Source: Halococcoides cellulosivorans
GTDB lineage: Archaea > Halobacteriota > Halobacteria > Halobacteriales > Haloarculaceae
Direction: 5' to 3'
Length of the DNA stretch: 64,000 nucleotides
Assembly (NCBI RefSeq): GCF_003058365.1
Contig: NZ_CP028858.1
Span: 744,001-808,000 of the forward strand
In this document: piece by piece, positions 1 through 64,000 of the stretch
Position numbering within the stretch: position 1 is the stretch's first letter
Layout of the letters: every line of letters starts with the position of its first letter
Translations under genes and position numbers: made by a program
The notes under the pieces: model-generated
The model's database searches: none
The model's input: the letters and a program-made list of their open reading frames with translations, nothing else
What the model was told of the DNA's origin: nothing

Positions 1-185
1 GAGCGGTGGGGTGGTCGATTCGTTGGAAGCGTGTCAAAGACATGCGAACACGGAAACGAGCGGTGGGGTGGTGGATGCGTTGGATGCGTGTCAAAGACAC
101 GCGAACACGGAACCGAGCGGTGGGGTGGTGGATGCGTTGGATGCGTGTCAAAGACACGCGAACACGGAACCGAGCGGTGGGGTGG
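1..185. repeat. 57-bp tandem repeat, 3 full copies plus a partial one, cut by window edge
   Basis: Units start at 1, 58 and 115, and a partial copy (gagcggtggggtgg) starts at 172. The period is exactly 57 bp, or 19 codons, so all three forward frames stay open through the array; frame 1 closes at TAA 205-207. Each unit contains gcgtgtc-aaa-gacacgc, a 7-bp stem with a 3-nt loop, at 86-102 and 143-159. The first unit (29-45) has one change that leaves a G-T wobble pair. The array may be the 3' end of a repetitive gene lying outside the window or a non-coding array; the window does not decide. The gene at 232 follows immediately. Confidence 0.9.
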
Positions 186-231
186 CGGTTCCCCACACTG
201 GAATTAAGGGTACTCCCGCCGTCGGCCCGGT

Positions 232-861
232 ATGGCCATCGACTGGATCGCCCGCCGACTGCTGGACTGGATCGATATGGACGACGAGGAGGCCGCGGAG
301 GTTCTCCCGGGATCGCTCGCGGAGGGCCTCCCCGAGCGCTCGATTGCGGACCCGACCGGATCCCGGCCGTCGGAAACGGCCGAGGCCGATGTCTCGACCG
401 AGGCTTTGGCGTCGGGAGACACCGACGCGGAACCCGCCGTATCGACACTGGCGGCCGAGACCGACGACGGGCCGTCGCGACTCCGTCGGTTCGGCCCGTA
501 TCTGCTGGGCCTGGGCGCGGCGCTGGCGGCGTTCGTCGGCGTGCTGGGCGTCGTCCACGTCGTGCGCGGCTGGATCGAGGAACTTCGTGTCGGCCACACG
601 CCGATGGACGGGGCGGTCGACGACGAGTCGGGGCCCGCGCCGGTGTCCGGTTCGGACGGCCCCGACGCCGGTCGCGTCCCCGCCGCCGAGCGGTCTATGG
701 GTGACGATGCGGTCCCGTCCGTGGCGGACGAGGAGAGCGACGGCGACGTTCTCGCGGCGCTGGTTGGACTCGGCTTTCACAAACTCGTCGACGGCGTCGT
801 CTCGCGGCCGCCGGTGGCCGACGAAGGGACGACGATCCCGGTCGAACGGCCGGAGGACTAA
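232..861 (+). CDS. hypothetical single-TM acidic protein
   Basis: A 209-aa acidic protein of unknown function. An N-terminal amphipathic stretch (Met-Ala-Ile-Asp-Trp-Ile) is followed by a disordered acidic segment. One hydrophobic helix lies at about residues 84-105 ([20 protein letters not shown]), and another low-complexity acidic tail follows. Only one membrane span is visible and no catalytic motif. An AT-rich element (gaattaagg, 201-209) sits about 27 bp before the ATG, as expected for a leaderless haloarchaeal transcript, which supports this start. Its 3' end overlaps by 4 bp the convergent transducer gene. It is probably lineage-restricted; I cannot name a family. Confidence 0.7.
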
Positions 862-2321
862 TCCTCGGTCTCGTAGCGATCGAACAGGGTCGCGAGTTGG
901 GTCGCGCGCATGGTCAGCATCTTCGCATTGACGCTCATCTCTCCGAGCGCGAGGGTCTGCTCTTCTGCGATCGCGGCGATGTGTTCGGCCTCGTCGACGT
1001 TCTGGCGGCTGACCTCCGCGAGTTCGTCTGCCGTCGAGGCGACCTCTTCGGTCGTCGCGGCCTGATCGTCGGTCGCTGAGGAGATCTCTTTGATGCCACT
1101 GGAGGTGTCTTGAACGTGATCGAGAATCGATTCGAGTGCGTCGAGACTCTCCTCGATCGTCCCGCGGGAACGCTCGACGGACTCGCTCATCGTGTGGATC
1201 TCCCCGACGGTATGTCCGGTCTGCTCCTGGGCGTCCTCGATGAGGTCTTCGATCTGCCCGGTCGCAGATTTGGTCTCCTCAGCGAGTTGTTTGACCTCGT
1301 CCGCGACGACGCCGAAGCCGGTCTGCTCGCCCGAGGAGGCGTGCGCTGCTTCGATCGAGGCGTTGAGCGCGAGGATGTTGGTCTGCTCGGCAATGTCGTC
1401 GATCATATCGACGATCGTCCCGATCTCGTTCATCTGATCGTCGAGTTCTTCGACGGCCCCGACGACCTGGTCGGTCTGTTCGTCGGCCTCGACCATCGCG
1501 TCTCGGGCCTCGCGGGCGGATTCGATGCCGTCGACGGTGTGCCGTTCGGTCTGATCGGCCCGCTCGGAGACCTGGTCCGAGGAGGCGGCGATCTCTTCGA
1601 TCGTCGCGGACATGTCACTCATCTCCTCGGAGATCTCGGAGATCTGGTGGTGTTGATCGAGAAAGACGTCACCGATCTCCTGGATCGACGCGGAGACGTT
1701 CTCGCTGGCCTCGCGGACGGCGTCGGTCGCGGCGGCGACCTGTTCGCTGTTGCCCACGAGGTCGTCGCTGAACTCCGCCGCGGTCGTGATCGTCTGCTGG
1801 AACTCCGTGACGGCGGCGTTGAACTCGCTGGCGAGCGTCGCCATCTCGGGATCGTCGACGGACTCGTCCAGCCGCGCCGTGAGATCTCCATCACCGACGG
1901 TTCCGACCCCCTGAGCGTACGTTCGTGCGGTCTCGTGGATCGTCGCGGCGTCGACACCGCCGTCGGCAACCGTCGGGCGATGGAAATCGGTGACGACGGT
2001 CGTCGCGTGGGTCGGGTCGCGGATCGTCTCGATCGACAGATGGGCCGCGGACGCCGGAGTCGACGCCTCGGATGACGATCGGGTGGACGACGCCGGAGTC
2101 GGCGCCTCGACCGGCGATCGAGTGGTGGCCTCCGGGGTGGACCCGGCGGTCAGTCGTCGAATCGCATACAGGAGGGCCCCGAGAGCGCCGACGAACGCGC
2201 CGATCGCCACTGCCAGGCCGACAGGGCCGTCGACTGTCGACCAGAGGGCCGCCTGTCCCAGCGCGTGCACTGGCTGAACCGCGAGCGCCACGAGTACGTC
2301 CCGGTCCAGAGAACTCGCCAT
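858..2321 (-). CDS. halobacterial chemotaxis/phototaxis transducer (MCP) with minimal sensor region
   Basis: A 487-aa methyl-accepting signal transducer. The N-terminal 60 residues carry a hydrophobic hairpin and no sizeable extracellular ligand domain. Then come a linker rich in Ser/Thr/Glu, a HAMP-like segment (about 120-170) and the long coiled-coil signalling domain. The hairpin tip is around residue 310 ([18 protein letters not shown]), the site that contacts CheA/CheW. An upstream in-frame extension is open, but the ATG at 2319-2321 begins a plausible membrane segment and leaves a 114-bp divergent promoter region. With no own sensor domain it probably needs a partner. The divergent neighbour is a solute-binding protein homologue, a pairing that recalls binding-protein/transducer pairs in Halobacterium (inference). 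Confidence 0.88.
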
Positions 2322-2435
2322 GAGGCGGTATAGGCAGATCAACCCTAAATATTCTTCTGCGCGGTGATTCCGATCGATAACGGCATCTGTCAGACGGGCA
2401 CAACAGTATTGCACGCACGGACCATACGTCACGCT

Positions 2436-3620
2436 ATGGCATCCTCGGCGAGCGACGAGGCCCGTTCGCACCATCGCGTGGAACTCGTCCACCGTCTCGC
2501 CGGGGGTGACGGCCGGGCCGCGCTGGAGGCGTTCCTCGCGGGGATCGACGACGTCCGGGTCGAGACGACGCTCGTCGACGACGTCGGCTTGACCGTCAAG
2601 ACTCGCCTCCTCCGGGAGGAGGCGCCGGACTGTTGGATCGGGTGGCCGGGCCGGACGCTCGAACCGTACGTCCAGGCGGGGATGCTCGCGGACGCCGGGC
2701 CGGTCTGGACCGACGACGTTCGCGCGGCCTATCGGGAGGGCCCTCGCGAGGCCGCACGAATCGACGGCGTCTTCCGGGCCGTCCCGATCACCATCCATCG
2801 GATCAACAACCTCTTCTTTCACCCCGATCCGGTCGATCGGGCGGGCGTCGATCTGGAGCGCGTCGACTCGCCGGCGGCACTGATCGACGCGCTCGAACGC
2901 ATCGACGAGGCCGTCGAGGCCCACCCGATCGCGTTCCCGATGAAAAACCCCTGGACGGTGCTCCAGGCCTGGGAGACGATCCTCGTCGCGCTCGCGGGCG
3001 CGTCGGGGTATCGGGAGATCCTCGACGGTCGGGTGCGCGACCACCGCGACGCGGTCGAGCGCGCACTCGACATCGTCGCGCGCCTGGCCGATCTGGCGGC
3101 CCCCGACGCGCTCTACTCGTCGCTCACGCGCGCGAACGACCGATTCATCGAGGGTTCGGCGGTGACGATCACGCAGGGCGACTGGGTCGCCGGCCAGTAC
3201 GTCGACCGCGCCGACATGGAGTACGGGACCGACTGGGATCACGTCGCCGTCCCGGGGACCGGCGACGCCTACGTGATGAACATGGACGCCGTCGTCGCGA
3301 CCGCCGCCGAGGATCGCGATCTCGACGCCGTCCACGCCCTGCTGGCGTACGCTGCCTCCGTCGACGGCCAGCGCCGATTCAACCAGAAGAAAGGGTCGAT
3401 CCCGCCGCGATCGGACGTTTCGATGGACGCGTTCGGTCCGTTCCGCCAGGATCAGGCGCGTGCGTTCGACGCCGCTCGCTCTCAACCAGTCTCGTTGACC
3501 CACGGACTGGGTGTCTCGCCGACCCGACTGGTCGAGTGCAAGACCGCGATGGCGGCGTTCGTCGCCGAGCGCGACGTCGGGGCCACGACGACTGCGCTCG
3601 TCGACGCGCTCGCGGACTGA
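2436..3620 (+). CDS. extracellular solute-binding protein family 1 homologue, no signal peptide
   Basis: A 394-aa protein with the layout of an ABC-transporter substrate-binding protein of the sugar type: a lobe with '[20 protein letters not shown]', a hinge segment, '[11 protein letters not shown]', and a C-terminal helical lobe with '[12 protein letters not shown]'. Binding proteins are normally exported; this one has no hydrophobic signal sequence, Tat motif or lipobox from either possible start (2364 or 2436). I chose 2436 because the upstream extension looks non-coding. No permease or ATPase genes adjoin. It is divergent from the transducer at 858-2321, so it may serve as a cytoplasmic ligand sensor for it (inference). 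Confidence 0.8.
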
Positions 3621-3652
3621 GTCGGGCGGAGACGCCGCTCGCAGACCCCTCG

Positions 3653-4333
3653 TTACGGCACGACGCCGACGGTCAAGAGCGTGCCGTACTCCCGGTAGTG
3701 CTCGACCATCGCATCGCGGGTCTCGAACTCGTCGGTGGGAAACCGATCGCCGGCGGGAATCTCGACCTCACGATCCGGGATGGCGTCCTGGACGGCGACC
3801 CGAAAGCCGGCGTCGCGGAACGCCGCGCGATACTCCTCGCGAGTCCACCAGGTCATCGGCACGTCGACGTACTCCTGCCAGGCCTCGGTGTGTGGATTGT
3901 TCGCATAAAAGTCGACGGCGACGTGGGCCGTGCCGCCGGGCCGGAGCACGCGCCGGAGTTCCGCGAGCGCGCTCGGCACGTCGCTGGCGTAGTAGATCGC
4001 TTCCATCGAGAACGCGTGATCGAGGGTGTCGTCCGCAAAGGGGAGTGCGGTGAAATCCCCGCGGACGAACCCCACGCGGTCGTCGTCGGTGTACGACCGG
4101 GCGTTGGTGAGCATCCCCGGCGATCGATCCAGGCCGTACACTCGATCGGCGTCGGTCGCCGCCCGGATCGCCCGCCCGGCGTACCCACTGCCACAGCCCA
4201 GATCCAGGACGCGATCGCCCGATTCGATCGGCATCCGCGCGAGGGCGTGTTTCGCGGTGTGCCAGTGCCGTTCTTCCATCCCCTTGTCCCGCCCGTCGGC
4301 GGCCCAGTCGTCGAAGGCGTCGCCAATGCTCAT
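3653..4333 (-). CDS. class I SAM-dependent methyltransferase
   Basis: A 226-aa protein with the classic methyltransferase core. Motif I is [15 protein letters not shown] near residue 43, an acidic residue ending strand 2 (VYGLDRS) binds the ribose, and motif II ([11 protein letters not shown]) and motif III (LRRVLRPGG) follow. The substrate is not evident; the family includes ubiquinone/menaquinone-type and small-molecule enzymes. It is convergent with the binding-protein gene and stands outside the pab operon upstream of it on the same strand. Confidence 0.88.
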
Positions 4334-4385
4334 GGATTCGCGAGGAGAGCCACGATGAAATCAGTTTTCGCTCGGTGGCGGTGGG

Positions 4386-5252
4386 TCAGTCCTCGCTACG
4401 ATAGTGGCGCGCCTCGATCCCCGCGTCGAACGCCCGCGCCAGGCGGCGCGTGATCGGCCCGGGAGCCTCGATCGGCCGGTCGTCGATCCGATCGATCGGG
4501 CGGATCGCCTGTGTCGCGTTCGTCAGAAACGCCTCGTCGGCGTCGCGACACTCCTCCGGTGTCGGCGCGCGCGTGAGGAGGTCGAGGCCCAGATCTGCGC
4601 ACAGATCGCACACCTGCTGGCGGGTCACGCCGGGGAGGATCGGCCCCGCGAGCGGCGGCGTCACCACCTGGTCCGACCGGACGACGAAGAGGTTGCTCGT
4701 CGCGCCCTCGACGACCCGGCCCGTCGCGTCTTGAAGGAGCGCCTCGTCGGCCCCCCGATCGCGGGCCTCCCGTCGGGCGAGCACGTCGGTCACCGACGCG
4801 GCGACTTTCGCGTGACTCGGGCGCGCGGCGTCGGGAATCCGCTGACGGTCGACGATCACCGCCGACGCGAACTCGGGCCATTCCGCACCGAGGCCGCCCC
4901 GATCCAGCGGTGTCGCCGTCACGACGACCGTCGGATCGGACTCGGTGGGTGTCAACCGACCCGAATCCGCCCCCCGGGTGATCGAGAGTCGCGCGGCCCC
5001 GTCGCGCGCGTCGTTCGCGAGGGCGGTCGCGCGGATCGCCGCGCGCAGGTCAGCCGGCGTCCGCTCGATCGCGATGCCCAAGGCGGCGAGTGAGCGTTCG
5101 AGGCGGGCGGCGTGGGCCGGCCAGGCGTCGATCGCGCCGTCGTACAGCCGGACGGTCTCGTAGATAGCGTCGCCGTACCGAAAGCCCCGATCGCGGACCG
5201 ACACCGTCGCGCGATCCTCGGGGACGAGTCGCCCGTCGAGATAGCAGGTCAT
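4386..5252 (-). CDS. pabC: class IV aminotransferase fold enzyme, probable 4-amino-4-deoxychorismate lyase
   Basis: A 288-aa PLP enzyme of fold type IV (branched-chain aminotransferase / PabC family). It shows FRYGDAIYETVR near residue 26, a central 'HAKVAASVTDVLARREARDRGADEALLQD' region with the expected catalytic Lys (split here for length), and 'VVEGATSNLFVV'. Its ATG overlaps the stop of pabA by 4 bp (ATGA). This position in a PabB-PabA operon argues for aminodeoxychorismate lyase, giving p-aminobenzoate, rather than a branched-chain aminotransferase. The alternative activity cannot be excluded from sequence. Confidence 0.8.
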   Translation of the reverse strand: MTCYLDGRLVPEDRATVSVRDRGFRYGDAIYETVRLYDGAIDAWPAHAARLERSLAALGIAIERTPADLRAAIRATALANDARDGAARLSITRGADSGRLTPTESDPTVVVTATPLDRGGLGAEWPEFASAVIVDRQRIPDAARPSHAKVAASVTDVLARREARDRGADEALLQDATGRVVEGATSNLFVVRSDQVVTPPLAGPILPGVTRQQVCDLCADLGLDLLTRAPTPEECRDADEAFLTNATQAIRPIDRIDDRPIEAPGPITRRLARAFDAGIEARHYRSED

Positions 5253-5806
5253 CGTTCACACCGCCTGACGAACGCTTCGACGAGGGCGTCGCCGTGAGGC
5301 GTGAGGATGCTCTCGGGGTGGAACTGGACGCCGACGTGGGGGCGATCGGTGTGTCGGACCGCCATGACGAGGCCCGCGTCGGTCTCCGCCGAGATTTCGA
5401 ACGCCCCCGGCACGTCGTCGACCGCCAGCGAGTGATATCGTCCGACGGTCATCGGGGAGGGCAAATCGGCGAACAGGCCGCGCCCGTCGTGGGAAATATC
5501 TGAGCGCTTGCCGTGGACGATTTCGGGGGCGGTCGTGACCGTCCCGCCCGCCGCGTCGACCAGCGCCTGATGGCCCAGACAGACGCCCAACACCGGACAG
5601 TCGAACTGGCGGGGGTCGCTCGTGACGCCCGCGTCCTCGGGCCGGCCCGGGCCCGGCGAGAGCACGACACCGTCGGGGTCGAGCGCGTCGATCTCGTCGG
5701 CGTCGATCGCGTCGTTGCGCCGCACCTGGACCGACTCAGCGATCGTCCCGACTTGCTGGACGAGATTGTAGACGAACGAATCGTAGTTGTCGACGACGAG
5801 GATCAC
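5249..5806 (-). CDS. pabA: glutamine amidotransferase subunit of aminodeoxychorismate/anthranilate synthase
   Basis: A 185-aa class I glutaminase. It begins MILVVDNYDSFVYNLVQ, typical of TrpG/PabA. The nucleophile Cys lies in LGVCLGHQ and the His/Glu pair in VGVQFHPES near the C-terminus. It supplies ammonia to the large subunit encoded just upstream. Start and stop both overlap neighbours by 4 bp, so the three genes are translationally coupled. Assignment to PabA rather than TrpG rests on the neighbouring class IV enzyme gene. Confidence 0.87.
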   Translation of the reverse strand: MILVVDNYDSFVYNLVQQVGTIAESVQVRRNDAIDADEIDALDPDGVVLSPGPGRPEDAGVTSDPRQFDCPVLGVCLGHQALVDAAGGTVTTAPEIVHGKRSDISHDGRGLFADLPSPMTVGRYHSLAVDDVPGAFEISAETDAGLVMAVRHTDRPHVGVQFHPESILTPHGDALVEAFVRRCER

Positions 5807-7350
5807 GCGTTGCCCTCTGTGGTGTCGTTTTCGTCACAATCACGACGATCGCGGGCCATCGCGAGCGCGTCGACGAGCGCCTGGCCTTTCGCGAGCGTCT
5901 CGTCGTACTCGCGGTCGGGGTCTGAGTCCGCGACGATGCCCGCGCCGACGCGGCATTCGTACCGGTCGTCCTGGCGGACGAGCGTCCGGATGACGATGTT
6001 GCATGTCGCGCGTCCGTCGAACCCGAAGAGCCCGATCGACCCGGTGTAGGGGCCCCGCCGATCGCGCTCGACCGCGTCGATCAACTCCATCGTCCGGGGT
6101 TTGGGTGCGCCCGTGATCGTCCCGCCCGGGAAGGTCGCGGCGATGGCGTCGGGGACGCTCACCTCTGGGCGGGCACGCCCCTCGATTATGGAGACCAGAT
6201 GCATCACTGCATCGTAGCGGTCGACGCGGCGGTATTCGCTGGGCTCGACGCTCCCGAACTGGCTCACCGCACCCAGATCGTTGCGCTCCAGGTCCACGAG
6301 CATCGCGTGTTCGGCGCGTTCTTTTGCGTCGTGGCGGAGGTCGTACTCGGCGGCCCGATCGACGGGGTCGGTCGCACCGCGGGGCCGCGTCCCCGCGATC
6401 GGTTCGGTCGTCAGGCGGTCGCCTCCGGACTCGGGCGTCACGTCCAGGAGGAGTTCTGGACTCGCCGAGACGAGGTCCGCGGTACGGTCCTCGAACAGGG
6501 CGCTGTAGGGAGCGGGGTTGAGCTCCCGAAGCGCCGCGAACGCCCGGATCGGGTGGACCGCGGCGGGTCCGGTCAGGCGGTGGGCGACGTTGGCCTGAAA
6601 CGTCTCGCCCGCGCGGATCGCCCGCTGGATCTCCGCGACCCGGTCGCAGTATGCGTCCCGGCCACAGGCACTCTCCACGTCGAGCGGGCCGGCGACCGGT
6701 GGCTCGGGATCCGCGAGTGGGCCGGTCGTCGCCGCGGTGGCGAGTCCCTCGATGCGGTCGACCGCCCGATCGTAGGCGGCGTCGGGGTCGTCACCGACTT
6801 GTGGGCAGGCGGTCAGGGAGAGCGTCGTGTGCTCGCCATCGCCCGATTTCCAGGCCGCCCAGCCGTCGTAGCGGTGCAGGACGGCCCGCGGGAGCGCGCG
6901 TAAATCGTCGGTCTCACCCGGGAGCGCTTCGAGTTCGCGGGCGATATCGTAACTGAGCCAGCCGACCCACCCACAGGGGTAGGGGATCTCGCAGTCGCCC
7001 CGGACGAGTGTCTCACCCTCCAGCAGGCCGTCGAGCGCCCACAGCGTCGGCGAATCGCCGGCCGACGGACGACCGGTCCGGTCGGTGGCCGCGTCGTCGA
7101 CGGCGCGAACCGCTGCGGGCGCGTCGATCTGGATGCGCTCGCTCGGATCGACGCCGAAATAGCCCCAGCCGTCGGTCTGGCCGGTCTCCAGATAGACGCC
7201 GGTGTCGGCCGCCGTGCGGGTCCGTCGGTACGCGCGAAATGGGTCGGCCACGCTGACCGTGCCGACGACGGGAATCCGCGCTCCCGCCGACGCGTCGGCG
7301 GCCAGCCGGCAGAACGCGTCGCGCTCGGTCCGGACGGCGACCCCGGTCAT
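5803..7350 (-). CDS. pabB: aminodeoxychorismate/anthranilate synthase component I
   Basis: A 515-aa chorismate-utilising enzyme. The N-terminal component-I domain is followed by the chorismate-binding domain with PIAGTRPRG, ERAEHAMLVDLERNDLG, and the C-terminal PGGTITGAPKPRTMELI and GPYTGSIGLFGF motifs. I start it at ATG 7350; a TTG nine bases upstream is in frame. The operon suggests PabB, but the PIAGT motif carries Ala where E. coli PabB has a Lys nucleophile, a feature shared with anthranilate synthases. Product assignment is therefore less sure than the family. Confidence 0.85.
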   Translation of the reverse strand: MTGVAVRTERDAFCRLAADASAGARIPVVGTVSVADPFRAYRRTRTAADTGVYLETGQTDGWGYFGVDPSERIQIDAPAAVRAVDDAATDRTGRPSAGDSPTLWALDGLLEGETLVRGDCEIPYPCGWVGWLSYDIARELEALPGETDDLRALPRAVLHRYDGWAAWKSGDGEHTTLSLTACPQVGDDPDAAYDRAVDRIEGLATAATTGPLADPEPPVAGPLDVESACGRDAYCDRVAEIQRAIRAGETFQANVAHRLTGPAAVHPIRAFAALRELNPAPYSALFEDRTADLVSASPELLLDVTPESGGDRLTTEPIAGTRPRGATDPVDRAAEYDLRHDAKERAEHAMLVDLERNDLGAVSQFGSVEPSEYRRVDRYDAVMHLVSIIEGRARPEVSVPDAIAATFPGGTITGAPKPRTMELIDAVERDRRGPYTGSIGLFGFDGRATCNIVIRTLVRQDDRYECRVGAGIVADSDPDREYDETLAKGQALVDALAMARDRRDCDENDTTEGNA

Positions 7351-7457
7351 ATACGCCAAGACAGCCCTGGGACTGGCCTAACCGTTGCGATGTCGCCAGT
7401 TTCCGCCGCCGCCAACCCGAGTTCTTATGTCTCCGGTGGTCGGTAACCCGGGCAGGC

Positions 7458-8039
7458 ATGGACTATCGACTCGCGGTCGGTGACGGGCCGGAGACGATCC
7501 CCGGTGGGACCGGCGTCTTGCTCGTCCATCCGAGTACGGTCGAGACCGATCGCATCGACACCGCGTTTCTGAAAGAAGACACCGATCGCATGCTGGTGAT
7601 CTCGACGCGGACGACCGCGCGCGAGGTCCGCCAGAAACTCGACCACTACGAGGTCGACGCCGAGCGAGCGACGATCCTCGACGCGCTGTCGGTCGAGCGG
7701 GGGTTCACCCGCCGTCGGGGCGACGACGTGCGATATCTCAACGCCCCCGACGACGTCGAGGGCCTTCACGACGAGGTCGCGACCTTCCTCGAAGAGACGG
7801 CGGGCAAGCGCCGGATCAGCCTCGACTCGATCACCGAAGTGATCTACTACGCCGACGTCGAGCGTGGCCTCGACGCCGTCGACGGGCTTTTGGCGTTGCT
7901 CGACGACCACGACGCCGTCGGACTCGTCCACCTTGCAGGCGGGGTTCACGACGCGGCGGTCGTCGACCGGTTCCGCGAGCGGTTCCCCGTCGTGATCGAC
8001 CTGGACGACGAGGGGACGGTCACCGTTTCCGCCGAGTGA
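7458..8039 (+). CDS. KaiC/RadA-like protein lacking a Walker A motif
   Basis: A 193-aa haloarchaeal protein that looks like a degenerate RecA/KaiC-fold domain. An N-terminal IPGGTGVLLVHPS sits where a P-loop would be, but the GxxGxGK(T/S) motif is absent. Later parts read like KaiC core strands (FLVIS-type strand, then RISLDSITEVIYYADVE, then a DHDAVGLVHLAGGVHD strand). ATP binding is therefore unlikely. Function is unknown; it starts about 107 bp from the divergent pabB. Confidence 0.7.
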   Translation: MDYRLAVGDGPETIPGGTGVLLVHPSTVETDRIDTAFLKEDTDRMLVISTRTTAREVRQKLDHYEVDAERATILDALSVERGFTRRRGDDVRYLNAPDDVEGLHDEVATFLEETAGKRRISLDSITEVIYYADVERGLDAVDGLLALLDDHDAVGLVHLAGGVHDAAVVDRFRERFPVVIDLDDEGTVTVSAE

Positions 8040-8126
8040 GGCCTCGAAAGGCCGATCGAGCCGGGATCGCGGGCGACCGCCCGTCGCCGCGCCCTCTGTT
8101 AGTTTGTGACACATTATCATACCACC

Positions 8127-8136
8127 AATAATTAAG
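8127..8136 (+). promoter_or_regulatory. TATA-like promoter element of the small zinc protein gene
   Basis: aataattaag lies about 31 bp before the ATG at 8163, in an otherwise GC-rich gap. The spacing fits a leaderless or near-leaderless haloarchaeal promoter. Confidence 0.5.
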
Positions 8137-8162
8137 ACGCCGGAACCCAATGCATGTGATGT

Positions 8163-8321
8163 ATGCCGGAATGCCAGAACTGTGGCTCCTTCGTCACTGA
8201 GGCGTACGCACGTGTGTTCACACCGAACGGTGTGGCGAACCCCCGCGTCTGTCCTCAGTGTGAAGACAAAATCCGCGACGGTGCCGACGTACGGCAGGCC
8301 CGGTCCACCCGACGCGGGTAG
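8163..8321 (+). CDS. small haloarchaeal zinc-finger protein (DUF7563-like)
   Basis: A 52-aa protein. It begins MPECQNCGSFVTEAYARVF and has two CxxC pairs (Cys4/Cys7 and Cys30/Cys33) that would bind one zinc. The intervening 'TPNGVANPRVCPQC' and the basic tail ending ARSTRRG are strongly conserved in my memory of haloarchaeal proteins annotated with this DUF. It stands alone with its own AT-rich promoter. Function is unknown; a nucleic-acid or protein interaction role is only inferred. Confidence 0.85.
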   Translation: MPECQNCGSFVTEAYARVFTPNGVANPRVCPQCEDKIRDGADVRQARSTRRG

Positions 8322-8432
8322 TATCGTCCCCCGACTCCACCCCACTTCTTTGCCGGCGTCCCCCAGGGCGTCGGTCTCGCTACGTTCCAGCCCCAGGTAC
8401 GGCGGGAAGCCACTCGTCCAGCGGGCGCTCGC

Positions 8433-8939
8433 TCAGAGGTCGAGTTCGCGGTGGGTGTCCGGGTCGTCGAGGTCCCAGAGCGCCGCGGGCAACAGATCAG
8501 CGAGGTGGTCGTCGATCGGGTCGCCCACGTCGAGGCCCTCGCAGTGGTCCTCGGCCTCCTCTCGCAGTGAGACACGCAACACCTCGCCGTCGCGTTCGAC
8601 CGCGAGCGGGAAGACCCGACACCGGACGGGCTTCCAGTCGGTCTCGCCCGATAGCTGCAGCGTACACAGGCCGTCGTCGCGGAGGTAGCGGCAGGCACAG
8701 CCGTCCTCAGCGACGTGGGTCTCGCGGTCTTTGGGCTCGCGTTCGACGAAGGACTGGCCGCCGATCTGTTCGGTCGCTGCGCTCAGATCGTCGTGGTCGG
8801 CCAGTTCGAACACGTCGCGCTCGTAGAGCATCACCCCGTGGTGACAACACCAGGTACACTCCTCGACACACCGGAAGCGCCGCTGGGGGTCGAATTCGAG
8901 GACTGCCCAGCGTCCGGGGTGAACCTCGCGGCGGTGCAC
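8433..8939 (-). CDS. YkgJ-type cysteine cluster protein
   Basis: A 168-aa protein with the YkgJ (CxxxCxxCC) cluster: CVEECTWCCHHG near residue 24, then CACRYL with CTLQL, and CRVFPL. These cysteines are spaced as in the family thought to bind zinc or an Fe-S cluster. No partner gene is coupled to it; it is divergent from serA. The biochemical activity of the family is not settled. Confidence 0.83.
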   Translation of the reverse strand: MHRREVHPGRWAVLEFDPQRRFRCVEECTWCCHHGVMLYERDVFELADHDDLSAATEQIGGQSFVEREPKDRETHVAEDGCACRYLRDDGLCTLQLSGETDWKPVRCRVFPLAVERDGEVLRVSLREEAEDHCEGLDVGDPIDDHLADLLPAALWDLDDPDTHRELDL

Positions 8940-9073
8940 ACACTCGCTGGGCGGTCGAGACCGAAAGCGATTGCGTCCGCGGCGACGCGTCGCGATCCCC
9001 GCAGGCCTGGGGGTCGGCGCTCGCGTCGCGCCGGACCGGAAACCGTAAAGTCACGGGCGGGGCAGGTTCAGGT

Positions 9074-10633
9074 ATGAAGGTACTGGTCACGGATCCGATC
9101 GACGAGGCCGGCCTCGCCCGACTGCGTTCGGCGGGCCACGAGGTCGTGACCGACGTCGATATCGACACCGAGGGCGTGATCGAGATCGTCGAGGACGTCG
9201 ACGCACTGCTCATCCGCGGGACCGAAATCACCCGCGCGGTCTTCGAGGCCGCACCCAACCTCCAGATCGTCTCGCGGGCGGGCATCGGCGTCGACAACAT
9301 CGACATCCCCGCGGCGACCGATCACGGCGTCATCGTCGCGAACGCGCCCCGGGGGAACGTCCGGGCCGCCGCCGAGCAGACCATCGGCCTGGCGTATACC
9401 GCCGCACGGCAGATCCCCCAGGCCCACCTCGCGGTCGGCGCGGGCGAGTGGGCGGGCACCGAGGGCGTCGAACTCGGCGGGCGCACCGCCGGCATCGTCG
9501 GTCTCGGTCGGCTGGGCCAGGAGGTCGCCCGGCGGTACGACAACCTCGGGATGGACGTCGTCGCGTACGACCCCTACCTGGGGGCCGCGCGCGCCGAGCA
9601 GATGGGCATCGAGTTGCTCGATCTGGACGAACTGCTCGCCGAGGCCGATCTCCTCAGCGTCCAGGCGCGCAAGACCGACGAGACGATCGGCATGATCGGG
9701 GCCGAGGAACTCGACGCGTTCCAGGGCGACATCGTCGTGCTCACCTCGCGTGGGGGCCTCATCGACGAGCAGGCGCTCGCCGACGCCGTCGAGTCGGGGT
9801 CGATCGCCGCCGCGGGCGTCGACGTGTTCAGCGTCGAACCGCCCGCCGACGACAACCCGCTGTTCGGGGTCGACGAAATCGTCGTCACCCCCCACCTGGG
9901 CGCGAAGACCCACAACGCCCAGGTGAACGTCGCGGTCACCGCCGCCGACCAGATCATCACCGCGCTGGAGGGTGGCGAGGTCACGAACGCGCTCAACCTG
10001 CCCTCCGCGGGCGAGGCGACCGACCGCCAGCGCGCGTACGCCGAGCTGAGCGAGACCGCCAGCGAGGTCGCGCTGCGCCTGTTCGACGGGCGCGTCGAGT
10101 CGATCGAGGTCGAGTACGCGGGCGATCTCGCCGACAGCGACGTCGATCTCATCACCGCGGCGGTGTTCGATCCGTTCGGGTGGCAGGACCTCGTCGTCGA
10201 CGCGCCCTCTCGAATTGCGGACCAGCGCGGCATCGAGGTGACCGAGTCCAAGCGCCGCGAGACCAGCGATTACCAGAACCTCGTCTCGGTGACCGTCGCC
10301 GACGACGAGTCGGAACTCACCGTCGCGGGCACGCTGTACGCGGGCGAGGAGCCCCGTCTCGTCGAGATCGACGGGTTCCGCGTCGAGGCCGAACCCACCG
10401 GGACGCTGTTGATCTCGCGCAACCCGGACGTCCCGGGCGTGATCGGCTACGTCGGGTCGGTGTTCGGCGAGCACGGCGTCAACATCGCGAACATGGCGAA
10501 CGCGCGGGAAGCGATCGAGGGCGAGGCGATGAGCGTCTACAACGTGGACGAGCCAGCGCCCGACGCGGTGATCGAGGAGCTTCTGGGTGACGAGCGGATC
10601 ACGTCGGTGACGCAGATCGAACTGGACGGGTAG
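9074..10633 (+). CDS. serA: D-3-phosphoglycerate dehydrogenase (divergent paralogue)
   Basis: A 519-aa protein with SerA architecture: a substrate/NAD-binding domain (GLGRLGQEVARRY as the Rossmann loop, near residue 145), an intervening ASB-like domain, and a C-terminal ACT domain (NPDVPGVIGYVGSVFGEHGV). The catalytic Arg (SRGG), Glu and His (TPHLGAKTHNAQ) are present. Several normally conserved positions differ, notably QARKTDET where most enzymes have a VHVPLTPET-like segment, and LTSRGG in place of CARGG. It catalyses the first step of phosphorylated serine synthesis if it keeps the usual specificity. A sharp drop in GC begins just after its stop. Confidence 0.85.
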   Translation: MKVLVTDPIDEAGLARLRSAGHEVVTDVDIDTEGVIEIVEDVDALLIRGTEITRAVFEAAPNLQIVSRAGIGVDNIDIPAATDHGVIVANAPRGNVRAAAEQTIGLAYTAARQIPQAHLAVGAGEWAGTEGVELGGRTAGIVGLGRLGQEVARRYDNLGMDVVAYDPYLGAARAEQMGIELLDLDELLAEADLLSVQARKTDETIGMIGAEELDAFQGDIVVLTSRGGLIDEQALADAVESGSIAAAGVDVFSVEPPADDNPLFGVDEIVVTPHLGAKTHNAQVNVAVTAADQIITALEGGEVTNALNLPSAGEATDRQRAYAELSETASEVALRLFDGRVESIEVEYAGDLADSDVDLITAAVFDPFGWQDLVVDAPSRIADQRGIEVTESKRRETSDYQNLVSVTVADDESELTVAGTLYAGEEPRLVEIDGFRVEAEPTGTLLISRNPDVPGVIGYVGSVFGEHGVNIANMANAREAIEGEAMSVYNVDEPAPDAVIEELLGDERITSVTQIELDG

Positions 10634-10686
10634 GGGCGCAATAGTCGGAAAACCACATCATATGTTTTAACTTGTATAATATTTTC

Positions 10687-11718
10687 CTATAAATATGGAA
10701 TGAGGGAAAATAATATTGACATTGATATAATAATTGGAATGGCTTTCCCATATATGTTGGAATATACCAATCTACCAGTTGACAATAGCCAAACTATGGT
10801 AGATGTGGATATAGCCACGAAACCAACGTGAAGGATCAGAATTTGTTCAAATCTAAGGTTTTGAAATACTAAATTGTATGATGGGATGTTATTTATGTTG
10901 TTCGTCCTCACATGAATAATGTAGATAAATATGATCAGTCCATAGCTTATTGCCACAGATGTATCCATTCCCCAGGGTTTTATCACATGTCTATACAATG
11001 ACGTGGTCAATTCTCGTGGACTTCGGCCAAAAACATTTGAATTAATTACATGTAATATATCTATATCTTTTGAGTCCAATTTATAACCGAGCATTGTAAT
11101 TTCGCAGAATGAAAGATGGATTGAACAATATATGGTCATAGTTATCAAATCCAGTAAGAAACTCGACTCAATATACAACTGAAAAGTGTCGTAAATCCCT
11201 CCTAGTAAAAACGGTATTGTTGCCAACGTTATATACAGAGATACAAATCTCACACTTTTCGCATTGGAGTAATTGCTATTGTATCGCTGTGATGGGAATA
11301 CTTTGTTCAAATATATGATCGAAATAACTAGTGCCGTCCCTATTGGTCTAGCGATGTTTATTATTTCATCGTATGTCGTAATGGCATAGACCATTGATCC
11401 AAATAACGTCAGAGTACATAGAAACAGTACTCCGAACCCGATCTCAGTGATCAATCGGCTCGATGATCCCGATTCACCTTCTGGATACTCCTGAGCTATT
11501 CGCCACGTTAACCAAAATGATGTTAATGAAAATATTGTTAGGCTAGCAAAAATACCTAACTTACCAACAATTTCTGGAACCTCCTTTGGATAATATGTTG
11601 ATATTACTAGTGTTACTGTTCCAAATATTCCCATAATGGCAAATTGGGGATAAAATTCGTCGAGAAAACTCCCAATCGATATGTCCTCTTGAGCTTTTTC
11701 ACCGTTATTTCTGGACAT
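10687..11718 (-). CDS. AT-rich polytopic membrane protein, unknown function
   Basis: A 343-aa protein with about nine hydrophobic segments and short loops; the N-terminus (MSRNNGEKAQEDISIG) is cytosolic-looking. There is no recognised transporter or enzyme motif. Unlike the neighbours it is AT-rich, uses Ile/Asn/Tyr/Ser freely and many A/T-ending codons, so it is probably a recent acquisition. It stands alone between serA and a decayed channel array. Confidence 0.75.
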   Translation of the reverse strand: MSRNNGEKAQEDISIGSFLDEFYPQFAIMGIFGTVTLVISTYYPKEVPEIVGKLGIFASLTIFSLTSFWLTWRIAQEYPEGESGSSSRLITEIGFGVLFLCTLTLFGSMVYAITTYDEIINIARPIGTALVISIIYLNKVFPSQRYNSNYSNAKSVRFVSLYITLATIPFLLGGIYDTFQLYIESSFLLDLITMTIYCSIHLSFCEITMLGYKLDSKDIDILHVINSNVFGRSPRELTTSLYRHVIKPWGMDTSVAISYGLIIFIYIIHVRTNNINNIPSYNLVFQNLRFEQILILHVGFVAISTSTIVWLLSTGRLVYSNIYGKAIPIIISMSILFSLIPYL

Positions 11719-11844
11719 TCTCGTCAGTTCAATAATTATCTGGGGTTTGTATTAAATATGTTGGCCTAATATAAAATAAATGTCCTACATACATATATTG
11801 GTTGGATGTATATATGTTTTGTAGGTATTGTTTCGTCATCGATT

Positions 11845-12093
11845 ATTTTGCGCATCTGGTTTACCATGAACTAATAGTACGATTACGACCACGCCCGCGA
11901 ACGATTCAATCCTCGCGCGTTCCCCGCCGCGCCGTGGGGTTGGATGTCCCCCGAGCGTCGTGAACGTCACCGTCGGGAAGTAGAGACTCGCTAGCACCGC
12001 TCTTCAGTGTACCACCGGCTCGACAAGCGCCCCGACTGCGTTGAGGCCGACTTTGACGATCACCGCGACGTTCCTGCGACTTCGCCCGAATCC
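11845..12093 (-). pseudogene. decayed C-terminal fragment of a potassium channel gene plus its 3' flank
   Basis: Positions 11845-12000 resemble the segment 14000-14160, and 12010-12093 resembles 13915-13999 (shared words gttgaggccg, gatcac and a final taccgcatc). Read on the minus strand, the fragment contains the pore sequence VTFTTLG and then the same short deletion that destroys the filter of the pseudogene at 14000-14489. No open frame covers it. It is the outermost remnant of a tandem array of channel copies. Confidence 0.7.
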
Positions 12094-13719
12094 TTACCGC
12101 ATCTTGTTCCGGGCGACCACGGCGACGAACATCGCGAGGATCACCACGCCAGCGAACGACTCGGCAGCCGCGAGTGTTTTCACGAGCCTCCCATGCGGCT
12201 GGATATCGCCGTAGCCCAGCGTTGTGAACGTCACGACGCTAAAGTAGACCGTGGTGAATGCCATCGAAAGGACCTGACCTATGGCACTGATCGGATCGAC
12301 GCTCGTGATGGCCCCGACATTGAACTGTAGTATGGACGTAACCAGATCAGACAGCAGCGCCCTGACCGAGACAGCGACGGTTTGGTTCAGATCGTCGCCA
12401 ACCCGGAAGCCACCGATAAATGGGTAGAACAGCGCACAAACTGTGATCACAAACCCGGAGACCCACATCAACTGCCATGGGTTTTCACCGTACCCCATGA
12501 GCCACTTCCTAGCAGACAGGTCGAGATACGAGAGCCACTCGTTCTTTGCTAAGGCATCCCGTTGTTCCGCGCGTTTCGCACCGACGTAGGCCTCGCTGAT
12601 TCGGTCCGTGAGAGAGTTCTCGCGATAGAGGCGTTCACGTTCGCGGTAGGCGTTCCTGGCCTTCTCGAAGGATGAGACGCCGTCCTCGTCTGTGTCGGGC
12701 CCGTCCATTTGGTAAAAGGCAGTAGCTTGTTTGAATCCCTGACAGATGCGTTCGAAGATCGAGAGGTCAGGATCACTGAGGCGCTCTTCAGGGCATCTCT
12801 CGCCCATATTGACAGGGTCCCCATCAATCCAATCCCCCGGTGGGCCCTCGAAAATGGTTCGATCCGAAATGTGTACATCTTGCAATCGGGCACTATAGAG
12901 GTAATTACCGGCTAAGTTGGTTCCGTCAAACTCCACCGATTTCAGGTTCGCACCAGTGAAATTGCAGTCCAGAATAGTTGCTTCTGAAACATTTCCAGAC
13001 ACAAGGCTTGACCCTTTGAGATTAACTTCACACATATTTACTCCTTCCAAGTTTGCCCCCTCTAAGTTTGAAAATTTCATATCAGACTTTTCAAAACGTG
13101 ATTGTAGCAAGTTAGAGTTGGATAAATTTGTATTGGTCAAACGCGTTTTCGAAAACAACGAGCCATAACATTGGCAATTGTTTAAATTTGTAGAGGACAT
13201 ATCTATATCTATGAAACTTAAATTCGATAAATATGCCCCAGATAAATTAGCGTTATGAAAGTACACTTCAGTAATATTTGCGTTCGTCAAATCTGCACCA
13301 GATAAATTTGCTGATGTTAAGCAAGCATCCGATAGATTTGCACCAGTCAAAATAGCTCCGGAAAGGTCACATTCACTCAAATCAGCACCTGAGAGGTCGG
13401 CATCATTTAATTTTGCATTCTTGAAGGAAATATACGATAAGTCAATATCGGATAACTTCGCGCCATGCAGTGATCCCCATGATTCCACGTAAAGATCGGA
13501 TCCTTTTTCATTCCCATCTGATTCAGCTTTCAATCCCGCAATTATATTACCCCGACTCTTTTCTTCGGCGTCTGCGTGCCAAATACACCGCCCATCTCGC
13601 CAAGGGTCACGGGGACAAGCTTTGTTATCGAATACACTTTCAATATTTTTTATATTATTGGGTAATGTCATCTCATCTGCGGGTATCTTAAATCCGCATA
13701 TGTCGTCAAATGATTTCAT
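12094..13719 (-). CDS. pentapeptide-repeat protein fused to a two-TM potassium channel pore
   Basis: A 541-aa membrane protein. Residues about 1-50 hold a Cys/His-containing module (CPRDPWRDGRCIWHAD). About 80-270 is a run of A(D/N)LXX pentapeptide repeats expected to form a beta-helix. A helical linker follows (DRISEAYVGAKRAEQRDAL). The C-terminal pore module has a TM helix (VSGFVITVCALFYPFIGG), the filter TTLGYGD at about 500-505, and a final TM helix. It probably conducts K+ under control of the repeat domain (inference). A GTG at 13743 would add eight residues; I prefer the ATG. The repeat half is AT-rich, the pore half GC-rich. Confidence 0.87.
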   Translation of the reverse strand: MKSFDDICGFKIPADEMTLPNNIKNIESVFDNKACPRDPWRDGRCIWHADAEEKSRGNIIAGLKAESDGNEKGSDLYVESWGSLHGAKLSDIDLSYISFKNAKLNDADLSGADLSECDLSGAILTGANLSDACLTSANLSGADLTNANITEVYFHNANLSGAYLSNLSFIDIDMSSTNLNNCQCYGSLFSKTRLTNTNLSNSNLLQSRFEKSDMKFSNLEGANLEGVNMCEVNLKGSSLVSGNVSEATILDCNFTGANLKSVEFDGTNLAGNYLYSARLQDVHISDRTIFEGPPGDWIDGDPVNMGERCPEERLSDPDLSIFERICQGFKQATAFYQMDGPDTDEDGVSSFEKARNAYRERERLYRENSLTDRISEAYVGAKRAEQRDALAKNEWLSYLDLSARKWLMGYGENPWQLMWVSGFVITVCALFYPFIGGFRVGDDLNQTVAVSVRALLSDLVTSILQFNVGAITSVDPISAIGQVLSMAFTTVYFSVVTFTTLGYGDIQPHGRLVKTLAAAESFAGVVILAMFVAVVARNKMR

Positions 13720-13805
13720 ATCGACCGCCTCGCAACCCTCCACCTTCGGCCTACCGATCCGCCGCCAGCCGAACCTTCACCTCACCACCGCCCGACACCT
13801 CCACC

Positions 13806-13931
13806 GTGAAACGCGCCCTCGCGCTCCTCGCGATCGTCCTCCTGGCGGGCTGCACCGCCCCGATCCAGCCCGCCCCGGACACCGCGACACCAACAGCCAC
13901 ACCTATCGCTGGTGCGCCAGCGTCTCGATGA
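13806..13931 (+). pseudogene. 5' stub of a lipoprotein gene (copy of the nuclease gene start at 26714)
   Basis: A GTG-initiated 41-codon frame encodes MKRALALLAIVLLAGCTAP, a lipoprotein signal peptide with lipobox LAGC (Cys16), then a Pro/Thr-rich linker, and ends abruptly. The first codons and the GTG start match the nuclease lipoprotein at 26714 almost word for word. The downstream sequence is the 3' flank of the broken channel gene, so a deletion joined the two. It could encode a tiny lipopeptide, but a truncated gene is simpler. Confidence 0.65.
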
Positions 13932-13999
13932 GCGCCCGCTCGCGTTGAGGCCGCCTGAACGATCACTGCGAGGCCCCCCAAACGACTTTGCTCGGAGCC

Positions 14000-14489
14000 C
14001 TACCGCATCATCGTCCGCGCCAGCACGGAGACGAACAGCGCGAGCACGACCGCCCCGGCGAACGACTCGATCCCTGCGAGCGCCTTCGCCGCCGCGCCGT
14101 GGGGCTGGATGTCCCCCGAGCCTCGTGAACGTCACCGTCGAAAAGTAGAGACTCGTCAGCAGCACCGATCCCCAGTGGGCCAGCGTCTCGGCGAGTGGCG
14201 CGGACGCGACGGTGTCAGGGACCAGTCCGGCGGCCGCGGAGAGATAGCCCGCGCCGATCAGGTTCTCCGGGCCGTCGGTGAGGTCGATCTGTCCGACGAT
14301 CGGGTACAGGACTCCGAAGAAAGCGATGCCGAGGATCGACGCGGCGACGAGTCGCCACGGGCGCTCGCCGTAGCCGATGGTCCACTTCTGAAGCCAGAGC
14401 CAGGCGTATCGGAGCCAGTCGCCCGCCGCCAGCGCCTCGCGGTGCTGGGCGCGCTTCGCGCCCATGTAGGCGTCACCGACGCGATCCAC
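14000..14489 (-). pseudogene. broken potassium channel gene, filter lost by a small deletion
   Basis: The minus strand encodes DRVGDAYMGAKRAQHREAL..., a TM helix, and a pore start SLYFSTVTFT homologous to the intact gene at 12094-13719. At the selectivity filter the frame breaks: where the intact gene reads LGYGDIQP, this copy lacks about 4 bases, and the remaining DIQPHGAAAKALAGIESF ... LARTMMR continues in another frame to a stop at 14000-14002. The pentapeptide half is missing. The same lesion occurs in the remnant at 11845. Confidence 0.85.
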
Positions 14490-14684
14490 GTGGACTCAGA
14501 GGTGAGCGAGCGACACCTCACAATCGCTCGCGATCGAACAGGATGGCACGGAGGAGACGACGAAAAGTGCAATCAGCAGGCCCCGACGCAGTTCTACGAC
14601 GAGTCTGGACACGGGATCCACGATGAGTCTCGCCTCAGTGAGGTCCTCGACGATGCCGACAACGCGGTGTGGCTGGTCCCAGCG

Positions 14685-14897
14685 ATGGCGCTGAGCGAGA
14701 CAGCTCCCGAAGATGAATCGGGCAGCCAGCGTTCGTCCCGACCGAGGGGAAAGCGCCTCGACTGTCAGCACTGCGGCCAGGCGACCGAGCATCGGTTCAA
14801 GACCCACGAATCGGTCCCAGACGAGACGTGGTCAGGACAACCGATCTGGGAGTGCCAAAAATGTGGCACAGCTCGCTACGGCCCCGTCCTCGGGTAG
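14685..14897 (+). CDS. small zinc-ribbon protein, unknown function
   Basis: A 70-aa protein with a polar N-terminus and two CxxC pairs, CQHCGQATEHRF and WECQKCGTARYG, separated by about 25 residues. This is the spacing of a treble-clef or zinc-ribbon fold. The ATG at 14685 is the shortest start that keeps the whole module; the longer upstream frame overlaps the channel pseudogene and is unlikely to be coding. It is isolated in a decayed region and may be functional. Confidence 0.6.
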   Translation: MALSETAPEDESGSQRSSRPRGKRLDCQHCGQATEHRFKTHESVPDETWSGQPIWECQKCGTARYGPVLG

Positions 14898-14914
14898 TGG
14901 GGGCTCAACGATAT

Positions 14915-14956
14915 TTAACCAACAAACTGTGTAGAGTTTTGAGATTCGTTGGTTAA
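14915..14956. repeat. perfect 9-bp inverted repeat after the zinc-ribbon gene
   Basis: TTAACCAAC at 14915-14923 and GTTGGTTAA at 14948-14956 are exact inverted copies with 24 nt between. It lies 18 bases after the stop of the zinc-ribbon gene. It could be a terminator-like structure or a scar of a lost element; there is no T-run. The rest of the 390-base gap up to 15287 shows nothing else I can support. Confidence 0.5.
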
Positions 14957-15287
14957 CAACGTGGCCGTCATTGAGCCAGACAGCAACCATGCCGGGGGAA
15001 ATTGGTCCGAGACCTCTGTCGAATTGCAGCGATCATTGATCGTATCCAGTCTGTCACTGTCACCCGACAGCTCAGCCCGAAACGCCAGCCAAGCGGCCAG
15101 CAGATAAGGCCAAAGGGAACTCACCAAGTGAGATCGACCGTCAACAGTGCAACGAGGGCGCCGAGTGGCCACTCACCAGTCCCAACGAAACACCAATACG
15201 AACTGGACCGATGATTTTCCCGGCCCAAAGGAGAGAGCCCGTCCTGACGATTCGATGGGGACGGTCGTATTCTGATCGCAAACCAAG

Positions 15288-16628
15288 TTAGTTGAACGCG
15301 TACAGGGAGTTTCCGCTGGCGATGACGACCGAATCGTCGGTCACGACCGGGTGTCGGAGGTGGCCCGGCAACGACCACGGTCCGTACTGCTCGCCAGTCT
15401 CCCGGTCGAAGGCGTACAGACGGGCGTCATCCGGGTCGCGATCGCCGGGGTTGTACGGCACATTCTCCGGACCCTGAGCGCCGACGAAGACACATCCGTT
15501 GCCGATGGCCGGTGCCGTCCAGTAGATGACGGGCGGATCTGGCGTGGCGGTCCACTGCTCCTCGCCACTCGCGAGGTCGTAAGCGCCGAAACCCCCGTCG
15601 CAGAGCCCGGCGTAGACGGTTCCGTCGTGGATCGCTGGCGTGTACGTATTCGCGAGGTATGTTGAATCCGGCGCGTAGCTCCGCGTCTCGATCGTCCACT
15701 GGCGCTCTCCCGCGCCGATATCGACACCGACGAGTCCACCGTTTGTCGCGACTGCCGCGACACCCTCGGCGACGGCGGGTGCCAGCGGTCGATAGTTGGC
15801 ATTCGATCTGTCCGTCTCCGGAAACGGGACCCGCCACTCAACGCTTTGGTCCTCGAGCGACAGCGCGACCAGTTCGGTACCCTCGTCAAGCAGCACCCGG
15901 TCGCCCACGACCCGGGGCGGCTCTACCCCGAGGGAGCCGACATTTGGCCACTCTCGCCAGCACGTCTCCCCTCCCTCGATCGAGTAACAACGAAGGAATG
16001 CGCCACCTCCCTCCGGGCCACTATTCCCAAAGTAGACCTGGTTTTCCGCGATCGCAGGGGTCGACGTGACTGGGATCAGTCTCTCCCGGTTATGATGGGT
16101 GAGTGTACTCGTGCTGGCCTGCCATACCGTCTGACCAGTCGTCGGGTCGATGCAGACGAACCCTGACTCCCACGTCCCCGCGAACAGATGCCCGTCGACC
16201 ATCACGGGCTCGGTCGTGATCTCGTGGCCCGGCGTGACCTGCGCAGCGAGCTGTGTCCCATCCGCCGCGTCGATGGCTTCGACGCCCCATTTCCCAGCCG
16301 AGAAGACGACCCCACCCGCAGCCGAGAGAAGCCGATCGTCGCCGCCCGAGCGCACTGCCGTGTCCCACGCTGGCTCCACGGCGGGCCCTGGTCCCGTGAC
16401 GCCGGCCGCGCGCCCCTGATTGGTGACCGATCCGCGGAACGTGTGCCACCCGTCGAGAGCGCCGTCTGCCGGCAGGTCGATCGCCACCGTTTCCGTCGGC
16501 TCGTCCTCAGTCGTCGGGGTCGGCGTCGTCTCTTGTTGGATCACCTGGCAGCCGGACAGGCCGGCAGTGATCGCAGCGAGGAGTGTTCGACGGCGCATCG
16601 GCCCAACTGAGGGCCCCCCGCTACTCAT
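15288..16628 (-). CDS. PQQ-like beta-propeller Tat lipoprotein (copy 1)
   Basis: A 446-aa secreted protein. The signal is twin-arginine type (MRRRTLLAAITAGLSGC), with the lipobox Cys at residue 27 counted from the first Met or 17 from the internal Met at 16598. The mature part is a beta-propeller of PQQ/BamB-like blades with repeated motifs such as AIDAADGTQL, CIDPTTGQTVW, AYDLASGEEQW and YAFDRETGEQYG. No catalytic residues are evident; a surface scaffold or binding role is likely. It is a tandem duplicate of the gene at 16761-18101, with the same length and near-identical ends. The first 30 codons are duplicated exactly. Confidence 0.85.
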   Translation of the reverse strand: MSSGGPSVGPMRRRTLLAAITAGLSGCQVIQQETTPTPTTEDEPTETVAIDLPADGALDGWHTFRGSVTNQGRAAGVTGPGPAVEPAWDTAVRSGGDDRLLSAAGGVVFSAGKWGVEAIDAADGTQLAAQVTPGHEITTEPVMVDGHLFAGTWESGFVCIDPTTGQTVWQASTSTLTHHNRERLIPVTSTPAIAENQVYFGNSGPEGGGAFLRCYSIEGGETCWREWPNVGSLGVEPPRVVGDRVLLDEGTELVALSLEDQSVEWRVPFPETDRSNANYRPLAPAVAEGVAAVATNGGLVGVDIGAGERQWTIETRSYAPDSTYLANTYTPAIHDGTVYAGLCDGGFGAYDLASGEEQWTATPDPPVIYWTAPAIGNGCVFVGAQGPENVPYNPGDRDPDDARLYAFDRETGEQYGPWSLPGHLRHPVVTDDSVVIASGNSLYAFN

Positions 16629-16760
16629 GGGTTGGTAAATCACATTGGGTGTCTGTGCCGTGCTATTCGTTGTGGCCCCAACTATTCTCTTCATCGCAGA
16701 CAATGGCCTGCTTCGTCCTTCCGTTCGGAAGGAGTGGCCGAACTGTGGTCGCTCGCCCAG

Positions 16761-18101
16761 TCACTCGAAGGCGTACAGGGAGCCCCCACTCGCAATGACG
16801 ACCGAATCGTCGGTCACGACCGGGTGTCGGAGGTGGCCCGGTAGTGTCCACGGTCCGTACTGCTCGCCAGTCTCCCGGTCGAAGGCGTACAGACGGGCAT
16901 CCTCGGGATCGCGGTCTTTGGGAGTGGGCAGCGGACTCAGTGGGCCTTGAGCACCGACGAAGACACATTTGTCGCCGATGGCCGGTGCCGTCCAGTAGAC
17001 GGCGAACTGATCCGGCGTGGCGCTCCACAGTTCCTCGCCACTCGCGAGGTCGTACGCCCCGAACTGACCCTCGCTGAACCCCGCGAAGACGGTCCCGTCG
17101 TGGATCGCTGGCGTGTAGGTGGCTACGAGGTATGTCGAATCCACTCCGTAATTGCGTGTCTCGATCGTCCACTGGCGCTCTCCCGCGTCGATATCGACAC
17201 CAACGAGTCCACTGTTTGTCGCGACTGCCGCGACGCCCTCGGCGACGGCAGGTGCCAACGACCGGCGATGTCCGTTCACACGGTCTGTCTCCGGGAACGA
17301 GAGTCGCCACTCGACAGTTTGGTCTTCGAGTGACAGCGCGACCAGTTCGGTACCCTCATCGAATAACACCCGGTCGCCCACAACGCGTGGCGGTCCCATC
17401 CCCAGGGACCCGATATTCGGCCATTCCCGCCAACACGCATCCCCACTATCAGGCGCGTAACAGCGAATGAATGCGACACCCCCATTCATACCTCTATCCG
17501 CAAAGTAGACCTGGGCTCCCACGACTGCAGGTGTCGAAGTGACTGGGATCGGAATCTCTTCGTCGTCGTGATGGATTATTTTGCTCGTGCGGGCCTTCCA
17601 GAGCGTCTCACCAGTCGTCGGGTCGAAACAGACGAACCCGGAGTTACTCGTCCCTCCATACAGTCGCCCGTCGACGAGCACGGCCTCGGTCGTGATCTCG
17701 TGGCCCGGCGTGACTTGCGCGGCAAGCTGTGTCCCATCCGCCGCGTCGATGGCCTCGACGCCTCGCTCGCCGGCCACGAAGACGACCCCACCAGCGGCCG
17801 ACAGGTACCGATCGTCGCCGCCCGAGCGCACTGCCGTGTCCCACGCTGGCTCCACGGTGGGTCCTGGTCCCGTGACGCCGGCCGCGCGACCCTGGTTGGT
17901 CACCGACCCGCGGTAGGTGTGCCACCCGTCGAGAGCGCCGTCGGCCGGTAGGTCGATCGCCAGCGTTTCGGTGGGCTCATCGTCGGTCGTCGGGGTCGGC
18001 GTCGTCTCTCGGATCACCTGGCAGCCGGACAGGCCGGCGGTGATCGCAGCGAGCAGCGTTCGACGGCGCATCGGCCCAACTGAGGGCCCCCCGCTACTCA
18101 T
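16761..18101 (-). CDS. PQQ-like beta-propeller Tat lipoprotein (copy 2)
   Basis: A 446-aa twin of the next gene, with the same RRR-type Tat signal, the same lipobox and the same propeller blades. Its ATG overlaps the stop of the giant metalloprotease gene (ATGA at 18098-18101), so the two are translationally coupled, which fixes the MSSGGPSVG start here. The two copies differ most in middle blades and least at the ends, a pattern that suggests gene conversion as well as duplication. It probably acts on the cell surface with the protease (inference from coupling). Confidence 0.86.
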   Translation of the reverse strand: MSSGGPSVGPMRRRTLLAAITAGLSGCQVIRETTPTPTTDDEPTETLAIDLPADGALDGWHTYRGSVTNQGRAAGVTGPGPTVEPAWDTAVRSGGDDRYLSAAGGVVFVAGERGVEAIDAADGTQLAAQVTPGHEITTEAVLVDGRLYGGTSNSGFVCFDPTTGETLWKARTSKIIHHDDEEIPIPVTSTPAVVGAQVYFADRGMNGGVAFIRCYAPDSGDACWREWPNIGSLGMGPPRVVGDRVLFDEGTELVALSLEDQTVEWRLSFPETDRVNGHRRSLAPAVAEGVAAVATNSGLVGVDIDAGERQWTIETRNYGVDSTYLVATYTPAIHDGTVFAGFSEGQFGAYDLASGEELWSATPDQFAVYWTAPAIGDKCVFVGAQGPLSPLPTPKDRDPEDARLYAFDRETGEQYGPWTLPGHLRHPVVTDDSVVIASGGSLYAFE

Positions 18102-21100
18102 GATTTTGGGGCACTCCGTGCTCGGCCACGTGCCTTCGGTGAGTCGAAGACACTCGGGCCAACGCGAACCGGAATTCGGACGTCGGGATCAGTGGGGTCG
18201 GGCCGCTCGCTCACGCCGACACGGATCGACTCGTCGTCGGACACGAGTTGTACGTGAGACTGGTTGGCGGCAACCGACAACGAGTCGTGTGGTCGGGTCG
18301 CGCGGGCCCTGTCGAGGACCAGGTCGACAGGTGCGCCGTTCCGGAGTTCGCTCGAGATCGCGCCACGGAGGTTGTTCGACACGACACCTGGCAGCACCAC
18401 CGCTCCGTCGTCACGAATTCGGCGCACGGGCACCTCGACGGACCTGTTCGAACGGTTCACGGGCAGGAACACCGTGGAGACCGTCTGGTCAGTGTCGTTT
18501 GCAACCAGGCTGAACCTGAGCCAGTCGAGTTCCTGATCGTCGCTCTGGAACCGGTAGTACTCTTCAGCGACGAGCGTTGCTTCAGTCCCGTTGGCATCCT
18601 CATTGAGGGTGACGGCACCGCGCGGAACGCGGTCCGGGACAGCAGCACGCGGGCCAGGAGTATGGCCGTCACGCGGATCGAACACGTCGATTGCTGCGAC
18701 CGGCGTATCGAGCCTGCCCACGCCGACGGGACTCGTCGTCGCGACATCGACCGGCGCCGTATACCCGTACTCGCTGGCTTGGCGATCCTTCCCCAACCGG
18801 AACTCGAACTCGAGGGCGTCCGAGGGGCTCATGTGCCGCCCGAAGCTCGTCGCAGCGACGTCATCGATCTCAAGCACGACTGTCCCCTCGTCGATGTCAA
18901 CGTCAAATTCGTCGGATCCGAGTTTTACCCGTTTGCCGGCGTGTCCGGAGGGGGTGTCGTGTTTGGTGCCCTCAACGATCCAGACCTTGGTCTGTTTCTG
19001 GGGGTTGTTTCCTTTGTAGGACCACCCATCAGGGATCTCAGAGCGAACGTGGATCTGCTCGGTCGGCACGTCGTGGGTATTGTCCACCACGTCGACAGTC
19101 ACACGCTGCGTGCTGGCCCCCTGGCGCATCGCGACCTGCCGCTCGGGATGGAACTCGGCACTGGCATCGACGCTCGGACCGTGGGCTTCGACCGAGACAT
19201 CGACTGAGGCGTTCTCCGGAGCGGGCACAACGTAGTCGTCGTCCACGTCGACCGGGTACTCGAAGTGGCGCCCGTACCGGGTTAGCGGCTCCACGTTCAC
19301 GGTGCCATCGTAGCTCCCTTCCTGAATCCCTTCCTCGGGAACAGCGACCGTCGTCGTCAGGGTCGTCTGCTCTCCGCGGTCCAGCGATTCGACGAACTGT
19401 GGCGGAGTGACGTTCAGTCGCGTCACGTTCCCGTCGACGACCGGTTGGACGTCGCGCAGGGGCACGTTCGAACTCTCGTCGTTCCTCACTGTGACGTTCA
19501 CGTCGACGGCGGTCGTCGTCGAGAGGTGCGTGCGGCGGTCGGTCGTCGTGGCCTCCCAGCGCACAGTCGGTAACACGTCGACGCGGACCTGGACCGTCTC
19601 GCTGACCTGGCCAGTGGTTCCCTCAGCTGTAACCGTCACGTTCGCGGTGTAAGATCCAACCGGTGTCCCACCGGGGACGTCGACGTCGATCGAACCGTTG
19701 TGCCACTCGGTCGGTGCCAGCGTGTCGGCGTCTTCGTAGGCCACGTCGACCACCTCGGAGTCAGTGGTTGCCGAGACGTTGGTAGCCGACGAGACGCCCG
19801 TGTTGCGCACTGCAAGTCGCGTCTCGTTGCTGCCGAGTGTCCGGTGACGACCGGCGTCCCACTCGTCTGGCGTCACTGACAGCCGCGCAGTCTCGGGGGT
19901 GACGCTCCGATTGCCGGCGACAGTCTCGTTGTCCACCGCCGACGCGACGCGCGTGCCGTTCTCATCACGCGTTACTGTCTGCGTCGTCAGCGATACGTTC
20001 GCGGCTTCCGGGACCGCGGAGGCATTGACCTCGTACCGGGCGCTGTAGTTGCGCGGCAGGTAGACCTTCTTCATCGTCCCGGCGTCGATCACCGTCCCGC
20101 CGGGGACCTCATTGACGACGGTCCCGTTCGCAGTGACGCCGACCGTGCCGGCTTCGGTGTGAGCGAGCACGCCAACTCTGGGTGCGGTGAAGTTTTTGGG
20201 CGAGTTCTGATCCTTGACGCTCCCACAGGCGTTGAGTGCCGAGTTGACGTTCCCCGTGATGTTCTCACAGTCTACACGGGTATAGACATTGACACCCTGG
20301 TAGTTCTCGCTTTGGACTTTCGAGACATTAACCGAGAGCCCGTCGTCGGGAGCGCGGGGATCTTCGGTTAGACCGATTTCAACTCCCAGATCAGGATCGT
20401 AGACGGCTGTGTTGTAGTTGTTAGGCGAGATCGTAGCCTTCTGGGCCCAGCCCTCTATGCCTGTTTCCTCAGTGCTTTGGACGAGGTTGACAACATTATC
20501 ATCGGCACCGTAGACTAATAACCCCCCTTCAGTTTCTCTAAGAGATTCCTGTTCCGGCAGCGCTTCATTCGGTAAATCCCTGGCCTCGACGTAGTATGTA
20601 TCAAAGATGCTCAAATCGATCCAGTTGGATCCGTCATACTTCAGTGCCCTATGATCCGGCGAGACAGTGTCACGATCGGCAGCATATGGCAGGAACGTCT
20701 GCTCAGACTCACCCTCGTTGAGGTTCGCATCGTCGAGAGTCTTGCCAGGGACCCACCCCTCTTTCAGCTTGTGATAGGCCATGACCTGCGAGGGGTGTTC
20801 CGATCGGTAGTTCCCCGATCCCATCAGTCCGTAGAGACCGACGATCCCCTCCTCGTTTTTCGTCACTCCATAGTAGTCGTCCCAGCCGAACACGGCGTGA
20901 CCGAGTTCGTGCGCATAGGTGCCATACTTCTCTGGAGCGCCGTCACTATTTGAAGCGCCGATCTGAACGTGACGATTGCCATCGCCGATCAGCCGGCCCG
21001 GGCAGTTCCAGTCTGCGTATGGTCCCGAGGCATAGGCTCGCCCAGACCTTCTAGTTTCATCCACGAGGTATCGGCTCCCGTTGCCTTCGACCACCGTCCC

Positions 21101-22342
21101 GTTCGGGAGTGTCAGCGTTTCGTTTTCAGTGGTCCAGTAGGTCCGCGTTCCGCTCCCGGGGAACTTGCTCCGTGACCAGACGATCGCCTCGTAGTCGCCG
21201 AAGTTCACGTCGTACTCGTCGGTAATCATCGGTGCCGCGTCACAGAGAATCGCCCGCCGATCGTACGAGTAGTCGATCTCGATGACTTCGACTTCAGACC
21301 CGTTCTGAGTGAACGTCGACGTCTCTTTATCTTCTTCCGCATCGAATTTGAGGTAATTAATGGGTTCGTCAGGGAGGACGTGGTACCCATCGGAAGTATC
21401 CGCCCGAAGCGTCTCGTGGCGGAGCGAGGCGTCTCCACGGGATTCTAAGTGGAAGTACCGATTGGTCTTGAGCGCTGACTCATTGATGTCGTCGACGCTC
21501 GCGTCGGGCTGGGTCGATTCCTGCGCCTTGATCGGGATGTAGAGGAGTTCCTCGTCAGTATTTTTGAACGTGTAACGGCGGTGTTCGCTAGTGTACGTTT
21601 GCTCTCCGTCAGGTCCGTATTCGACTTTCAGGTAGTATTCGATGTCGAACTCTTCGGGATTCTTGCCGGGTCCGAGGTTGTTGATCTCAGTTTCGTATTG
21701 ACTTGAGGTCAAGACTCCATGCGACGACGAACTGAGTACTTCGACCTTTTCCTCTGTCGACCCGTCCACGTGGCGCTTGTACACCAGTGAGACTTGCGTT
21801 GCGCCATAGAGAGATCCCATGTCCACTGTGACGGGCGAGTTACGGAGGTTCACTTCTTCGCCGTCTCGAGGACCGTCAATAGTCTCGCCGAAAGACACAG
21901 TGTACTCAGCGCTTTGCACGACAGTCTCTTGGCCGTAGTCCGCCTCGACATCGAATTCGACCGTGTAGCCTGCAGGAAAGCCGGGGAGTTCGGCAGCATA
22001 TGTTGAGCCTTCTTTCTCCATTTCAATGGTTCCCTCCGGCGGCCAGTTGACTCGCGGTCCTGAGACACGAGAGCTCTCGGGCGACTGCTGGGCTAGTTCA
22101 CCGCTCTGGTTGTAGGCCGTGTACGAGAGATTAACCGCTTCAATGCTCTCTTCGTCGCTGACCTCGGCTTTCACCGTCGCATTTTGGCCCGGACTGACTC
22201 CGGACTTGAGTGTGTCCGCATTCACAATGTCGACCTCGCGGTCGGGACCGTTCTCACCAGTTCCGCCCCCAGTACTGCTACAGCCTGCAAGTGTGAGCAT
22301 GAGGGCTACGAGGATGATTCCTAAGACCCGTCTCGATACCAT
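18098..22342 (-). CDS. giant lipoprotein metalloprotease, M6-like, with Ig/CARDB-like repeats
   Basis: A 1414-aa exported lipoprotein. The signal peptide ends at LAGC with Cys21. The zinc motif is HELGHAVFGWDDYYG: His478, Glu479, His482, with Asp488 or Asp489 as likely third ligand. It is followed by GLYGLMGSGNYR, which resembles the Met-turn of M6 (immune inhibitor A-type) peptidases. Before it are beta-rich domains, and after it come several beta-sandwich modules of the CARDB/NEW3 type (repeats like VTVTAEGTTGQVSETVQVRVD). It is probably a cell-surface protease. It heads a transcript with the two propeller lipoproteins. An AT-rich TATA element 25 bp before ATG supports the start. Confidence 0.87.
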   Translation of the reverse strand: MVSRRVLGIILVALMLTLAGCSSTGGGTGENGPDREVDIVNADTLKSGVSPGQNATVKAEVSDEESIEAVNLSYTAYNQSGELAQQSPESSRVSGPRVNWPPEGTIEMEKEGSTYAAELPGFPAGYTVEFDVEADYGQETVVQSAEYTVSFGETIDGPRDGEEVNLRNSPVTVDMGSLYGATQVSLVYKRHVDGSTEEKVEVLSSSSHGVLTSSQYETEINNLGPGKNPEEFDIEYYLKVEYGPDGEQTYTSEHRRYTFKNTDEELLYIPIKAQESTQPDASVDDINESALKTNRYFHLESRGDASLRHETLRADTSDGYHVLPDEPINYLKFDAEEDKETSTFTQNGSEVEVIEIDYSYDRRAILCDAAPMITDEYDVNFGDYEAIVWSRSKFPGSGTRTYWTTENETLTLPNGTVVEGNGSRYLVDETRRSGRAYASGPYADWNCPGRLIGDGNRHVQIGASNSDGAPEKYGTYAHELGHAVFGWDDYYGVTKNEEGIVGLYGLMGSGNYRSEHPSQVMAYHKLKEGWVPGKTLDDANLNEGESEQTFLPYAADRDTVSPDHRALKYDGSNWIDLSIFDTYYVEARDLPNEALPEQESLRETEGGLLVYGADDNVVNLVQSTEETGIEGWAQKATISPNNYNTAVYDPDLGVEIGLTEDPRAPDDGLSVNVSKVQSENYQGVNVYTRVDCENITGNVNSALNACGSVKDQNSPKNFTAPRVGVLAHTEAGTVGVTANGTVVNEVPGGTVIDAGTMKKVYLPRNYSARYEVNASAVPEAANVSLTTQTVTRDENGTRVASAVDNETVAGNRSVTPETARLSVTPDEWDAGRHRTLGSNETRLAVRNTGVSSATNVSATTDSEVVDVAYEDADTLAPTEWHNGSIDVDVPGGTPVGSYTANVTVTAEGTTGQVSETVQVRVDVLPTVRWEATTTDRRTHLSTTTAVDVNVTVRNDESSNVPLRDVQPVVDGNVTRLNVTPPQFVESLDRGEQTTLTTTVAVPEEGIQEGSYDGTVNVEPLTRYGRHFEYPVDVDDDYVVPAPENASVDVSVEAHGPSVDASAEFHPERQVAMRQGASTQRVTVDVVDNTHDVPTEQIHVRSEIPDGWSYKGNNPQKQTKVWIVEGTKHDTPSGHAGKRVKLGSDEFDVDIDEGTVVLEIDDVAATSFGRHMSPSDALEFEFRLGKDRQASEYGYTAPVDVATTSPVGVGRLDTPVAAIDVFDPRDGHTPGPRAAVPDRVPRGAVTLNEDANGTEATLVAEEYYRFQSDDQELDWLRFSLVANDTDQTVSTVFLPVNRSNRSVEVPVRRIRDDGAVVLPGVVSNNLRGAISSELRNGAPVDLVLDRARATRPHDSLSVAANQSHVQLVSDDESIRVGVSERPDPTDPDVRIPVRVGPSVFDSPKARGRARSAPKS

Positions 22343-22362
22343 ATTTTTAGTGGTGTGTATCC

Positions 22363-22371
22363 ATTAATTAA
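22363..22371 (-). promoter_or_regulatory. TATA element of the metalloprotease operon
   Basis: attaattaa (read TTAATTAAT on the coding strand) is centred about 25 bp before the ATG at 22342, so transcription would begin at or near the start codon. Confidence 0.55.
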
Positions 22372-22617
22372 GTTTATGAAGTCCGGACACGGTCTTCTGG
22401 CTCAGGACGGCCGGACCTGAGTCATCCGATTTTGGATCCAAGGCGGTCGGGTCGCTCAAATTGCTCCGTGCCTCCACGCCGCTACAGGTCGGACGCGTTC
22501 GCGGTTGACTTCGAGGCCCTCTACGCGTCCGGTGACTTGACCATCACTGTCGAACGAGTGGACGAATCCTGAGACTAGCCCGCCTCGAAAAGAGCGAGGA
22601 GCCCTGACTATGGCCGA

Positions 22618-22860
22618 AGGTGTCCACTTCTGAAGCCAGAGCCAGGCGTATCGGAGCCAGTTGCCCGCCGCCATCGCCTCGCGGTGGTAGATGCGTTTTG
22701 CGCCCATATCGGCGTCACCGACACGGTCCGTGACCGAGCTTTCGCGGGAGAGGCGATTCGCGGTCGGCCTCCGAGTCTTTTCGAAGTGCGTGACGCCGTC
22801 CTCGACGGGACAATGGCACTCCAATACGAGCGCGATCCACCGACCGACGAGCAACACCGG
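22618..22860 (-). pseudogene. fragment of the channel gene linker region
   Basis: The minus strand encodes EDGVTHFEK..., SVTDRVGDADMGAKRIYHREAM and NWLRYAWLWLQKWT, matching the helical linker and first part of the pore module of the channel genes at 12094 and 14000. Homology stops right after the TrpGlnLysTrp segment and no pore follows. It is a third scattered fragment of the same gene, 8 kb from the array. The rest of the 604-base gap (22343-22946) shows no other gene. Confidence 0.75.
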
Positions 22861-22946
22861 GAGAACGGAATCGACTCCGCGGACACCACGACCGGCGACT
22901 GGGCTCTGGCCGAATGGTTTTCCGCCAGTGTCGCCAATCCAATCAC

Positions 22947-23192
22947 ATGGCCACTCGGACCCGCGACGATTCCGACGACGAGGGGGTGGAGTTCATCCAC
23001 GATGACGACGGGTCGATCACCGCCCGTGACACGGAGACTGGAGTGGCCTCGTTCGGTGAGACGAAAGCAGAGGCGTTGCGGATGCTCGCCGAGGCGTTGA
23101 CACTCCACGAGGGCGGTGGGGAACCCGTGACCGACGAGGACCTCGAAGACTGGGGGCTCGATCCCGACGGGCACGCTGCAGTCGATCGCTGA
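22947..23192 (+). CDS. hicB: HicB-family antitoxin, probably orphan
   Basis: An 81-aa protein with the haloarchaeal HicB pattern: an acidic N-terminus, DDDGSITARDTETGVASFG and KAEALRMLAEALTLHEGGG, the partial RNase-H-like fold of HicB. The ATG at 22947 gives the usual start MATRTRDDSDDEG. The C-terminus after GLDPDG departs from the family as I remember it. Downstream lies only the tail of a hicA gene, so a deletion seems to have removed the end of hicB and most of hicA. HicB without its toxin may still regulate transcription. Confidence 0.82.
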   Translation: MATRTRDDSDDEGVEFIHDDDGSITARDTETGVASFGETKAEALRMLAEALTLHEGGGEPVTDEDLEDWGLDPDGHAAVDR

Positions 23193-23250
23193 TCAGTGCG
23201 GTGCCGACGACTTTCACGAGTGGTGCCGGTGGATCGACGAGCACTGCTGA
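23191..23250 (+). pseudogene. hicA: 3' remnant of hicA toxin gene
   Basis: Starting within the HicB stop codon, one frame reads DQCGADDFHEWCRWIDEHC and then TGA at 23248-23250. This is the typical C-terminal end of haloarchaeal HicA toxins (family knowledge). The catalytic His and the dsRBD-like core are absent. It is far too short to be active and marks a deletion across the toxin-antitoxin junction. Confidence 0.7.
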
Positions 23251-23307
23251 TGGCCCACGGAATACGGGACAGTCCGCTTCGACACATAGCGCGTCGCACC
23301 GACTCGG

Positions 23308-23739
23308 TCACTCCGGACGCGGCATCGATTCGAGGTCGCGAATCTCGCTGGTCTTCTCGATGCGGTCGTACTGGCGTCGCCAGGCTGCGACCGGGAAGAG
23401 GTCGTTCCGATCGAACAGCGCCCGCGCCGCGTCGGTGATCGCGTAGAAGGTATAGGGATACCCGCGGACGCGCTCACCGGGTTCGACGACCCGCTGTTCG
23501 ACGACGCCGACGTCCTGGAGGATCCCGAGATGGCGACGGATCGCGTCGGTCCCGAGACTCGGATTCGTATAGTCGAGTTCCGCGACGCTCGGCGCGCCCG
23601 CTGGGTGGCCGACGATGTCGGCGATCAGATTCGCGCGTGTGTCGTCGGTGGCCCGCTGCAGCGCCAGCCAGGTGTCGAACTCGTCGGTGGCCCCCGTCGG
23701 GGTGGCGTCGCCACCGGTCCGCGTCGCGCCAGGGTGCAT
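23308..23739 (-). CDS. winged-helix transcriptional regulator (ArsR-like, haloarchaeal)
   Basis: A 143-aa protein. The helix-turn-helix lies around 'ATDDTRANLIADIVGHP' and 'SVAELDYTNPSLGTDAIRRHL', and a wing strand is GYPYTFYAITDAARALFDRN. The order matches haloarchaeal ArsR-like regulators. I chose ATG 23739 because a TATA-like element (tttatgg on the coding strand, near 23764-23770) lies 27 bp upstream; longer frames up to 23847 would read through four operator-like repeats. It is divergent from the unknown gene at 23891, which it may regulate. Confidence 0.8.
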   Translation of the reverse strand: MHPGATRTGGDATPTGATDEFDTWLALQRATDDTRANLIADIVGHPAGAPSVAELDYTNPSLGTDAIRRHLGILQDVGVVEQRVVEPGERVRGYPYTFYAITDAARALFDRNDLFPVAAWRRQYDRIEKTSEIRDLESMPRPE

Positions 23740-23798
23740 GCGAATCGATACGGCCGTCGCCACCATAAACACTCGGTCCTCAGCATCGATCGATTCTT

Positions 23799-23846
23799 CG
23801 ACTGGTTCCTCAACTGATTCCGCAACTAGTTCCACAACCAGTTTCA
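23799..23846. promoter_or_regulatory. four tandem 12-bp repeats, candidate operator
   Basis: Four 12-mers follow each other without gaps: cgactggttcct, caactgattccg, caactagttcca and caaccagtttca. The core is AAC(T/C)(A/G)GTT, a near dyad; the third copy has the perfect palindrome AACTAGTT. They lie between the divergent regulator (start 23739) and the gene at 23891, just beyond the regulator's TATA element. Autoregulation and control of the neighbour are likely but untested. Confidence 0.6.
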
Positions 23847-23890
23847 CATCCCATACCTATACCCCTCCCCCGTCACACCCTCCGAGTCGT

Positions 23891-24553
23891 ATGCTGAACG
23901 ACGGGGACGCCGGGGGCGAAGGGGCGAGCGACGAGACGGAGCCAGACGACCCTGGGTCCGACGAGACGGAGACCGACGCGGACTACATCGACGGCGTCGA
24001 TCGAAGCGCGGTCGTCACGGACGACCAGCTCTCGGTCACCCCACACCAACACGAGCGGCTGAAAGACGCGCTCCACGGTCACGACCGGTTCGACGACCTC
24101 GCCCGCGCTGCCACCACGTATCTGGTCGTCGGGAGCGGCGCTGCCGACGGGCCGGGCCGCCGGCGACGACAGGTCTGCCGACAGCTGGACGAGCGGCCGA
24201 TGGCCGCAGCGGTCCGCCTCGAAACGTTCGGACTCACCGACGACGATATCGACCTCTGGGCCCCGGCGTTCGATATCCTCTCGGCGATGGCCTCGCACGT
24301 CGTCGGCGTCCTCGAAGACTTCGACGGCGGGCACGTCTGGGAACTCGGCTATCTGTACCACCACCAGCGCCACGTCCGCGACGTGCTCTGGTTGCTCAAA
24401 CGGATCTACGAGACCGACGCGGAGATGCGCGAGCAGTACGACAACGGGATGGCGGCCTCACATCTGGCCGCGCTCGAAGCGGCGGCCGGCGACAACGTTC
24501 TCACCTGGTCCGACGAGGACGACCTGCCCGATGCGGTCCGCGAGATTCCGTGA
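23891..24553 (+). CDS. conserved haloarchaeal protein, unknown function
   Basis: A 220-aa protein. After an acidic disordered N-terminus (about 40 residues) comes a folded domain with YLVVGSGAADGPGRRRRQVCRQ, a helix LDERPMAAAVRLETFGL, and AMASHVVGVLEDFDGGHVWELGYLY. The last motif (acidic strand, Gly-Gly, Glu-x-Gly) recalls nucleoside deoxyribosyltransferase or TIR-like nucleotide folds, but this is only a visual likeness. It is divergent from the HTH gene and shares the 12-bp repeat region with it. Confidence 0.72.
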   Translation: MLNDGDAGGEGASDETEPDDPGSDETETDADYIDGVDRSAVVTDDQLSVTPHQHERLKDALHGHDRFDDLARAATTYLVVGSGAADGPGRRRRQVCRQLDERPMAAAVRLETFGLTDDDIDLWAPAFDILSAMASHVVGVLEDFDGGHVWELGYLYHHQRHVRDVLWLLKRIYETDAEMREQYDNGMAASHLAALEAAAGDNVLTWSDEDDLPDAVREIP

Positions 24554-24667
24554 GCGGGTCGTTCCCCTTGCCCCCGAGGGTGTCGTCCCTGCCTGCTCGC
24601 GCACATTTTCCGCTTGGCGAACCTTCATGATCGATCCATCGATTTGTCGGCTGGAGGCTGTCACCAC

Positions 24668-26662
<1,995 letters not shown>

Positions 26663-26713
26663 CCCCCCTGCCGTCACCCGAACCTTCAGGGCAGCTCCCG
26701 ATCATCCGGTCTT

Positions 26714-27595
26714 GTGAAGCGCACGCTCGCTCTCCTCGCGATCGTCGTCCTCGCGGGCTGTACGGTCTCGGTCTCGCCCGGCGAGACGCCCACGGCTCAG
26801 CCCACCATCCCGTCCGATCGGACGACCGTCACCGTCGAGCGCGTCGTCGACGGCGACACCCTCGAAGTCACCTATGCCGACGGAACGCCCGACACGTTGC
26901 GCCTGCTCGGCGTCGACACCCCCGAGGTCCACGTCGGCGTCGACCCGGCGGAGTTCCCGGGCGTCCCAGACGACCGCGCGGGGCGGGCCTGGCTCAGTTC
27001 GTGGGGGACGAACGCGACCCAGTACGTCGAATCGCGCGTCGCGAATAGGAGGGTCGAGATCGTCGTCGGTGGCGACCGACGTGGCTCCTACGGCCGCCTG
27101 CTCGTCTACGTCTACGTGGACGACGCGATGCTCAACCGCGAGTTACTCCGGGAGGGCTACGCCCGACTCTATGATTCGGAGTTCGAGTACCGCGACGGGT
27201 TTGCCGATCTGGAGCGTGAGGCCCGCGACGCGGGCGTCGGCGTCTGGGGGTTCGAGGAATCGACCACGCCGCTGCAGGTCACCGAGATCCACGCCGACGC
27301 CGCGGGTGACGACCGCGAGAATCTGAACGACGAGTACGTCGTCCTGGCGAACGCGGGCAACGAGACGCTGGATCTGTCGGGCTGGGAACTGAGCGACGAA
27401 AGCGGGAAAACCTACGTGTTCCCCGACGGCGTGGTGCTCGATCCCGGTGACAGCGTGACGCTATTTACCGGGTCGGGCGTCGATTCCGAGGGCGAACGCT
27501 ACTGGGGGCGCGATTCGCCGGTCTGGAACAACGCTGGCGACACGGTGATCGTCGAGACCAGCGATGGCGCGATCGCTGCGGCGGAGTTGTATTGA
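26714..27595 (+). CDS. lipoprotein thermonuclease (SNase) with lamin-tail domain
   Basis: A 293-aa exported nuclease. A GTG start gives the signal peptide MKRTLALLAIVVLAGC with Cys16 as lipid anchor, then a Pro/Thr linker. The SNase domain spans about 40-180: RVVDGDTLEVTY, LRLLGVDTPEVHVG (catalytic Arg and acidic metal ligands) and RGSYGRLLVYVYVD (second catalytic Arg). The C-terminal about 100 residues form a lamin-tail (LTD) fold: VTEIHADAAG ... DEYVVLANAGNETLDLSGW. It likely degrades extracellular nucleic acid. The start is duplicated as a stub at 13806. Confidence 0.9.
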   Translation: MKRTLALLAIVVLAGCTVSVSPGETPTAQPTIPSDRTTVTVERVVDGDTLEVTYADGTPDTLRLLGVDTPEVHVGVDPAEFPGVPDDRAGRAWLSSWGTNATQYVESRVANRRVEIVVGGDRRGSYGRLLVYVYVDDAMLNRELLREGYARLYDSEFEYRDGFADLEREARDAGVGVWGFEESTTPLQVTEIHADAAGDDRENLNDEYVVLANAGNETLDLSGWELSDESGKTYVFPDGVVLDPGDSVTLFTGSGVDSEGERYWGRDSPVWNNAGDTVIVETSDGAIAAAELY

Positions 27596-27691
27596 CGTTC
27601 GGGTTCCGCCGCGATCGGTGTCGTGTTGTCCCCGTATCGCCCGGACTACCGTCACCCACGTGGTCTTGTGTGTGCCCGCACTATCTTGTGT

Positions 27692-28063
27692 ATGACCACG
27701 ATCACTCCGGCGGACGTCCCGACCTACGAAACCCGGGCCGAGGGGCGCTCGCTCTGGACGGATCTGGCCGACCAGTCTCGCCCGACGATCGCGATCCGGA
27801 ACGGCGAACGCGGGTTCGTCGTCCGGTACGATCTGGCTCACCTCGACCGATCGCTCACCGAGGACGCGCTCCGGACGCTGAGAGCGCGACTCCGAGAGCG
27901 GCGCGCGCCGGCGGGTGGGCTGGATCCGATCTCCGAGAGTGTCGGTCTGGGTGGTGAAATGGGCCAGATCGCTGGCGAGATCCACGCCGACACCGACGCC
28001 GCGGCCCGCGACCTGGCCGTGGAGATCGCCGGCCTCGTCACAGATTCCGACAACTGGGCGTGA
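27692..28063 (+). CDS. conserved hypothetical protein
   Basis: A 123-aa soluble acidic protein without recognisable domain. It reads as a small alpha/beta domain: a strand RPTIAIRNGERGFVVRYDL and a helix LTEDALRTLRARLRERRAP. The GC pattern and acidic composition look like a real haloarchaeal gene. Right after its stop the sequence enters the hairpin tract. I do not know its function. Confidence 0.65.
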   Translation: MTTITPADVPTYETRAEGRSLWTDLADQSRPTIAIRNGERGFVVRYDLAHLDRSLTEDALRTLRARLRERRAPAGGLDPISESVGLGGEMGQIAGEIHADTDAAARDLAVEIAGLVTDSDNWA

Positions 28064-28776
28064 TCTGCATCCACGCGGTCGCGATACTCACGCTCGGCGC
28101 GGCCATTTCCTCACGTCGGACGCGCCGCTTCGCAGTGCGGTCCTCGTTCAGAAATGGACTTCTTGGAAGATTCGCCACGCTCATCTTCCGCGCTGCTCGA
28201 AAATCGGAGATTTTCGGCATGACGAGAGACGCCGTTCGGCGTCTCTCGAACCACCTCGTTGGCTTTGCTCACGAGGACGCCGGGACTGAGCGGCGACAGT
28301 GTCGCCGCGAAGGTTGAGGGACGCGAATGCGTCCCTCAGAACTGAGCAAAATCTTCGATTTTGCGACGGTCGGTGAGGGAACGACTGGGCGAACACAGTG
28401 AGCCAAGGAAGTGGACTCGCCGGGACTGAGCGAAGCCGACGGCTTCGCGAAGGTCGAACGGCGGCTCCGCCGCCGTTCGGGATTTGAACCAGAGGAAGAC
28501 GGTCCGGGGTGCTCGCTCACTCCGTTCGTTTCGCTCCCGGGCGTGCGACTTCCAGGGTTCAAATCCACGCGTTCGCTGCGCTCACGCTCGGCTCATCCAT
28601 TCTCGCACCCTCGTAGAACTCGGTCGCTCCGATGGACTCGCTGGAAGATTCGCTTCGCTCATCTTCCAAGCCCTCGCTCGCTACGCTCACGAGGACGCCG
28701 GGACTGAGCAAAATCTTTGATTTTGCGAGGGTCGGCGAGTCCACTGACCGAAGTGAGCGCAGCGAACGAAGGGGAG
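28064..28776. repeat. hairpin-dense non-coding tract with repeated flanking words
   Basis: No believable gene lies here. The tract holds many perfect palindromes: 28198-28216 (8-bp stem, loop GGA), 28223-28248 (12-bp stem), 28290-28308 (8 bp, AGT), 28315-28338 (10 bp, GAAT), 28346-28364 (8 bp, TTC), 28431-28447 (7 bp, GAC), 28455-28479 (11 bp, TCC) and 28708-28726 (8 bp, TTT). Four of them sit between the words ACTGAGC and GCGANGGTYG (28285, 28341, 28425, 28703). Longer words also recur: cgaggacgccgggactgagc at 28272 and 28690, and ggaagattcgc...gctcatcttcc at 28165 and 28642. The tract also contains copies of the tRNA-Ala 3' end. Confidence 0.85.
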
Positions 28777-28848
28777 TGGACTCGCCGGGATTTGAACCCG
28801 GGGCCTCTTCCTTGCGAAGGAAGCGATCTGCCACTGATCTACGAGCCC
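28777..28848 (-). tRNA. tRNA-Ala (anticodon CGC)
   Basis: On the minus strand the 72-nt sequence folds as a tRNA. The acceptor stem is GGGCTCG/CGAGTCC (one G-T pair), the D arm GATC...GATC, the anticodon stem CTTCC/GGAAG with loop TTCGCAA (anticodon CGC), and the T arm CCGGG-TTCAAAT-CCCGG with discriminator A. No CCA is encoded. Its 3' end faces the hairpin tract, where pieces of the same 3' end recur. Confidence 0.93.
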
Positions 28849-28909
28849 GCACGCGATATTCATTCAGGTTCGCACTTGAGGGTTCCGTTTGGTCGTGCGT
28901 ATGCGGACG

Positions 28910-29281
28910 TCACTCATCGTCGGTCGCCAGCAACTCGGCCTGGGTGGCTCCGACGGCGCCGACCACGCGGTCGGCATCCTCCTCGGGAACGCCAGCGTCG
29001 GCCAGCGTCGCGGAGAGGATCGTGATGGCCCGCTCGATGTGAGCGGGCTCGAAGGGCACGTCGAGGTGCGCCTCGCGGACGGGCGGGCCGTCGTAGCGCT
29101 GGGGCCCACCGGCCGCCTCACAGAGAAATGCCGTCTGAGTCTCGCGAAGGCGGTCGAGATCGGCCCCATCGAAAAACGGCCCCAGCTTTTCATCGGCCAC
29201 GAGACGGTCGTAAAAGTCGTCGACGACGGTCCGGATCCCTGCCTCCCCGCCGAGGCGATCGTACAACGTCTTCTCGGTCAT
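28910..29281 (-). CDS. truncated hemoglobin (group I-like)
   Basis: A 123-aa globin of the 2-on-2 type. It starts with TLYDRLGGEAGIRTVVDDFY. The E-helix region is TQTAFLCEAAGGPQRYDG, and the proximal His lies in VREAHLDVPFE before helix G. Length and motifs fit the truncated haemoglobins that bind O2 or NO. It stands alone between tRNA-Ala and rpsJ. The ligand in vivo is not known from sequence. Confidence 0.88.
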   Translation of the reverse strand: MTEKTLYDRLGGEAGIRTVVDDFYDRLVADEKLGPFFDGADLDRLRETQTAFLCEAAGGPQRYDGPPVREAHLDVPFEPAHIERAITILSATLADAGVPEEDADRVVGAVGATQAELLATDDE

Positions 29282-29412
29282 ACACTCGGCAGCGGGCGGG
29301 CGCGCAAAGACCTGGTGGTCCCGGTGATCATCTCGGAAAACTGCGCGTCAGCAGCACTGTGTGACGAATCGGGGCCATCCCCACCACCCCCGCGACGGTG
29401 CCTGCGCCAGAC

Positions 29413-29721
29413 TCAGTCTTCGAGGACGATCTCGATCGAGACGTCGTTGGGCACCTGAATCCGCATCAACTGGCGAAGGGCGCGCTCGTCGGCATCGATG
29501 TCGATCAGCCGCTTGTGGACGCGCATCTCCCAGTGCTCCCACGTCGCGGTCCCTTCACCGTCGGGAGACTTCCGGGACGGCACTTCCAGCGTCGTGGTCG
29601 GCAGCGGCACCGGACCCGACAGCTCCACACCGGTCTTACCGGCGATCTCACCGACGTCCGCACAGATGTCGTCGAGATCCTCGGGGCTCGTCCCGGCCAG
29701 ACGGACGCGTGCTTGCTGCAT
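29413..29721 (-). CDS. rpsJ: 30S ribosomal protein uS10
   Basis: A 102-aa ribosomal protein of the archaeal S10/S20e family. It starts [20 protein letters not shown] and has the conserved [19 protein letters not shown] loop and [12 protein letters not shown] strand. The ATG overlaps the last base of the tuf stop codon (TAATG), the usual archaeal tuf-rpsJ coupling. Confidence 0.97.
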
Positions 29722-30989
29722 TATTCGCGCTCTTCGACGCTCAGGACCTTCCCGGCGGCGATGGTCTGACCCATGTCTCGGATCGCGAAGCTGCCGAGTT
29801 CGGGGATATCGCCCGAGGGCTCGATGCTGAGCGGTTTCTGCGGGCGGACGGTGACGACCGCGGCGTCGCCCGACTGAATGAAGTCGGGGTTCTCCTCGGC
29901 GACCTCACCGGTCGAGGAGTCGATCTTCTGGTCGAGCGATTCGACCGTACAGGCGACCTGTGCGGTGTGGGCGTGGAAGACCGGCGTGTAGCCCGCGGTG
30001 ATCACGCTCGGGTGCTGCATGACGACGATCTGCGCCTGGAAGGTCTCAGCGACCGTCGGCGGGTCCTCGGCGGGCCCACAGACGTCACCACGGCGGATGT
30101 CGTCTTTGCCGACGCCACGGACGTTGAACCCGACGTTGTCGCCGGGGCCCGCGCTGTCGACCTCTTCGTGGTGCATCTCGACGGTCTTGACCTCGCCGCC
30201 GACGTCAGACGGCTGGAACGAAACGTTGTCGCCCGGGAACATCTGGCCGGTCTCGATACGGCCGACCGGGACGGTCCCGATGCCGGAGATGGTGTAGACG
30301 TCCTGGATGGGAAGCCGCAGCGGCGCGTCCGTCGGCGGCTGGGGCTCGGGCAGGTCGTTGAGTGCATCGAGGATCGTCGGGCCGTCGTACCAGGGAGTGT
30401 TCTCGCTGTCCTCAGCGACGTTGTCACCCTCGAACGCCGACGCGGGGATGAACTTCGCGTTGTCGGGGTCGAACTGGACCTGCTTGAGCAGTTCCTTGAC
30501 TTCCTCGACGGTCTGCTTGTAGTTCGACTCGTCGTAATCGACGAGGTCCATCTTGTTGACGGCGACGATGAGTTCACCGATGCCCAGCGTCCGGGCCAGG
30601 AAGACGTGCTCCTGGGTCTGCGGCTGGACGCCGTCGTCCGCGGCGACGACGAGCACGGCGTTGTCGGCCTGGCTCGCGCCCGTGATCATGTTCTTCACGA
30701 AGTCACGGTGGCCAGGGCAGTCGACGATGGTGAAGTAGTACTCCTCGGTGTCGAACTCCTGGTGGGCGATGTCGATGGTGACACCACGCTCTCGCTCCTC
30801 GGCGAGGTTGTCCATGACGTAGGCGAACTCGAACCCGCCTTTGCCCTTCTCTTCGGCTTCTTCTTTGTGCTGTTCGATGACGTGTTCCGGGACGGAGCCG
30901 GTCTCGTAGAGCAGACGCCCGACGAGTGTACTCTTCCCGTGGTCGACGTGACCGATGATCGCGAGGTTCTGGTGTGGTTTGTCGCTCAT
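29721..30989 (-). CDS. tuf: translation elongation factor EF-1 alpha
   Basis: A 422-aa GTPase that delivers aminoacyl-tRNA to the ribosome. G1 is [15 protein letters not shown] at residue 13, G3 is [13 protein letters not shown]4 is NKMD, and G5 lies near [10 protein letters not shown]. Domains 2 and 3 follow, with [15 protein letters not shown] and the C-terminal [14 protein letters not shown]. It is the first gene of the tuf-rpsJ transcript. A strong TATA element lies upstream at about 31038-31045. Confidence 0.98.
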
Positions 30990-31037
30990 TTGTATCTCAC
31001 GCGCAGAGGCGCTGTGACGGAAACTATCGGTGAATGC

Positions 31038-31045
31038 AATTAAAA
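31038..31045 (-). promoter_or_regulatory. TATA box of tuf-rpsJ
   Basis: Read on the coding strand, TTTTAATT follows an AACCG-like BRE. It is about 53 bp before the tuf ATG, implying a leader of roughly 25 nt, unlike the leaderless genes elsewhere in the window. Confidence 0.6.
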
Positions 31046-31231
31046 CGGTTACGATACGCTGCCCCGCCGCGGACGGTCGTCGTCGCCCGATTCGCCGCGC
31101 GTTTTCCGTTCATTCGACCGACCGGTCAGCCCACGGGTGCTCGTGGGGGAGTGGACCGATCTAGACGAAACCGACGGCTCGCAGTGTCGGCCGATCAGTC
31201 CGTTTACGCCGCTCGCCCGCCACCGCCCGGT

Positions 31232-31645
31232 ATGAGCGCAGTCGATCCGGCGACGTTGCCGATCACCATCGACGACTCCGGCGTCGAGGTCACCTACGAC
31301 GACGGACGGACCGTCCGGTATCGTGGCGTCCCCCAGGCCCGCGAGGAGAGCGTGACGGTCTCGGCCCACCGGCGAGTCCACGTGCTCGCGACCGACGCGG
31401 ACGGCGAGACCGGCGCACTCGTTTACCTCACCGATCGGCGGACCCACCACGCGGTCCTCGAAGAGAGCGGCGTCGGCCGGTATCTTCCCGAGGAGACCCC
31501 CCAGACGATCCTGCCGGGCGTGACTGCCCGACGCGAGGGCTCACAGCTCGACATCGGTGCCGATCCCGACGCCGTCGCGGGTCGGGTGTTCGTCTTCGTG
31601 GAAGACGACCGCACCGAGCAGTCCTACGAACTCCTCGCCGCGTAG
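31232..31645 (+). CDS. conserved haloarchaeal protein (DUF5796-like)
   Basis: A 137-aa all-beta acidic protein with DDSGVEVTYDDGRTVRYRGV, RRVHVLATDADGETG and AGRVFVFVEDDRTEQSYE. It matches my memory of the haloarchaeal DUF5796 family. No catalytic motif is evident. It is divergent from tuf and convergent with the small zinc protein at 31664. Confidence 0.8.
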   Translation: MSAVDPATLPITIDDSGVEVTYDDGRTVRYRGVPQAREESVTVSAHRRVHVLATDADGETGALVYLTDRRTHHAVLEESGVGRYLPEETPQTILPGVTARREGSQLDIGADPDAVAGRVFVFVEDDRTEQSYELLAA

Positions 31646-31663
31646 GGCCGCCCTCGCCGTCCG

Positions 31664-31798
31664 CTACTGGATGTACGAGGGCTCTTCGGCGTCACAGCTG
31701 TCTTCGTGCTGGCGGGCGTCGCCGTCGTCGTCGAAGAGCAGTCCGCAGGCCTCACACCGATACCAGACGCCGTCGTCGCGTTCGACGCGTTCGACCAT
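31664..31798 (-). CDS. small zinc-finger protein (DUF7128-like)
   Basis: A 44-aa protein: MVERVERDDGVWYRCEACG, then GLLFDDDGDARQHEDSC and the end EEPSYIQ. The CxxC...HxxxxC arrangement (Cys15, Cys18, His31, Cys35) is a C2H2/C2HC-like finger typical of a short haloarchaeal family. It has its own promoter side facing the AAA ATPase gene. Function is unknown. Confidence 0.85.
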   Translation of the reverse strand: MVERVERDDGVWYRCEACGLLFDDDGDARQHEDSCDAEEPSYIQ

Positions 31799-31939
31799 GG
31801 TCGATCGTGCGTGGGGCACCCACAAACCGTTTTTTACTGGGATCTGACATCGACTCCGAAGCGACCAAGGCGACGCCGGTCGATCGATGCCTATGAACGA
31901 CGAGTCGATCGCAGTCGAGTGGGGGCGCGTGCGGCACCG

Positions 31940-34015
31940 ATGACGGGGATCGAGGTCACCGTCGAGAGCGCGCGCAAGTCCGACGCGGGCCGGGCGATCG
32001 CGCGCCTGCCCGAACTAGTGCGCCACGAGTTGGGCGTTCTGAGTGGCGATCCGGTCGTGATCGACGGCGAGGATCGTGCCGTCGCGAAAGTCTGGCCGGG
32101 CACTGGCTCCGAGCGGACCGTCCGCATCGACGCCGAGACCCGCGCGGCGGCGGGCGTCGCGGTCGGTGATTCTGCCGCCGTCCGGCCGATCGACCTCTCG
32201 GCGGCCGATCGGGTCGTCGTCGGCGCGGCGGACGCCGATCGCGAGGTCGTCGCGAGTCGCCTCCGCGATCGTCCCGTACGAGCGGGCCAACACCTCACCC
32301 TCGACGGCGTCGGGGGCGTCGCGATCCGCGACACGGACCCGGAGGGCCCCGTCCAGGTGACCGCCGAGACGACGGTGCTCGTCCGCGAGGCCAGATCCGA
32401 CGATGACAGCGAGGCCGCCACCGATGGCGTCACCTACGAGGACATCGGCGGCCTGGACGACGAACTCGATCGGGTTCGCGAGACCGTCGAGGTCCCCCTC
32501 CAGAACCCAGAGCGCTTCGAACGCCTGGGGATCGACCCGCCCGCTGGCGTGCTCCTCTATGGCCCGCCGGGGACGGGCAAGACCTTGATCGCCCGCGCGG
32601 TCGCCAACGAGGTCGACGCGCATTTCGAGGTGATCTCCGGGCCGGAGGTGGTCTCGAAGTACAAAGGCGAGAGCGAGCGCCGTCTGCGTGAGGTGTTCGA
32701 TCGCGCCGCCGAGAACGCGCCCGCGATCGTGTTCGTCGACGAGATCGACTCGATCGGCGGAACGCGTGACGACGACGCCGACATGGAGAATCGCGTCGTC
32801 GCCCAACTGCTGACCCTGCTCGACGGCCTCGAACCTCGCCAGCGCGTCGTGGTCGTCGGCGCGACCAACCGCGTCGACGCGATGGACGAGGCGCTCCGCC
32901 GCGGGGGCCGGTTCGACCGCGAGGTCGAGATCGGCGTCCCCGACCGGGAGGGCCGCCGGGAGATCCTCGCCGTCCAGGCCCGCGAGATGCCGATCGACGA
33001 CTCCATCGATCTCGATCGGATCGCCGACCGCACCCACGGGTTCGTCGGGGCCGACCTCGAAACGCTCGTCACCGAGGCCGCGATGGCCGCGTTGCGCGCC
33101 GATCGCGACGACGATCGCGTCACGCGTGCGGACCTCGACACGGCGCTCGCGGCCGTCGAGCCCTCCGCGATGCGCGAGTACGTCGTCGAAGCGCCCGACG
33201 TCGACTTCTCGGACGTCGGCGGTCTGGAGGAAGCCAAACGGACGCTCGAACGCGCCGTCGAGTGGCCCCTGCAGTACGGCCCGCTGTTCGAGGCGACCGA
33301 CACCGACCCGCCGTCGGGCGTCCTCCTCTATGGCCCGCCCGGGACCGGAAAGACACTCCTCGTGCGCGCACTCGCCGGCGAGACCGACGCGAACGTCATC
33401 CACGTCGCCGGCCCGGAACTGCTCGATCGGTACGTCGGGGAGTCCGAAGCGGCCGTCCGGGAGATCTTCGAGCGGGCGCGCCAGACCGCGCCGGCGATCG
33501 TCTTCGTGGACGAACTCGACGCGATCGCCAGCCAGCGCGGCGGTGCGGAGGTGACCGACCGGGTCGTCTCGCAACTGTTGACCGAACTCGACGGCCTCGT
33601 CGGCGGGAGTCGGATCGTCGTGATCGGCGCGACCAACCGCCTCGACGCCATCGATCCGGCGCTCAAACGCCCCGGTCGCCTCGAAGAACTCGTCGAGGTG
33701 GGCTTGCCCGACCGTGAGGCTCGCGAGCGTATCCTCCGGATCCACCTCGACGCGACGCCGCTCGCGGACGTACCGATCGCCGAGATCGCCGCCGACCTGG
33801 AGGGCTACTCGGGCGCGGACATCGCCGCGGTCGTCCGGGACGCCTCGCTCCGGGCGATCGATCGCGTCGTCCGCGATCTGAACGCGGACGAGGTCGACGC
33901 GACCGAGCGCGTCGCTGCCGACGCGGCCGTCGAGGCTGCGACCGACGAGGTTCGCGTCACCGAGGGGGACCTCCGGGCCGGCATCGAGTCGGTCGCCCCG
34001 ACGGGTGAGCGGTGA
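31940..34015 (+). CDS. CDC48/VAT-like AAA ATPase, paralogue A
   Basis: A 691-aa double AAA+ ATPase. An N-terminal double-psi beta-barrel domain (about 1-155) is shortened and less conserved than in the neighbouring paralogue. D1 has Walker A GPPGTGKT at about 205 and Walker B IVFVDEIDS. D2 has Walker A at about 463, Walker B VFVDELDA, and the C-terminal helical lid with GYSGADIAAVVRDASLRA. Such enzymes unfold proteins for degradation or remodelling. The start ATG is the first after the divergent zinc gene. It lacks the acidic extended C-tail of paralogue B (38019). Confidence 0.92.
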   Translation: MTGIEVTVESARKSDAGRAIARLPELVRHELGVLSGDPVVIDGEDRAVAKVWPGTGSERTVRIDAETRAAAGVAVGDSAAVRPIDLSAADRVVVGAADADREVVASRLRDRPVRAGQHLTLDGVGGVAIRDTDPEGPVQVTAETTVLVREARSDDDSEAATDGVTYEDIGGLDDELDRVRETVEVPLQNPERFERLGIDPPAGVLLYGPPGTGKTLIARAVANEVDAHFEVISGPEVVSKYKGESERRLREVFDRAAENAPAIVFVDEIDSIGGTRDDDADMENRVVAQLLTLLDGLEPRQRVVVVGATNRVDAMDEALRRGGRFDREVEIGVPDREGRREILAVQAREMPIDDSIDLDRIADRTHGFVGADLETLVTEAAMAALRADRDDDRVTRADLDTALAAVEPSAMREYVVEAPDVDFSDVGGLEEAKRTLERAVEWPLQYGPLFEATDTDPPSGVLLYGPPGTGKTLLVRALAGETDANVIHVAGPELLDRYVGESEAAVREIFERARQTAPAIVFVDELDAIASQRGGAEVTDRVVSQLLTELDGLVGGSRIVVIGATNRLDAIDPALKRPGRLEELVEVGLPDREARERILRIHLDATPLADVPIAEIAADLEGYSGADIAAVVRDASLRAIDRVVRDLNADEVDATERVAADAAVEAATDEVRVTEGDLRAGIESVAPTGER

Positions 34016-34176
34016 GTCGGACGGTCTCGAACGGCGGCGCGGGCGAGTGCTACCAGCAGAGCGTCGGTGCCGACGCGATCGACACGAACGGCTCGTAGAA
34101 CGCTGGCCGGTCGAACGGTTCGTAGAACGGTCGCCCAGTCGAACGGCTCGATACGCCTCTCCCGTCGTCGCGACCG

Positions 34177-36870
34177 TCACCCCGTGTTCTTCATGCCCGC
34201 CGCGATGCCTTTGACCGTCAGGCGGAGCGTCCGTTCCTCGATGTCGGTCCGGTGGGACTGATCGAGCAGGCGCGTCTGCAGCAAGTGCAACGGATCGACG
34301 TAGGGATTGCGCCGGTCGAGACTCTCTTCGAGCCAGTCGCGGTTGAGCAGACTCTCACGATCGGTGACTTCCTGAACCAACTCGACCGAGCGCTCGTACT
34401 CGGCTTCGATGCCCTCGAAAATCTCTTTGCGGAGGTTCTCGTCGGCCAGGGCGGCGTACTCGCTGGCGATCTCCATGTCGGATTTCGCGAGCGCCATCGC
34501 GGCGTGGTCCACGACGACCTTGAAGAACGGCCACTCGTCGTACATCTCCTGGAGCGTCTCGATGTCGCCACCCGCGTCGAGGTAGGCTTCCAGGCCCGTC
34601 CCGACGGAGTACCAGCCCGGAACGATACACCGGGCCTGCGTCCAGGAGAACACCCACGGGATCGACCGGAGGTCGTCGAGACTGCGCTCGACCGACCGCG
34701 AGGCGGGCCGCGAACCCATGTTCAACTCTTCGATGACGGTGATCGGCGTCGCCTGCTCGAAGTAGGGCACGAACGAATCGTCTTCGAGCAAGTCACGGTA
34801 CTTCTGGCGGGCCGCTTCCGAGGCGGTCTCCATCGCCTCTTCCCAGTCGTCGGGCACTTTCTCGATCGGCTCTTCGGTCGCCCGGAGGCGTGCTCGTGCC
34901 TGGGCGTTGAGCATCTGTTCGAGGTTGCGCTCCGCGATCTGGGGGTCGGCGTACTTATCAGAGATCGCTTCACCCTGTTCGGTGAACTTGATCTGCCCGT
35001 TGACGGTCTCGTTGGGCAGCGCGAGCATCGCCTCGTGCATGGGCATGCCGCCCCTGGAGATCGACCCACCGCGCCCGTGGAACAGGCGCATCGTCACGTC
35101 GTAGTCGTCGGTGATCTTCGCGAGGCGTTTCTGGTTGCGGAACAGCGACCAGTTCGCGGCGAAATAGCCGTTCTCCTTGTTCGAGTCCGAGTAGCCCAGC
35201 AGGATCTCCTGGACGCCGCCGCGGGCCTCCAGCGCCTGACTGTACGCCTCGTTCTCGAACAGTGTGCCCATGATCCGGCGGGCGCCGTCGAGGGCGTACT
35301 TGCTTTCGAGCAGCGGGACGATGTCGAACCCACAGTAGCCCGGCAGGTCGACGATGCCGGCCTGATCGCCCAAAAACAGGACTTCCAGGCCGTGCGAGGG
35401 CTCTTCGAACCAACTGATCGCGTAGGTGTCGATGGCATCGATGCCGAACTCGGCCTGCCATTCGGCCGTCCGCTCGAACAGATCCATCACGCGGGCGCTG
35501 TCCTCGGTCAGGTCCTCCCGCTCGCAGATGTCGATGACCTGCTCGTCCTGTAAGATTGCGTCGGTCAGGAATTCGACGCGCTCCTCTTCGCTTTTCCCGA
35601 GGTAGTCGATCCCGTGGCGGTCGAGCGCCTCCGCGATGGCGTTGGTGTGTTTCTCACAGTGATCGCGGATGTCGAGACTCAGCAGGTTGAACCCGAACGT
35701 GTCGACCTTTCGCATCAGCGGGTCGACGTACTCGGTCGCGATGGTGTCGGCGTCGTTCGCGCGGAGACTCGACGCGATCGCGTCGAGATCTGCGAGGAAC
35801 TCCTCGACGTCGTTGTACCCACCGGTCCGCACGTCACCGACGCGGACGAGCGACTCGCGCATCAGACGGAGTTTCTGCCGGTAGGGCTCGTGGGGGTAGC
35901 GCTGTTCGATCGTCTCGACCATCCCGGGGAGCCGCTCCTTGTGGGCCTCGAAGCGCTCGTCGAAGGTCTCACCGGTGTCGATCTGGCGGTCGTCCTGGCT
36001 GAGCACGCCCGACAGCGACTTCAGCTGATCGCGGTATTTCGGCAGGATGACGTCGCGCTGGCGTTCGAGCGTCTCGCCGGTGACGTCCGGCGTGACGTAG
36101 GGGTTCCCGTCGCGGTCCGAGCCAGCCCACGAGCGGAATTCGTAGCATTTCGGCACGTCGACGTCGTCGAAGTGTTCGGAGAGTTCGCGCTCCATCGCGG
36201 CGTAGATCTCGTCGATGACCTCGAACAGCACGTTCTCGACGTACCACTGGACGTTCAGCGTCTCGTCGGTCACCGTCGGCTTCCGATCGCGGACCTGTGG
36301 GGTCTGCCAGAGACTCGTGATCTGGGCCTCCAGGTCTCGCTCGATCTCGTCGCTTTCCGCGTCGGTCAGTCGCCCTTCGTCGAGGGCCTGGAGGTCGGTG
36401 GCGACTTCGCGGAGTTTCGCCTTGACGGTCTTCCGTCGCGCTTCGGTCGGGTGGGCGGTAAAGGTCGGCTCGATCAGGATGTCGTCGAGGATCGACTCGA
36501 CGGTGTCGGCAGTCAGGCCCTCCTCGTCGAAGTGCTCGACCAGGTCGGCCACGCTCGTGTCGAGGGTGCCGTCCTGGCTCGCCTGCCGGAGTTGACGGAC
36601 TCGCTCGCGCTCTTCTGCGAGGTTGATCAACTCGAAATACGTCGTGAACGCTCGGGCGACGACGTCGGCCTCGTCCGGCGACAGTCGATCGAGGGCGTTG
36701 TGCAGTGCCTCGCGGTCGTCGGCCTCGCCGGAGCGGTAGTCGACGGCGGCCGACCGGATTCGCTCGACCAGTTCGAACGCGTCCCCACCGCTCTGGGTCG
36801 CGATGATCTCCCCAAGCAGTTCGCCGAGGTCACGGACGTCTTGTCCGATCGCTCTGGCGTGTAAATCCAT
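34177..36870 (-). CDS. ppc: phosphoenolpyruvate carboxylase
   Basis: An 897-aa enzyme that fixes bicarbonate on PEP to give oxaloacetate. Diagnostic motifs are FTAHPTEARR (catalytic His), GYSDSNKENGYFAANW, MRLFHGRGGSISRGG and the C-terminal FSWTQARCIVPGWYSVGTGL, ending AAGMKNTG. Length fits bacterial-type PEPC. A TATA-like element about 28 bp upstream (36895-36903) suggests a leaderless transcript. It feeds the TCA cycle; no allosteric partner is nearby. Confidence 0.95.
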   Translation of the reverse strand: MDLHARAIGQDVRDLGELLGEIIATQSGGDAFELVERIRSAAVDYRSGEADDREALHNALDRLSPDEADVVARAFTTYFELINLAEERERVRQLRQASQDGTLDTSVADLVEHFDEEGLTADTVESILDDILIEPTFTAHPTEARRKTVKAKLREVATDLQALDEGRLTDAESDEIERDLEAQITSLWQTPQVRDRKPTVTDETLNVQWYVENVLFEVIDEIYAAMERELSEHFDDVDVPKCYEFRSWAGSDRDGNPYVTPDVTGETLERQRDVILPKYRDQLKSLSGVLSQDDRQIDTGETFDERFEAHKERLPGMVETIEQRYPHEPYRQKLRLMRESLVRVGDVRTGGYNDVEEFLADLDAIASSLRANDADTIATEYVDPLMRKVDTFGFNLLSLDIRDHCEKHTNAIAEALDRHGIDYLGKSEEERVEFLTDAILQDEQVIDICEREDLTEDSARVMDLFERTAEWQAEFGIDAIDTYAISWFEEPSHGLEVLFLGDQAGIVDLPGYCGFDIVPLLESKYALDGARRIMGTLFENEAYSQALEARGGVQEILLGYSDSNKENGYFAANWSLFRNQKRLAKITDDYDVTMRLFHGRGGSISRGGMPMHEAMLALPNETVNGQIKFTEQGEAISDKYADPQIAERNLEQMLNAQARARLRATEEPIEKVPDDWEEAMETASEAARQKYRDLLEDDSFVPYFEQATPITVIEELNMGSRPASRSVERSLDDLRSIPWVFSWTQARCIVPGWYSVGTGLEAYLDAGGDIETLQEMYDEWPFFKVVVDHAAMALAKSDMEIASEYAALADENLRKEIFEGIEAEYERSVELVQEVTDRESLLNRDWLEESLDRRNPYVDPLHLLQTRLLDQSHRTDIEERTLRLTVKGIAAGMKNTG

Positions 36871-36949
36871 ACCAGTGGCTGACGGGCGAAGCTGTTTAAC
36901 ACTAGCGGATTAGAGTGGACGTATCAGGATCGGTGACCGTTGTCCTCCA

Positions 36950-36970
36950 TTTCGACAAATGCCGTCGAAA
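36950..36970. promoter_or_regulatory. dyad upstream of ppc
   Basis: TTTCGAC (36950-36956) and GTCGAAA (36964-36970) form a perfect 7-bp inverted repeat with a 7-nt spacer, about 80 bp before the ppc start and about 50 bp beyond its TATA-like element. It could be an operator. The rest of the 235-base gap (36871-37105) shows no gene. Confidence 0.35.
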
Positions 36971-37105
36971 GCGCGTTTACCCGGCGATACTTTCTATTTC
37001 GGATCGTTCGAGGCGCCTGAATACGGCGAACCCTCATGGTTGAAACAATACGTACCCGGAAAGATTGTGTGGGATCTGTCGACGCCCGGACGCCGATCCG
37101 TTCGG

Positions 37106-37807
37106 CTACTGTTCGATTCGCTTCCGCTGGGTCTCGTTCACGAACGCGACGAAGTTGTCGAACAGCGTCGTCACCTCCCTGGCCTCGGCGTAGTTCTCGA
37201 CCGTAATCTCGTCGAGGACCCGTTCGATGCGCTCGGCCGTGAGCTGATCCGATTTGCCGCGTGTGATCGTCTCGGCGGTCTCCATGTCGTACTCCGGGTG
37301 GAACTGGACGCCGAACGCGTGTCCGTTCCGAAACCCCTGGATTCCGTACTCGTTTCTCGCGAACACCGTCGCTCCCGGCGGCGCGTCGGTGACGTGATCC
37401 GAGTGGCTCATGAACACCGTCATGGTCTCGTCGACCTCATCGAGCAGGCGATTCGACCCGTCCTGGTTGACCGTCTGATAGCCGAGTTCGTACTCGCCCA
37501 TCCCCTTGACGCTCCCTCCCATCACGTCGGCCACGAGTTGGTGGCCGAAACAGACGCCCAGCGCTGGCAGTCCCGCTCGAATCGCGTCTCCGACCCAGAC
37601 TTTCGTCGCTCCGATCCACTCTTCGTCCCAGTAGACGGACGCGCTCGATCCGGTGATGACGACCCCGTCGTACTGGAACCCGTCGGGAAACTCTCCCGAG
37701 GGGCAATGAAAGACGTCGAGGTCGGCGTCCAGTTCCCGCTCGAAATTCTGTCGCGTGTCCGGTTGTTCGTGGGCCGCGTTCAGTAATGCGAGCCGTGGCC
37801 GATCCAT
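37106..37807 (-). CDS. class I glutamine amidotransferase (GMP-synthase-like)
   Basis: A 233-aa protein of the GATase family. The nucleophile Cys is in ALGVCFGHQLVADVMGG; HSDHV and GVQFHPEYDMETAE supply the later catalytic His/Glu. N-terminal PRLALLNAAHEQPDTRQNFE and VITGSSASVYWDEEWIG are as in stand-alone amidotransferases that may hydrolyse gamma-glutamyl compounds. No synthetase partner is adjacent. The ATG at 37807 is set by a palindromic TATA box 29 bp upstream; upstream frames are less likely. Confidence 0.88.
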   Translation of the reverse strand: MDRPRLALLNAAHEQPDTRQNFERELDADLDVFHCPSGEFPDGFQYDGVVITGSSASVYWDEEWIGATKVWVGDAIRAGLPALGVCFGHQLVADVMGGSVKGMGEYELGYQTVNQDGSNRLLDEVDETMTVFMSHSDHVTDAPPGATVFARNEYGIQGFRNGHAFGVQFHPEYDMETAETITRGKSDQLTAERIERVLDEITVENYAEAREVTTLFDNFVAFVNETQRKRIEQ

Positions 37808-37830
37808 CTCCAGATAATCGGGCGCCGAGG

Positions 37831-37840
37831 GGTATATACC
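37831..37840 (-). promoter_or_regulatory. palindromic TATA box of the amidotransferase gene
   Basis: GGTATATACC is a perfect 10-bp palindrome. Its centre is about 29 bp from the ATG at 37807, matching a leaderless promoter. Confidence 0.6.
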
Positions 37841-38018
37841 GTTGCCTCTCCCCATATTATGCGACCAAACGTCGACTCGACGGATCGTCGATCGATCGAA
37901 ACGCGTCACTGCCGGAGGACGCGTGTCGCCGGCCGTCGAAGCGGCGTCGACGCCGACGAACGGACGAGAGCCAAAAAACCGCGTCAGCGGGGCCGCGGTC
38001 CACGAGCGCCCGTGGCGA

Positions 38019-40247
38019 TCACTGGAATCCGATCCGGCCCGACCCACCGGGGCTCTGCGGTTCGGTCCCCGAGCCTTTGAACTCCTCTTCCATCTGCTCG
38101 AAGTACTCCCGGATGTCCTCGTCGACGGTCGGGCGCACGTCTTCGAGCGCCGACCGGAAGTGTGACATCTCGACGATGTCGGCGTCGTCGTCCTCGCGGA
38201 GCGCCTCGATGGCGGCCTCGCGAGCGATCGATTCGAGATCGCTCCCGACGTAGCCCTCGGTGATGTCCGCGAGTTCACGCAGGCTGACGTCTGCGGCGAG
38301 TGGCGTATTCTGCGTGTGGATGTCGAGGATGGCCTCGCGACCGTCCCGATCGGGTTCTCCGATGTAGACCAGGCGGTCGAACCGGCCCGAGCGGATCAGT
38401 GCCGGATCGATCATGTCGGGGCGGTTGGTCGCGGCGACGACCATGACGTTTTCCATCTGTTCGAGGCCGTCGAGTTCGGTCAACAGCTGATTGACGACGC
38501 GCTCGGAGACGTTCGACCCGACGTCACCGCCGCCACGCCCGGGCGCGATCGCGTCGAGTTCGTCGAAAAAGACGATCGTCGGCGCGACCTGGCGGGCCTT
38601 GCGGAACGTCTGGCGGATCGCCTTCTCCGATTCGCCAACCCACTTGCTGAGCAGTTGCGGGCCGCGGATCGAGATGAAGTTTGCGTCGGTCTCGTTGGCG
38701 ACGGCTTTCGCCATTAGCGTCTTTCCGGTGCCTGGCGGGCCGTAGAGGAGGACGCCCGCGGGCGGTTCGACACCCAGGCGCTTGAACTTCTCCGGGGAAC
38801 TCATCGGCCACTCGACGGCCTCCTGGACGCGCTCTTTGGCGCGATCGAGGCCGCCGACGTCGTCCCAATCGATCTTCGGCAACTCGACGAGGACCTCCCG
38901 CATTGCCGAGGGCTCGACCTCGTTGAGCGCGCCCTGGAAGTCGTCGCGTTTGATGATCATCCGGTCGATCAGACTCGGCGGGATGTCCTCCTCGTCGAGG
39001 TCGATCTCCGGGAGGTATCGGCGGAGCGCCTTCATCGCCGCCTCTTTCGTGAGCGATTCGATGTCCGCCCCGACGAACCCGTGGGTCTCCCCGGCGAGGG
39101 TGTCCATCCCGATGTCGTCGCTCAGCGGCATTCCACGCGTGTGGATCTGGAGGATCTCCTTGCGGCCGGTCTCGTCGGGGACGCCGATCTCGATCTCGCG
39201 GTCGAACCGCCCGGGACGGCGCAGCGCCGGATCGACGGCGTCGACCCGGTTGGTCGCCGCGATGACGATGACCTGGCCACGCGATTCCAGGCCGTCCATC
39301 ATCGTCAGGAGTTGGGCGACGACACGACGCTCGACCTCGCCGGTGACGTCTTCGCGTTTCGGCGCGATCGAGTCGAGTTCGTCGATGAAGATGATCGACG
39401 GGGAGTCCTCGGTCGCCTCCTCGAAGATCTCACGCAGTTGCTGTTCGCTCTCTCCGTAGTACTTCGAGATGATCTCCGGGCCAGCGATCGAGAAGAAGTT
39501 TGCCGAGGTCTCGTTGGCGACCGCTTTCGCGAGCAGGGTCTTGCCGGTCCCCGGCGGGCCGTGCAAGAGGACGCCCTGTGGGGGCTCGATCCCCAGTTTC
39601 TTGAAGATCTGGGGGTGTTTCATCGGTAACTCGACCATCTCCCGGACGCGCTGGATCTCCTTTTCGAGGCCGCCGATGTCCTCGTAGGTGATCCCGCCGC
39701 CAGTCTTCTCGAACCCGCTGATGGGCTCTTCGCGCAGATCGACCTCGGTGTCCTCGGTGACGAGGACGACGCCGTCGGGATCGGTCTCGACGGCGATCAG
39801 CGGGATCGCCTGCCCGGGCGAGCGCATGAACGGGTGATTGGTCGAACTCATCACGGGCACGATGTCGCGCTCGACGACCGGACGTTTGAGGATCTGTCGT
39901 TTGACCATGCCCGCGGCGTCGGAGCCGAACTGCACGGAGGCCTCCTCGGGCGGGGCGAGGACGAGTCGATCGGCCTTCGTGGCCTCGGCTTTCCGGATCT
40001 CGACGCGTTCTCCGATGCCGACGTCGGCGTTCTGTCGTGTGAAACCGTCGATTCGGACCGTGTCACTGTTCCAGTCCTGGCGGTCGGCCCGCCAGACCTT
40101 CGCGGCGGTGGTGTCGCCGCCCTCGATCTCGATGATATCGCCGGGCGAGAGCTTGAGGTGCAGGAGGGTATCCGGATCGAGGCGGGCGATGCCACGTCCC
40201 GAGTCGTTCGGGTACGCCTTGGCCACCTCGAGTTGTACCTCGTTCAT
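38019..40247 (-). CDS. cdc48: CDC48/VAT AAA ATPase, paralogue B
   Basis: A 742-aa AAA+ unfoldase of the archaeal CDC48 type. The N-terminal double-psi barrel is complete ([20 protein letters not shown]). D1 Walker A GPPGTGKT is at about 228 and D2 Walker A at about 502; second region motifs are [14 protein letters not shown] and [19 protein letters not shown]. The tail [18 protein letters not shown] ends in acidic and Gly/Ser-rich residues. It probably feeds substrates to the proteasome. A 21-bp palindrome abuts the start codon. Confidence 0.95.
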
Positions 40248-40268
40248 AGTGTGGGGGTATCCCACACT
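40248..40268. promoter_or_regulatory. palindrome abutting the cdc48 start codon
   Basis: Arms AGTGTGGG (40248-40255) and CCCACACT (40261-40268) are exact, with GGTAT between. On the gene's strand the site ends one base before the ATG, so a bound protein could block transcription start or translation. It may be autoregulatory. Confidence 0.45.
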
Positions 40269-40368
40269 GGGTCGGGCCGGGAGAAAGGTCTTGTGCCCGC
40301 GGTGGTCGTCGATCCCAGACGGCGGACCTATCGGGTGGTTTTTCGGGCGGGGGCGACCTGGGGAGCGT

Positions 40369-41619
40369 ATGCAGATTCTCGCCGTCGACGGGCGGGCCGG
40401 CGCGAGTGGCGACATGCTCCTGGGCGCACTCATCGACGCCGGGGCCGATCCCGACGCCCTTGCGGTCGTCGAGGACTCACTCGGCGTCACCTACGCGATC
40501 AGCGAGACGACGACCGGCGGGATCGCCGCGACCGACGTCACGGTGTGTCGGGCCGACGGCGACGGTGAGGGCGACGAGACCGACGCTCCGAACGACGACG
40601 AGACCGACGCCGCCGGCACCCCGATCGAAGGCCAGGGGCCCCATCGCACCCTCGACGACGTGCTCGCGATCGTCGAGGCGATGGATCTCCCCGCGGGTGT
40701 CGCGGCCCGGGCGACGGCCATCTTCGAGCGCCTGGATCGCGCCGAGCGCGCGGTCCACGGGTCCGAGTCCGTCCACTTCCACGAGGTCGGGGCCGACGAC
40801 GCCATCGCCGACGTCGTCGGGGTCGCGCTCCTCCTCGACGACCTCGCGCCCGATCGAATCGTCACCACGCCGCTCGCGCTCGGAGACGGGACCGTCGAGA
40901 TGGCCCACGGCACGCACGCGGTCCCCGCGCCCGCCGTCGCCGAACTCGCGAGTGAGGCCGATTTCGCGGTCCGGGGCGGACCGGTCGAGGGCGAACTGCT
41001 CACGCCGACGGGCGCGGCGATCCTCGCGGAGGTGGCCGAGGGCGTCGATCGACTGCCGACGCTGTCGGTCGAGGCGGTCGGGCACGGTGCTGGTGATCGC
41101 GATCTGGGTGATCGCCCGAACGCCCTCCGGGTGCTTCGCGGGACGGCCACCGGGGGCCTGCGCAAACAGTCGATCACGGTCCTGGAGACGAACCTCGACG
41201 ACGCCACCCCCGAGGTGCTCGGGTCGCTGCAAGAGACCCTGATCGACGAGGGCGCGCGTGACGTGACGATCGTCCCCGTGACGATGAAAAAGTCTCGCCC
41301 GGGCCACCTCGTGAAGGTCGTGGTCGCCCCCGAGGACGCCGACCGCGTCGCGCGGCGTCTCGCCGCCGAGACGGGGACGCTCGGGATCCGCGAACACGGC
41401 GTCGGGCACCGCTGGGTCGCGGACCGCGAGACTCGATCCGTCGAGATCACCGTCGACGGCGAGGAGTACGCGATCGGCGTGAAGGTCGCCAGCGACGATG
41501 CGGGCGGGCCCATCGACGCCAGCGCCGAGTACGACGACGCGCTCCGGATCGCCCGCGAGACCGGCCGGCCGGTGCGGGCGGTTATGGCGCTCGCCGAACG
41601 GGCCTGCGATCGGTCCTGA
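40369..41619 (+). CDS. larC: nickel-insertion protein LarC
   Basis: A 416-aa protein of the LarC family, which inserts Ni into the pincer cofactor of lactate racemase-type enzymes. It starts [21 protein letters not shown], then an acidic insertion (about 65-85), [31 protein letters not shown], and the C-terminal lobe [19 protein letters not shown]. Length is normal. No larB, larE or racemase gene is next to it. It is convergent with cobT; the stop codons abut. In bacteria LarC often uses a frameshift; here the frame is continuous. Confidence 0.93.
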
Positions 41620-42660
41620 TCACTCTCCGACTCGTCTCGCGTGCTCGGCAGCGGGATGGCCGTCCGGGACGTCCGCGAGCAGTCGGTCGTAGACGGTGGC
41701 GATCCGGTCGTGGAGCGCACACATGTCGTGATTGGGGTGGGAGGCGACGAGCGCGAGTGCGCCGCCCATCCCGACGCCCTCTTTGGCCTCACCGCGAGCG
41801 AACGCCGCCATCGCCGGATGGTCCCGGCTGTCGAACTCGGGGTCGGTGACCGTCAGCGACAGGTCGAAGGCGTCCGCGAGTCGTTCGACGTCGGCCGACG
41901 GATCGTCGGCGACGAACACCGTCGTCCACTGTGAGAGGTCGTCCTCGACGCCGAACTGTCGGACGAGCGCCGCGACGGCGCTCATCTGTGTCCCACCGCC
42001 GAGTCGAACGGTCGTCCCCGACTCGATCGCTCCGACGGCGAGCCCCGCGAGTCCGGCCAGCACTGGATCGCCAACGCACCGGACGGCGTCGAGTGGGTCG
42101 CCTGCGGCACCACCCTCGGAGAGGTCGCTCGCGTCGAGGGCGTCCGCGACGACACGCCGTTTGAGAGCGATCGGGTTTGCCGGGAGTGACGAGGACACTG
42201 GGGTCGGCTCACCGAGTGCGGTCAGGACGGCCATCGCCGTCGTCGTCCCGCCGGGAACGGTCTCCGCGAGGACCACCTCCTCGTCCGGGAGCGACCGTCC
42301 GAAGGCCCGGGCGGTCTCGAATTTCTCCCGCGCGTGGGCGACAGCGATCGGCTCGCGGATGTCGCGCCCCGCGTCGCCAGGGAGGGCGACCGTCGATGCG
42401 GTCGTCGGACTCGCCGTCCCGGCATCGACGACGACCGTCTCGAAGCCGAGGAGTTCGGCCGCCGCCCGAGTGACGACCGCCGGTGTCGGACAGCCCGACG
42501 GGCTCACCGGGACGACAGACGCTTCCGTCGGTTCGCCGTCGCTGAGGATCTCGGCGTCGGCACTCGGGGTCTGGACCACGAGCTCCGGGGTCGCTCCTGC
42601 TGCACTGATTCCGTCGATGCGTGCGGTGGCCGTCGAACCGATGGTGAGGACGAATTTCAT
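41620..42660 (-). CDS. cobT: nicotinate-nucleotide-dependent phosphoribosyltransferase CobT
   Basis: A 346-aa enzyme of the archaeal CobT branch. It activates the lower-ligand base (dimethylbenzimidazole or analogue) for cobamide assembly. Motifs: SPSGCPTPAVVTRAAAEL, PGGTTTAMAVLTALGE, RLGGGTQMSAVAALV and GVGMGGALALVA. It abuts larC tail to tail and diverges from radB. The host uses B12 in the ribonucleotide reductase at 53022. Confidence 0.9.
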   Translation of the reverse strand: MKFVLTIGSTATARIDGISAAGATPELVVQTPSADAEILSDGEPTEASVVPVSPSGCPTPAVVTRAAAELLGFETVVVDAGTASPTTASTVALPGDAGRDIREPIAVAHAREKFETARAFGRSLPDEEVVLAETVPGGTTTAMAVLTALGEPTPVSSSLPANPIALKRRVVADALDASDLSEGGAAGDPLDAVRCVGDPVLAGLAGLAVGAIESGTTVRLGGGTQMSAVAALVRQFGVEDDLSQWTTVFVADDPSADVERLADAFDLSLTVTDPEFDSRDHPAMAAFARGEAKEGVGMGGALALVASHPNHDMCALHDRIATVYDRLLADVPDGHPAAEHARRVGE

Positions 42661-42821
42661 GAGGGATTCGGGACTGCGCTCGCAGTCGTTCCGTGGGCTG
42701 TCGTGACTTGTCCGAACGGATAGGCGGTCCGATTCGCGCGGTGGCGGCGGGTCGACAGGTGTTTCGAGCGCTGGGCCGACCGAGTGCGTGGGCTTTTCCC
42801 GCCGCCGACCGATCGTCCGGT

Positions 42822-43499
42822 GTGTCCGGGCCGATTCCGACCGGGTGTGCCCCGATCGACGACCTCCTCGGCGGCGGGGTCGAACGCGAGGCCGTCACGC
42901 AGATCTACGGGCCGCCCGCCAGCGGGAAGACGAATCTCGTGCTCTCGACGGCGGTCGAGGTCGCGAGCGGCGGTGATCGCGCCCTGTTGATCGACACCGA
43001 GGGGGTCTCGGGCGACCGTCTCGCCCAGATCGCGGGCGACGATATCGAGTCCGTTGCCGACCGGATCGTCGTCTCGGAAGCCATCGATTTCGAGGCCCAG
43101 CGCGAGGCCGTTCGCGACGCCGAAGAACTCGCCGGGCAACTCGAAGTTATCGCACTCGACAGCGCGACGGGATTCTATCGGCTGGAACGCGACGCCGACG
43201 ACGAGGGCGAGACGCTCCGCGACGTCACCCGCCAGATCACCCATCTCCTCGGTCTCGCCCGCAAGCACGACCTCGCGGTCGTCGTCACCAACCAGGTGTA
43301 CAGCGATCCCGACGGCGACCGTCCGCGCCCGCTCGGGGGCCACACGCTCGAACACTGGTCGAGCGCCGTGCTCCGCCTCGAACGATTCCGTGGTGGGAAT
43401 CGTCGGGCGACCCTGGAGAAACATCGATCGAGCGAGACCGGCGAGAGCGTGCGCTTCCAGATCACCGATTCGGGACTCGACGGTGTCGAGGAAGTCTGA
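42822..43499 (+). CDS. radB: DNA repair/recombination protein RadB
   Basis: A 225-aa RecA-family ATPase core without the N-terminal DNA-binding domain of RadA. Walker A is IYGPPASGKTNLVL near residue 29, Walker B is LEVIALDSATG, and VVTNQVYSDPDG is the L2-like segment. The GTG at 42822 gives MSGPIPTGCAPIDDLLGGG, the usual start in the family; the frame is open further up but the leader is unconvincing. RadB assists RadA in homologous recombination. A terminator-like repeat lies downstream. Confidence 0.92.
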   Translation: MSGPIPTGCAPIDDLLGGGVEREAVTQIYGPPASGKTNLVLSTAVEVASGGDRALLIDTEGVSGDRLAQIAGDDIESVADRIVVSEAIDFEAQREAVRDAEELAGQLEVIALDSATGFYRLERDADDEGETLRDVTRQITHLLGLARKHDLAVVVTNQVYSDPDGDRPRPLGGHTLEHWSSAVLRLERFRGGNRRATLEKHRSSETGESVRFQITDSGLDGVEEV

Positions 43500-43536
43500 A
43501 TGGCGCGGTGTGGTGTTGCGGTAGTGGTCCGTTTGT

Positions 43537-43710
43537 ACGGCGGCCGCGAGGCGGCTGAGCCGCCTCGCAATCGCGGCGCGGAGCGCCGCGCGGCCGCCGT
43601 TTCACCGAGCGTGAGCGATCGCGAGGCTCGAACGAAGTGAGAGCCTCGGAAACGCGAACGGCGCAGCCGTGAGCAAAGCGAACGCTCGGGTCTTTTTCGC
43701 CCACGTTTTT
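43537..43710. repeat. structured repeat (copy A) with nested hairpins and T-run
   Basis: A 10-bp outer stem (43537-43546 with 43591-43600) encloses two hairpins: 43546-43568 (11 bp) and 43572-43590 (8 bp, loop GGA). It can fold into a three-way junction. More hairpins follow at 43622-43648 (8-bp stem) and 43658-43670 (5 bp, loop GCA). The word cgctcgggtcttttt at 43683-43697 gives a T-run, so it could end radB transcription. Nearly the same sequence recurs at 61023-61239. ORFs over it are low-complexity shadows. Confidence 0.8.
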
Positions 43711-43762
43711 CAAGGAGTGGTTCGCGAGCGAAGCGAGCGAACCCGACGCAGAAAAAGGTGGT

Positions 43763-44443
43763 TTAGTAGATAAGCTCGTCGTCGTTCTCGATCATATACA
43801 GCGTCCGGGCGGCGATGTTGACCGCGTGGTCTCCGACGCGTTCGAGGTCCCGAATCGTCAACAGGAGTCGCGAGACGTCGTTCATCAGGTCCTCGATGTC
43901 TTCGTCCCCGACCTCGACGTCGACCTGGCGCTCGATGAGGTCGCGGACGACGATGTCGGAGGCCTCCGCACAGCGCTCGTCGACGGCGTCGTCGCGCTTC
44001 GCGAGGTCGCGACACAACTCGACATCGTCGGTCTCGTAGGCGATCATGGCGTCTTCGACCATGCTGACGACCTCGTCACCGATGGCCTGGACGTCGACCC
44101 CGGGGTAGGCGTCGCGGTCGGCTTCCAGGGTGTACTCTCCGAGGTTGGTCGCCAGATCACCGATCCGTTCGAGGTCGGTCAGAATCTTGAACGACGCCGC
44201 GATGAATCGCAGATCGCCCGCGACCGGTTGCTGGAGCGCGATCAGATCGACACAGCGCCGTTCGAGGTCGAGATACAACTGGTTGATCTCCTCGTCGCCG
44301 TGGATCAACTCCTGGGCGGTCTCTTCGTCCTTTCGCTGGAGGGCATCGAGCCCCATCTGGACCCGGTCGAGAACGACCTCGCTCATGTACAGCACGTCCT
44401 CACGGAGGTCAGCGAGTTCGTCTTGATATCCTTCGCGTGGCAT
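43763..44443 (-). CDS. phoU: phosphate uptake regulator PhoU
   Basis: A 226-aa helical protein of two PhoU repeats: LREDVLYMSEVVLDRVQMGL, then DLRFIAASFKILTDLERIGD and LLTIRDLERVGDHAVNIAA. The E/DxxRxxD signatures that bind metal are present. It belongs to the end of the pst operon, 87 bp after pstB. I use the ATG at 44443; an in-frame GTG lies 27 bases upstream. PhoU represses phosphate import when phosphate is ample. Confidence 0.93.
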   Translation of the reverse strand: MPREGYQDELADLREDVLYMSEVVLDRVQMGLDALQRKDEETAQELIHGDEEINQLYLDLERRCVDLIALQQPVAGDLRFIAASFKILTDLERIGDLATNLGEYTLEADRDAYPGVDVQAIGDEVVSMVEDAMIAYETDDVELCRDLAKRDDAVDERCAEASDIVVRDLIERQVDVEVGDEDIEDLMNDVSRLLLTIRDLERVGDHAVNIAARTLYMIENDDELIY

Positions 44444-44530
44444 ATGTTGGCGACTGTCGGAGACGACCATGTAAGTTTCTGTCGGCCCGCCAGTGGAATC
44501 TGCCTGGCGTATCGACGGGTCGTCGCCTCG

Positions 44531-45403
44531 TCACCCGAACTTGCCCGTGATGTAGTCCTCGACGCGCTGACTCTCGGGGTTCTCGAAGATCGTGTCGGTG
44601 TCGTCGTACTCGACGAGTTCGCCACCGGTGAGAAAGACCGCGGTGCGGTCGGAGATCCGCGCCGCTTGCTGCATGTTGTGGGTGACGATGACGACGGTGT
44701 ACTCCTCGGCGAGTTCCTCGATGAGGTCTTCGATCTTCGCGGTCGCGATCGGGTCGAGCGCGCTCGCGGGTTCGTCCATCAGGATGACGTCGGGGTCGAC
44801 TGCGATCGCGCGGGCGATACAGAGTCGCTGCTGTTGCCCACCGGAGAGTTCGAGCGCGCTCGCGTCGAGTTGGTCCTCGACTTCCTCCCACAGCGCGGCC
44901 CGCCGGAGCGCCTGCTCGACGGCCTCGTCGAGGTTCTCGGTCCGGTCCTGAATGCGCAGGCCGTACGCGACGTTGTCGTAGATGCTCTTGGGGAACGGGT
45001 TGGGGTGTTGAAAGACCATCCCGATCTTGCGCCGGAGTGCGACCGGGTCGACGTCATCGTCGTAGACGTTCTTGCCCCGGAAGGACAGATCGCCTTCGAC
45101 GCGAGCGGCGTCGATCAGGTCGTTCATCCGGTTGATACACCGGAGATACGTCGACTTGCCACACCCGGACGGACCGATGAGAGCGGTCACGCGACGCTCC
45201 GGAATCGACATCGAGACGTCGTCCAGCGCCTGGACGTCGTCGTAGTAGACGCTGAGATCGGTCGTCTCGATGACGGTGTCGGCGGGGTCGGCGTCGGCGG
45301 TCGGGTCGCCGACGGTCCGGTCGGCCATCGCCGCTCCGCCGTCGTCGGTCGTGTCGGTACTCGATCGGCCAGCGAATCGGTCTGCGGGATCGTCTGATGT
45401 CAT
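44531..45403 (-). CDS. pstB: phosphate ABC transporter ATP-binding protein
   Basis: A 290-aa ATPase. An acidic, poorly conserved N-terminus of about 45 residues precedes the core: Walker [19 protein letters not shown], signature [14 protein letters not shown], Walker [13 protein letters not shown], and H-loop ThrHisAsnMet. It powers high-affinity phosphate import with PstA and PstC. It is separated from pstA by only 3 bp. Confidence 0.95.
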
Positions 45404-45406
45404 GGG

Positions 45407-47104
45407 TCAGTCGAATTTGTGTCGCAAGACGATCGCGGTCGCGTTCATCACGAGCAGGACGACCAGGAGCGTCACCACGCCGGCGGCGAGGACGCCGTAC
45501 CGGAACTCTTCTGCCGGTTCGAACGCCCAGGTGAAGATCTGCCTGGGCATCGCACTCCCCAGGTCGAACACGCCGTTCGGTGCCATCCGGACCGAGGCGG
45601 CGATCCCGACCAACAACAGCGGTGCAGTCTCACCGATCGCACGCCCGAGTGCGAGGATCGTCCCCGTCAGGATGCCCGGCATCGCTTTCGGCAAGACGAC
45701 CGTCCGGACGGTCTGCCAGCGCGTCGCGCCCATGCCGTAGGCGGCCTGACGCGTCGAGTCGGGGACGGCCTCGATGGCCTCCTGAGCGGCGATTACGACG
45801 ATCGGGAGGATCAGGAGTCCGACCGTCAGCCCACCGACGAGGATCGATCCGCTGGGGAACTGCACCCAGTTGATGAACACGGCGAGTCCGAGCAGGCCAT
45901 AGACGACGGACGGAACGCCCGCGAGGTTCGCGATGTTGATCTCGATCAGCGTCACGACCGTTCCGGCCAGGCCGTTGCTCGGGGCGTACTCTTCGAGATA
46001 GATCGCCGCGCCGACGCCGACGGGGAAGGTCGCGACGATGACGACGATCAACAGCATGACCGACCCGACGAGTGCGGGGTAGATCCCCGCCTCCGCGGCG
46101 GTCGTCGAGGGGGCGTTCGTGAGGAACTGCCAGTCGAGCCAGGTCTCGGGCCCGGCCAGGCCGAGGACAGCCGTGATCGCCGTGCCAGTGACCGCACCGG
46201 CGACGAGGGCGACCGGAATCCAGAGCCCCGCGAGGCCGGATCGCCGGCGAACGACTCCCTCGACGTAGACGCCCATCGGGACGACCGTCGTCGTGGCGGC
46301 GACGAGCCAGATCGTCGGATCCGTTCCCGTCGGGATCGCCAGGACGGCCGGCGCGACGGCGCCCGCGAGAAGGCCCACGCCTGCGATCAGCCCCTCGCGG
46401 CGCGACTCGCGACTGCGGCCGAGGTACCAGCCCCCGAGGGCAGCGATTGGAAGCGTGAGTGTCGCGATGATCTGGAGCGGTTCGATCGGAAGATACGGCG
46501 CGGAGAGGATCAGTTCGGGAAGACTCGCGAGGCGGAGGGTGAGTCCCGGAACGGTGACGGAGACGCCCGGGAGCGCGATCTGTGTCGGATCGGGGCCGAG
46601 CAGGCGAGCGATGGCGACCGGTGGTGTCCCGAAGACGATGACGACGGTCGCGATCGCACCCCCGATCGCGCGTTCGAGCGAGGCCGACGGTCGAACGCGG
46701 GCGTGGCCGGCGAGGAGCGCCCCCGTGACGGCGACCGCGACGACGAGTGCGAACCACTCTCTGACGGGGAACACCTCCGCGAAGACGACGAGTAGACCAC
46801 CCGCGACGAGCAGGCCGACGACCGGGAGTCCCGTCGTGGTGTAGGCGACCTCACCGGCCCGGGACTCGGACCGATAGAGGTAGGCACTCACCGCGAGGGT
46901 CGGGACGGCGAGCGTCACGAAATAGACCAGATGCCATCCCGGGTCGGCCGTCAGTGGTGCGAACGCGTCGTTGGCAACGTACAACAAGAGTACGAGCACC
47001 GAGACGAGGCCGACGGAGGTCGCTCCCAGACAGAGCGCCTCGAACATTCGGCCTCGTGTCTGGCTGACCTGCGTCGAGTCGCCGTACCAGTCTGCAGCGG
47101 CCAT
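45407..47104 (-). CDS. pstA: phosphate ABC transporter permease (long N-terminus)
   Basis: A 565-aa membrane protein, about twice the usual PstA length. The C-terminal about 250 residues hold the permease domain with the EAA loop EAIEAVPDSTRQAAYGMGAT. The extra N-terminal half has about eight more hydrophobic segments of unknown role. Long PstA forms are, to my knowledge, common in haloarchaea. Order pstS-pstC-pstA-pstB-phoU on the minus strand. Confidence 0.92.
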   Translation of the reverse strand: MAAADWYGDSTQVSQTRGRMFEALCLGATSVGLVSVLVLLLYVANDAFAPLTADPGWHLVYFVTLAVPTLAVSAYLYRSESRAGEVAYTTTGLPVVGLLVAGGLLVVFAEVFPVREWFALVVAVAVTGALLAGHARVRPSASLERAIGGAIATVVIVFGTPPVAIARLLGPDPTQIALPGVSVTVPGLTLRLASLPELILSAPYLPIEPLQIIATLTLPIAALGGWYLGRSRESRREGLIAGVGLLAGAVAPAVLAIPTGTDPTIWLVAATTTVVPMGVYVEGVVRRRSGLAGLWIPVALVAGAVTGTAITAVLGLAGPETWLDWQFLTNAPSTTAAEAGIYPALVGSVMLLIVVIVATFPVGVGAAIYLEEYAPSNGLAGTVVTLIEINIANLAGVPSVVYGLLGLAVFINWVQFPSGSILVGGLTVGLLILPIVVIAAQEAIEAVPDSTRQAAYGMGATRWQTVRTVVLPKAMPGILTGTILALGRAIGETAPLLLVGIAASVRMAPNGVFDLGSAMPRQIFTWAFEPAEEFRYGVLAAGVVTLLVVLLVMNATAIVLRHKFD

Positions 47105-47129
47105 CAGGCACCCCTCCCTGTGGCGTCGC

Positions 47130-48050
47130 TCATTCGTACTCCTCCCGGTAGTGAGCGGCGATGCGGTTGCTCGCCAGGTTCATCGCGAACGTGATGACGA
47201 ACAGCGTGAGACCAATCGCGAACATGCTGTCGTAGATGACGCCGGCGGCATTCTCGGCGTTGACGAGGTGGATCATCGCGGCGGTCATCGGCTGGTTCGA
47301 CTGGAAGAGATTCGAGAGCGGGGCGGTGATATCGAGTAGTTGGGGGCTCTGGCCCATCGCGACGGCGACGATCATCGTCTCGCCGATCGCTCGCGAGATG
47401 GCGAGGATGTACGACGAGAAGATGCCCGAGACCGCTGCCGGAACGACGACGGTGGTCGTGACCTCGAATTTCGTCGCGCCGAGGCCGTAACTCGCCCGGC
47501 GAAGCGAATCGGGCACCGCGCTCATCGCGTCTTCGCTCAGGCTGGAGACCATCGGGATGATCATGATCCCGACCATGATCGACGCGCTGAGCACGTTGAA
47601 CGTATCGACGGGAATCCCGAACGCCGCCAGGAACGGTGTGACATAAACCAGCGCGAAGTAGCCGTAGACGACCGTCGGGATCCCGGCGAGGATCTCCAGA
47701 GCGGGCTTGAGGACTCCCCGCGCCCGCTCGCTGGCGTACTCGCTGAGGTAGATCGCTGCGGCGAGACCGATCGGAAGCGCGACCGCCGCCGAGAGTACGA
47801 CCACGAGGAGCGTCCCCGAGAGCGCGGGCAAGACGCCGAGTTGGCGCTGATCGATGATCCACTCCGTCCCGGTCAAAAAGGCGATCGGGTCGTAGGCGGC
47901 GAAAAAGTCCAGCGCACCACGCACGAGCACGACCACGATGCCGAGTGTCACGAGGATCGTGAGAGCCGCGCACGCAAAGAGGGCGTATCGGTAGAGACGC
48001 TCCCGTCGAGCGCCGTCGGGTGGAGTCGTGATCGCCCGTTCGGTACTCAT
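47130..48050 (-). CDS. pstC: phosphate ABC transporter permease
   Basis: A 306-aa permease with six hydrophobic segments. The EAA loop lies at DAMSAVPDSLRRASYGLGAT. The N-terminus MSTERAITTPPDG is cytosolic. It is 25 bp before pstA and 55 bp after pstS, in one transcript. Confidence 0.94.
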   Translation of the reverse strand: MSTERAITTPPDGARRERLYRYALFACAALTILVTLGIVVVLVRGALDFFAAYDPIAFLTGTEWIIDQRQLGVLPALSGTLLVVVLSAAVALPIGLAAAIYLSEYASERARGVLKPALEILAGIPTVVYGYFALVYVTPFLAAFGIPVDTFNVLSASIMVGIMIIPMVSSLSEDAMSAVPDSLRRASYGLGATKFEVTTTVVVPAAVSGIFSSYILAISRAIGETMIVAVAMGQSPQLLDITAPLSNLFQSNQPMTAAMIHLVNAENAAGVIYDSMFAIGLTLFVITFAMNLASNRIAAHYREEYE

Positions 48051-48105
48051 CGACGGTCCCTCCCGTGGGGGTCGGTCATCGTCGGACGATTCCAGTCCGG
48101 TCCCG

Positions 48106-49062
48106 TCATGGTCGTTCGCGAAGCAGTTTCGAGAGGTTCTCGTCTCTGATCGACTCGCTCACGGGCACGTATCCGACCTCGCTGACCCAGTCGGTCGCGG
48201 CCCGTTCGAGATAGAAGGCGACGAACTCGAAGACGGCGTCCCGGGCCAGTGCGTCACGATCCACGTAGATGAACAGCGGGCGGGTCATCGGATACGTGCC
48301 CTCGACGGCGTTGTCCAGGGTCGGTGCCCCACACCCGTCGCCGCCGTCGACCGGGACGGCTTTGACCCGGTCGCTGTTCTCGGTGTAGTACGCGTACCCG
48401 AAATATCCCATCGCGTGGGGGTCGTCCTCGATCCCCTGAATGATGATGTTGTCTTTCTCGGTCTGTTCGTGGTTCGGGGTGTGATTCAGATCCTCACCGA
48501 CGACGTGGTTGTCGAACCAGTCGTACGTCCCGGAGGTCGGCGCCGGCCCGAACAGTTTGATGGGTTCCTCCGGCCACTCCGAGCGGACGTCAGACCACCG
48601 CTCGGCCCCGCCTTCGCGCCAGATTTTCGAGAGTTCCTCGTATGTGAGACAGTCCACCCAGTCGGCGTCGTTGTTGACCGCGACGGTCAGTGCGTCACGG
48701 CCGACCTGGAACTCGACGGGGTCGATATCGTTGTCGGCACAGTTCGATCGTTCCGCGTCGGTGATCGGCCGGGAGGCCCCGTTGATGTCCGACGTACCGG
48801 GACAGAAGTGGTTCTTGAACCCGCCACCAGTCCCGGTCGAGTCGACGGTGACGTTGACCGGGTGCTCCTCCATGAAGCGCTCGGCCATCAGATCGGAGAT
48901 CAGATACACCGTACTGGATCCCTTGACGACGACCTGTCCAGTAGGGTCTGACCTGTCCGATCGGACGTTTCTGACACAGCCACCGAGCGCCCCCAGTCCA
49001 CCGGCCCCGAGTCCGAGGAGCAACTCGCGGCGGCTGACCGAACACGCGATCTCGCGTGCCAT
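48106..49062 (-). CDS. pstS: phosphate-binding Tat lipoprotein
   Basis: A 318-aa phosphate-binding protein. The signal SRRELLLGLGAGGLGALGGC combines a twin-arginine motif with a lipobox Cys. The mature part has the PstS signature (VKGSSTVYLISDLMAERF, STGTGGGF, TSDINGASRP) and 'PAPTSGTYDWFD'. It is anchored outside the membrane and hands phosphate to PstC/PstA. It heads the operon. Confidence 0.94.
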   Translation of the reverse strand: MAREIACSVSRRELLLGLGAGGLGALGGCVRNVRSDRSDPTGQVVVKGSSTVYLISDLMAERFMEEHPVNVTVDSTGTGGGFKNHFCPGTSDINGASRPITDAERSNCADNDIDPVEFQVGRDALTVAVNNDADWVDCLTYEELSKIWREGGAERWSDVRSEWPEEPIKLFGPAPTSGTYDWFDNHVVGEDLNHTPNHEQTEKDNIIIQGIEDDPHAMGYFGYAYYTENSDRVKAVPVDGGDGCGAPTLDNAVEGTYPMTRPLFIYVDRDALARDAVFEFVAFYLERAATDWVSEVGYVPVSESIRDENLSKLLRERP

Positions 49063-49352
49063 CGTCGAACCTGAGACGAGAGTCGAATAAGTATGCTACT
49101 ATTATAGCTCATATCTCTATATAGTTATATATACTTCTATTTCTTCTCGTCTTCGAGACAGTCGATGGCCATCGAGGCAACGGACGTGGCAGTCAATTCA
49201 GTACGTCTCTGTACCGGAGTACACCGATCTGAACGGTCTCAAAGGTCCACGAAACTGGGATGTGGGAATTTCGCCATCCCGACGGTGGGCGATTCGCAGA
49301 TGGAGTATATAGAAATGAGTGGATTTACGTTTCTCGTCCGACATCGACGCTT
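49063..49352. promoter_or_regulatory. divergent AT-rich promoter region of pst and the AbrB-PhoU gene
   Basis: The 290 bases hold several TATA-like words: cgaataag (49084-49091) about 27 bp before pstS, tatagttatatatac (about 49120-49134), and gagtatata (near 49302-49310) about 45 bp before the AbrB-PhoU gene. A pyrimidine-rich stretch (ttctatttcttctcg) lies at 49136-49150. No short ORF here is convincing. It is the expected site of phosphate control. Confidence 0.5.
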
Positions 49353-50357
49353 ATGGAGACGCGGAAGGTCCAACTGACGGGTGGGTCGACGTACACTGTC
49401 TCGCTTCCCAAAGAGTGGGCGACCGCGAACGATGTCGAAGCGGGGAGTGAAATCCAGTTCTATCCGGAAGACGAACGGCTGGTCTTGAGCCCCGAGCGTA
49501 GTGACGACCAGTCGACAGGGTCGTTCGACGTGGGGTCACGAGACGGCGCGGCCGCACTCACGCGCGTGGTCATCACCATGTACGTCAGCGGGTTCGACGA
49601 GATCCGTCTGACGGCCGACCGACTCACGGCCGATCAGCGCCAGGTCATCCGCCAGGCGACACAGGGGCTGGTCGGCCTGGAGATCATCGAGGAGACGCCC
49701 GAGCGTGTCGTCCTCCAGGATCTCCTCGACTCCTCGGAACTCGAAATCGAAAACTCCCTGGAGCGAATGCGTCTCGTCGCACTCACGATGGTCCGGGACG
49801 CAGTGACCGCACTCGTCGAGCGCGACGAGGGCCTCGCACGCGACGTGATCGACCGTGACGACGACGTCGACCGACTCTGGTTTATGGTCTCGCGGATATT
49901 CCGGACGGTGTTGCGCAACCCTGCCGCGTCGACGACGGTCGATCTCGACCGGGAGACGGTGTTCGATTACCAGTCCGGGGCCAGACAACTCGAACGCGTC
50001 GCTGACCACGCGACGAAGATCGCCGGCGTCGCCCGTGACGTCGAGACAGTCCCCGAGTCCGTCGTCGCAGACCTCCAGGCCCTCGAAACGGAGGCGACCG
50101 ATCTCTGTGAGACGGCGGTCGACGCCCTCCTCGAATCCGACACCGAGGCTGCGACTCGCGAGGCCGAATCGGTCCTCGAACGACTGCCCGAGGTCACCGA
50201 TCGGGCCCGCGATGTGAGCAACAGCGTCGTCGAAGTCGACGACTCCGAGCGCGCCCAGCGCCTCGGTCTCGTCGTCGACTCACTCTCTCGGACCGCCGAT
50301 TACGGCGGTAACGTGGCCGAGAGCGCGTTTCTCAGCGCGACGCCACGCCCGGAGTAG
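49353..50357 (+). CDS. AbrB-domain PhoU-family regulator
   Basis: A 334-aa protein. The N-terminal AbrB/SpoVT-like swapped-hairpin domain is METRKVQLTGGSTYTVSLP plus KEWATANDVEAGSEI. Two PhoU-like helical repeats follow (about 130-330), the first with SLERMRLVALTMVRDAVTAL. It is divergent from the pst operon and probably regulates it by DNA binding. A comparable arrangement is known from other haloarchaea (memory, not checked). Confidence 0.87.
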   Translation: METRKVQLTGGSTYTVSLPKEWATANDVEAGSEIQFYPEDERLVLSPERSDDQSTGSFDVGSRDGAAALTRVVITMYVSGFDEIRLTADRLTADQRQVIRQATQGLVGLEIIEETPERVVLQDLLDSSELEIENSLERMRLVALTMVRDAVTALVERDEGLARDVIDRDDDVDRLWFMVSRIFRTVLRNPAASTTVDLDRETVFDYQSGARQLERVADHATKIAGVARDVETVPESVVADLQALETEATDLCETAVDALLESDTEAATREAESVLERLPEVTDRARDVSNSVVEVDDSERAQRLGLVVDSLSRTADYGGNVAESAFLSATPRPE

Positions 50358-50435
50358 CACTCGCGGAGCCACTCGACTCACGGGAAATCGGCCCAGTTCT
50401 TTACATAGCGACGGACCGTAGCTCTGAGGACAGCG

Positions 50436-51299
50436 ATGGCAGAGGGCGAATCGAAAATTGCCGAGCACAAGGGCCAGGTGATGCACGCCGTACGCGAGGG
50501 GCGTGAGGTCCACGACGCCGAGTGGCGACCGGTCCGGATCGTCCTCACGACCGAGCGCCTCGTTCTGGTGGGCGAAGAACAGACCGCCATTCCGCTCGAC
50601 GACGTCGAACGCTCCGAAGATCGGTACGACGTCAATCAGGCCGCCGCGACGACGGCCACCTACACCGCGATTTCGGTCGGTGAGGACGTCTATCTGATCG
50701 ACGCGACCGAACAGCAGTCCTTCGAGACCGACTACTTCCAGGCGCTGATCGACGGCGAGATCATCCGCGCGAAACATCCGGCGATCGTCGGCGGCGTCGT
50801 CCAGGATTCGCCCTGGTCGAAAGCGAAAGTGAAGATCACCGACGAGGCAGTCAAACTCGCCCTCGCAGACGGTTCGCGAGCGGTGATCGGGCGTGACGAC
50901 ATCGGTGACGTCGAGACCGAGACCCGAGAGATCGACGGCGAACGACGGGAGGTGTTCGAGGTCGAACACACCGATCCGGAGGGCCGGAGTGTCGAGACTC
51001 ACGTCACCGGCGCGGATCGCCACCTCGCGGTGCTCGAAACCGTGCTTCGACAGGGCGTCGAACAGATCGAAGCGAATCTCGATCTGAGTGGGATCGAAAA
51101 ACGGGTCGTCATGGCGTTGCACTCGGGGGTCTCGTCGTTCGATCTTCCCGAGTTCGTCGACGCCGACGTCGAACGCGTCGAGGAAATCTTCGATCAGTTG
51201 ATCGAGTACGACGTCGTCGAGGTCGACCGTGAGCGCACGGAAGTCGAATTGACGCCGGAGGGGCGGCGTGTCGCGGGCGAGACGATGGGCGAGCAGTGA
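50436..51299 (+). CDS. cheF: chemotaxis protein CheF-like (DUF439)
   Basis: A 287-aa protein. It starts with KIAEHKGQVMHAVREGREV, then strands RIVLTTERLVLVGEEQTAI, RYDVNQAAATTATYTAI and VYLIDATEQQSFETDYFQ, and ends in a winged-helix-like domain (LHSGVSSFDLPEFVDADVE). This matches CheF, which in Halobacterium links the Che proteins to the archaellum. No other che or arl gene is near. Sequence memory supports the family; the function is by analogy. Confidence 0.75.
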   Translation: MAEGESKIAEHKGQVMHAVREGREVHDAEWRPVRIVLTTERLVLVGEEQTAIPLDDVERSEDRYDVNQAAATTATYTAISVGEDVYLIDATEQQSFETDYFQALIDGEIIRAKHPAIVGGVVQDSPWSKAKVKITDEAVKLALADGSRAVIGRDDIGDVETETREIDGERREVFEVEHTDPEGRSVETHVTGADRHLAVLETVLRQGVEQIEANLDLSGIEKRVVMALHSGVSSFDLPEFVDADVERVEEIFDQLIEYDVVEVDRERTEVELTPEGRRVAGETMGEQ

Positions 51300-51324
51300 G
51301 TCGAGGGCCGCCTCGATCGACCGC

Positions 51325-52236
51325 TCACCCGAGTAGGGCCGGGAGGAGATCGCTGAACAGGTGCGCCGCGATCGCCAGGACGACGACGCTCGCGATCACC
51401 TGCGAGGCCGCGTGGACGGTTCGGCCCCACGCCTTGGTCATCTTGAACAGCGATCCCGCACCGCCGCCGATCAGCGCCATCGTCGAGACGATCGCGACCG
51501 CGTAGGCCAGCACCGCCCCGGCGACGAGCGTCCAGTGTTCGCCCATCGCGACCGTGACGAACGCGATCATCGACACCGGTGGTGAGAGCGTAAAGAGTGC
51601 GCCGACGGTCCCGATCTTCAGATAGCCCAGCGCACCGTGATCGTGAGTGTGATCGGTGTCGTCGGGGTGTGCATGATCGGTGGATTCGAAATGCGCACTG
51701 CCGTCGGCGTGATCGTGATCGACGGACCGATCGGACAGCCAGCGAGACACCCGGCCCGGAAGGTGGACGTGCGTGTGAGCGTGGCGCTCGCCGTCGTGGT
51801 CGTGATCGTGTCGGTGGACGAGCGTGCGCGCGCCACTCGCGCCGAGATACAGGCCGAGCGCGGTGAGGACGACGCCGACGAACACCAGGCCCACCTGTTC
51901 GTACACCGCCGGGAACTCCGTGGTCCCCAGAACGGCGGTGGCGACGGCGATCCAGACGACCACCAGGACGACGTGGCCCGTCGCGAAACACCCGCCGACG
52001 AGCGCCGAGAGCTTCGGATCGCCCGCTTCGTGTGTCAATGCGGTGATCCCCGCGACGTGGTCGGGTTCGATGGCGTGGGTCACGCCCAGCGTCGCGGCGG
52101 CCGCGAGCAACCCCACTTCGAGGTGGCCCGCCCACAGTCCGGCCACGACCACGATCGCGGCTACTGCCACCCCTGCGATCCCGATCACCGACGGCGTCGG
52201 AACGCGACTACCTCCCGTGGTCGATCCGTCTGTCAT
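51325..52236 (-). CDS. NicO/UreH-like metal permease with His-rich loop
   Basis: A 303-aa membrane protein with about seven TM helices. It has the pattern VTHAIEPDHVAGITALTHEA near residue 52 (HxxxxDH, metal-binding in NicO-type nickel/cobalt transporters). A large soluble loop at about 140-210 is packed with His and Asp (HRHDHDHDGERHAHTHVH and more). Nickel or cobalt transport or efflux is likely. Convergent with cheF. Confidence 0.78.
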   Translation of the reverse strand: MTDGSTTGGSRVPTPSVIGIAGVAVAAIVVVAGLWAGHLEVGLLAAAATLGVTHAIEPDHVAGITALTHEAGDPKLSALVGGCFATGHVVLVVVWIAVATAVLGTTEFPAVYEQVGLVFVGVVLTALGLYLGASGARTLVHRHDHDHDGERHAHTHVHLPGRVSRWLSDRSVDHDHADGSAHFESTDHAHPDDTDHTHDHGALGYLKIGTVGALFTLSPPVSMIAFVTVAMGEHWTLVAGAVLAYAVAIVSTMALIGGGAGSLFKMTKAWGRTVHAASQVIASVVVLAIAAHLFSDLLPALLG

Positions 52237-52329
52237 CGACCGATCTGTCCGCCGGAGCGGGGGTAATACTTTCGATACTGCTCGTAATATCGGGGCTGGA
52301 CTTTTGATCGGCCGTCCTGTAGCGGACGT

Positions 52330-52686
52330 ATGGACGCCGATCCGGTCGAACTCGGGGTCGACCTCCTCGCGAACTCCGAGGACGACCGGCTCTCGCTGTC
52401 GGCGGCGGTCGACCGACTGGAGGCGATCACGTCCGACCCCGCGATCACGCGCGAGATTCTGGATACCGCGGCGATGCGTGGGGTCATCGACCGGGAGGAT
52501 GCTATCATTCACGTCACGTCGGGGTCGTTCGTTCGTCTTCAGCGCCAGGTCGTCCGACGCGACGGCGAGTATTCGTGTCGGCGCTGTGGCGCGGGCCTCT
52601 CGACGGGCCACTTCGTCGAGTTGGAATCGGGCGATCTGGGCCCGTTCGGGCCGGATTGCGTGCGGAAGATCCTGGGTCGAGACTGA
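52330..52686 (+). CDS. DUF5830-like haloarchaeal zinc protein
   Basis: A 118-aa protein. The N-terminal about 65 residues form a helical, winged-helix-like part (LSLSAAVDRLEAITSDPA), and the C-terminus is a Cys module, CRRCGAGLSTGHFVEL then GPFGPDCVRKI. It matches a conserved haloarchaeal family as I recall it. Function unknown. It is divergent from the permease. Confidence 0.78.
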   Translation: MDADPVELGVDLLANSEDDRLSLSAAVDRLEAITSDPAITREILDTAAMRGVIDREDAIIHVTSGSFVRLQRQVVRRDGEYSCRRCGAGLSTGHFVELESGDLGPFGPDCVRKILGRD

Positions 52687-52881
52687 GTGGGGGCCCGCTC
52701 AAACCCGGGCGCTCCAGTCGGATTTCGAGACCGATCCCCCGATCGTTTCCGCTCTAATCGGCCCGACGTGGTGGAGTGTCGCGGACGCGCTCACACTTTC
52801 ACTCCGGTCCCATCTCGTTTAACATCCGGGCCGCCCTGCGCACTGTCGTTCACGAGGACCATCGAATCCGTCTCGAACCAC

Positions 52882-52899
52882 CAGCGGTATAACCCGCTG
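52882..52899. promoter_or_regulatory. palindrome over the TATA element upstream of nrdJ
   Basis: CAGCGGTATAACCCGCTG has perfect 6-bp arms around tataac. It is in the 335-base gap before nrdJ, about 130 bp from the start codon. A repressor here could block TBP binding. No cobalamin riboswitch or other RNA element is recognisable in the gap. Confidence 0.45.
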
Positions 52900-53021
52900 T
52901 GTCCACCCCCACGACACCCACTTCGCAGCATGATGATCCACCCCAGAATTCACCATTCGGTCCGTTCCGACCGCAACGCTTTCGAATCGACGACTGACGC
53001 TCTCGCCGGGAGGACCGACGC

Positions 53022-56000
53022 GTGAGCGAACAGTCCCACTCCGCGGCGGAGGTCACCCTGCCGATCAAACGCACCGAGGGTGACACGCTCGCAGAGCGTT
53101 TGACCGACAACGCCTACCACAACATCCTCCCCGCACGGTATCTCCGCAAGGACGCCGAGGGCGACCTCGTCGAACAGCAAGAGGACCTCTTCGACCGCGT
53201 CGCGAAAAACATCGCCCTCGCGGAGGCCGTCTTCGAGGCCGAGAAACGCGACGAGACCGTCACCGTCACGCCCGACCAGATCAAGCCCGACCACCCCCGT
53301 CGGGACGAACTCGCCGCCGAGGTCTTCGGCGCGGGCGTCGGCGTCGAGGACGACGCCGAGACCGCCCTCTCGGTGTACAACGTCAACAAGTTCGCCTACG
53401 AGACGATCGTCCCCGAACTCCCCACCGAGATCCGCGAGCACGTCGAATCGATCGCCGAGGAGTTCCAGGAGTTGATGGAACACCTCTCCTTCATGCCGAA
53501 CAGTCCGACCCTCATGAACGCCGGCGACGAACTCCAGCAGCTCTCGGCGTGTTTCGTGGACTCTCCCGACGACGACATGGAGGACATCCACGAAACTGTC
53601 AAAGAAGCGGCAGAAATTTTCCAGAGCGGGGGCGGAATGGGGTATGCATTCTGGCAATTGCGCCCGTACGGCGACTCTGTCGGCAGTACGGGTGGCGTCG
53701 CGTCCGGTCCGATCACGTTCATGCGGACGTTCGACCAGGCCTGTGAGACGATCGCTCAGGGCGGGGCCCGACGCGGGGCCCAGATGGGCGTCATGCGCGT
53801 CTCACACCCGGACGTCATCCAGTTCATTCACGCGAAGAACAAAGACGTCTCGCTGGCGCACACCCTGCGCCTGAACGACCCCGACGACTTCACGCACACC
53901 TCCTTCGCGGACGCACTCGACGAGGCCCGCGAACTCATCGACGAGGACGGCAAGGTGCCCAAACACCTGCGCAACGCCGTCGAGGGCCACCTCTCGAATT
54001 TCAACATCTCCGTCGGGATCACCGACGACTTCATGGAGGCCGTCAAAAACGACGCAGAGTTCACCTTCACCAACCCGCGCACGGGCGAGCCCCACGTCGC
54101 GACTGCAGAGACTGCCGAACTCTACGAGATGTTCGGACTCGGCGAGTACGTCGAGACCGGCGAGGTGCTCTCTGTCCCGGCGGTCGAGCTGTGGGAGGAC
54201 ATCGTCGAGGGCGCTCACGAGAACGGCGAACCCGGCGTGATCTACCTCGAACGCGTCAACGAGGAGCATTCGTTCGACGTCGAGGAATATTCCGACCACA
54301 GAATCCTTGCAACAAACCCCTGCGGCGAGCAGCCGCTCGAAGAGTACGAGGCCTGCAATCTGGGCCACATCAACCTCTCGACGGTCGCCGCCCAAGACGC
54401 CCCGGACTGGCGGGTCTGGTCCGAGCGTCACGCCGACGAGTACGCCGACCGCGAGGCCGCGATCGAGGCGTATCTCGACGAGGCGCTGGACACCGCAGAA
54501 CTCGATCGGCGCATCGAGATGGGGACGCGCTTCCTCGAAAACGTCGTCACCATGTCGGATTTCCCGGTCGACGAGATCGACGAGACGGTCCGCGCGATGC
54601 GGAAGATCGGGCTGGGAATCATGGGCCTCGCCCAGTTATACATCCAGCTGGGCGTCGAGTACGGTAGCGAGGAGGCCGACGAGATCGCCCGCCAGGTGAT
54701 GACGACGATCAATCACGGCTCGAAGTGGGCCTCCCACGAACTTGCCGAGGAGCGCGGCTCCTTTGCCGACTGGGACGAGTCGAAATACGCCGATCCGACG
54801 GCGTACGCCGACTGGTTCGAACACTACGTGGGCGAAGACGCCGCTGAGTGGGCCGACGGCTTCGAGATTCGCAATCACAACACGACGACCATCGCGCCGA
54901 CCGGGACGACGAGCATGGTCGGCAACACCACCGGTGGGTGTGAGCCCGTCTACAACGTTGCGTACTACAAGAACGTCTCCGACGACGTCCAGGGCGACGA
55001 GATGCTCGTCGAGTTCGACGACTACTTCCTGCGTGTCCTGGAGGCCAACGACGTCGACGTCGAGGCGGTCAAAGCGGAAGCCCAGGAACAGATGGCCGCA
55101 AACGAATTCGACGGCGTCACCGGCCTGACGACCGTGCCCGACGCCATCGGAGAACTGTTCGTCACGACGGGCGACCTCTCCCCGCGTCAGCACGCTTCGA
55201 TCCAGTGTGCGCTCCAGGACGGCGTGGACAGCGCCATCTCGAAGACGGTGAACGCGCCGAACGACTCGACCATCGACGACGCCCGGTCGGTCTTCGAGTG
55301 GGTGTACGACCACGGCGGGAAAGGCGTCACCTACTACCGTGACGGGACGCGCTCGAAGCAGGTGCTGACGACGCGCGCCCAGAACGCCGAGTTCGCGGAT
55401 ATGGACCCCGAGGAGATCGTCACCCAGATCGAGGACATCTTCGGGGGCCTCGCTGAGTTCCTCGACGACGAGGCGGTCCGGGAGGCAATCGAGGCCGACG
55501 TGGAGGACATGCTCGGCGCGGACGGTCAGTACGCCACGAAACGGCCCCGGCCGGACGTGCTCCACGGCGTGACCCAGCGCGTCGACACGGGATACGGCAA
55601 GCTGTACGTCAACATCAACGAGGACGATCAGGGCCGGCCGTTCGAGTTGTTCGCGAACATCGGCAACTCGGGCGGGTTCACCGCGTCGTTCACCGAGTCG
55701 CTCGCAAAGACCGTCTCGACGGCGCTCCGCAGTGGCGTCGACCCCCACGAGATCGCTGACGAACTCCAGGGGATTCGCTCACCCAAGGTCGCCTGGGACA
55801 AAGGCGAGCAGATCCAGTCGATTCCCGACGCGATTGGGACGGCGATGCAGCGGTATCTCGACGACGACATCGAACGCGCGTATCCTCAGCAACGCACGCT
55901 CGAAGAGACGGCCGACGACGAGGAGGACGCGACTCAGACGACCGCGGAGGCCGACCAGCAGGCGATCATCGACAACGGCGAGAGCCCCGAGTGTCCCGAC

Positions 56001-56072
56001 TGTGGGTCGATGTCGCTGTACTACTCCGAGGGCTGCAAGACCTGCGAGTCGTGTGGCTGGTCGGAGTGCTGA
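53022..56072 (+). CDS. nrdJ: adenosylcobalamin-dependent ribonucleoside-diphosphate reductase (class II)
   Basis: A 1016-aa enzyme that reduces ribonucleotides with a B12 radical. The GTG start gives MSEQSHSAAEVTLPIKRTEG. The barrel motifs are FMPNSPTLMNAG, FQSGGGMGYAFWQLRP and the active-site ATNPCGEQPLEEYEACNLGH; the radical-loop region follows. The C-terminus has CPDCGSMSLYYSEGCKTCE, a zinc-ribbon/redox Cys tail. A class II enzyme needs adenosylcobalamin. It is the largest gene of the right half and appears monocistronic. Confidence 0.96.
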   Translation: MSEQSHSAAEVTLPIKRTEGDTLAERLTDNAYHNILPARYLRKDAEGDLVEQQEDLFDRVAKNIALAEAVFEAEKRDETVTVTPDQIKPDHPRRDELAAEVFGAGVGVEDDAETALSVYNVNKFAYETIVPELPTEIREHVESIAEEFQELMEHLSFMPNSPTLMNAGDELQQLSACFVDSPDDDMEDIHETVKEAAEIFQSGGGMGYAFWQLRPYGDSVGSTGGVASGPITFMRTFDQACETIAQGGARRGAQMGVMRVSHPDVIQFIHAKNKDVSLAHTLRLNDPDDFTHTSFADALDEARELIDEDGKVPKHLRNAVEGHLSNFNISVGITDDFMEAVKNDAEFTFTNPRTGEPHVATAETAELYEMFGLGEYVETGEVLSVPAVELWEDIVEGAHENGEPGVIYLERVNEEHSFDVEEYSDHRILATNPCGEQPLEEYEACNLGHINLSTVAAQDAPDWRVWSERHADEYADREAAIEAYLDEALDTAELDRRIEMGTRFLENVVTMSDFPVDEIDETVRAMRKIGLGIMGLAQLYIQLGVEYGSEEADEIARQVMTTINHGSKWASHELAEERGSFADWDESKYADPTAYADWFEHYVGEDAAEWADGFEIRNHNTTTIAPTGTTSMVGNTTGGCEPVYNVAYYKNVSDDVQGDEMLVEFDDYFLRVLEANDVDVEAVKAEAQEQMAANEFDGVTGLTTVPDAIGELFVTTGDLSPRQHASIQCALQDGVDSAISKTVNAPNDSTIDDARSVFEWVYDHGGKGVTYYRDGTRSKQVLTTRAQNAEFADMDPEEIVTQIEDIFGGLAEFLDDEAVREAIEADVEDMLGADGQYATKRPRPDVLHGVTQRVDTGYGKLYVNINEDDQGRPFELFANIGNSGGFTASFTESLAKTVSTALRSGVDPHEIADELQGIRSPKVAWDKGEQIQSIPDAIGTAMQRYLDDDIERAYPQQRTLEETADDEEDATQTTAEADQQAIIDNGESPECPDCGSMSLYYSEGCKTCESCGWSEC

Positions 56073-56081
56073 AGCGCTGAT

Positions 56082-57605
56082 TTAGCGGCCCGAGAGGTCT
56101 TCTCGAACCCATCCGAACGACCCGGAGTTCGGCAGTCCGGGGTTCTCGCGGGGCTGGACGGTGCCGTCCGCGGTGACCATCCGAACTTCGACGACGTGCT
56201 CGTCGGACGGTGGCTCGTAGGTGTACGCCCACTGCCGCCAGGCGTCGTGTGGCGCGCCGGACTGCGGGCCGATGACGTCTTCTGGCAGGTCGAGTGACTC
56301 GGATAGCTCCGCTTCGGCCCACGTGTCGCCACCGTCGATCGACACGTCGACGCGGCTCACGCCGCGTGTGCCGGCGTACGCGTGACCGCCCAGCAGTCGC
56401 GTCCCGTCGGCCCGGTCGCGCGTCGTGTGGAGTTTCGCGACGGGGTGGACCGGGCCGGTGCCGTTCCAGCCCCGCTGTTCCCAGTAGCCAGCGCTCGCGG
56501 TGTCGAGAAACTCTATTTCGGTGATCCACTTGGTGTTCACCTCGCCCCAGCGGTCGGGAACGAGTGCTCTGAGTGGCGCGCCGTGGCCGCGTGGCAGGGC
56601 GTTGCCGTTCATGCCGTAGGCGAGCAGACTCTCTTCGAGTGCCGGCAGGGGAAACTGCACGAAATAATCGTCGGCGCCGTGGAGCATGACACAGTCACAG
56701 TCACTACTGATTTCGACCTGGTCGAGGAGTTCCGTGACCGGAACGCCCGTCCAGAGGGCGTTGTCGTGTTTCTCGCCGTTGAGCGGGTCGCTCACGCAGC
56801 GGAGTGTGACGAAGCGGTTCTCGGCGGGCATCTCGAGGATGTCCTGGAAGTCGACCTCGACGGGGTCGTCGACTTCGCCGGTCAGCGACAGCGACCACGC
56901 CTCACGATCGACGTCCGGGTCGACAGCGCCGATCGACACCTGGTAGAAGTCCTCACTGACGAGCGGATCGAGCCCCTCATACGCGAGTTCGCGGTCCTCG
57001 GCGGCCGCAAGCGACGCCTGGATGGCGTCGTGGTCGACGTTCGATCCGGGGACCAGATCGGGACTCCCGTCGCCCGTCGATCGCGTCTGTCCGACGAGGT
57101 AGCCAGTCAGACCGACGCCACCGCCCGCGACGGCGGCGAGCACCGTTCGACGGCTGTCCGAGACCTCCTCGTCCGTCGGCCACCCCCAGCGGATCGTGAG
57201 GCCCACCGCGACGACGAGTGCTGCAGGGAGTGCCGCGGCCACCGCGATCAGCGGCGCACCGGTCACGCCCGTCGCGAGCAGCCAGGTCCCGACGCCCGTC
57301 ACGCCGACGGCGAGGGCGTCTCGCACGGACGGCTCGTCGGGGATCGCCAGACGGACGAGCACCGACAGGACTGCGATCGTGAGTGCCGTCGCCATCAGAA
57401 AGTTGATCTCCTGGCCGAGGCTGCCGAACGTCTCGATCGCGAAGCCGACGATCTGACCGGGCATCGCCCCAGAGATCGCCCGCTCGACCGGGGCGACCAG
57501 AAAGGCGGGCTGGCGGCCCACCGCGGCGTACGACCCCGCGACGGCGGCGATGGCGGCGATCACCGCCGTCCCATCGCGTGCGCCCGGGCTGAGATTCGGT
57601 GGCAT
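56082..57605 (-). CDS. membrane-anchored molybdopterin-dependent oxidoreductase (sulfite oxidase family)
   Basis: A 507-aa protein. The first about 190 residues have five hydrophobic segments; the C-terminal part is a molybdopterin fold with the Mo-ligating Cys in VTLRCVSDPLNGEK (about residue 270), GVPVTELLDQVEI, LRALVPDRWGEVNTKWITEI and a final Mo-dimerisation Ig-like domain. The domain is expected on the outer face of the membrane. Substrate (sulfite-like, YedY-like) is unknown. It is convergent with nrdJ. Confidence 0.9.
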   Translation of the reverse strand: MPPNLSPGARDGTAVIAAIAAVAGSYAAVGRQPAFLVAPVERAISGAMPGQIVGFAIETFGSLGQEINFLMATALTIAVLSVLVRLAIPDEPSVRDALAVGVTGVGTWLLATGVTGAPLIAVAAALPAALVVAVGLTIRWGWPTDEEVSDSRRTVLAAVAGGGVGLTGYLVGQTRSTGDGSPDLVPGSNVDHDAIQASLAAAEDRELAYEGLDPLVSEDFYQVSIGAVDPDVDREAWSLSLTGEVDDPVEVDFQDILEMPAENRFVTLRCVSDPLNGEKHDNALWTGVPVTELLDQVEISSDCDCVMLHGADDYFVQFPLPALEESLLAYGMNGNALPRGHGAPLRALVPDRWGEVNTKWITEIEFLDTASAGYWEQRGWNGTGPVHPVAKLHTTRDRADGTRLLGGHAYAGTRGVSRVDVSIDGGDTWAEAELSESLDLPEDVIGPQSGAPHDAWRQWAYTYEPPSDEHVVEVRMVTADGTVQPRENPGLPNSGSFGWVREDLSGR

Positions 57606-57715
57606 ACCTCACTCATGGGACTCGACTCGAATAACCGTTGTTCGAACTCCGTTCAACATTCGTCCCGACTGGCCGCGACCCCAACGGTCAGGCCTGTGGC
57701 GGTCGACGCACAGCC

Positions 57716-57829
57716 ATGACCGCCGGACCGCGGTGTCCAGCCTGTGATCGCCGGCTGATCGGCCGGCACTGCAAGTACGTCTGTCCGACACACGGTGTGA
57801 TCTACGACTGCAGCGATCCGTTTCGCTGA
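57716..57829 (+). CDS. tiny zinc protein (HVO_2523 family)
   Basis: A 37-aa protein, MTAGPRCPACDRRLIGRHC then KYVCPTHGVIYDCSDPFR. Cys7, Cys10, His18/Cys19, Cys23 and His26 can hold zinc. It matches the haloarchaeal HVO_2523-type family in my memory. Its stop directly abuts the carA stop. Function unknown. Confidence 0.82.
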   Translation: MTAGPRCPACDRRLIGRHCKYVCPTHGVIYDCSDPFR

Positions 57830-58873
57830 TCAGTTCGCGAGCGCGAGCACGTCGTCGAAGAAATCGAGCGAGTCGTTCGGGCCGGGGTGGGCCTCGGGGT
57901 GATACTGCCGAGTCAGAATCTCCAACTCGTCGTTTTCGAGGCCCTCGGGCGTGTCGTCGTTGACGTTGACCTGCGTGACGTTCAGCTTCGGACCAGGTTC
58001 GTCGACCGTATAGCCGTGGTTCTGGGTGGTCATAACGACGCGGTTCGAGCGGAGGTCACGCACGGGCTGGTTGACGCCACGGTGGCCGAACTCCATTTTC
58101 GCGGTCGCACCACCGAGCGCCTCGGCGACGACCTGCTGGCCGAGACAGATGCCCGCGAGCGGGAGGTCGCCGACGTAGGTGTCGACCAACTCGGCGGCCG
58201 CCTCGTAGGTCGCGGGGTCGCCCGGCCCGTTCGAGACGAACAGGACGTCGGGGTCGAGTGCGTCGATGTCGTCCTGGGTGGCATCGTAGGGCAGGACGTG
58301 CACGACGGCGTCCCGCTCGACCAGTGAGTCGACGATCGATCCTTTCGCGCCGCAGTCGAGCAGCGCAATGCGCGGCCCGTCGCCCGACTCGTTGTGAACG
58401 GTTGCCTCCTCGACGGAGACCTGCGCGCCGATGTCGGTGTGATCGGACATGTGCTTGCAGGCCGCGAGTTCGTCGAGGGCGGCCCCGCGCGAGGCGTCCG
58501 GCCCGGCGGAGATGCCACACTTCATCGCGCCCTCGTCGCGGATCTCGGTGACGACGTCGCGGGTGTCGAGGTGATCGACGGCGGGGACGCCCTCCGATTC
58601 CAGCCAGTCGGCGACGTCGTCGGTGAACTCGCGGGCGAGCGCTGCCCGCGGGTGGACGCGATCGGACTCGAAGCGCTCCTCCCGAACGCCGTAGTTCCCG
58701 ATCAGCGGGTACGAGAAGGTGAGGATCTGCTCCTCGTAGGAGGGATCCGTCAGGCTCTCCTCGTAGCCGGTGTATGCGGTCGTAAAGACCAGTTCGCCAC
58801 GGGCACGTCCAGGTGCACGCGAGCGGGCTTCGATCACGCGATCCCCTTCGATCGCTACGTACGCGGTCGTCAT
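57830..58873 (-). CDS. carA: carbamoyl-phosphate synthase small subunit
   Basis: A 347-aa glutaminase subunit. The N-terminal CPSase_S domain begins TTAYVAIEGDRVIEAR and has FTTAYTGYEESLTDPSY. The GATase Cys lies in LAGICLGQQVVAEALGG, with HisGly in TTQNHGYTVDE and the YHPEAHPGPND His/Glu. It supplies ammonia for pyrimidine and arginine synthesis. carB is not in the window. It is divergent from the Lrp gene at 58975, which may regulate it. Confidence 0.95.
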   Translation of the reverse strand: MTTAYVAIEGDRVIEARSRAPGRARGELVFTTAYTGYEESLTDPSYEEQILTFSYPLIGNYGVREERFESDRVHPRAALAREFTDDVADWLESEGVPAVDHLDTRDVVTEIRDEGAMKCGISAGPDASRGAALDELAACKHMSDHTDIGAQVSVEEATVHNESGDGPRIALLDCGAKGSIVDSLVERDAVVHVLPYDATQDDIDALDPDVLFVSNGPGDPATYEAAAELVDTYVGDLPLAGICLGQQVVAEALGGATAKMEFGHRGVNQPVRDLRSNRVVMTTQNHGYTVDEPGPKLNVTQVNVNDDTPEGLENDELEILTRQYHPEAHPGPNDSLDFFDDVLALAN

Positions 58874-58911
58874 TGCGAGACGCGTATGCCAGAGCGCCGG
58901 ATAAGCGTTGC

Positions 58912-58940
58912 TTTCGAAGTAGCGTTTCGAATTTCGAAAT
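58912..58940. promoter_or_regulatory. TTTCGAA boxes between carA and lrp
   Basis: Three TTTCGAA words occur at 58912, 58925 and 58933. The last is inside the perfect palindrome ATTTCGAAAT (58931-58940). A TATA-like word (cttatcc on the carA strand, near 58901-58907) lies about 30 bp before carA. The boxes could be an Lrp operator controlling both genes. Confidence 0.5.
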
Positions 58941-58974
58941 CCTGAAGTACGATCTCGGGAAACTTCGACCCTCG

Positions 58975-59388
58975 ATGGACGAGGTCGACCGCGAGATCAT
59001 ATCGATCCTTCGCGAGGACGCCCGGACGCCGTACACCGAGATCGGCGAGCGCGTCGGCATCTCCGAGGGGACCGTCCGCAACCGCGTCGATCGACTGCTC
59101 GAGGACGGCGTGATCGAACGGTTCACCGTCGCGACGCGGACGGGCAACGTCAAGGCGATGATCGAACTCGTCGTCGGCATCGACGTCGATACCGACGCCT
59201 GCTGTGATCGCCTGGCCGACTGGGGGGAAGTCGATACCGTCTGGCAGGTCTCCGGGGAGTCCGACATCGTCCTCGTGGTGGACTGTCTGGACACCGACGG
59301 CGTGAACGATCTGATCACGCGAGCGCGTGAGCTGGAGGCCGTCCAGTCGACGAAGACGCGATTGATCCTCGAAGAGCGGATCGGGTAG
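58975..59388 (+). CDS. lrp: Lrp/AsnC family transcriptional regulator
   Basis: A 137-aa regulator. The N-terminal winged helix is MDEVDREIISILREDARTPY with EIGERVGISEGTVRNRVDRL as HTH; the C-terminal RAM/ligand domain contains MIELVVGIDVDTDACC and SGESDIVLVVDC. It usually senses amino acids. It is divergent from carA, sharing TTTCGAA-box sites. Confidence 0.92.
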   Translation: MDEVDREIISILREDARTPYTEIGERVGISEGTVRNRVDRLLEDGVIERFTVATRTGNVKAMIELVVGIDVDTDACCDRLADWGEVDTVWQVSGESDIVLVVDCLDTDGVNDLITRARELEAVQSTKTRLILEERIG

Positions 59389-59406
59389 CGCCCCGAGTGT
59401 AATCGC

Positions 59407-60159
59407 TCACACCAGACGGGACACGACTGCGACGAGGACGAATGCCACCAGGACGCTCGACAGCGTTCCCACGAGGAAGTACTCGGCGAACGCTCGCTGC
59501 TTCAACTCTTCGAACCGGGCGACCGACTTCGCTGCGACGACGAGCGCGACCGCTTGCCACAGTCCGGCCAGACCGAGTGTGAGCACGATCCATCGCTCCA
59601 ACGTTCCGATGAGTGACCCGACCTCCAGATCGTTTCCCTCGGACTCGGGCCCGTCGTCCGGGAGGATGCCGTCGACGATCGTTTTCCCGCCCTCGTGGGC
59701 GAAGACGAATGCGGACAGATACACTGCGCCGGTCGTGACCGTGGGCCAGGGAACGCTCGTCGCGCCGAGGGCAGCGACCACGGGAGCGTTCGCCCACGCC
59801 GCGGCGTCGATCAGCGCCCATCCCGCGACGAGAACGAGGAGGTGCGCGCCCTGGTCTCCGAGGAACAGACGGAGCGACGACCCCGTACGCTTTCGGATTC
59901 GACCCGACACGGCGTCGATGACGAGATGAGAGCCGACGACGAGGACGAGGAGCGCGACCGCCTGTCGATTCAAGAGTGGGCCGATCGCGACGACGTGGGT
60001 CACGGCGACGATTCCGACGTGTGTGAAAAGTGGTCCGAGTCCGAAGTCTCGATCCGCGAGGTCGTCCGTCTGGAAGACGAACTCACCGAGCATGTGGCCC
60101 ACGAGGAGCAATCCCAGGGCCGTTCCCGCTGGACCGAGGCCGATCAACCACTCGCTCAT
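59407..60159 (-). CDS. DUF3307 membrane protein
   Basis: A 250-aa protein with about six TM helices. The signature LLVGHMLGEFVFQTDDLAD near residue 20 and GSHLVIDAVSGRIRK (His in the second helix) match DUF3307. It overlaps the upstream SatD-like gene by 4 bp (ATGA), so they are co-translated. Function unknown; in bacteria DUF3307 genes also tend to sit near satD (memory). Confidence 0.83.
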   Translation of the reverse strand: MSEWLIGLGPAGTALGLLLVGHMLGEFVFQTDDLADRDFGLGPLFTHVGIVAVTHVVAIGPLLNRQAVALLVLVVGSHLVIDAVSGRIRKRTGSSLRLFLGDQGAHLLVLVAGWALIDAAAWANAPVVAALGATSVPWPTVTTGAVYLSAFVFAHEGGKTIVDGILPDDGPESEGNDLEVGSLIGTLERWIVLTLGLAGLWQAVALVVAAKSVARFEELKQRAFAEYFLVGTLSSVLVAFVLVAVVSRLV

Positions 60160-60818
60160 GGCGTCTCACCGTCGGAACTGCATCGGAGGACCGTCCCCAG
60201 CGATCGCTCCACGGCCCGCACCTCCTGGACGTGCCCGGCGTCGATCGACTCGCTGACGGTGGATTTCGCGACGTCGTAGCGATCGGCGACCGCCGTCTGT
60301 GTGTCCTCCTCACTCAGTGCTCTCGCGAACTGGGCCTGTCGATCGGTCCAGTCTTCACGGACGCACTGGACCAGGTCGACCATCGTATTCACGTGGTCGT
60401 CCACAGCGGGTGACCACCCGGCCACGCGGATCCACGCCCCCTCCTTTTGTGCCGCTTTGATCGCATCGCGGGCCCGGTGGAAGCACGGGCCGTCCATCCC
60501 GATCGTCTGGTCGGGATTGATCGCCGTGTCCAGCGTGCCGGTGCCGATGCCGAATCGAAGTCCGACCGGGTGGAACCGATCACTCGCCGCGACCGCCGCG
60601 TCGATGGCATCGGTGACGTCGGTGAGGAGGACCTGGAACTCGTCGCCGGTCGTCACGGTGAACTGGGACGCGATCGAATCGCTCGAAACCCGATCGCTGA
60701 GCGACGCGACGACCTGCTCGAACTCCTCTTGAACACCACTGCGGTCGTCTAACTCTCGGGACCCACGGATGTCCCCGATCAATGCCACGAACTGCCTGTC
60801 GTCGGTGTCTTCACTCAT
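60156..60818 (-). CDS. SatD-like protein with cyclase-like motifs and C-terminal HTH
   Basis: A 220-aa protein. The N-terminal domain has VALIGDIRGSRELDDR (Asp16), TVTTGDEFQVLL (GDEF-like at 58-61) and GLRFGIGTGTLD. These resemble the metal-binding positions of palm-domain cyclases (nucleotide cyclase/GGDEF fold). IGMDGPCFHRARDAI is as in SatD. The C-terminus (about 165-200) is an HTH (TQTAVADRYDVAKSTVSESI). It is the first gene of a two-gene unit with DUF3307. Nucleotide synthesis is only an inference. Confidence 0.75.
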   Translation of the reverse strand: MSEDTDDRQFVALIGDIRGSRELDDRSGVQEEFEQVVASLSDRVSSDSIASQFTVTTGDEFQVLLTDVTDAIDAAVAASDRFHPVGLRFGIGTGTLDTAINPDQTIGMDGPCFHRARDAIKAAQKEGAWIRVAGWSPAVDDHVNTMVDLVQCVREDWTDRQAQFARALSEEDTQTAVADRYDVAKSTVSESIDAGHVQEVRAVERSLGTVLRCSSDGETP

Positions 60819-61022
60819 TTGTTCGCCCTATTGGCCGAATTCGAATTCAGTTCGGCGTTATGGCCTAACCCACTTGGCTGTTGTGTCTGCACTCGGAGTT
60901 CGGTCGTACTGGCGAACAGCGCATGGGTTCGGTTTGAGAGGCGAATAGGGGTCAGCGTTCTCGAACAGTTCGGCCGGTCTATCGTTCGAATCTGCCGGGC
61001 AGCATTGAGATACGGTCTGCAT

Positions 61023-61410
61023 ACGGCGAGCGCGAGGCGGCTCTTCCGCCTCGATATCGCGGCGCGTAGCGCCGCGCAAGCGAGCCGTTTCACCGGGCGC
61101 GAGCGGTCGCGAGGCTCGAACGGAGTGAGAGCCTCGGAAACGCGAACGGCGATAGCGCGGAACGAAGTTCCGCGGACCATTCGAGCGGGCGCGGCCCGCT
61201 CGAATAAGCCGTGAGCACAGCGAGCGCTCGGGTCTTTTTGGTCGAGATTTGTCAAGTCGAGCGGGACCGAAGGTCCCGCTGACCGTGCGAACGGCGGCTT
61301 CGCCGCCGTGAGCAGAGAGTGGTCGCCGCAGGCGACCCGACGTGGTTCGAAAGAGCGCTCCGCGCTCTTTCGTCATCACGAGAGAGCTTCGCTCTCTCGA
61401 ACGACAGAAA
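61023..61410. repeat. structured repeat (copy B), expanded, with ten or more perfect hairpins
   Basis: 61023-61239 is homologous to 43537-43697 but carries an extra stretch at about 61151-61206 with two palindromes: 61156-61174 (8 bp, loop GAA) and 61179-61205 (12 bp, loop GCG). Other hairpins: 61033-61053, 61058-61076 (loop GTA), 61110-61136, 61260-61280 (9 bp, GAA), 61291-61309 (8 bp, TTC), 61321-61337 (7 bp, GCA), 61348-61372 (11 bp, TCC) and 61379-61399 (9 bp, TTC). It ends near the tRNA-Gln region. The 204-base gap before it (60819-61022) shows nothing further. Confidence 0.85.
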
Positions 61411-61421
61411 AAAGGTCGTGT

Positions 61422-61447
61422 ATTAGTCCCGGGCGGATTCGAACCGC
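61422..61447 (-). repeat. 26-bp copy of the tRNA-Gln 3' end
   Basis: The 26 bp at 61422-61447 are identical to 61555-61580, the 3' terminus and T arm of tRNA-Gln. The copies are direct repeats 133 bp apart. A third piece, gaatccgcccggg, is inverted at 61488-61500. This is typical of an attachment-site duplication, but no integrase is near. Confidence 0.8.
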
Positions 61448-61556
61448 GGTCACTTCACTCGCTTCGCTCGTTTCGTTCCCTGGTTCAGAATCCGCCCGGG
61501 CTCAATTCTCGCTCTCTCGGCTCGCGGTTTCACCGCTCGCCGTCGGTCGCTCGAAT

Positions 61557-61629
61557 TAGTCCCGGGCGGATTCGAACCGCCGTCAGTGGCTCCAAAGGCC
61601 ACTATGATTGGCCACTACACCACGGGACT
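61557..61629 (-). tRNA. tRNA-Gln (anticodon TTG)
   Basis: The minus strand folds as a 73-nt tRNA. The acceptor stem is AGTCCCG/CGGGACT, the anticodon stem GTGGC/GCCAC with loop CTTTGGA (anticodon TTG, reading CAA), and the T arm GGCGG-TTCGAAT-CCGCC. The discriminator is A and no CCA is encoded. Confidence 0.93.
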
Positions 61630-61741
61630 CCATTCGACCGTTCGTCCCCCCGGGCTTTTATCCGTTCGGATCGTGCGATCGCCCCACACCACCCGACCCA
61701 CCGGTCGAAACCGTTAGGCCCGTGCTGGCCGACCCGCCGGC

Positions 61742-62584
61742 ATGGCCCACGAACTCGGCACCAGCGACTGGGGCGACTGGCTGCTCGATCGCATCAGATC
61801 GGCCGATCCCGTCGGCGTCGCGGTCTGGTATCTCGGCTGTAACGGCCTCGTCCTGAAAGCCAGTGACGGCACGACCGTCTTCGTCGACCCGTACTGCGGG
61901 TTGGGCGATCCGCCACGCACCGTCCGGATGCTCCCCGTCCCGTTCGACCCCGACGCGGTGAGGAGTGCCGACGCCGTCCTCTCGACCCACGAACACTCGG
62001 ATCACGTCCACGGCCCGACCGTCGGGCCGATCCTCGCGAATACGGCAGCACACTTGTACGGCCCACCGGCGGCGACCGCACGCACGCGTGAGGAATCGTG
62101 GGGCGAGACCTACGGCCTCGCGAACGCCCGCTCGACCGTCGAGGCTGGCGACACCATCTCGGTCGGATCGCTGACGATCAACGTCGAAGAGTCACACGAT
62201 CCCGACGCCGAGACGCCCGTGGCGTACGTGATCGAACACGACGCAGGGACGATCGTCCACCCCGGCGACGGCCGCCCCTCCGAGGCGTTCGACGCGATCG
62301 GAGACCAGTACGACCCCGATCTGGGCGTCGTCGCCGTCGGGTCGAGTGGCATGCTCGACAAACCCGACGGACCCGAGTACACCCGGTGGTACAACGATCC
62401 CAACGAGTGTGCCGAGGCGGCCAACCGACTCGGACTCGACTGTCTCGTGCCGACGCATTTCGACGTCTGGCGGGGGCTGACGACCGATCCGACTGTCCTC
62501 CACGACCACGTCCGGTCGTTCGACGCACCCGAGCGCGTTTCGATCCTGGAGATCGGTGACCGAATCGACCTCCCCAATTCGTAG
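61742..62584 (+). CDS. metallo-beta-lactamase-fold hydrolase (UlaG-like)
   Basis: A 280-aa MBL-fold protein. Motifs are VWYLGCNGLVLKASDG, VFVDPYCG, the metal motif STHEHSDHVHGPT (HxHxDH) and PTHFDVWRG near the C-terminus; a middle His/Asp pair lies in VHPGDGRPSEAFD. It resembles UlaG/YtnP-type hydrolases of unknown substrate. It is monocistronic; its neighbour starts 36 bp downstream with its own promoter. Confidence 0.9.
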   Translation: MAHELGTSDWGDWLLDRIRSADPVGVAVWYLGCNGLVLKASDGTTVFVDPYCGLGDPPRTVRMLPVPFDPDAVRSADAVLSTHEHSDHVHGPTVGPILANTAAHLYGPPAATARTREESWGETYGLANARSTVEAGDTISVGSLTINVEESHDPDAETPVAYVIEHDAGTIVHPGDGRPSEAFDAIGDQYDPDLGVVAVGSSGMLDKPDGPEYTRWYNDPNECAEAANRLGLDCLVPTHFDVWRGLTTDPTVLHDHVRSFDAPERVSILEIGDRIDLPNS

Positions 62585-62588
62585 GTAA

Positions 62589-62596
62589 CTTTAATA
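62589..62596 (+). promoter_or_regulatory. TATA box of the coiled-coil protein gene
   Basis: ctttaata is centred 28 bp before the ATG at 62621, supporting a leaderless transcript and that start. Confidence 0.6.
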
Positions 62597-62620
62597 CCAG
62601 TCCCGGGCCGAATGTATATC

Positions 62621-63826
62621 ATGAGTGATTCCGAGTCGTACGATCCCGTGACCGTCTCCTCGGACGGCGTGACGGTCGCCAAGCGATTCGAGGCCGACGA
62701 GTTCCCCGTTCCCGCGATCGCGTTCCGGATCGAATCGCACCGCTCCGAACCCGTGACGCTGGAACTCGTCGACACGGTCCCAGAAGAGGTCGCCGTCGAG
62801 GACCTGGGCTTCCATCCGGAATACGGCAGCGAACACTGGACGATCGACAACGACGAGATTACCTTCGAGCGAGAGATCGACGCCAACGACGACTACACGA
62901 CGGTCTACGGCATTCGAGCGACCGGGACCGACAACGTCGAGCAGTTCCTGACCGAACCGACCATTCGGTCGATCGACCCGCCTCTGGAGGACGACCCCGA
63001 CGACATCGTCGACTCCGGAACGGGGACCGACGTGGTCAAGGAGGTCATCTCGGGCGACAGCGACGTGGTCCCGGGCCTGGACGATGACGACGACGAGATC
63101 GAGACGCTGGATCTGGCCGATCCCCAGGGTGAAGACGCCGAATCCGACACCGACGACGCTGAGGCCGAGACGGAGACGACGACCGAGTCGGCCGATACCA
63201 CGTCCGCGGAGACCTCGTCGGAGGAGACGGCGTCCGAAGAGGAGACCATTCAGTCGGTGGCGGCCGCGCTGGCCGCCGAACTCGAGCGTGGTGCGGTCGC
63301 GGACCCAGTCAAAGAGACGCTCGCTCGCGAACTCGGTGGGTCGTCCGCCTCGCCGGGCGAGGGGAGTACCGACGCCCGGATCAAACACCTGCAAAGCGAG
63401 GTGAGCGACCTGCAGGCCTACACCGACGCGCTCGAAGAGTTCCTCGACGATAACGGCAAGGGTGACGAACTCATCGAAGAGATGCGCGAAGAGGTCGATT
63501 CGTTCAGCGCCGACCTCGACGACCTTCGGGCCGGACAGGACGAGTACGAGAGCCAGATCGACGATCTGGAGAGCACGATCGATCAGATCCAGTCGACGAG
63601 CGATCGGCTCGAATCCGACATGACCGAGATTCGCGACCGGGTCGACGACGCTCACGACGAGATCCAGACGCTTCACGAGGAGATCGAAGACATGGACGGC
63701 GTCGACGACCGCGTCGAGGAGATCGAGTCCCGGATCGACGACGAGGTCGCCGCGCTCGAATCCGATCTCGACGACATCCAGGAGTGGCGCGAGCAGTTGA
63801 CGTCCGTGATGGGTGCCGGCGAATAG
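62621..63826 (+). CDS. acidic coiled-coil protein, unknown function
   Basis: A 401-aa protein. The N-terminal about 125 residues form a beta-rich domain (FRIESHRSEPVTLELVDTVP). A low-complexity acidic Ser/Thr/Glu linker (about 130-215) follows, then a coiled coil from about 250 to the end (heptads such as LQSEVSDLQAYTDALEEFLD and IDDLESTIDQIQS). It looks structural or cell-surface-associated, but has no signal peptide. I do not recognise a function. Confidence 0.8.
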   Translation: MSDSESYDPVTVSSDGVTVAKRFEADEFPVPAIAFRIESHRSEPVTLELVDTVPEEVAVEDLGFHPEYGSEHWTIDNDEITFEREIDANDDYTTVYGIRATGTDNVEQFLTEPTIRSIDPPLEDDPDDIVDSGTGTDVVKEVISGDSDVVPGLDDDDDEIETLDLADPQGEDAESDTDDAEAETETTTESADTTSAETSSEETASEEETIQSVAAALAAELERGAVADPVKETLARELGGSSASPGEGSTDARIKHLQSEVSDLQAYTDALEEFLDDNGKGDELIEEMREEVDSFSADLDDLRAGQDEYESQIDDLESTIDQIQSTSDRLESDMTEIRDRVDDAHDEIQTLHEEIEDMDGVDDRVEEIESRIDDEVAALESDLDDIQEWREQLTSVMGAGE

Positions 63827-63878
63827 CGTCGTGTGGGGCGACCGGCGGACTTTTTTGCTCGACGGTCGGGGAGTGGGT

Positions 63879-64000
63879 ATGGTGACACTCGGTCCGCGTG
63901 AACGCGAGCGACTGGTGGCGCTCGGCTGGGGGACCCTCGCCGTCGTCGTCGCGACGATTCTCGTCGGCGTCGTCTTCGCCTGGAGTCAGTTCCTCGGTCT
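63879..64000 (+). CDS. partial CDS, membrane protein start (cut by window edge)
   Basis: The ATG at 63879 opens MVTLGPRERERLVALGWG followed by a hydrophobic helix (TLAVVVATILVGVVFAW). The frame runs to the window end. An N-in membrane protein is likely; nothing more can be said. Confidence 0.55.
   Translation, partial: MVTLGPRERERLVALGWGTLAVVVATILVGVVFAWSQFLG

What the first reader, a model, noticed from the sequence alone, without database searches (positions are those of the whole stretch)
28198..28734. Modular palindrome cassettes between constant words (ACTGAGC - N15 - GCGANGGTYG)
Four sites (28285, 28341, 28425, 28703) have the same flanks and a 15-nt centre that is always a perfect palindrome (6-bp arms, 3-nt loop) but of different sequence: GGCGAC-AGT-GTCGCC, AAAATC-TTC-GATTTT, GAAGCC-GAC-GGCTTC, AAAATC-TTT-GATTTT. 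Conserved borders with variable but self-complementary centres point to a mechanism that keeps pairing while sequence changes, such as template-switch replication, a structure-recognising protein, or a hairpin mini-element. I know no named family with this form.
Basis: seen in the sequence. Interest (0 to 1): 0.75.

Follow-up and report, generated by a model that had tools for sequence, protein, structure and literature searches.

The report
Hairpin cassettes beside haloarchaeal tRNA genes
The four "palindrome cassettes" are real: they are interchangeable DNA hairpin tips of small non-coding cassettes that salt-loving archaea collect in arrays next to their tRNA genes, each cassette marked off by copies of that tRNA's tail, which points to an undescribed family of tiny mobile DNA pieces.

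Summary
All four sites exist, and the whole genome holds 12, all exactly 30 nt, 10 with perfect 6-bp arms. A GTDB-wide scan gives 86 haloarchaeal sites (69 perfect) against 33 chance sites in other taxa (none perfect). Among 143 distinct hairpins, 831 of 858 pairs are Watson-Crick. G·T and A·C mismatches are equally rare (8, 10), unlike tRNA stems here (11, 0), and loops are mostly GNA or its reverse complement: the constraint looks like DNA, not RNA.

The hairpin is one of several alternative "caps" of 60-390 bp non-coding cassettes, bounded by direct copies of the neighbouring tRNA's 3' end and mostly containing an inverted copy. In this genome 21 of 55 tRNA genes have downstream copies (29, against 3 upstream); 25 tRNA genes of non-haloarchaeal relatives have none. 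At one tRNA-Arg locus, 28 of 30 Haloarcula species carry 1-4 cassettes in different orders, and one 48-nt cassette body carries either of two caps. A 4.1-kb integrase element occupies one slot of such an array.

Best reading: miniature non-autonomous integrative cassettes using tRNA 3' ends as att cores, with a hairpin recognised structurally. Mobility and enzyme are inferred.

The parts
28285..28314 (+). Cap hairpin 1: ACTGAGC-GGCGAC-AGT-GTCGCC-GCGAAGGT
28315..28338 (+). Second hairpin (hp2) of the unit: TGAGGGACGC-GAAT-GCGTCCCTCA; with cap 1 it makes a 56-nt step to cap 2, like the 55-nt steps seen in Haloarcula
   Evidence: sequence; 55-nt spacing in L048 and L060
28341..28370 (+). Cap hairpin 2: ACTGAGC-AAAATC-TTC-GATTTT-GCGACGGT
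28413..28424 (+). D, distal direct copy of the tRNA-Ala 3' end (GGACTCGCCGGG); border of the tRNA-proximal cassette
28425..28454 (+). Cap hairpin 3, directly abutting D: ACTGAGC-GAAGCC-GAC-GGCTTC-GCGAAGGT
28455..28479 (+). Second hairpin (hp2): CGAACGGCGGC-TCC-GCCGCCGTTCG
   Evidence: sequence
28479..28566 (+). T-type cap: GGGATTTGAACC (28479-28490) ... GGGTTCAAATCC (28555-28566), an inverted pair of tRNA T-loop-like words around a hairpin
28703..28732 (+). Cap hairpin 4: ACTGAGC-AAAATC-TTT-GATTTT-GCGAGGGT
28733..28744 (+). I, inverted copy of the tRNA-Ala 3' end (CGGCGAGTCCAC)
   Evidence: sequence
28745..28777 (+). Linker between I and the tRNA gene
   Evidence: sequence
28778..28789 (+). 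D within the tRNA gene itself (antisense of its last 12 nt before the discriminator base)
28776..28848 (-). tRNA-Ala(CGC), the gene next to which the array lies
61425..61436 (+). D copy of the other tRNA gene of the window (AGTCCCGGGCGG), bordering a second cassette of T-type
61557..61629 (-). tRNA-Gln(TTG), whose 3' end (61558-61569) is the other border of that cassette

Best explanation
The palindromes are the tip ('cap') of small non-coding cassettes that accumulate on the 3' side of tRNA genes in haloarchaea. A cassette reads D - cap - I - linker - D(tRNA), where D is a copy of the 12-16 nt 3' end of that tRNA gene, breaking at the T-stem/T-loop border, and I is its inverted copy. Inferred: cassettes are miniature, non-autonomous relatives of integrative elements, moved by a tyrosine recombinase that uses D as att core, the full-size relative being the integrase element found in one slot. 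Also inferred, less firmly: the recombinogenic form is folded single-stranded or extruded DNA, in which D pairs with I and the cap folds into a very stable DNA hairpin that is read by its structure and border words. That would keep pairing while letting the stem sequence drift. The tRNA survives because each event leaves an intact 3' end.
For: Pairing: 69 of 86 haloarchaeal sites perfect against 0 of 33 elsewhere; 143 caps, positions 4-5 use all four pair types, 98% paired against 32% after shuffling; orthologous compensatory changes. DNA rather than RNA: G·T 8, A·C 10 in caps against 11 and 0 in tRNA stems, Fisher p 0.0035; GNA 69 and TNC 27 of 143 loops, GNA loops being exceptionally stable in DNA (PMC4686876). 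Cassettes: 79 of 172 caps have their left flank repeated downstream, nearly always followed by a tRNA T-loop; 21 of 55 own tRNA genes, 29 copies downstream against 3 upstream; 20 of 29 cassettes with an inverted copy; three other haloarchaea 11 of 30 tRNA genes; 0 of 25 in other Halobacteriota. Integrase element inside the array with the same D at both ends.
Against: No movement was seen directly and no enzyme is tied to the cassettes; the one integrase in an array is broken by a stop codon. About 40% of caps lie away from any tRNA T-arm word, e.g. after stop codons or in a second repeat family, so tRNA targeting is not the whole story. Several own-genome cassettes lack a clear inverted copy. 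Cap cassettes share only GGGA with the tRNA beyond D, less than T-type cassettes do. No copy was found in plasmid, phage or viral collections. Loss between short direct repeats needs no recombinase: PMC3119063 reports such deletions in Haloquadratum.
Confidence: 0.5

Rival explanations
1. RNA element: the hairpins are conserved structures in transcripts (3' UTRs, read-through or antisense RNA of tRNA genes) and pairing is kept by selection on RNA.
For: Compensatory changes at orthologous sites, including directly after the rpsJ stop codon in Haloarcula; stable RNA folds; hairpins lie upstream of some RNA 3' ends in Haloferax and one terminated transcription in a reporter (PMC7237163).
Against: G·T is no commoner than A·C among mismatches, unlike tRNA stems of the same genome. 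Loops occur as GNA and as its reverse complement. Neighbouring ORFs lie on the same or the opposite strand equally often (53 against 54). Presence, number and kind differ between close species. No Rfam match.
Confidence: 0.17
2. Mutational mechanism: template switching or fold-back replication copies one arm to the other and makes inverted copies of tRNA ends, with no function or mobility.
For: I arms match the 3' end of their own tRNA (longest run mean 7.0 against 4.2 for other tRNA types); both transition and transversion pairs are exchanged at positions 4-5; loops appear in both orientations.
Against: It would also repair the GA/GAR internal loop and the mismatched borders, which instead persist across many genera. 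It does not explain shared caps, en-bloc cap swapping or cassettes 97-99% identical across genera.
Confidence: 0.15
3. REP-like extragenic palindromes spread by a Y1 (RAYT/IS200-type) transposase acting on hairpins.
For: Small intergenic hairpins with conserved borders and lineage-specific stems, some near-identical within a genome (Salinarchaeum), as in bacterial REP families (PMC3733652).
Against: No Y1 transposase in four genomes that carry the caps, including one with 11 copies; no cap within about 1.5 kb of 19 Y1 loci. No GTAG or CGTC tag.
Confidence: 0.1
4. Passive remnants: att sites left by unrelated tRNA-integrating viruses and plasmids after internal deletion, kept because they do no harm.
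For: D repeats reach from the T-loop border to the tRNA 3' end, as in ordinary tRNA integration; haloviruses use partial tRNA genes as attP (PMC7230728); an integrase element lies in one array.
Against: Shared anatomy, sizes of about 60-190 bp, a limited set of cap types reused at many tRNA genes, and one cassette nearly identical across genera look like a propagating unit, not independent wreckage.
Confidence: 0.08

Closest known systems
tRNA-targeted integrative elements of archaea (tyrosine recombinases; review PMC8371274)
   Same: Direct copies of the tRNA 3' end at both borders, intact tRNA kept, fixed orientation to the tRNA; one integrase element shares the same borders.
   Different: Cassettes are 60-390 bp, code for nothing, are stacked in arrays, carry an inverted copy of the tRNA end and interchangeable hairpin caps.
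Integron cassettes and attC sites (PMC2727003)
   Same: Cassette arrays of varying order; hairpin with conserved border words, an unpaired internal loop, an offset in the lower stem and a variable tip (compare UCS, EHB and VTS of attC).
   Different: No GTTRRRY/RYYYAAC boxes, no genes, no intI/attI found, target is a tRNA 3' end.
REP/BIME elements and REP-associated transposases (PMC3733652)
   Same: Short extragenic hairpins with constant tag and lineage-specific stems.
   Different: No GTAG/CGTC tag, far more stem variety within one genome, no Y1 transposase needed, tRNA-end borders.
PATEs and SMRs of Haloquadratum (PMC3119063)
   Same: Transposase-free haloarchaeal repeats with palindromes and short conserved terminal oligonucleotides; deletions between short direct repeats are also described there.
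   Different: PATEs are tied to IS605-type ends; nothing there describes tRNA-end-bounded arrays.
tyrT repeats of E. coli with copies of the tRNA-Tyr 3' end (from memory, not checked here)
   Same: Tandem non-coding units downstream of a tRNA gene, each holding a copy of the tRNA 3' end.
   Different: One locus of near-identical units, no hairpin caps or cassette variety as seen here.

Membership tests
tRNA-targeted integrative element | Direct repeat of the tRNA 3' end at both borders | tested here: met
   21 of 55 own tRNA genes, 29 downstream copies against 3 upstream; 79 of 172 caps
tRNA-targeted integrative element | Encodes its own integrase | tested here: not met
   Cassettes of 60-390 bp have no room; only the 4.1-kb element in L468 has one, broken by a stop codon
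tRNA-targeted integrative element | Excises and integrates by site-specific recombination | not testable with these tools
   Only comparative gain and loss between D copies is seen
Integron cassette / attC | R boxes GTTRRRY / RYYYAAC | tested here: not met
   Border words are ACTGAGC/GCGARGGT and variants
Integron cassette / attC | Structured single-strand site with unpaired spacer, extrahelical base and variable tip | tested here: inconclusive
   The predicted DNA fold has a lower stem, a GA/GAR internal loop, an upper stem and a variable tip; use as a single strand was not tested
Integron cassette / attC | IntI integrase and attI site | not tested
   No search for intI was made
REP / RAYT | GTAG or CGTC tag at the hairpin foot | tested here: not met
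   Hairpin foot is CTGA|GC ... GC|GARGG
REP / RAYT | Y1 transposase in genomes with the repeats, often flanked by them | tested here: not met
   PF01797 absent in G359, G168, G016, G070; no cap near 19 Y1 loci
Structured non-coding RNA | Compensatory base-pair changes | tested here: met
Structured non-coding RNA | Tolerance of G·U over A·C on the transcribed strand | tested here: not met
   8 against 10 in caps, 11 against 0 in tRNA stems
Structured non-coding RNA | Matches a described RNA family | tested here: not met
   Rfam: only tRNA above threshold
Virus- or plasmid-borne element | Copies in viral or plasmid collections | tested here: not met
   IMG/VR hits non-palindromic; the cassette tested is absent from PLSDB and INPHARED

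The most novel reading that the evidence does not exclude
Haloarchaea carry an integron-like system without genes: arrays of non-coding DNA cassettes that move as folded single strands (a dumbbell of D paired with I, closed by the cap hairpin on one side and the linker on the other) and dock at tRNA 3' ends through a structure-reading recombinase.
Probability: 0.2. Interest if true: 0.9.

Novelty: new variant of a known kind. Interest (0 to 1): 0.72.

Why it matters
It would explain a large share of the odd palindromic intergenic DNA of haloarchaea, give a natural case where a hairpin is kept by structure rather than sequence, and show tRNA genes as docking sites for tiny gene-free cassettes. 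If the folded-strand model is right, it would be a second, independent route to integron-like recombination, in archaea and without cargo genes. It also warns annotators: these regions are called as short ORFs and tRNA fragments.

Tried and rejected
K-turn / L7Ae reading of the GA/GA loop: no 3-nt bulge with a paired C-stem on either strand (inspection). Stop-codon-linked 3' UTR terminator: attractive from Haloarcula arrays that start at ...GAC TGA GC, but over 113 sites in intergenic position the left neighbour is + in 53 and - in 54 (ORF calls are approximate). REP/RAYT: no Y1 transposase correlation. Virus- or plasmid-borne element: no copies. Rfam: nothing but tRNA. Loop inversion at orthologous sites: L060 against L195 shows ACA against TGT, but a deletion between two neighbouring caps explains it as well. 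Literature searches found no description of tRNA-end-bounded cassette arrays; subscription journals are mostly missing, so prior description cannot be excluded.

Full report
Observation. The four sites are exactly as described. With the gap between the words left free over 31 lengths, the whole genome gives 12 hits of exactly 30 nt plus one chance hit; 10 of the 12 centres are perfect palindromes, two have one mismatch, and the reversed-pattern control gives none. A scan of the GTDB collection gives a natural control: 86 haloarchaeal sites, 69 perfect, against 33 sites in unrelated taxa, none perfect. Seventeen hits in viral contigs are all non-palindromic. The pattern is therefore not chance and not a property of the flanking words alone.

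Refined hairpin. In 143 distinct caps from many genera, each of the six arm positions is 93-99% Watson-Crick; positions 4 and 5 use all four pair types and fall to about 32% on shuffling, so they covary strongly. Positions 1-2 are purines on the 5' side, position 3 mostly A, and position 6 is almost always C-G, closing a triloop. Loops are GNA in 69 and the reverse complement TNC in 27 of 143. DNA triloops of the form C-GNA-G are known to be extraordinarily stable (PMC4686876). One genus has 5-bp arms with the same loops. Folding shows a lower stem GACT/GGTC and an internal loop GA/GAR made by the 'constant' words, and those words covary as sets: ACTGAGC with GCGARGGT, AGTGAGC with GCGANCTA, ATTGAGC with GCGATGTT.

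DNA or RNA. If an RNA helix were selected, G·U pairs should be tolerated above A·C. In the caps G·T is 8 and A·C 10 (the set was filtered for at least 5 of 6 pairs, which does not favour one kind of mismatch); in tRNA acceptor and T stems of this genome the numbers are 11 and 0 (Fisher p 0.0035). Neighbouring ORFs show no strand preference. This points to DNA.

Orthologous sites. After the rpsJ stop codon in Haloarcula, about ten species have a hairpin at the same place with different but paired stems, for example GTGAAGC/GCTTCAC against GCGAAGC/GCTTCGC; others have none, and one has an exact empty form ACTGAGC-GAGGGTCG. Flank-anchored pairs show AGAATC/GATTCT against AGACTC/GAGTCT, GAAGCC/GGCTTC against GAACGC/GCGTTC, and a 6-bp stem against a 7-bp stem.

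The cassettes. In 79 of 172 cap sites the 9-25 nt left of the cap recur within 300 nt, nearly always followed by ATTTGAACC or a close variant, which is the T-loop of a tRNA gene on the opposite strand. The copied stretch is the tRNA 3' end and breaks at the T-stem/T-loop border. Taking all 55 tRNA genes of this genome, 21 have at least one copy of their own 3'-terminal 12-mer within 1.2 kb downstream (29 copies) against 3 copies upstream; a mid-tRNA control word gives 1 and 3. The intervening cassettes are 69-386 bp; 20 of 29 contain an inverted copy of the tRNA end. Both tRNA genes of the window have such copies (28413-28424 and 61425-61436). The same occurs in three other haloarchaea (11 of 30 tRNA genes) and in none of 25 tRNA genes of other Halobacteriota families.

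Cassette dynamics. At tRNA-Arg(CCT), 28 of 30 Haloarcula genomes carry one to four cassettes of about a dozen kinds in different orders, gained or lost exactly between D copies. One cassette body of 48 nt, differing at no more than a few positions, carries cap A (ACTGAGC-GAAACC-GNA-GGTTTC-GCGARGGT) in some species and cap B (AGTGAGC-AAACGC-NNN-GCGTTT-GCGARCTA) in others, about ten of 30 nt apart. Caps are therefore exchanged as units. The same cassette is found in five genera at 85-99% identity, while flanks of the pairs compared are at background. In this genome a 4.1-kb element with a tyrosine integrase (Phage_int_SAM_1 and Phage_integrase matches, one internal stop) lies between two cap cassettes at tRNA-Ala(GGC), with the same D at both its ends.

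Mechanism. The most economical reading is that cassettes are miniature non-autonomous integrative elements using the tRNA 3' end as att core. The inverted copy I means that a single strand of a cassette can fold with D paired to I, giving a double-stranded att site with the cap hairpin at one end; this is reminiscent of attC sites, where stems vary and structure is read (PMC2727003). Steps shown: anatomy, distribution, gain and loss, cap exchange, pairing. Steps inferred: recombinase, single-strand form, role of the cap.

Limits. Caps also occur outside tRNA context: 27 of 178 in a second repeat family with GGGACTGAAAGGGGC ends, and 47 elsewhere, including directly after stop codons. ORF calls were approximate. 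The non-haloarchaeal comparison is small. Prior description in papers not held here cannot be excluded.

Noticed in passing
L046, L051, L053, L057, L062, L302 and similar loci: A second repeat family in Haloarcula, Halobacterium and Salinarchaeum: cap plus second hairpin followed by GGGACTGAAAGGGGC, a variable perfect stem, a conserved GACGCAAGCACYGCAG-like loop, and GGGGCTTTCTGGCTG. No Rfam match in the loci tested.
   Followed up: partly
L468 (own genome 1783000-1789500): A 4.1-kb integrative element at tRNA-Ala(GGC) lies between two cap cassettes; its tyrosine integrase gene is interrupted by one stop codon.
   Followed up: yes
L064-L092, rpsJ 3' flank in Haloarcula: Arrays of zero to four different hairpins between the rpsJ stop codon and the tRNA-Ala(CGC) promoter; the first often starts at the stop codon itself (GAC TGA GC).
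   Followed up: partly
own genome tRNA-Ser(CGA), L349: Three cassettes of 69, 69 and 93 bp next to the tRNA; the two 69-bp ones are nearly identical.
   Followed up: no
window 28154-28277: Upstream of the first cap lie further perfect hairpins, e.g. CGAAAATC-GGA-GATTTTCG (28198-28216) and CGAGAGACGCC-GTTC-GGCGTCTCTCG, joined by words such as GGCATGA; the AAAATC stem recurs in other borders.
   Followed up: no
L367 and L381: Another cap type, AGTCACGCGAGCGAAGCGAGYGTGACNACGG, in two different families of haloarchaea at tRNA-Gly-like and tRNA-Ala-like 3' ends.
   Followed up: no
L008 (own genome near 2032400): A degenerate tRNA-Cys-like sequence whose 3' half is replaced by a cap and second hairpin, beside the intact tRNA-Cys.
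   Followed up: no
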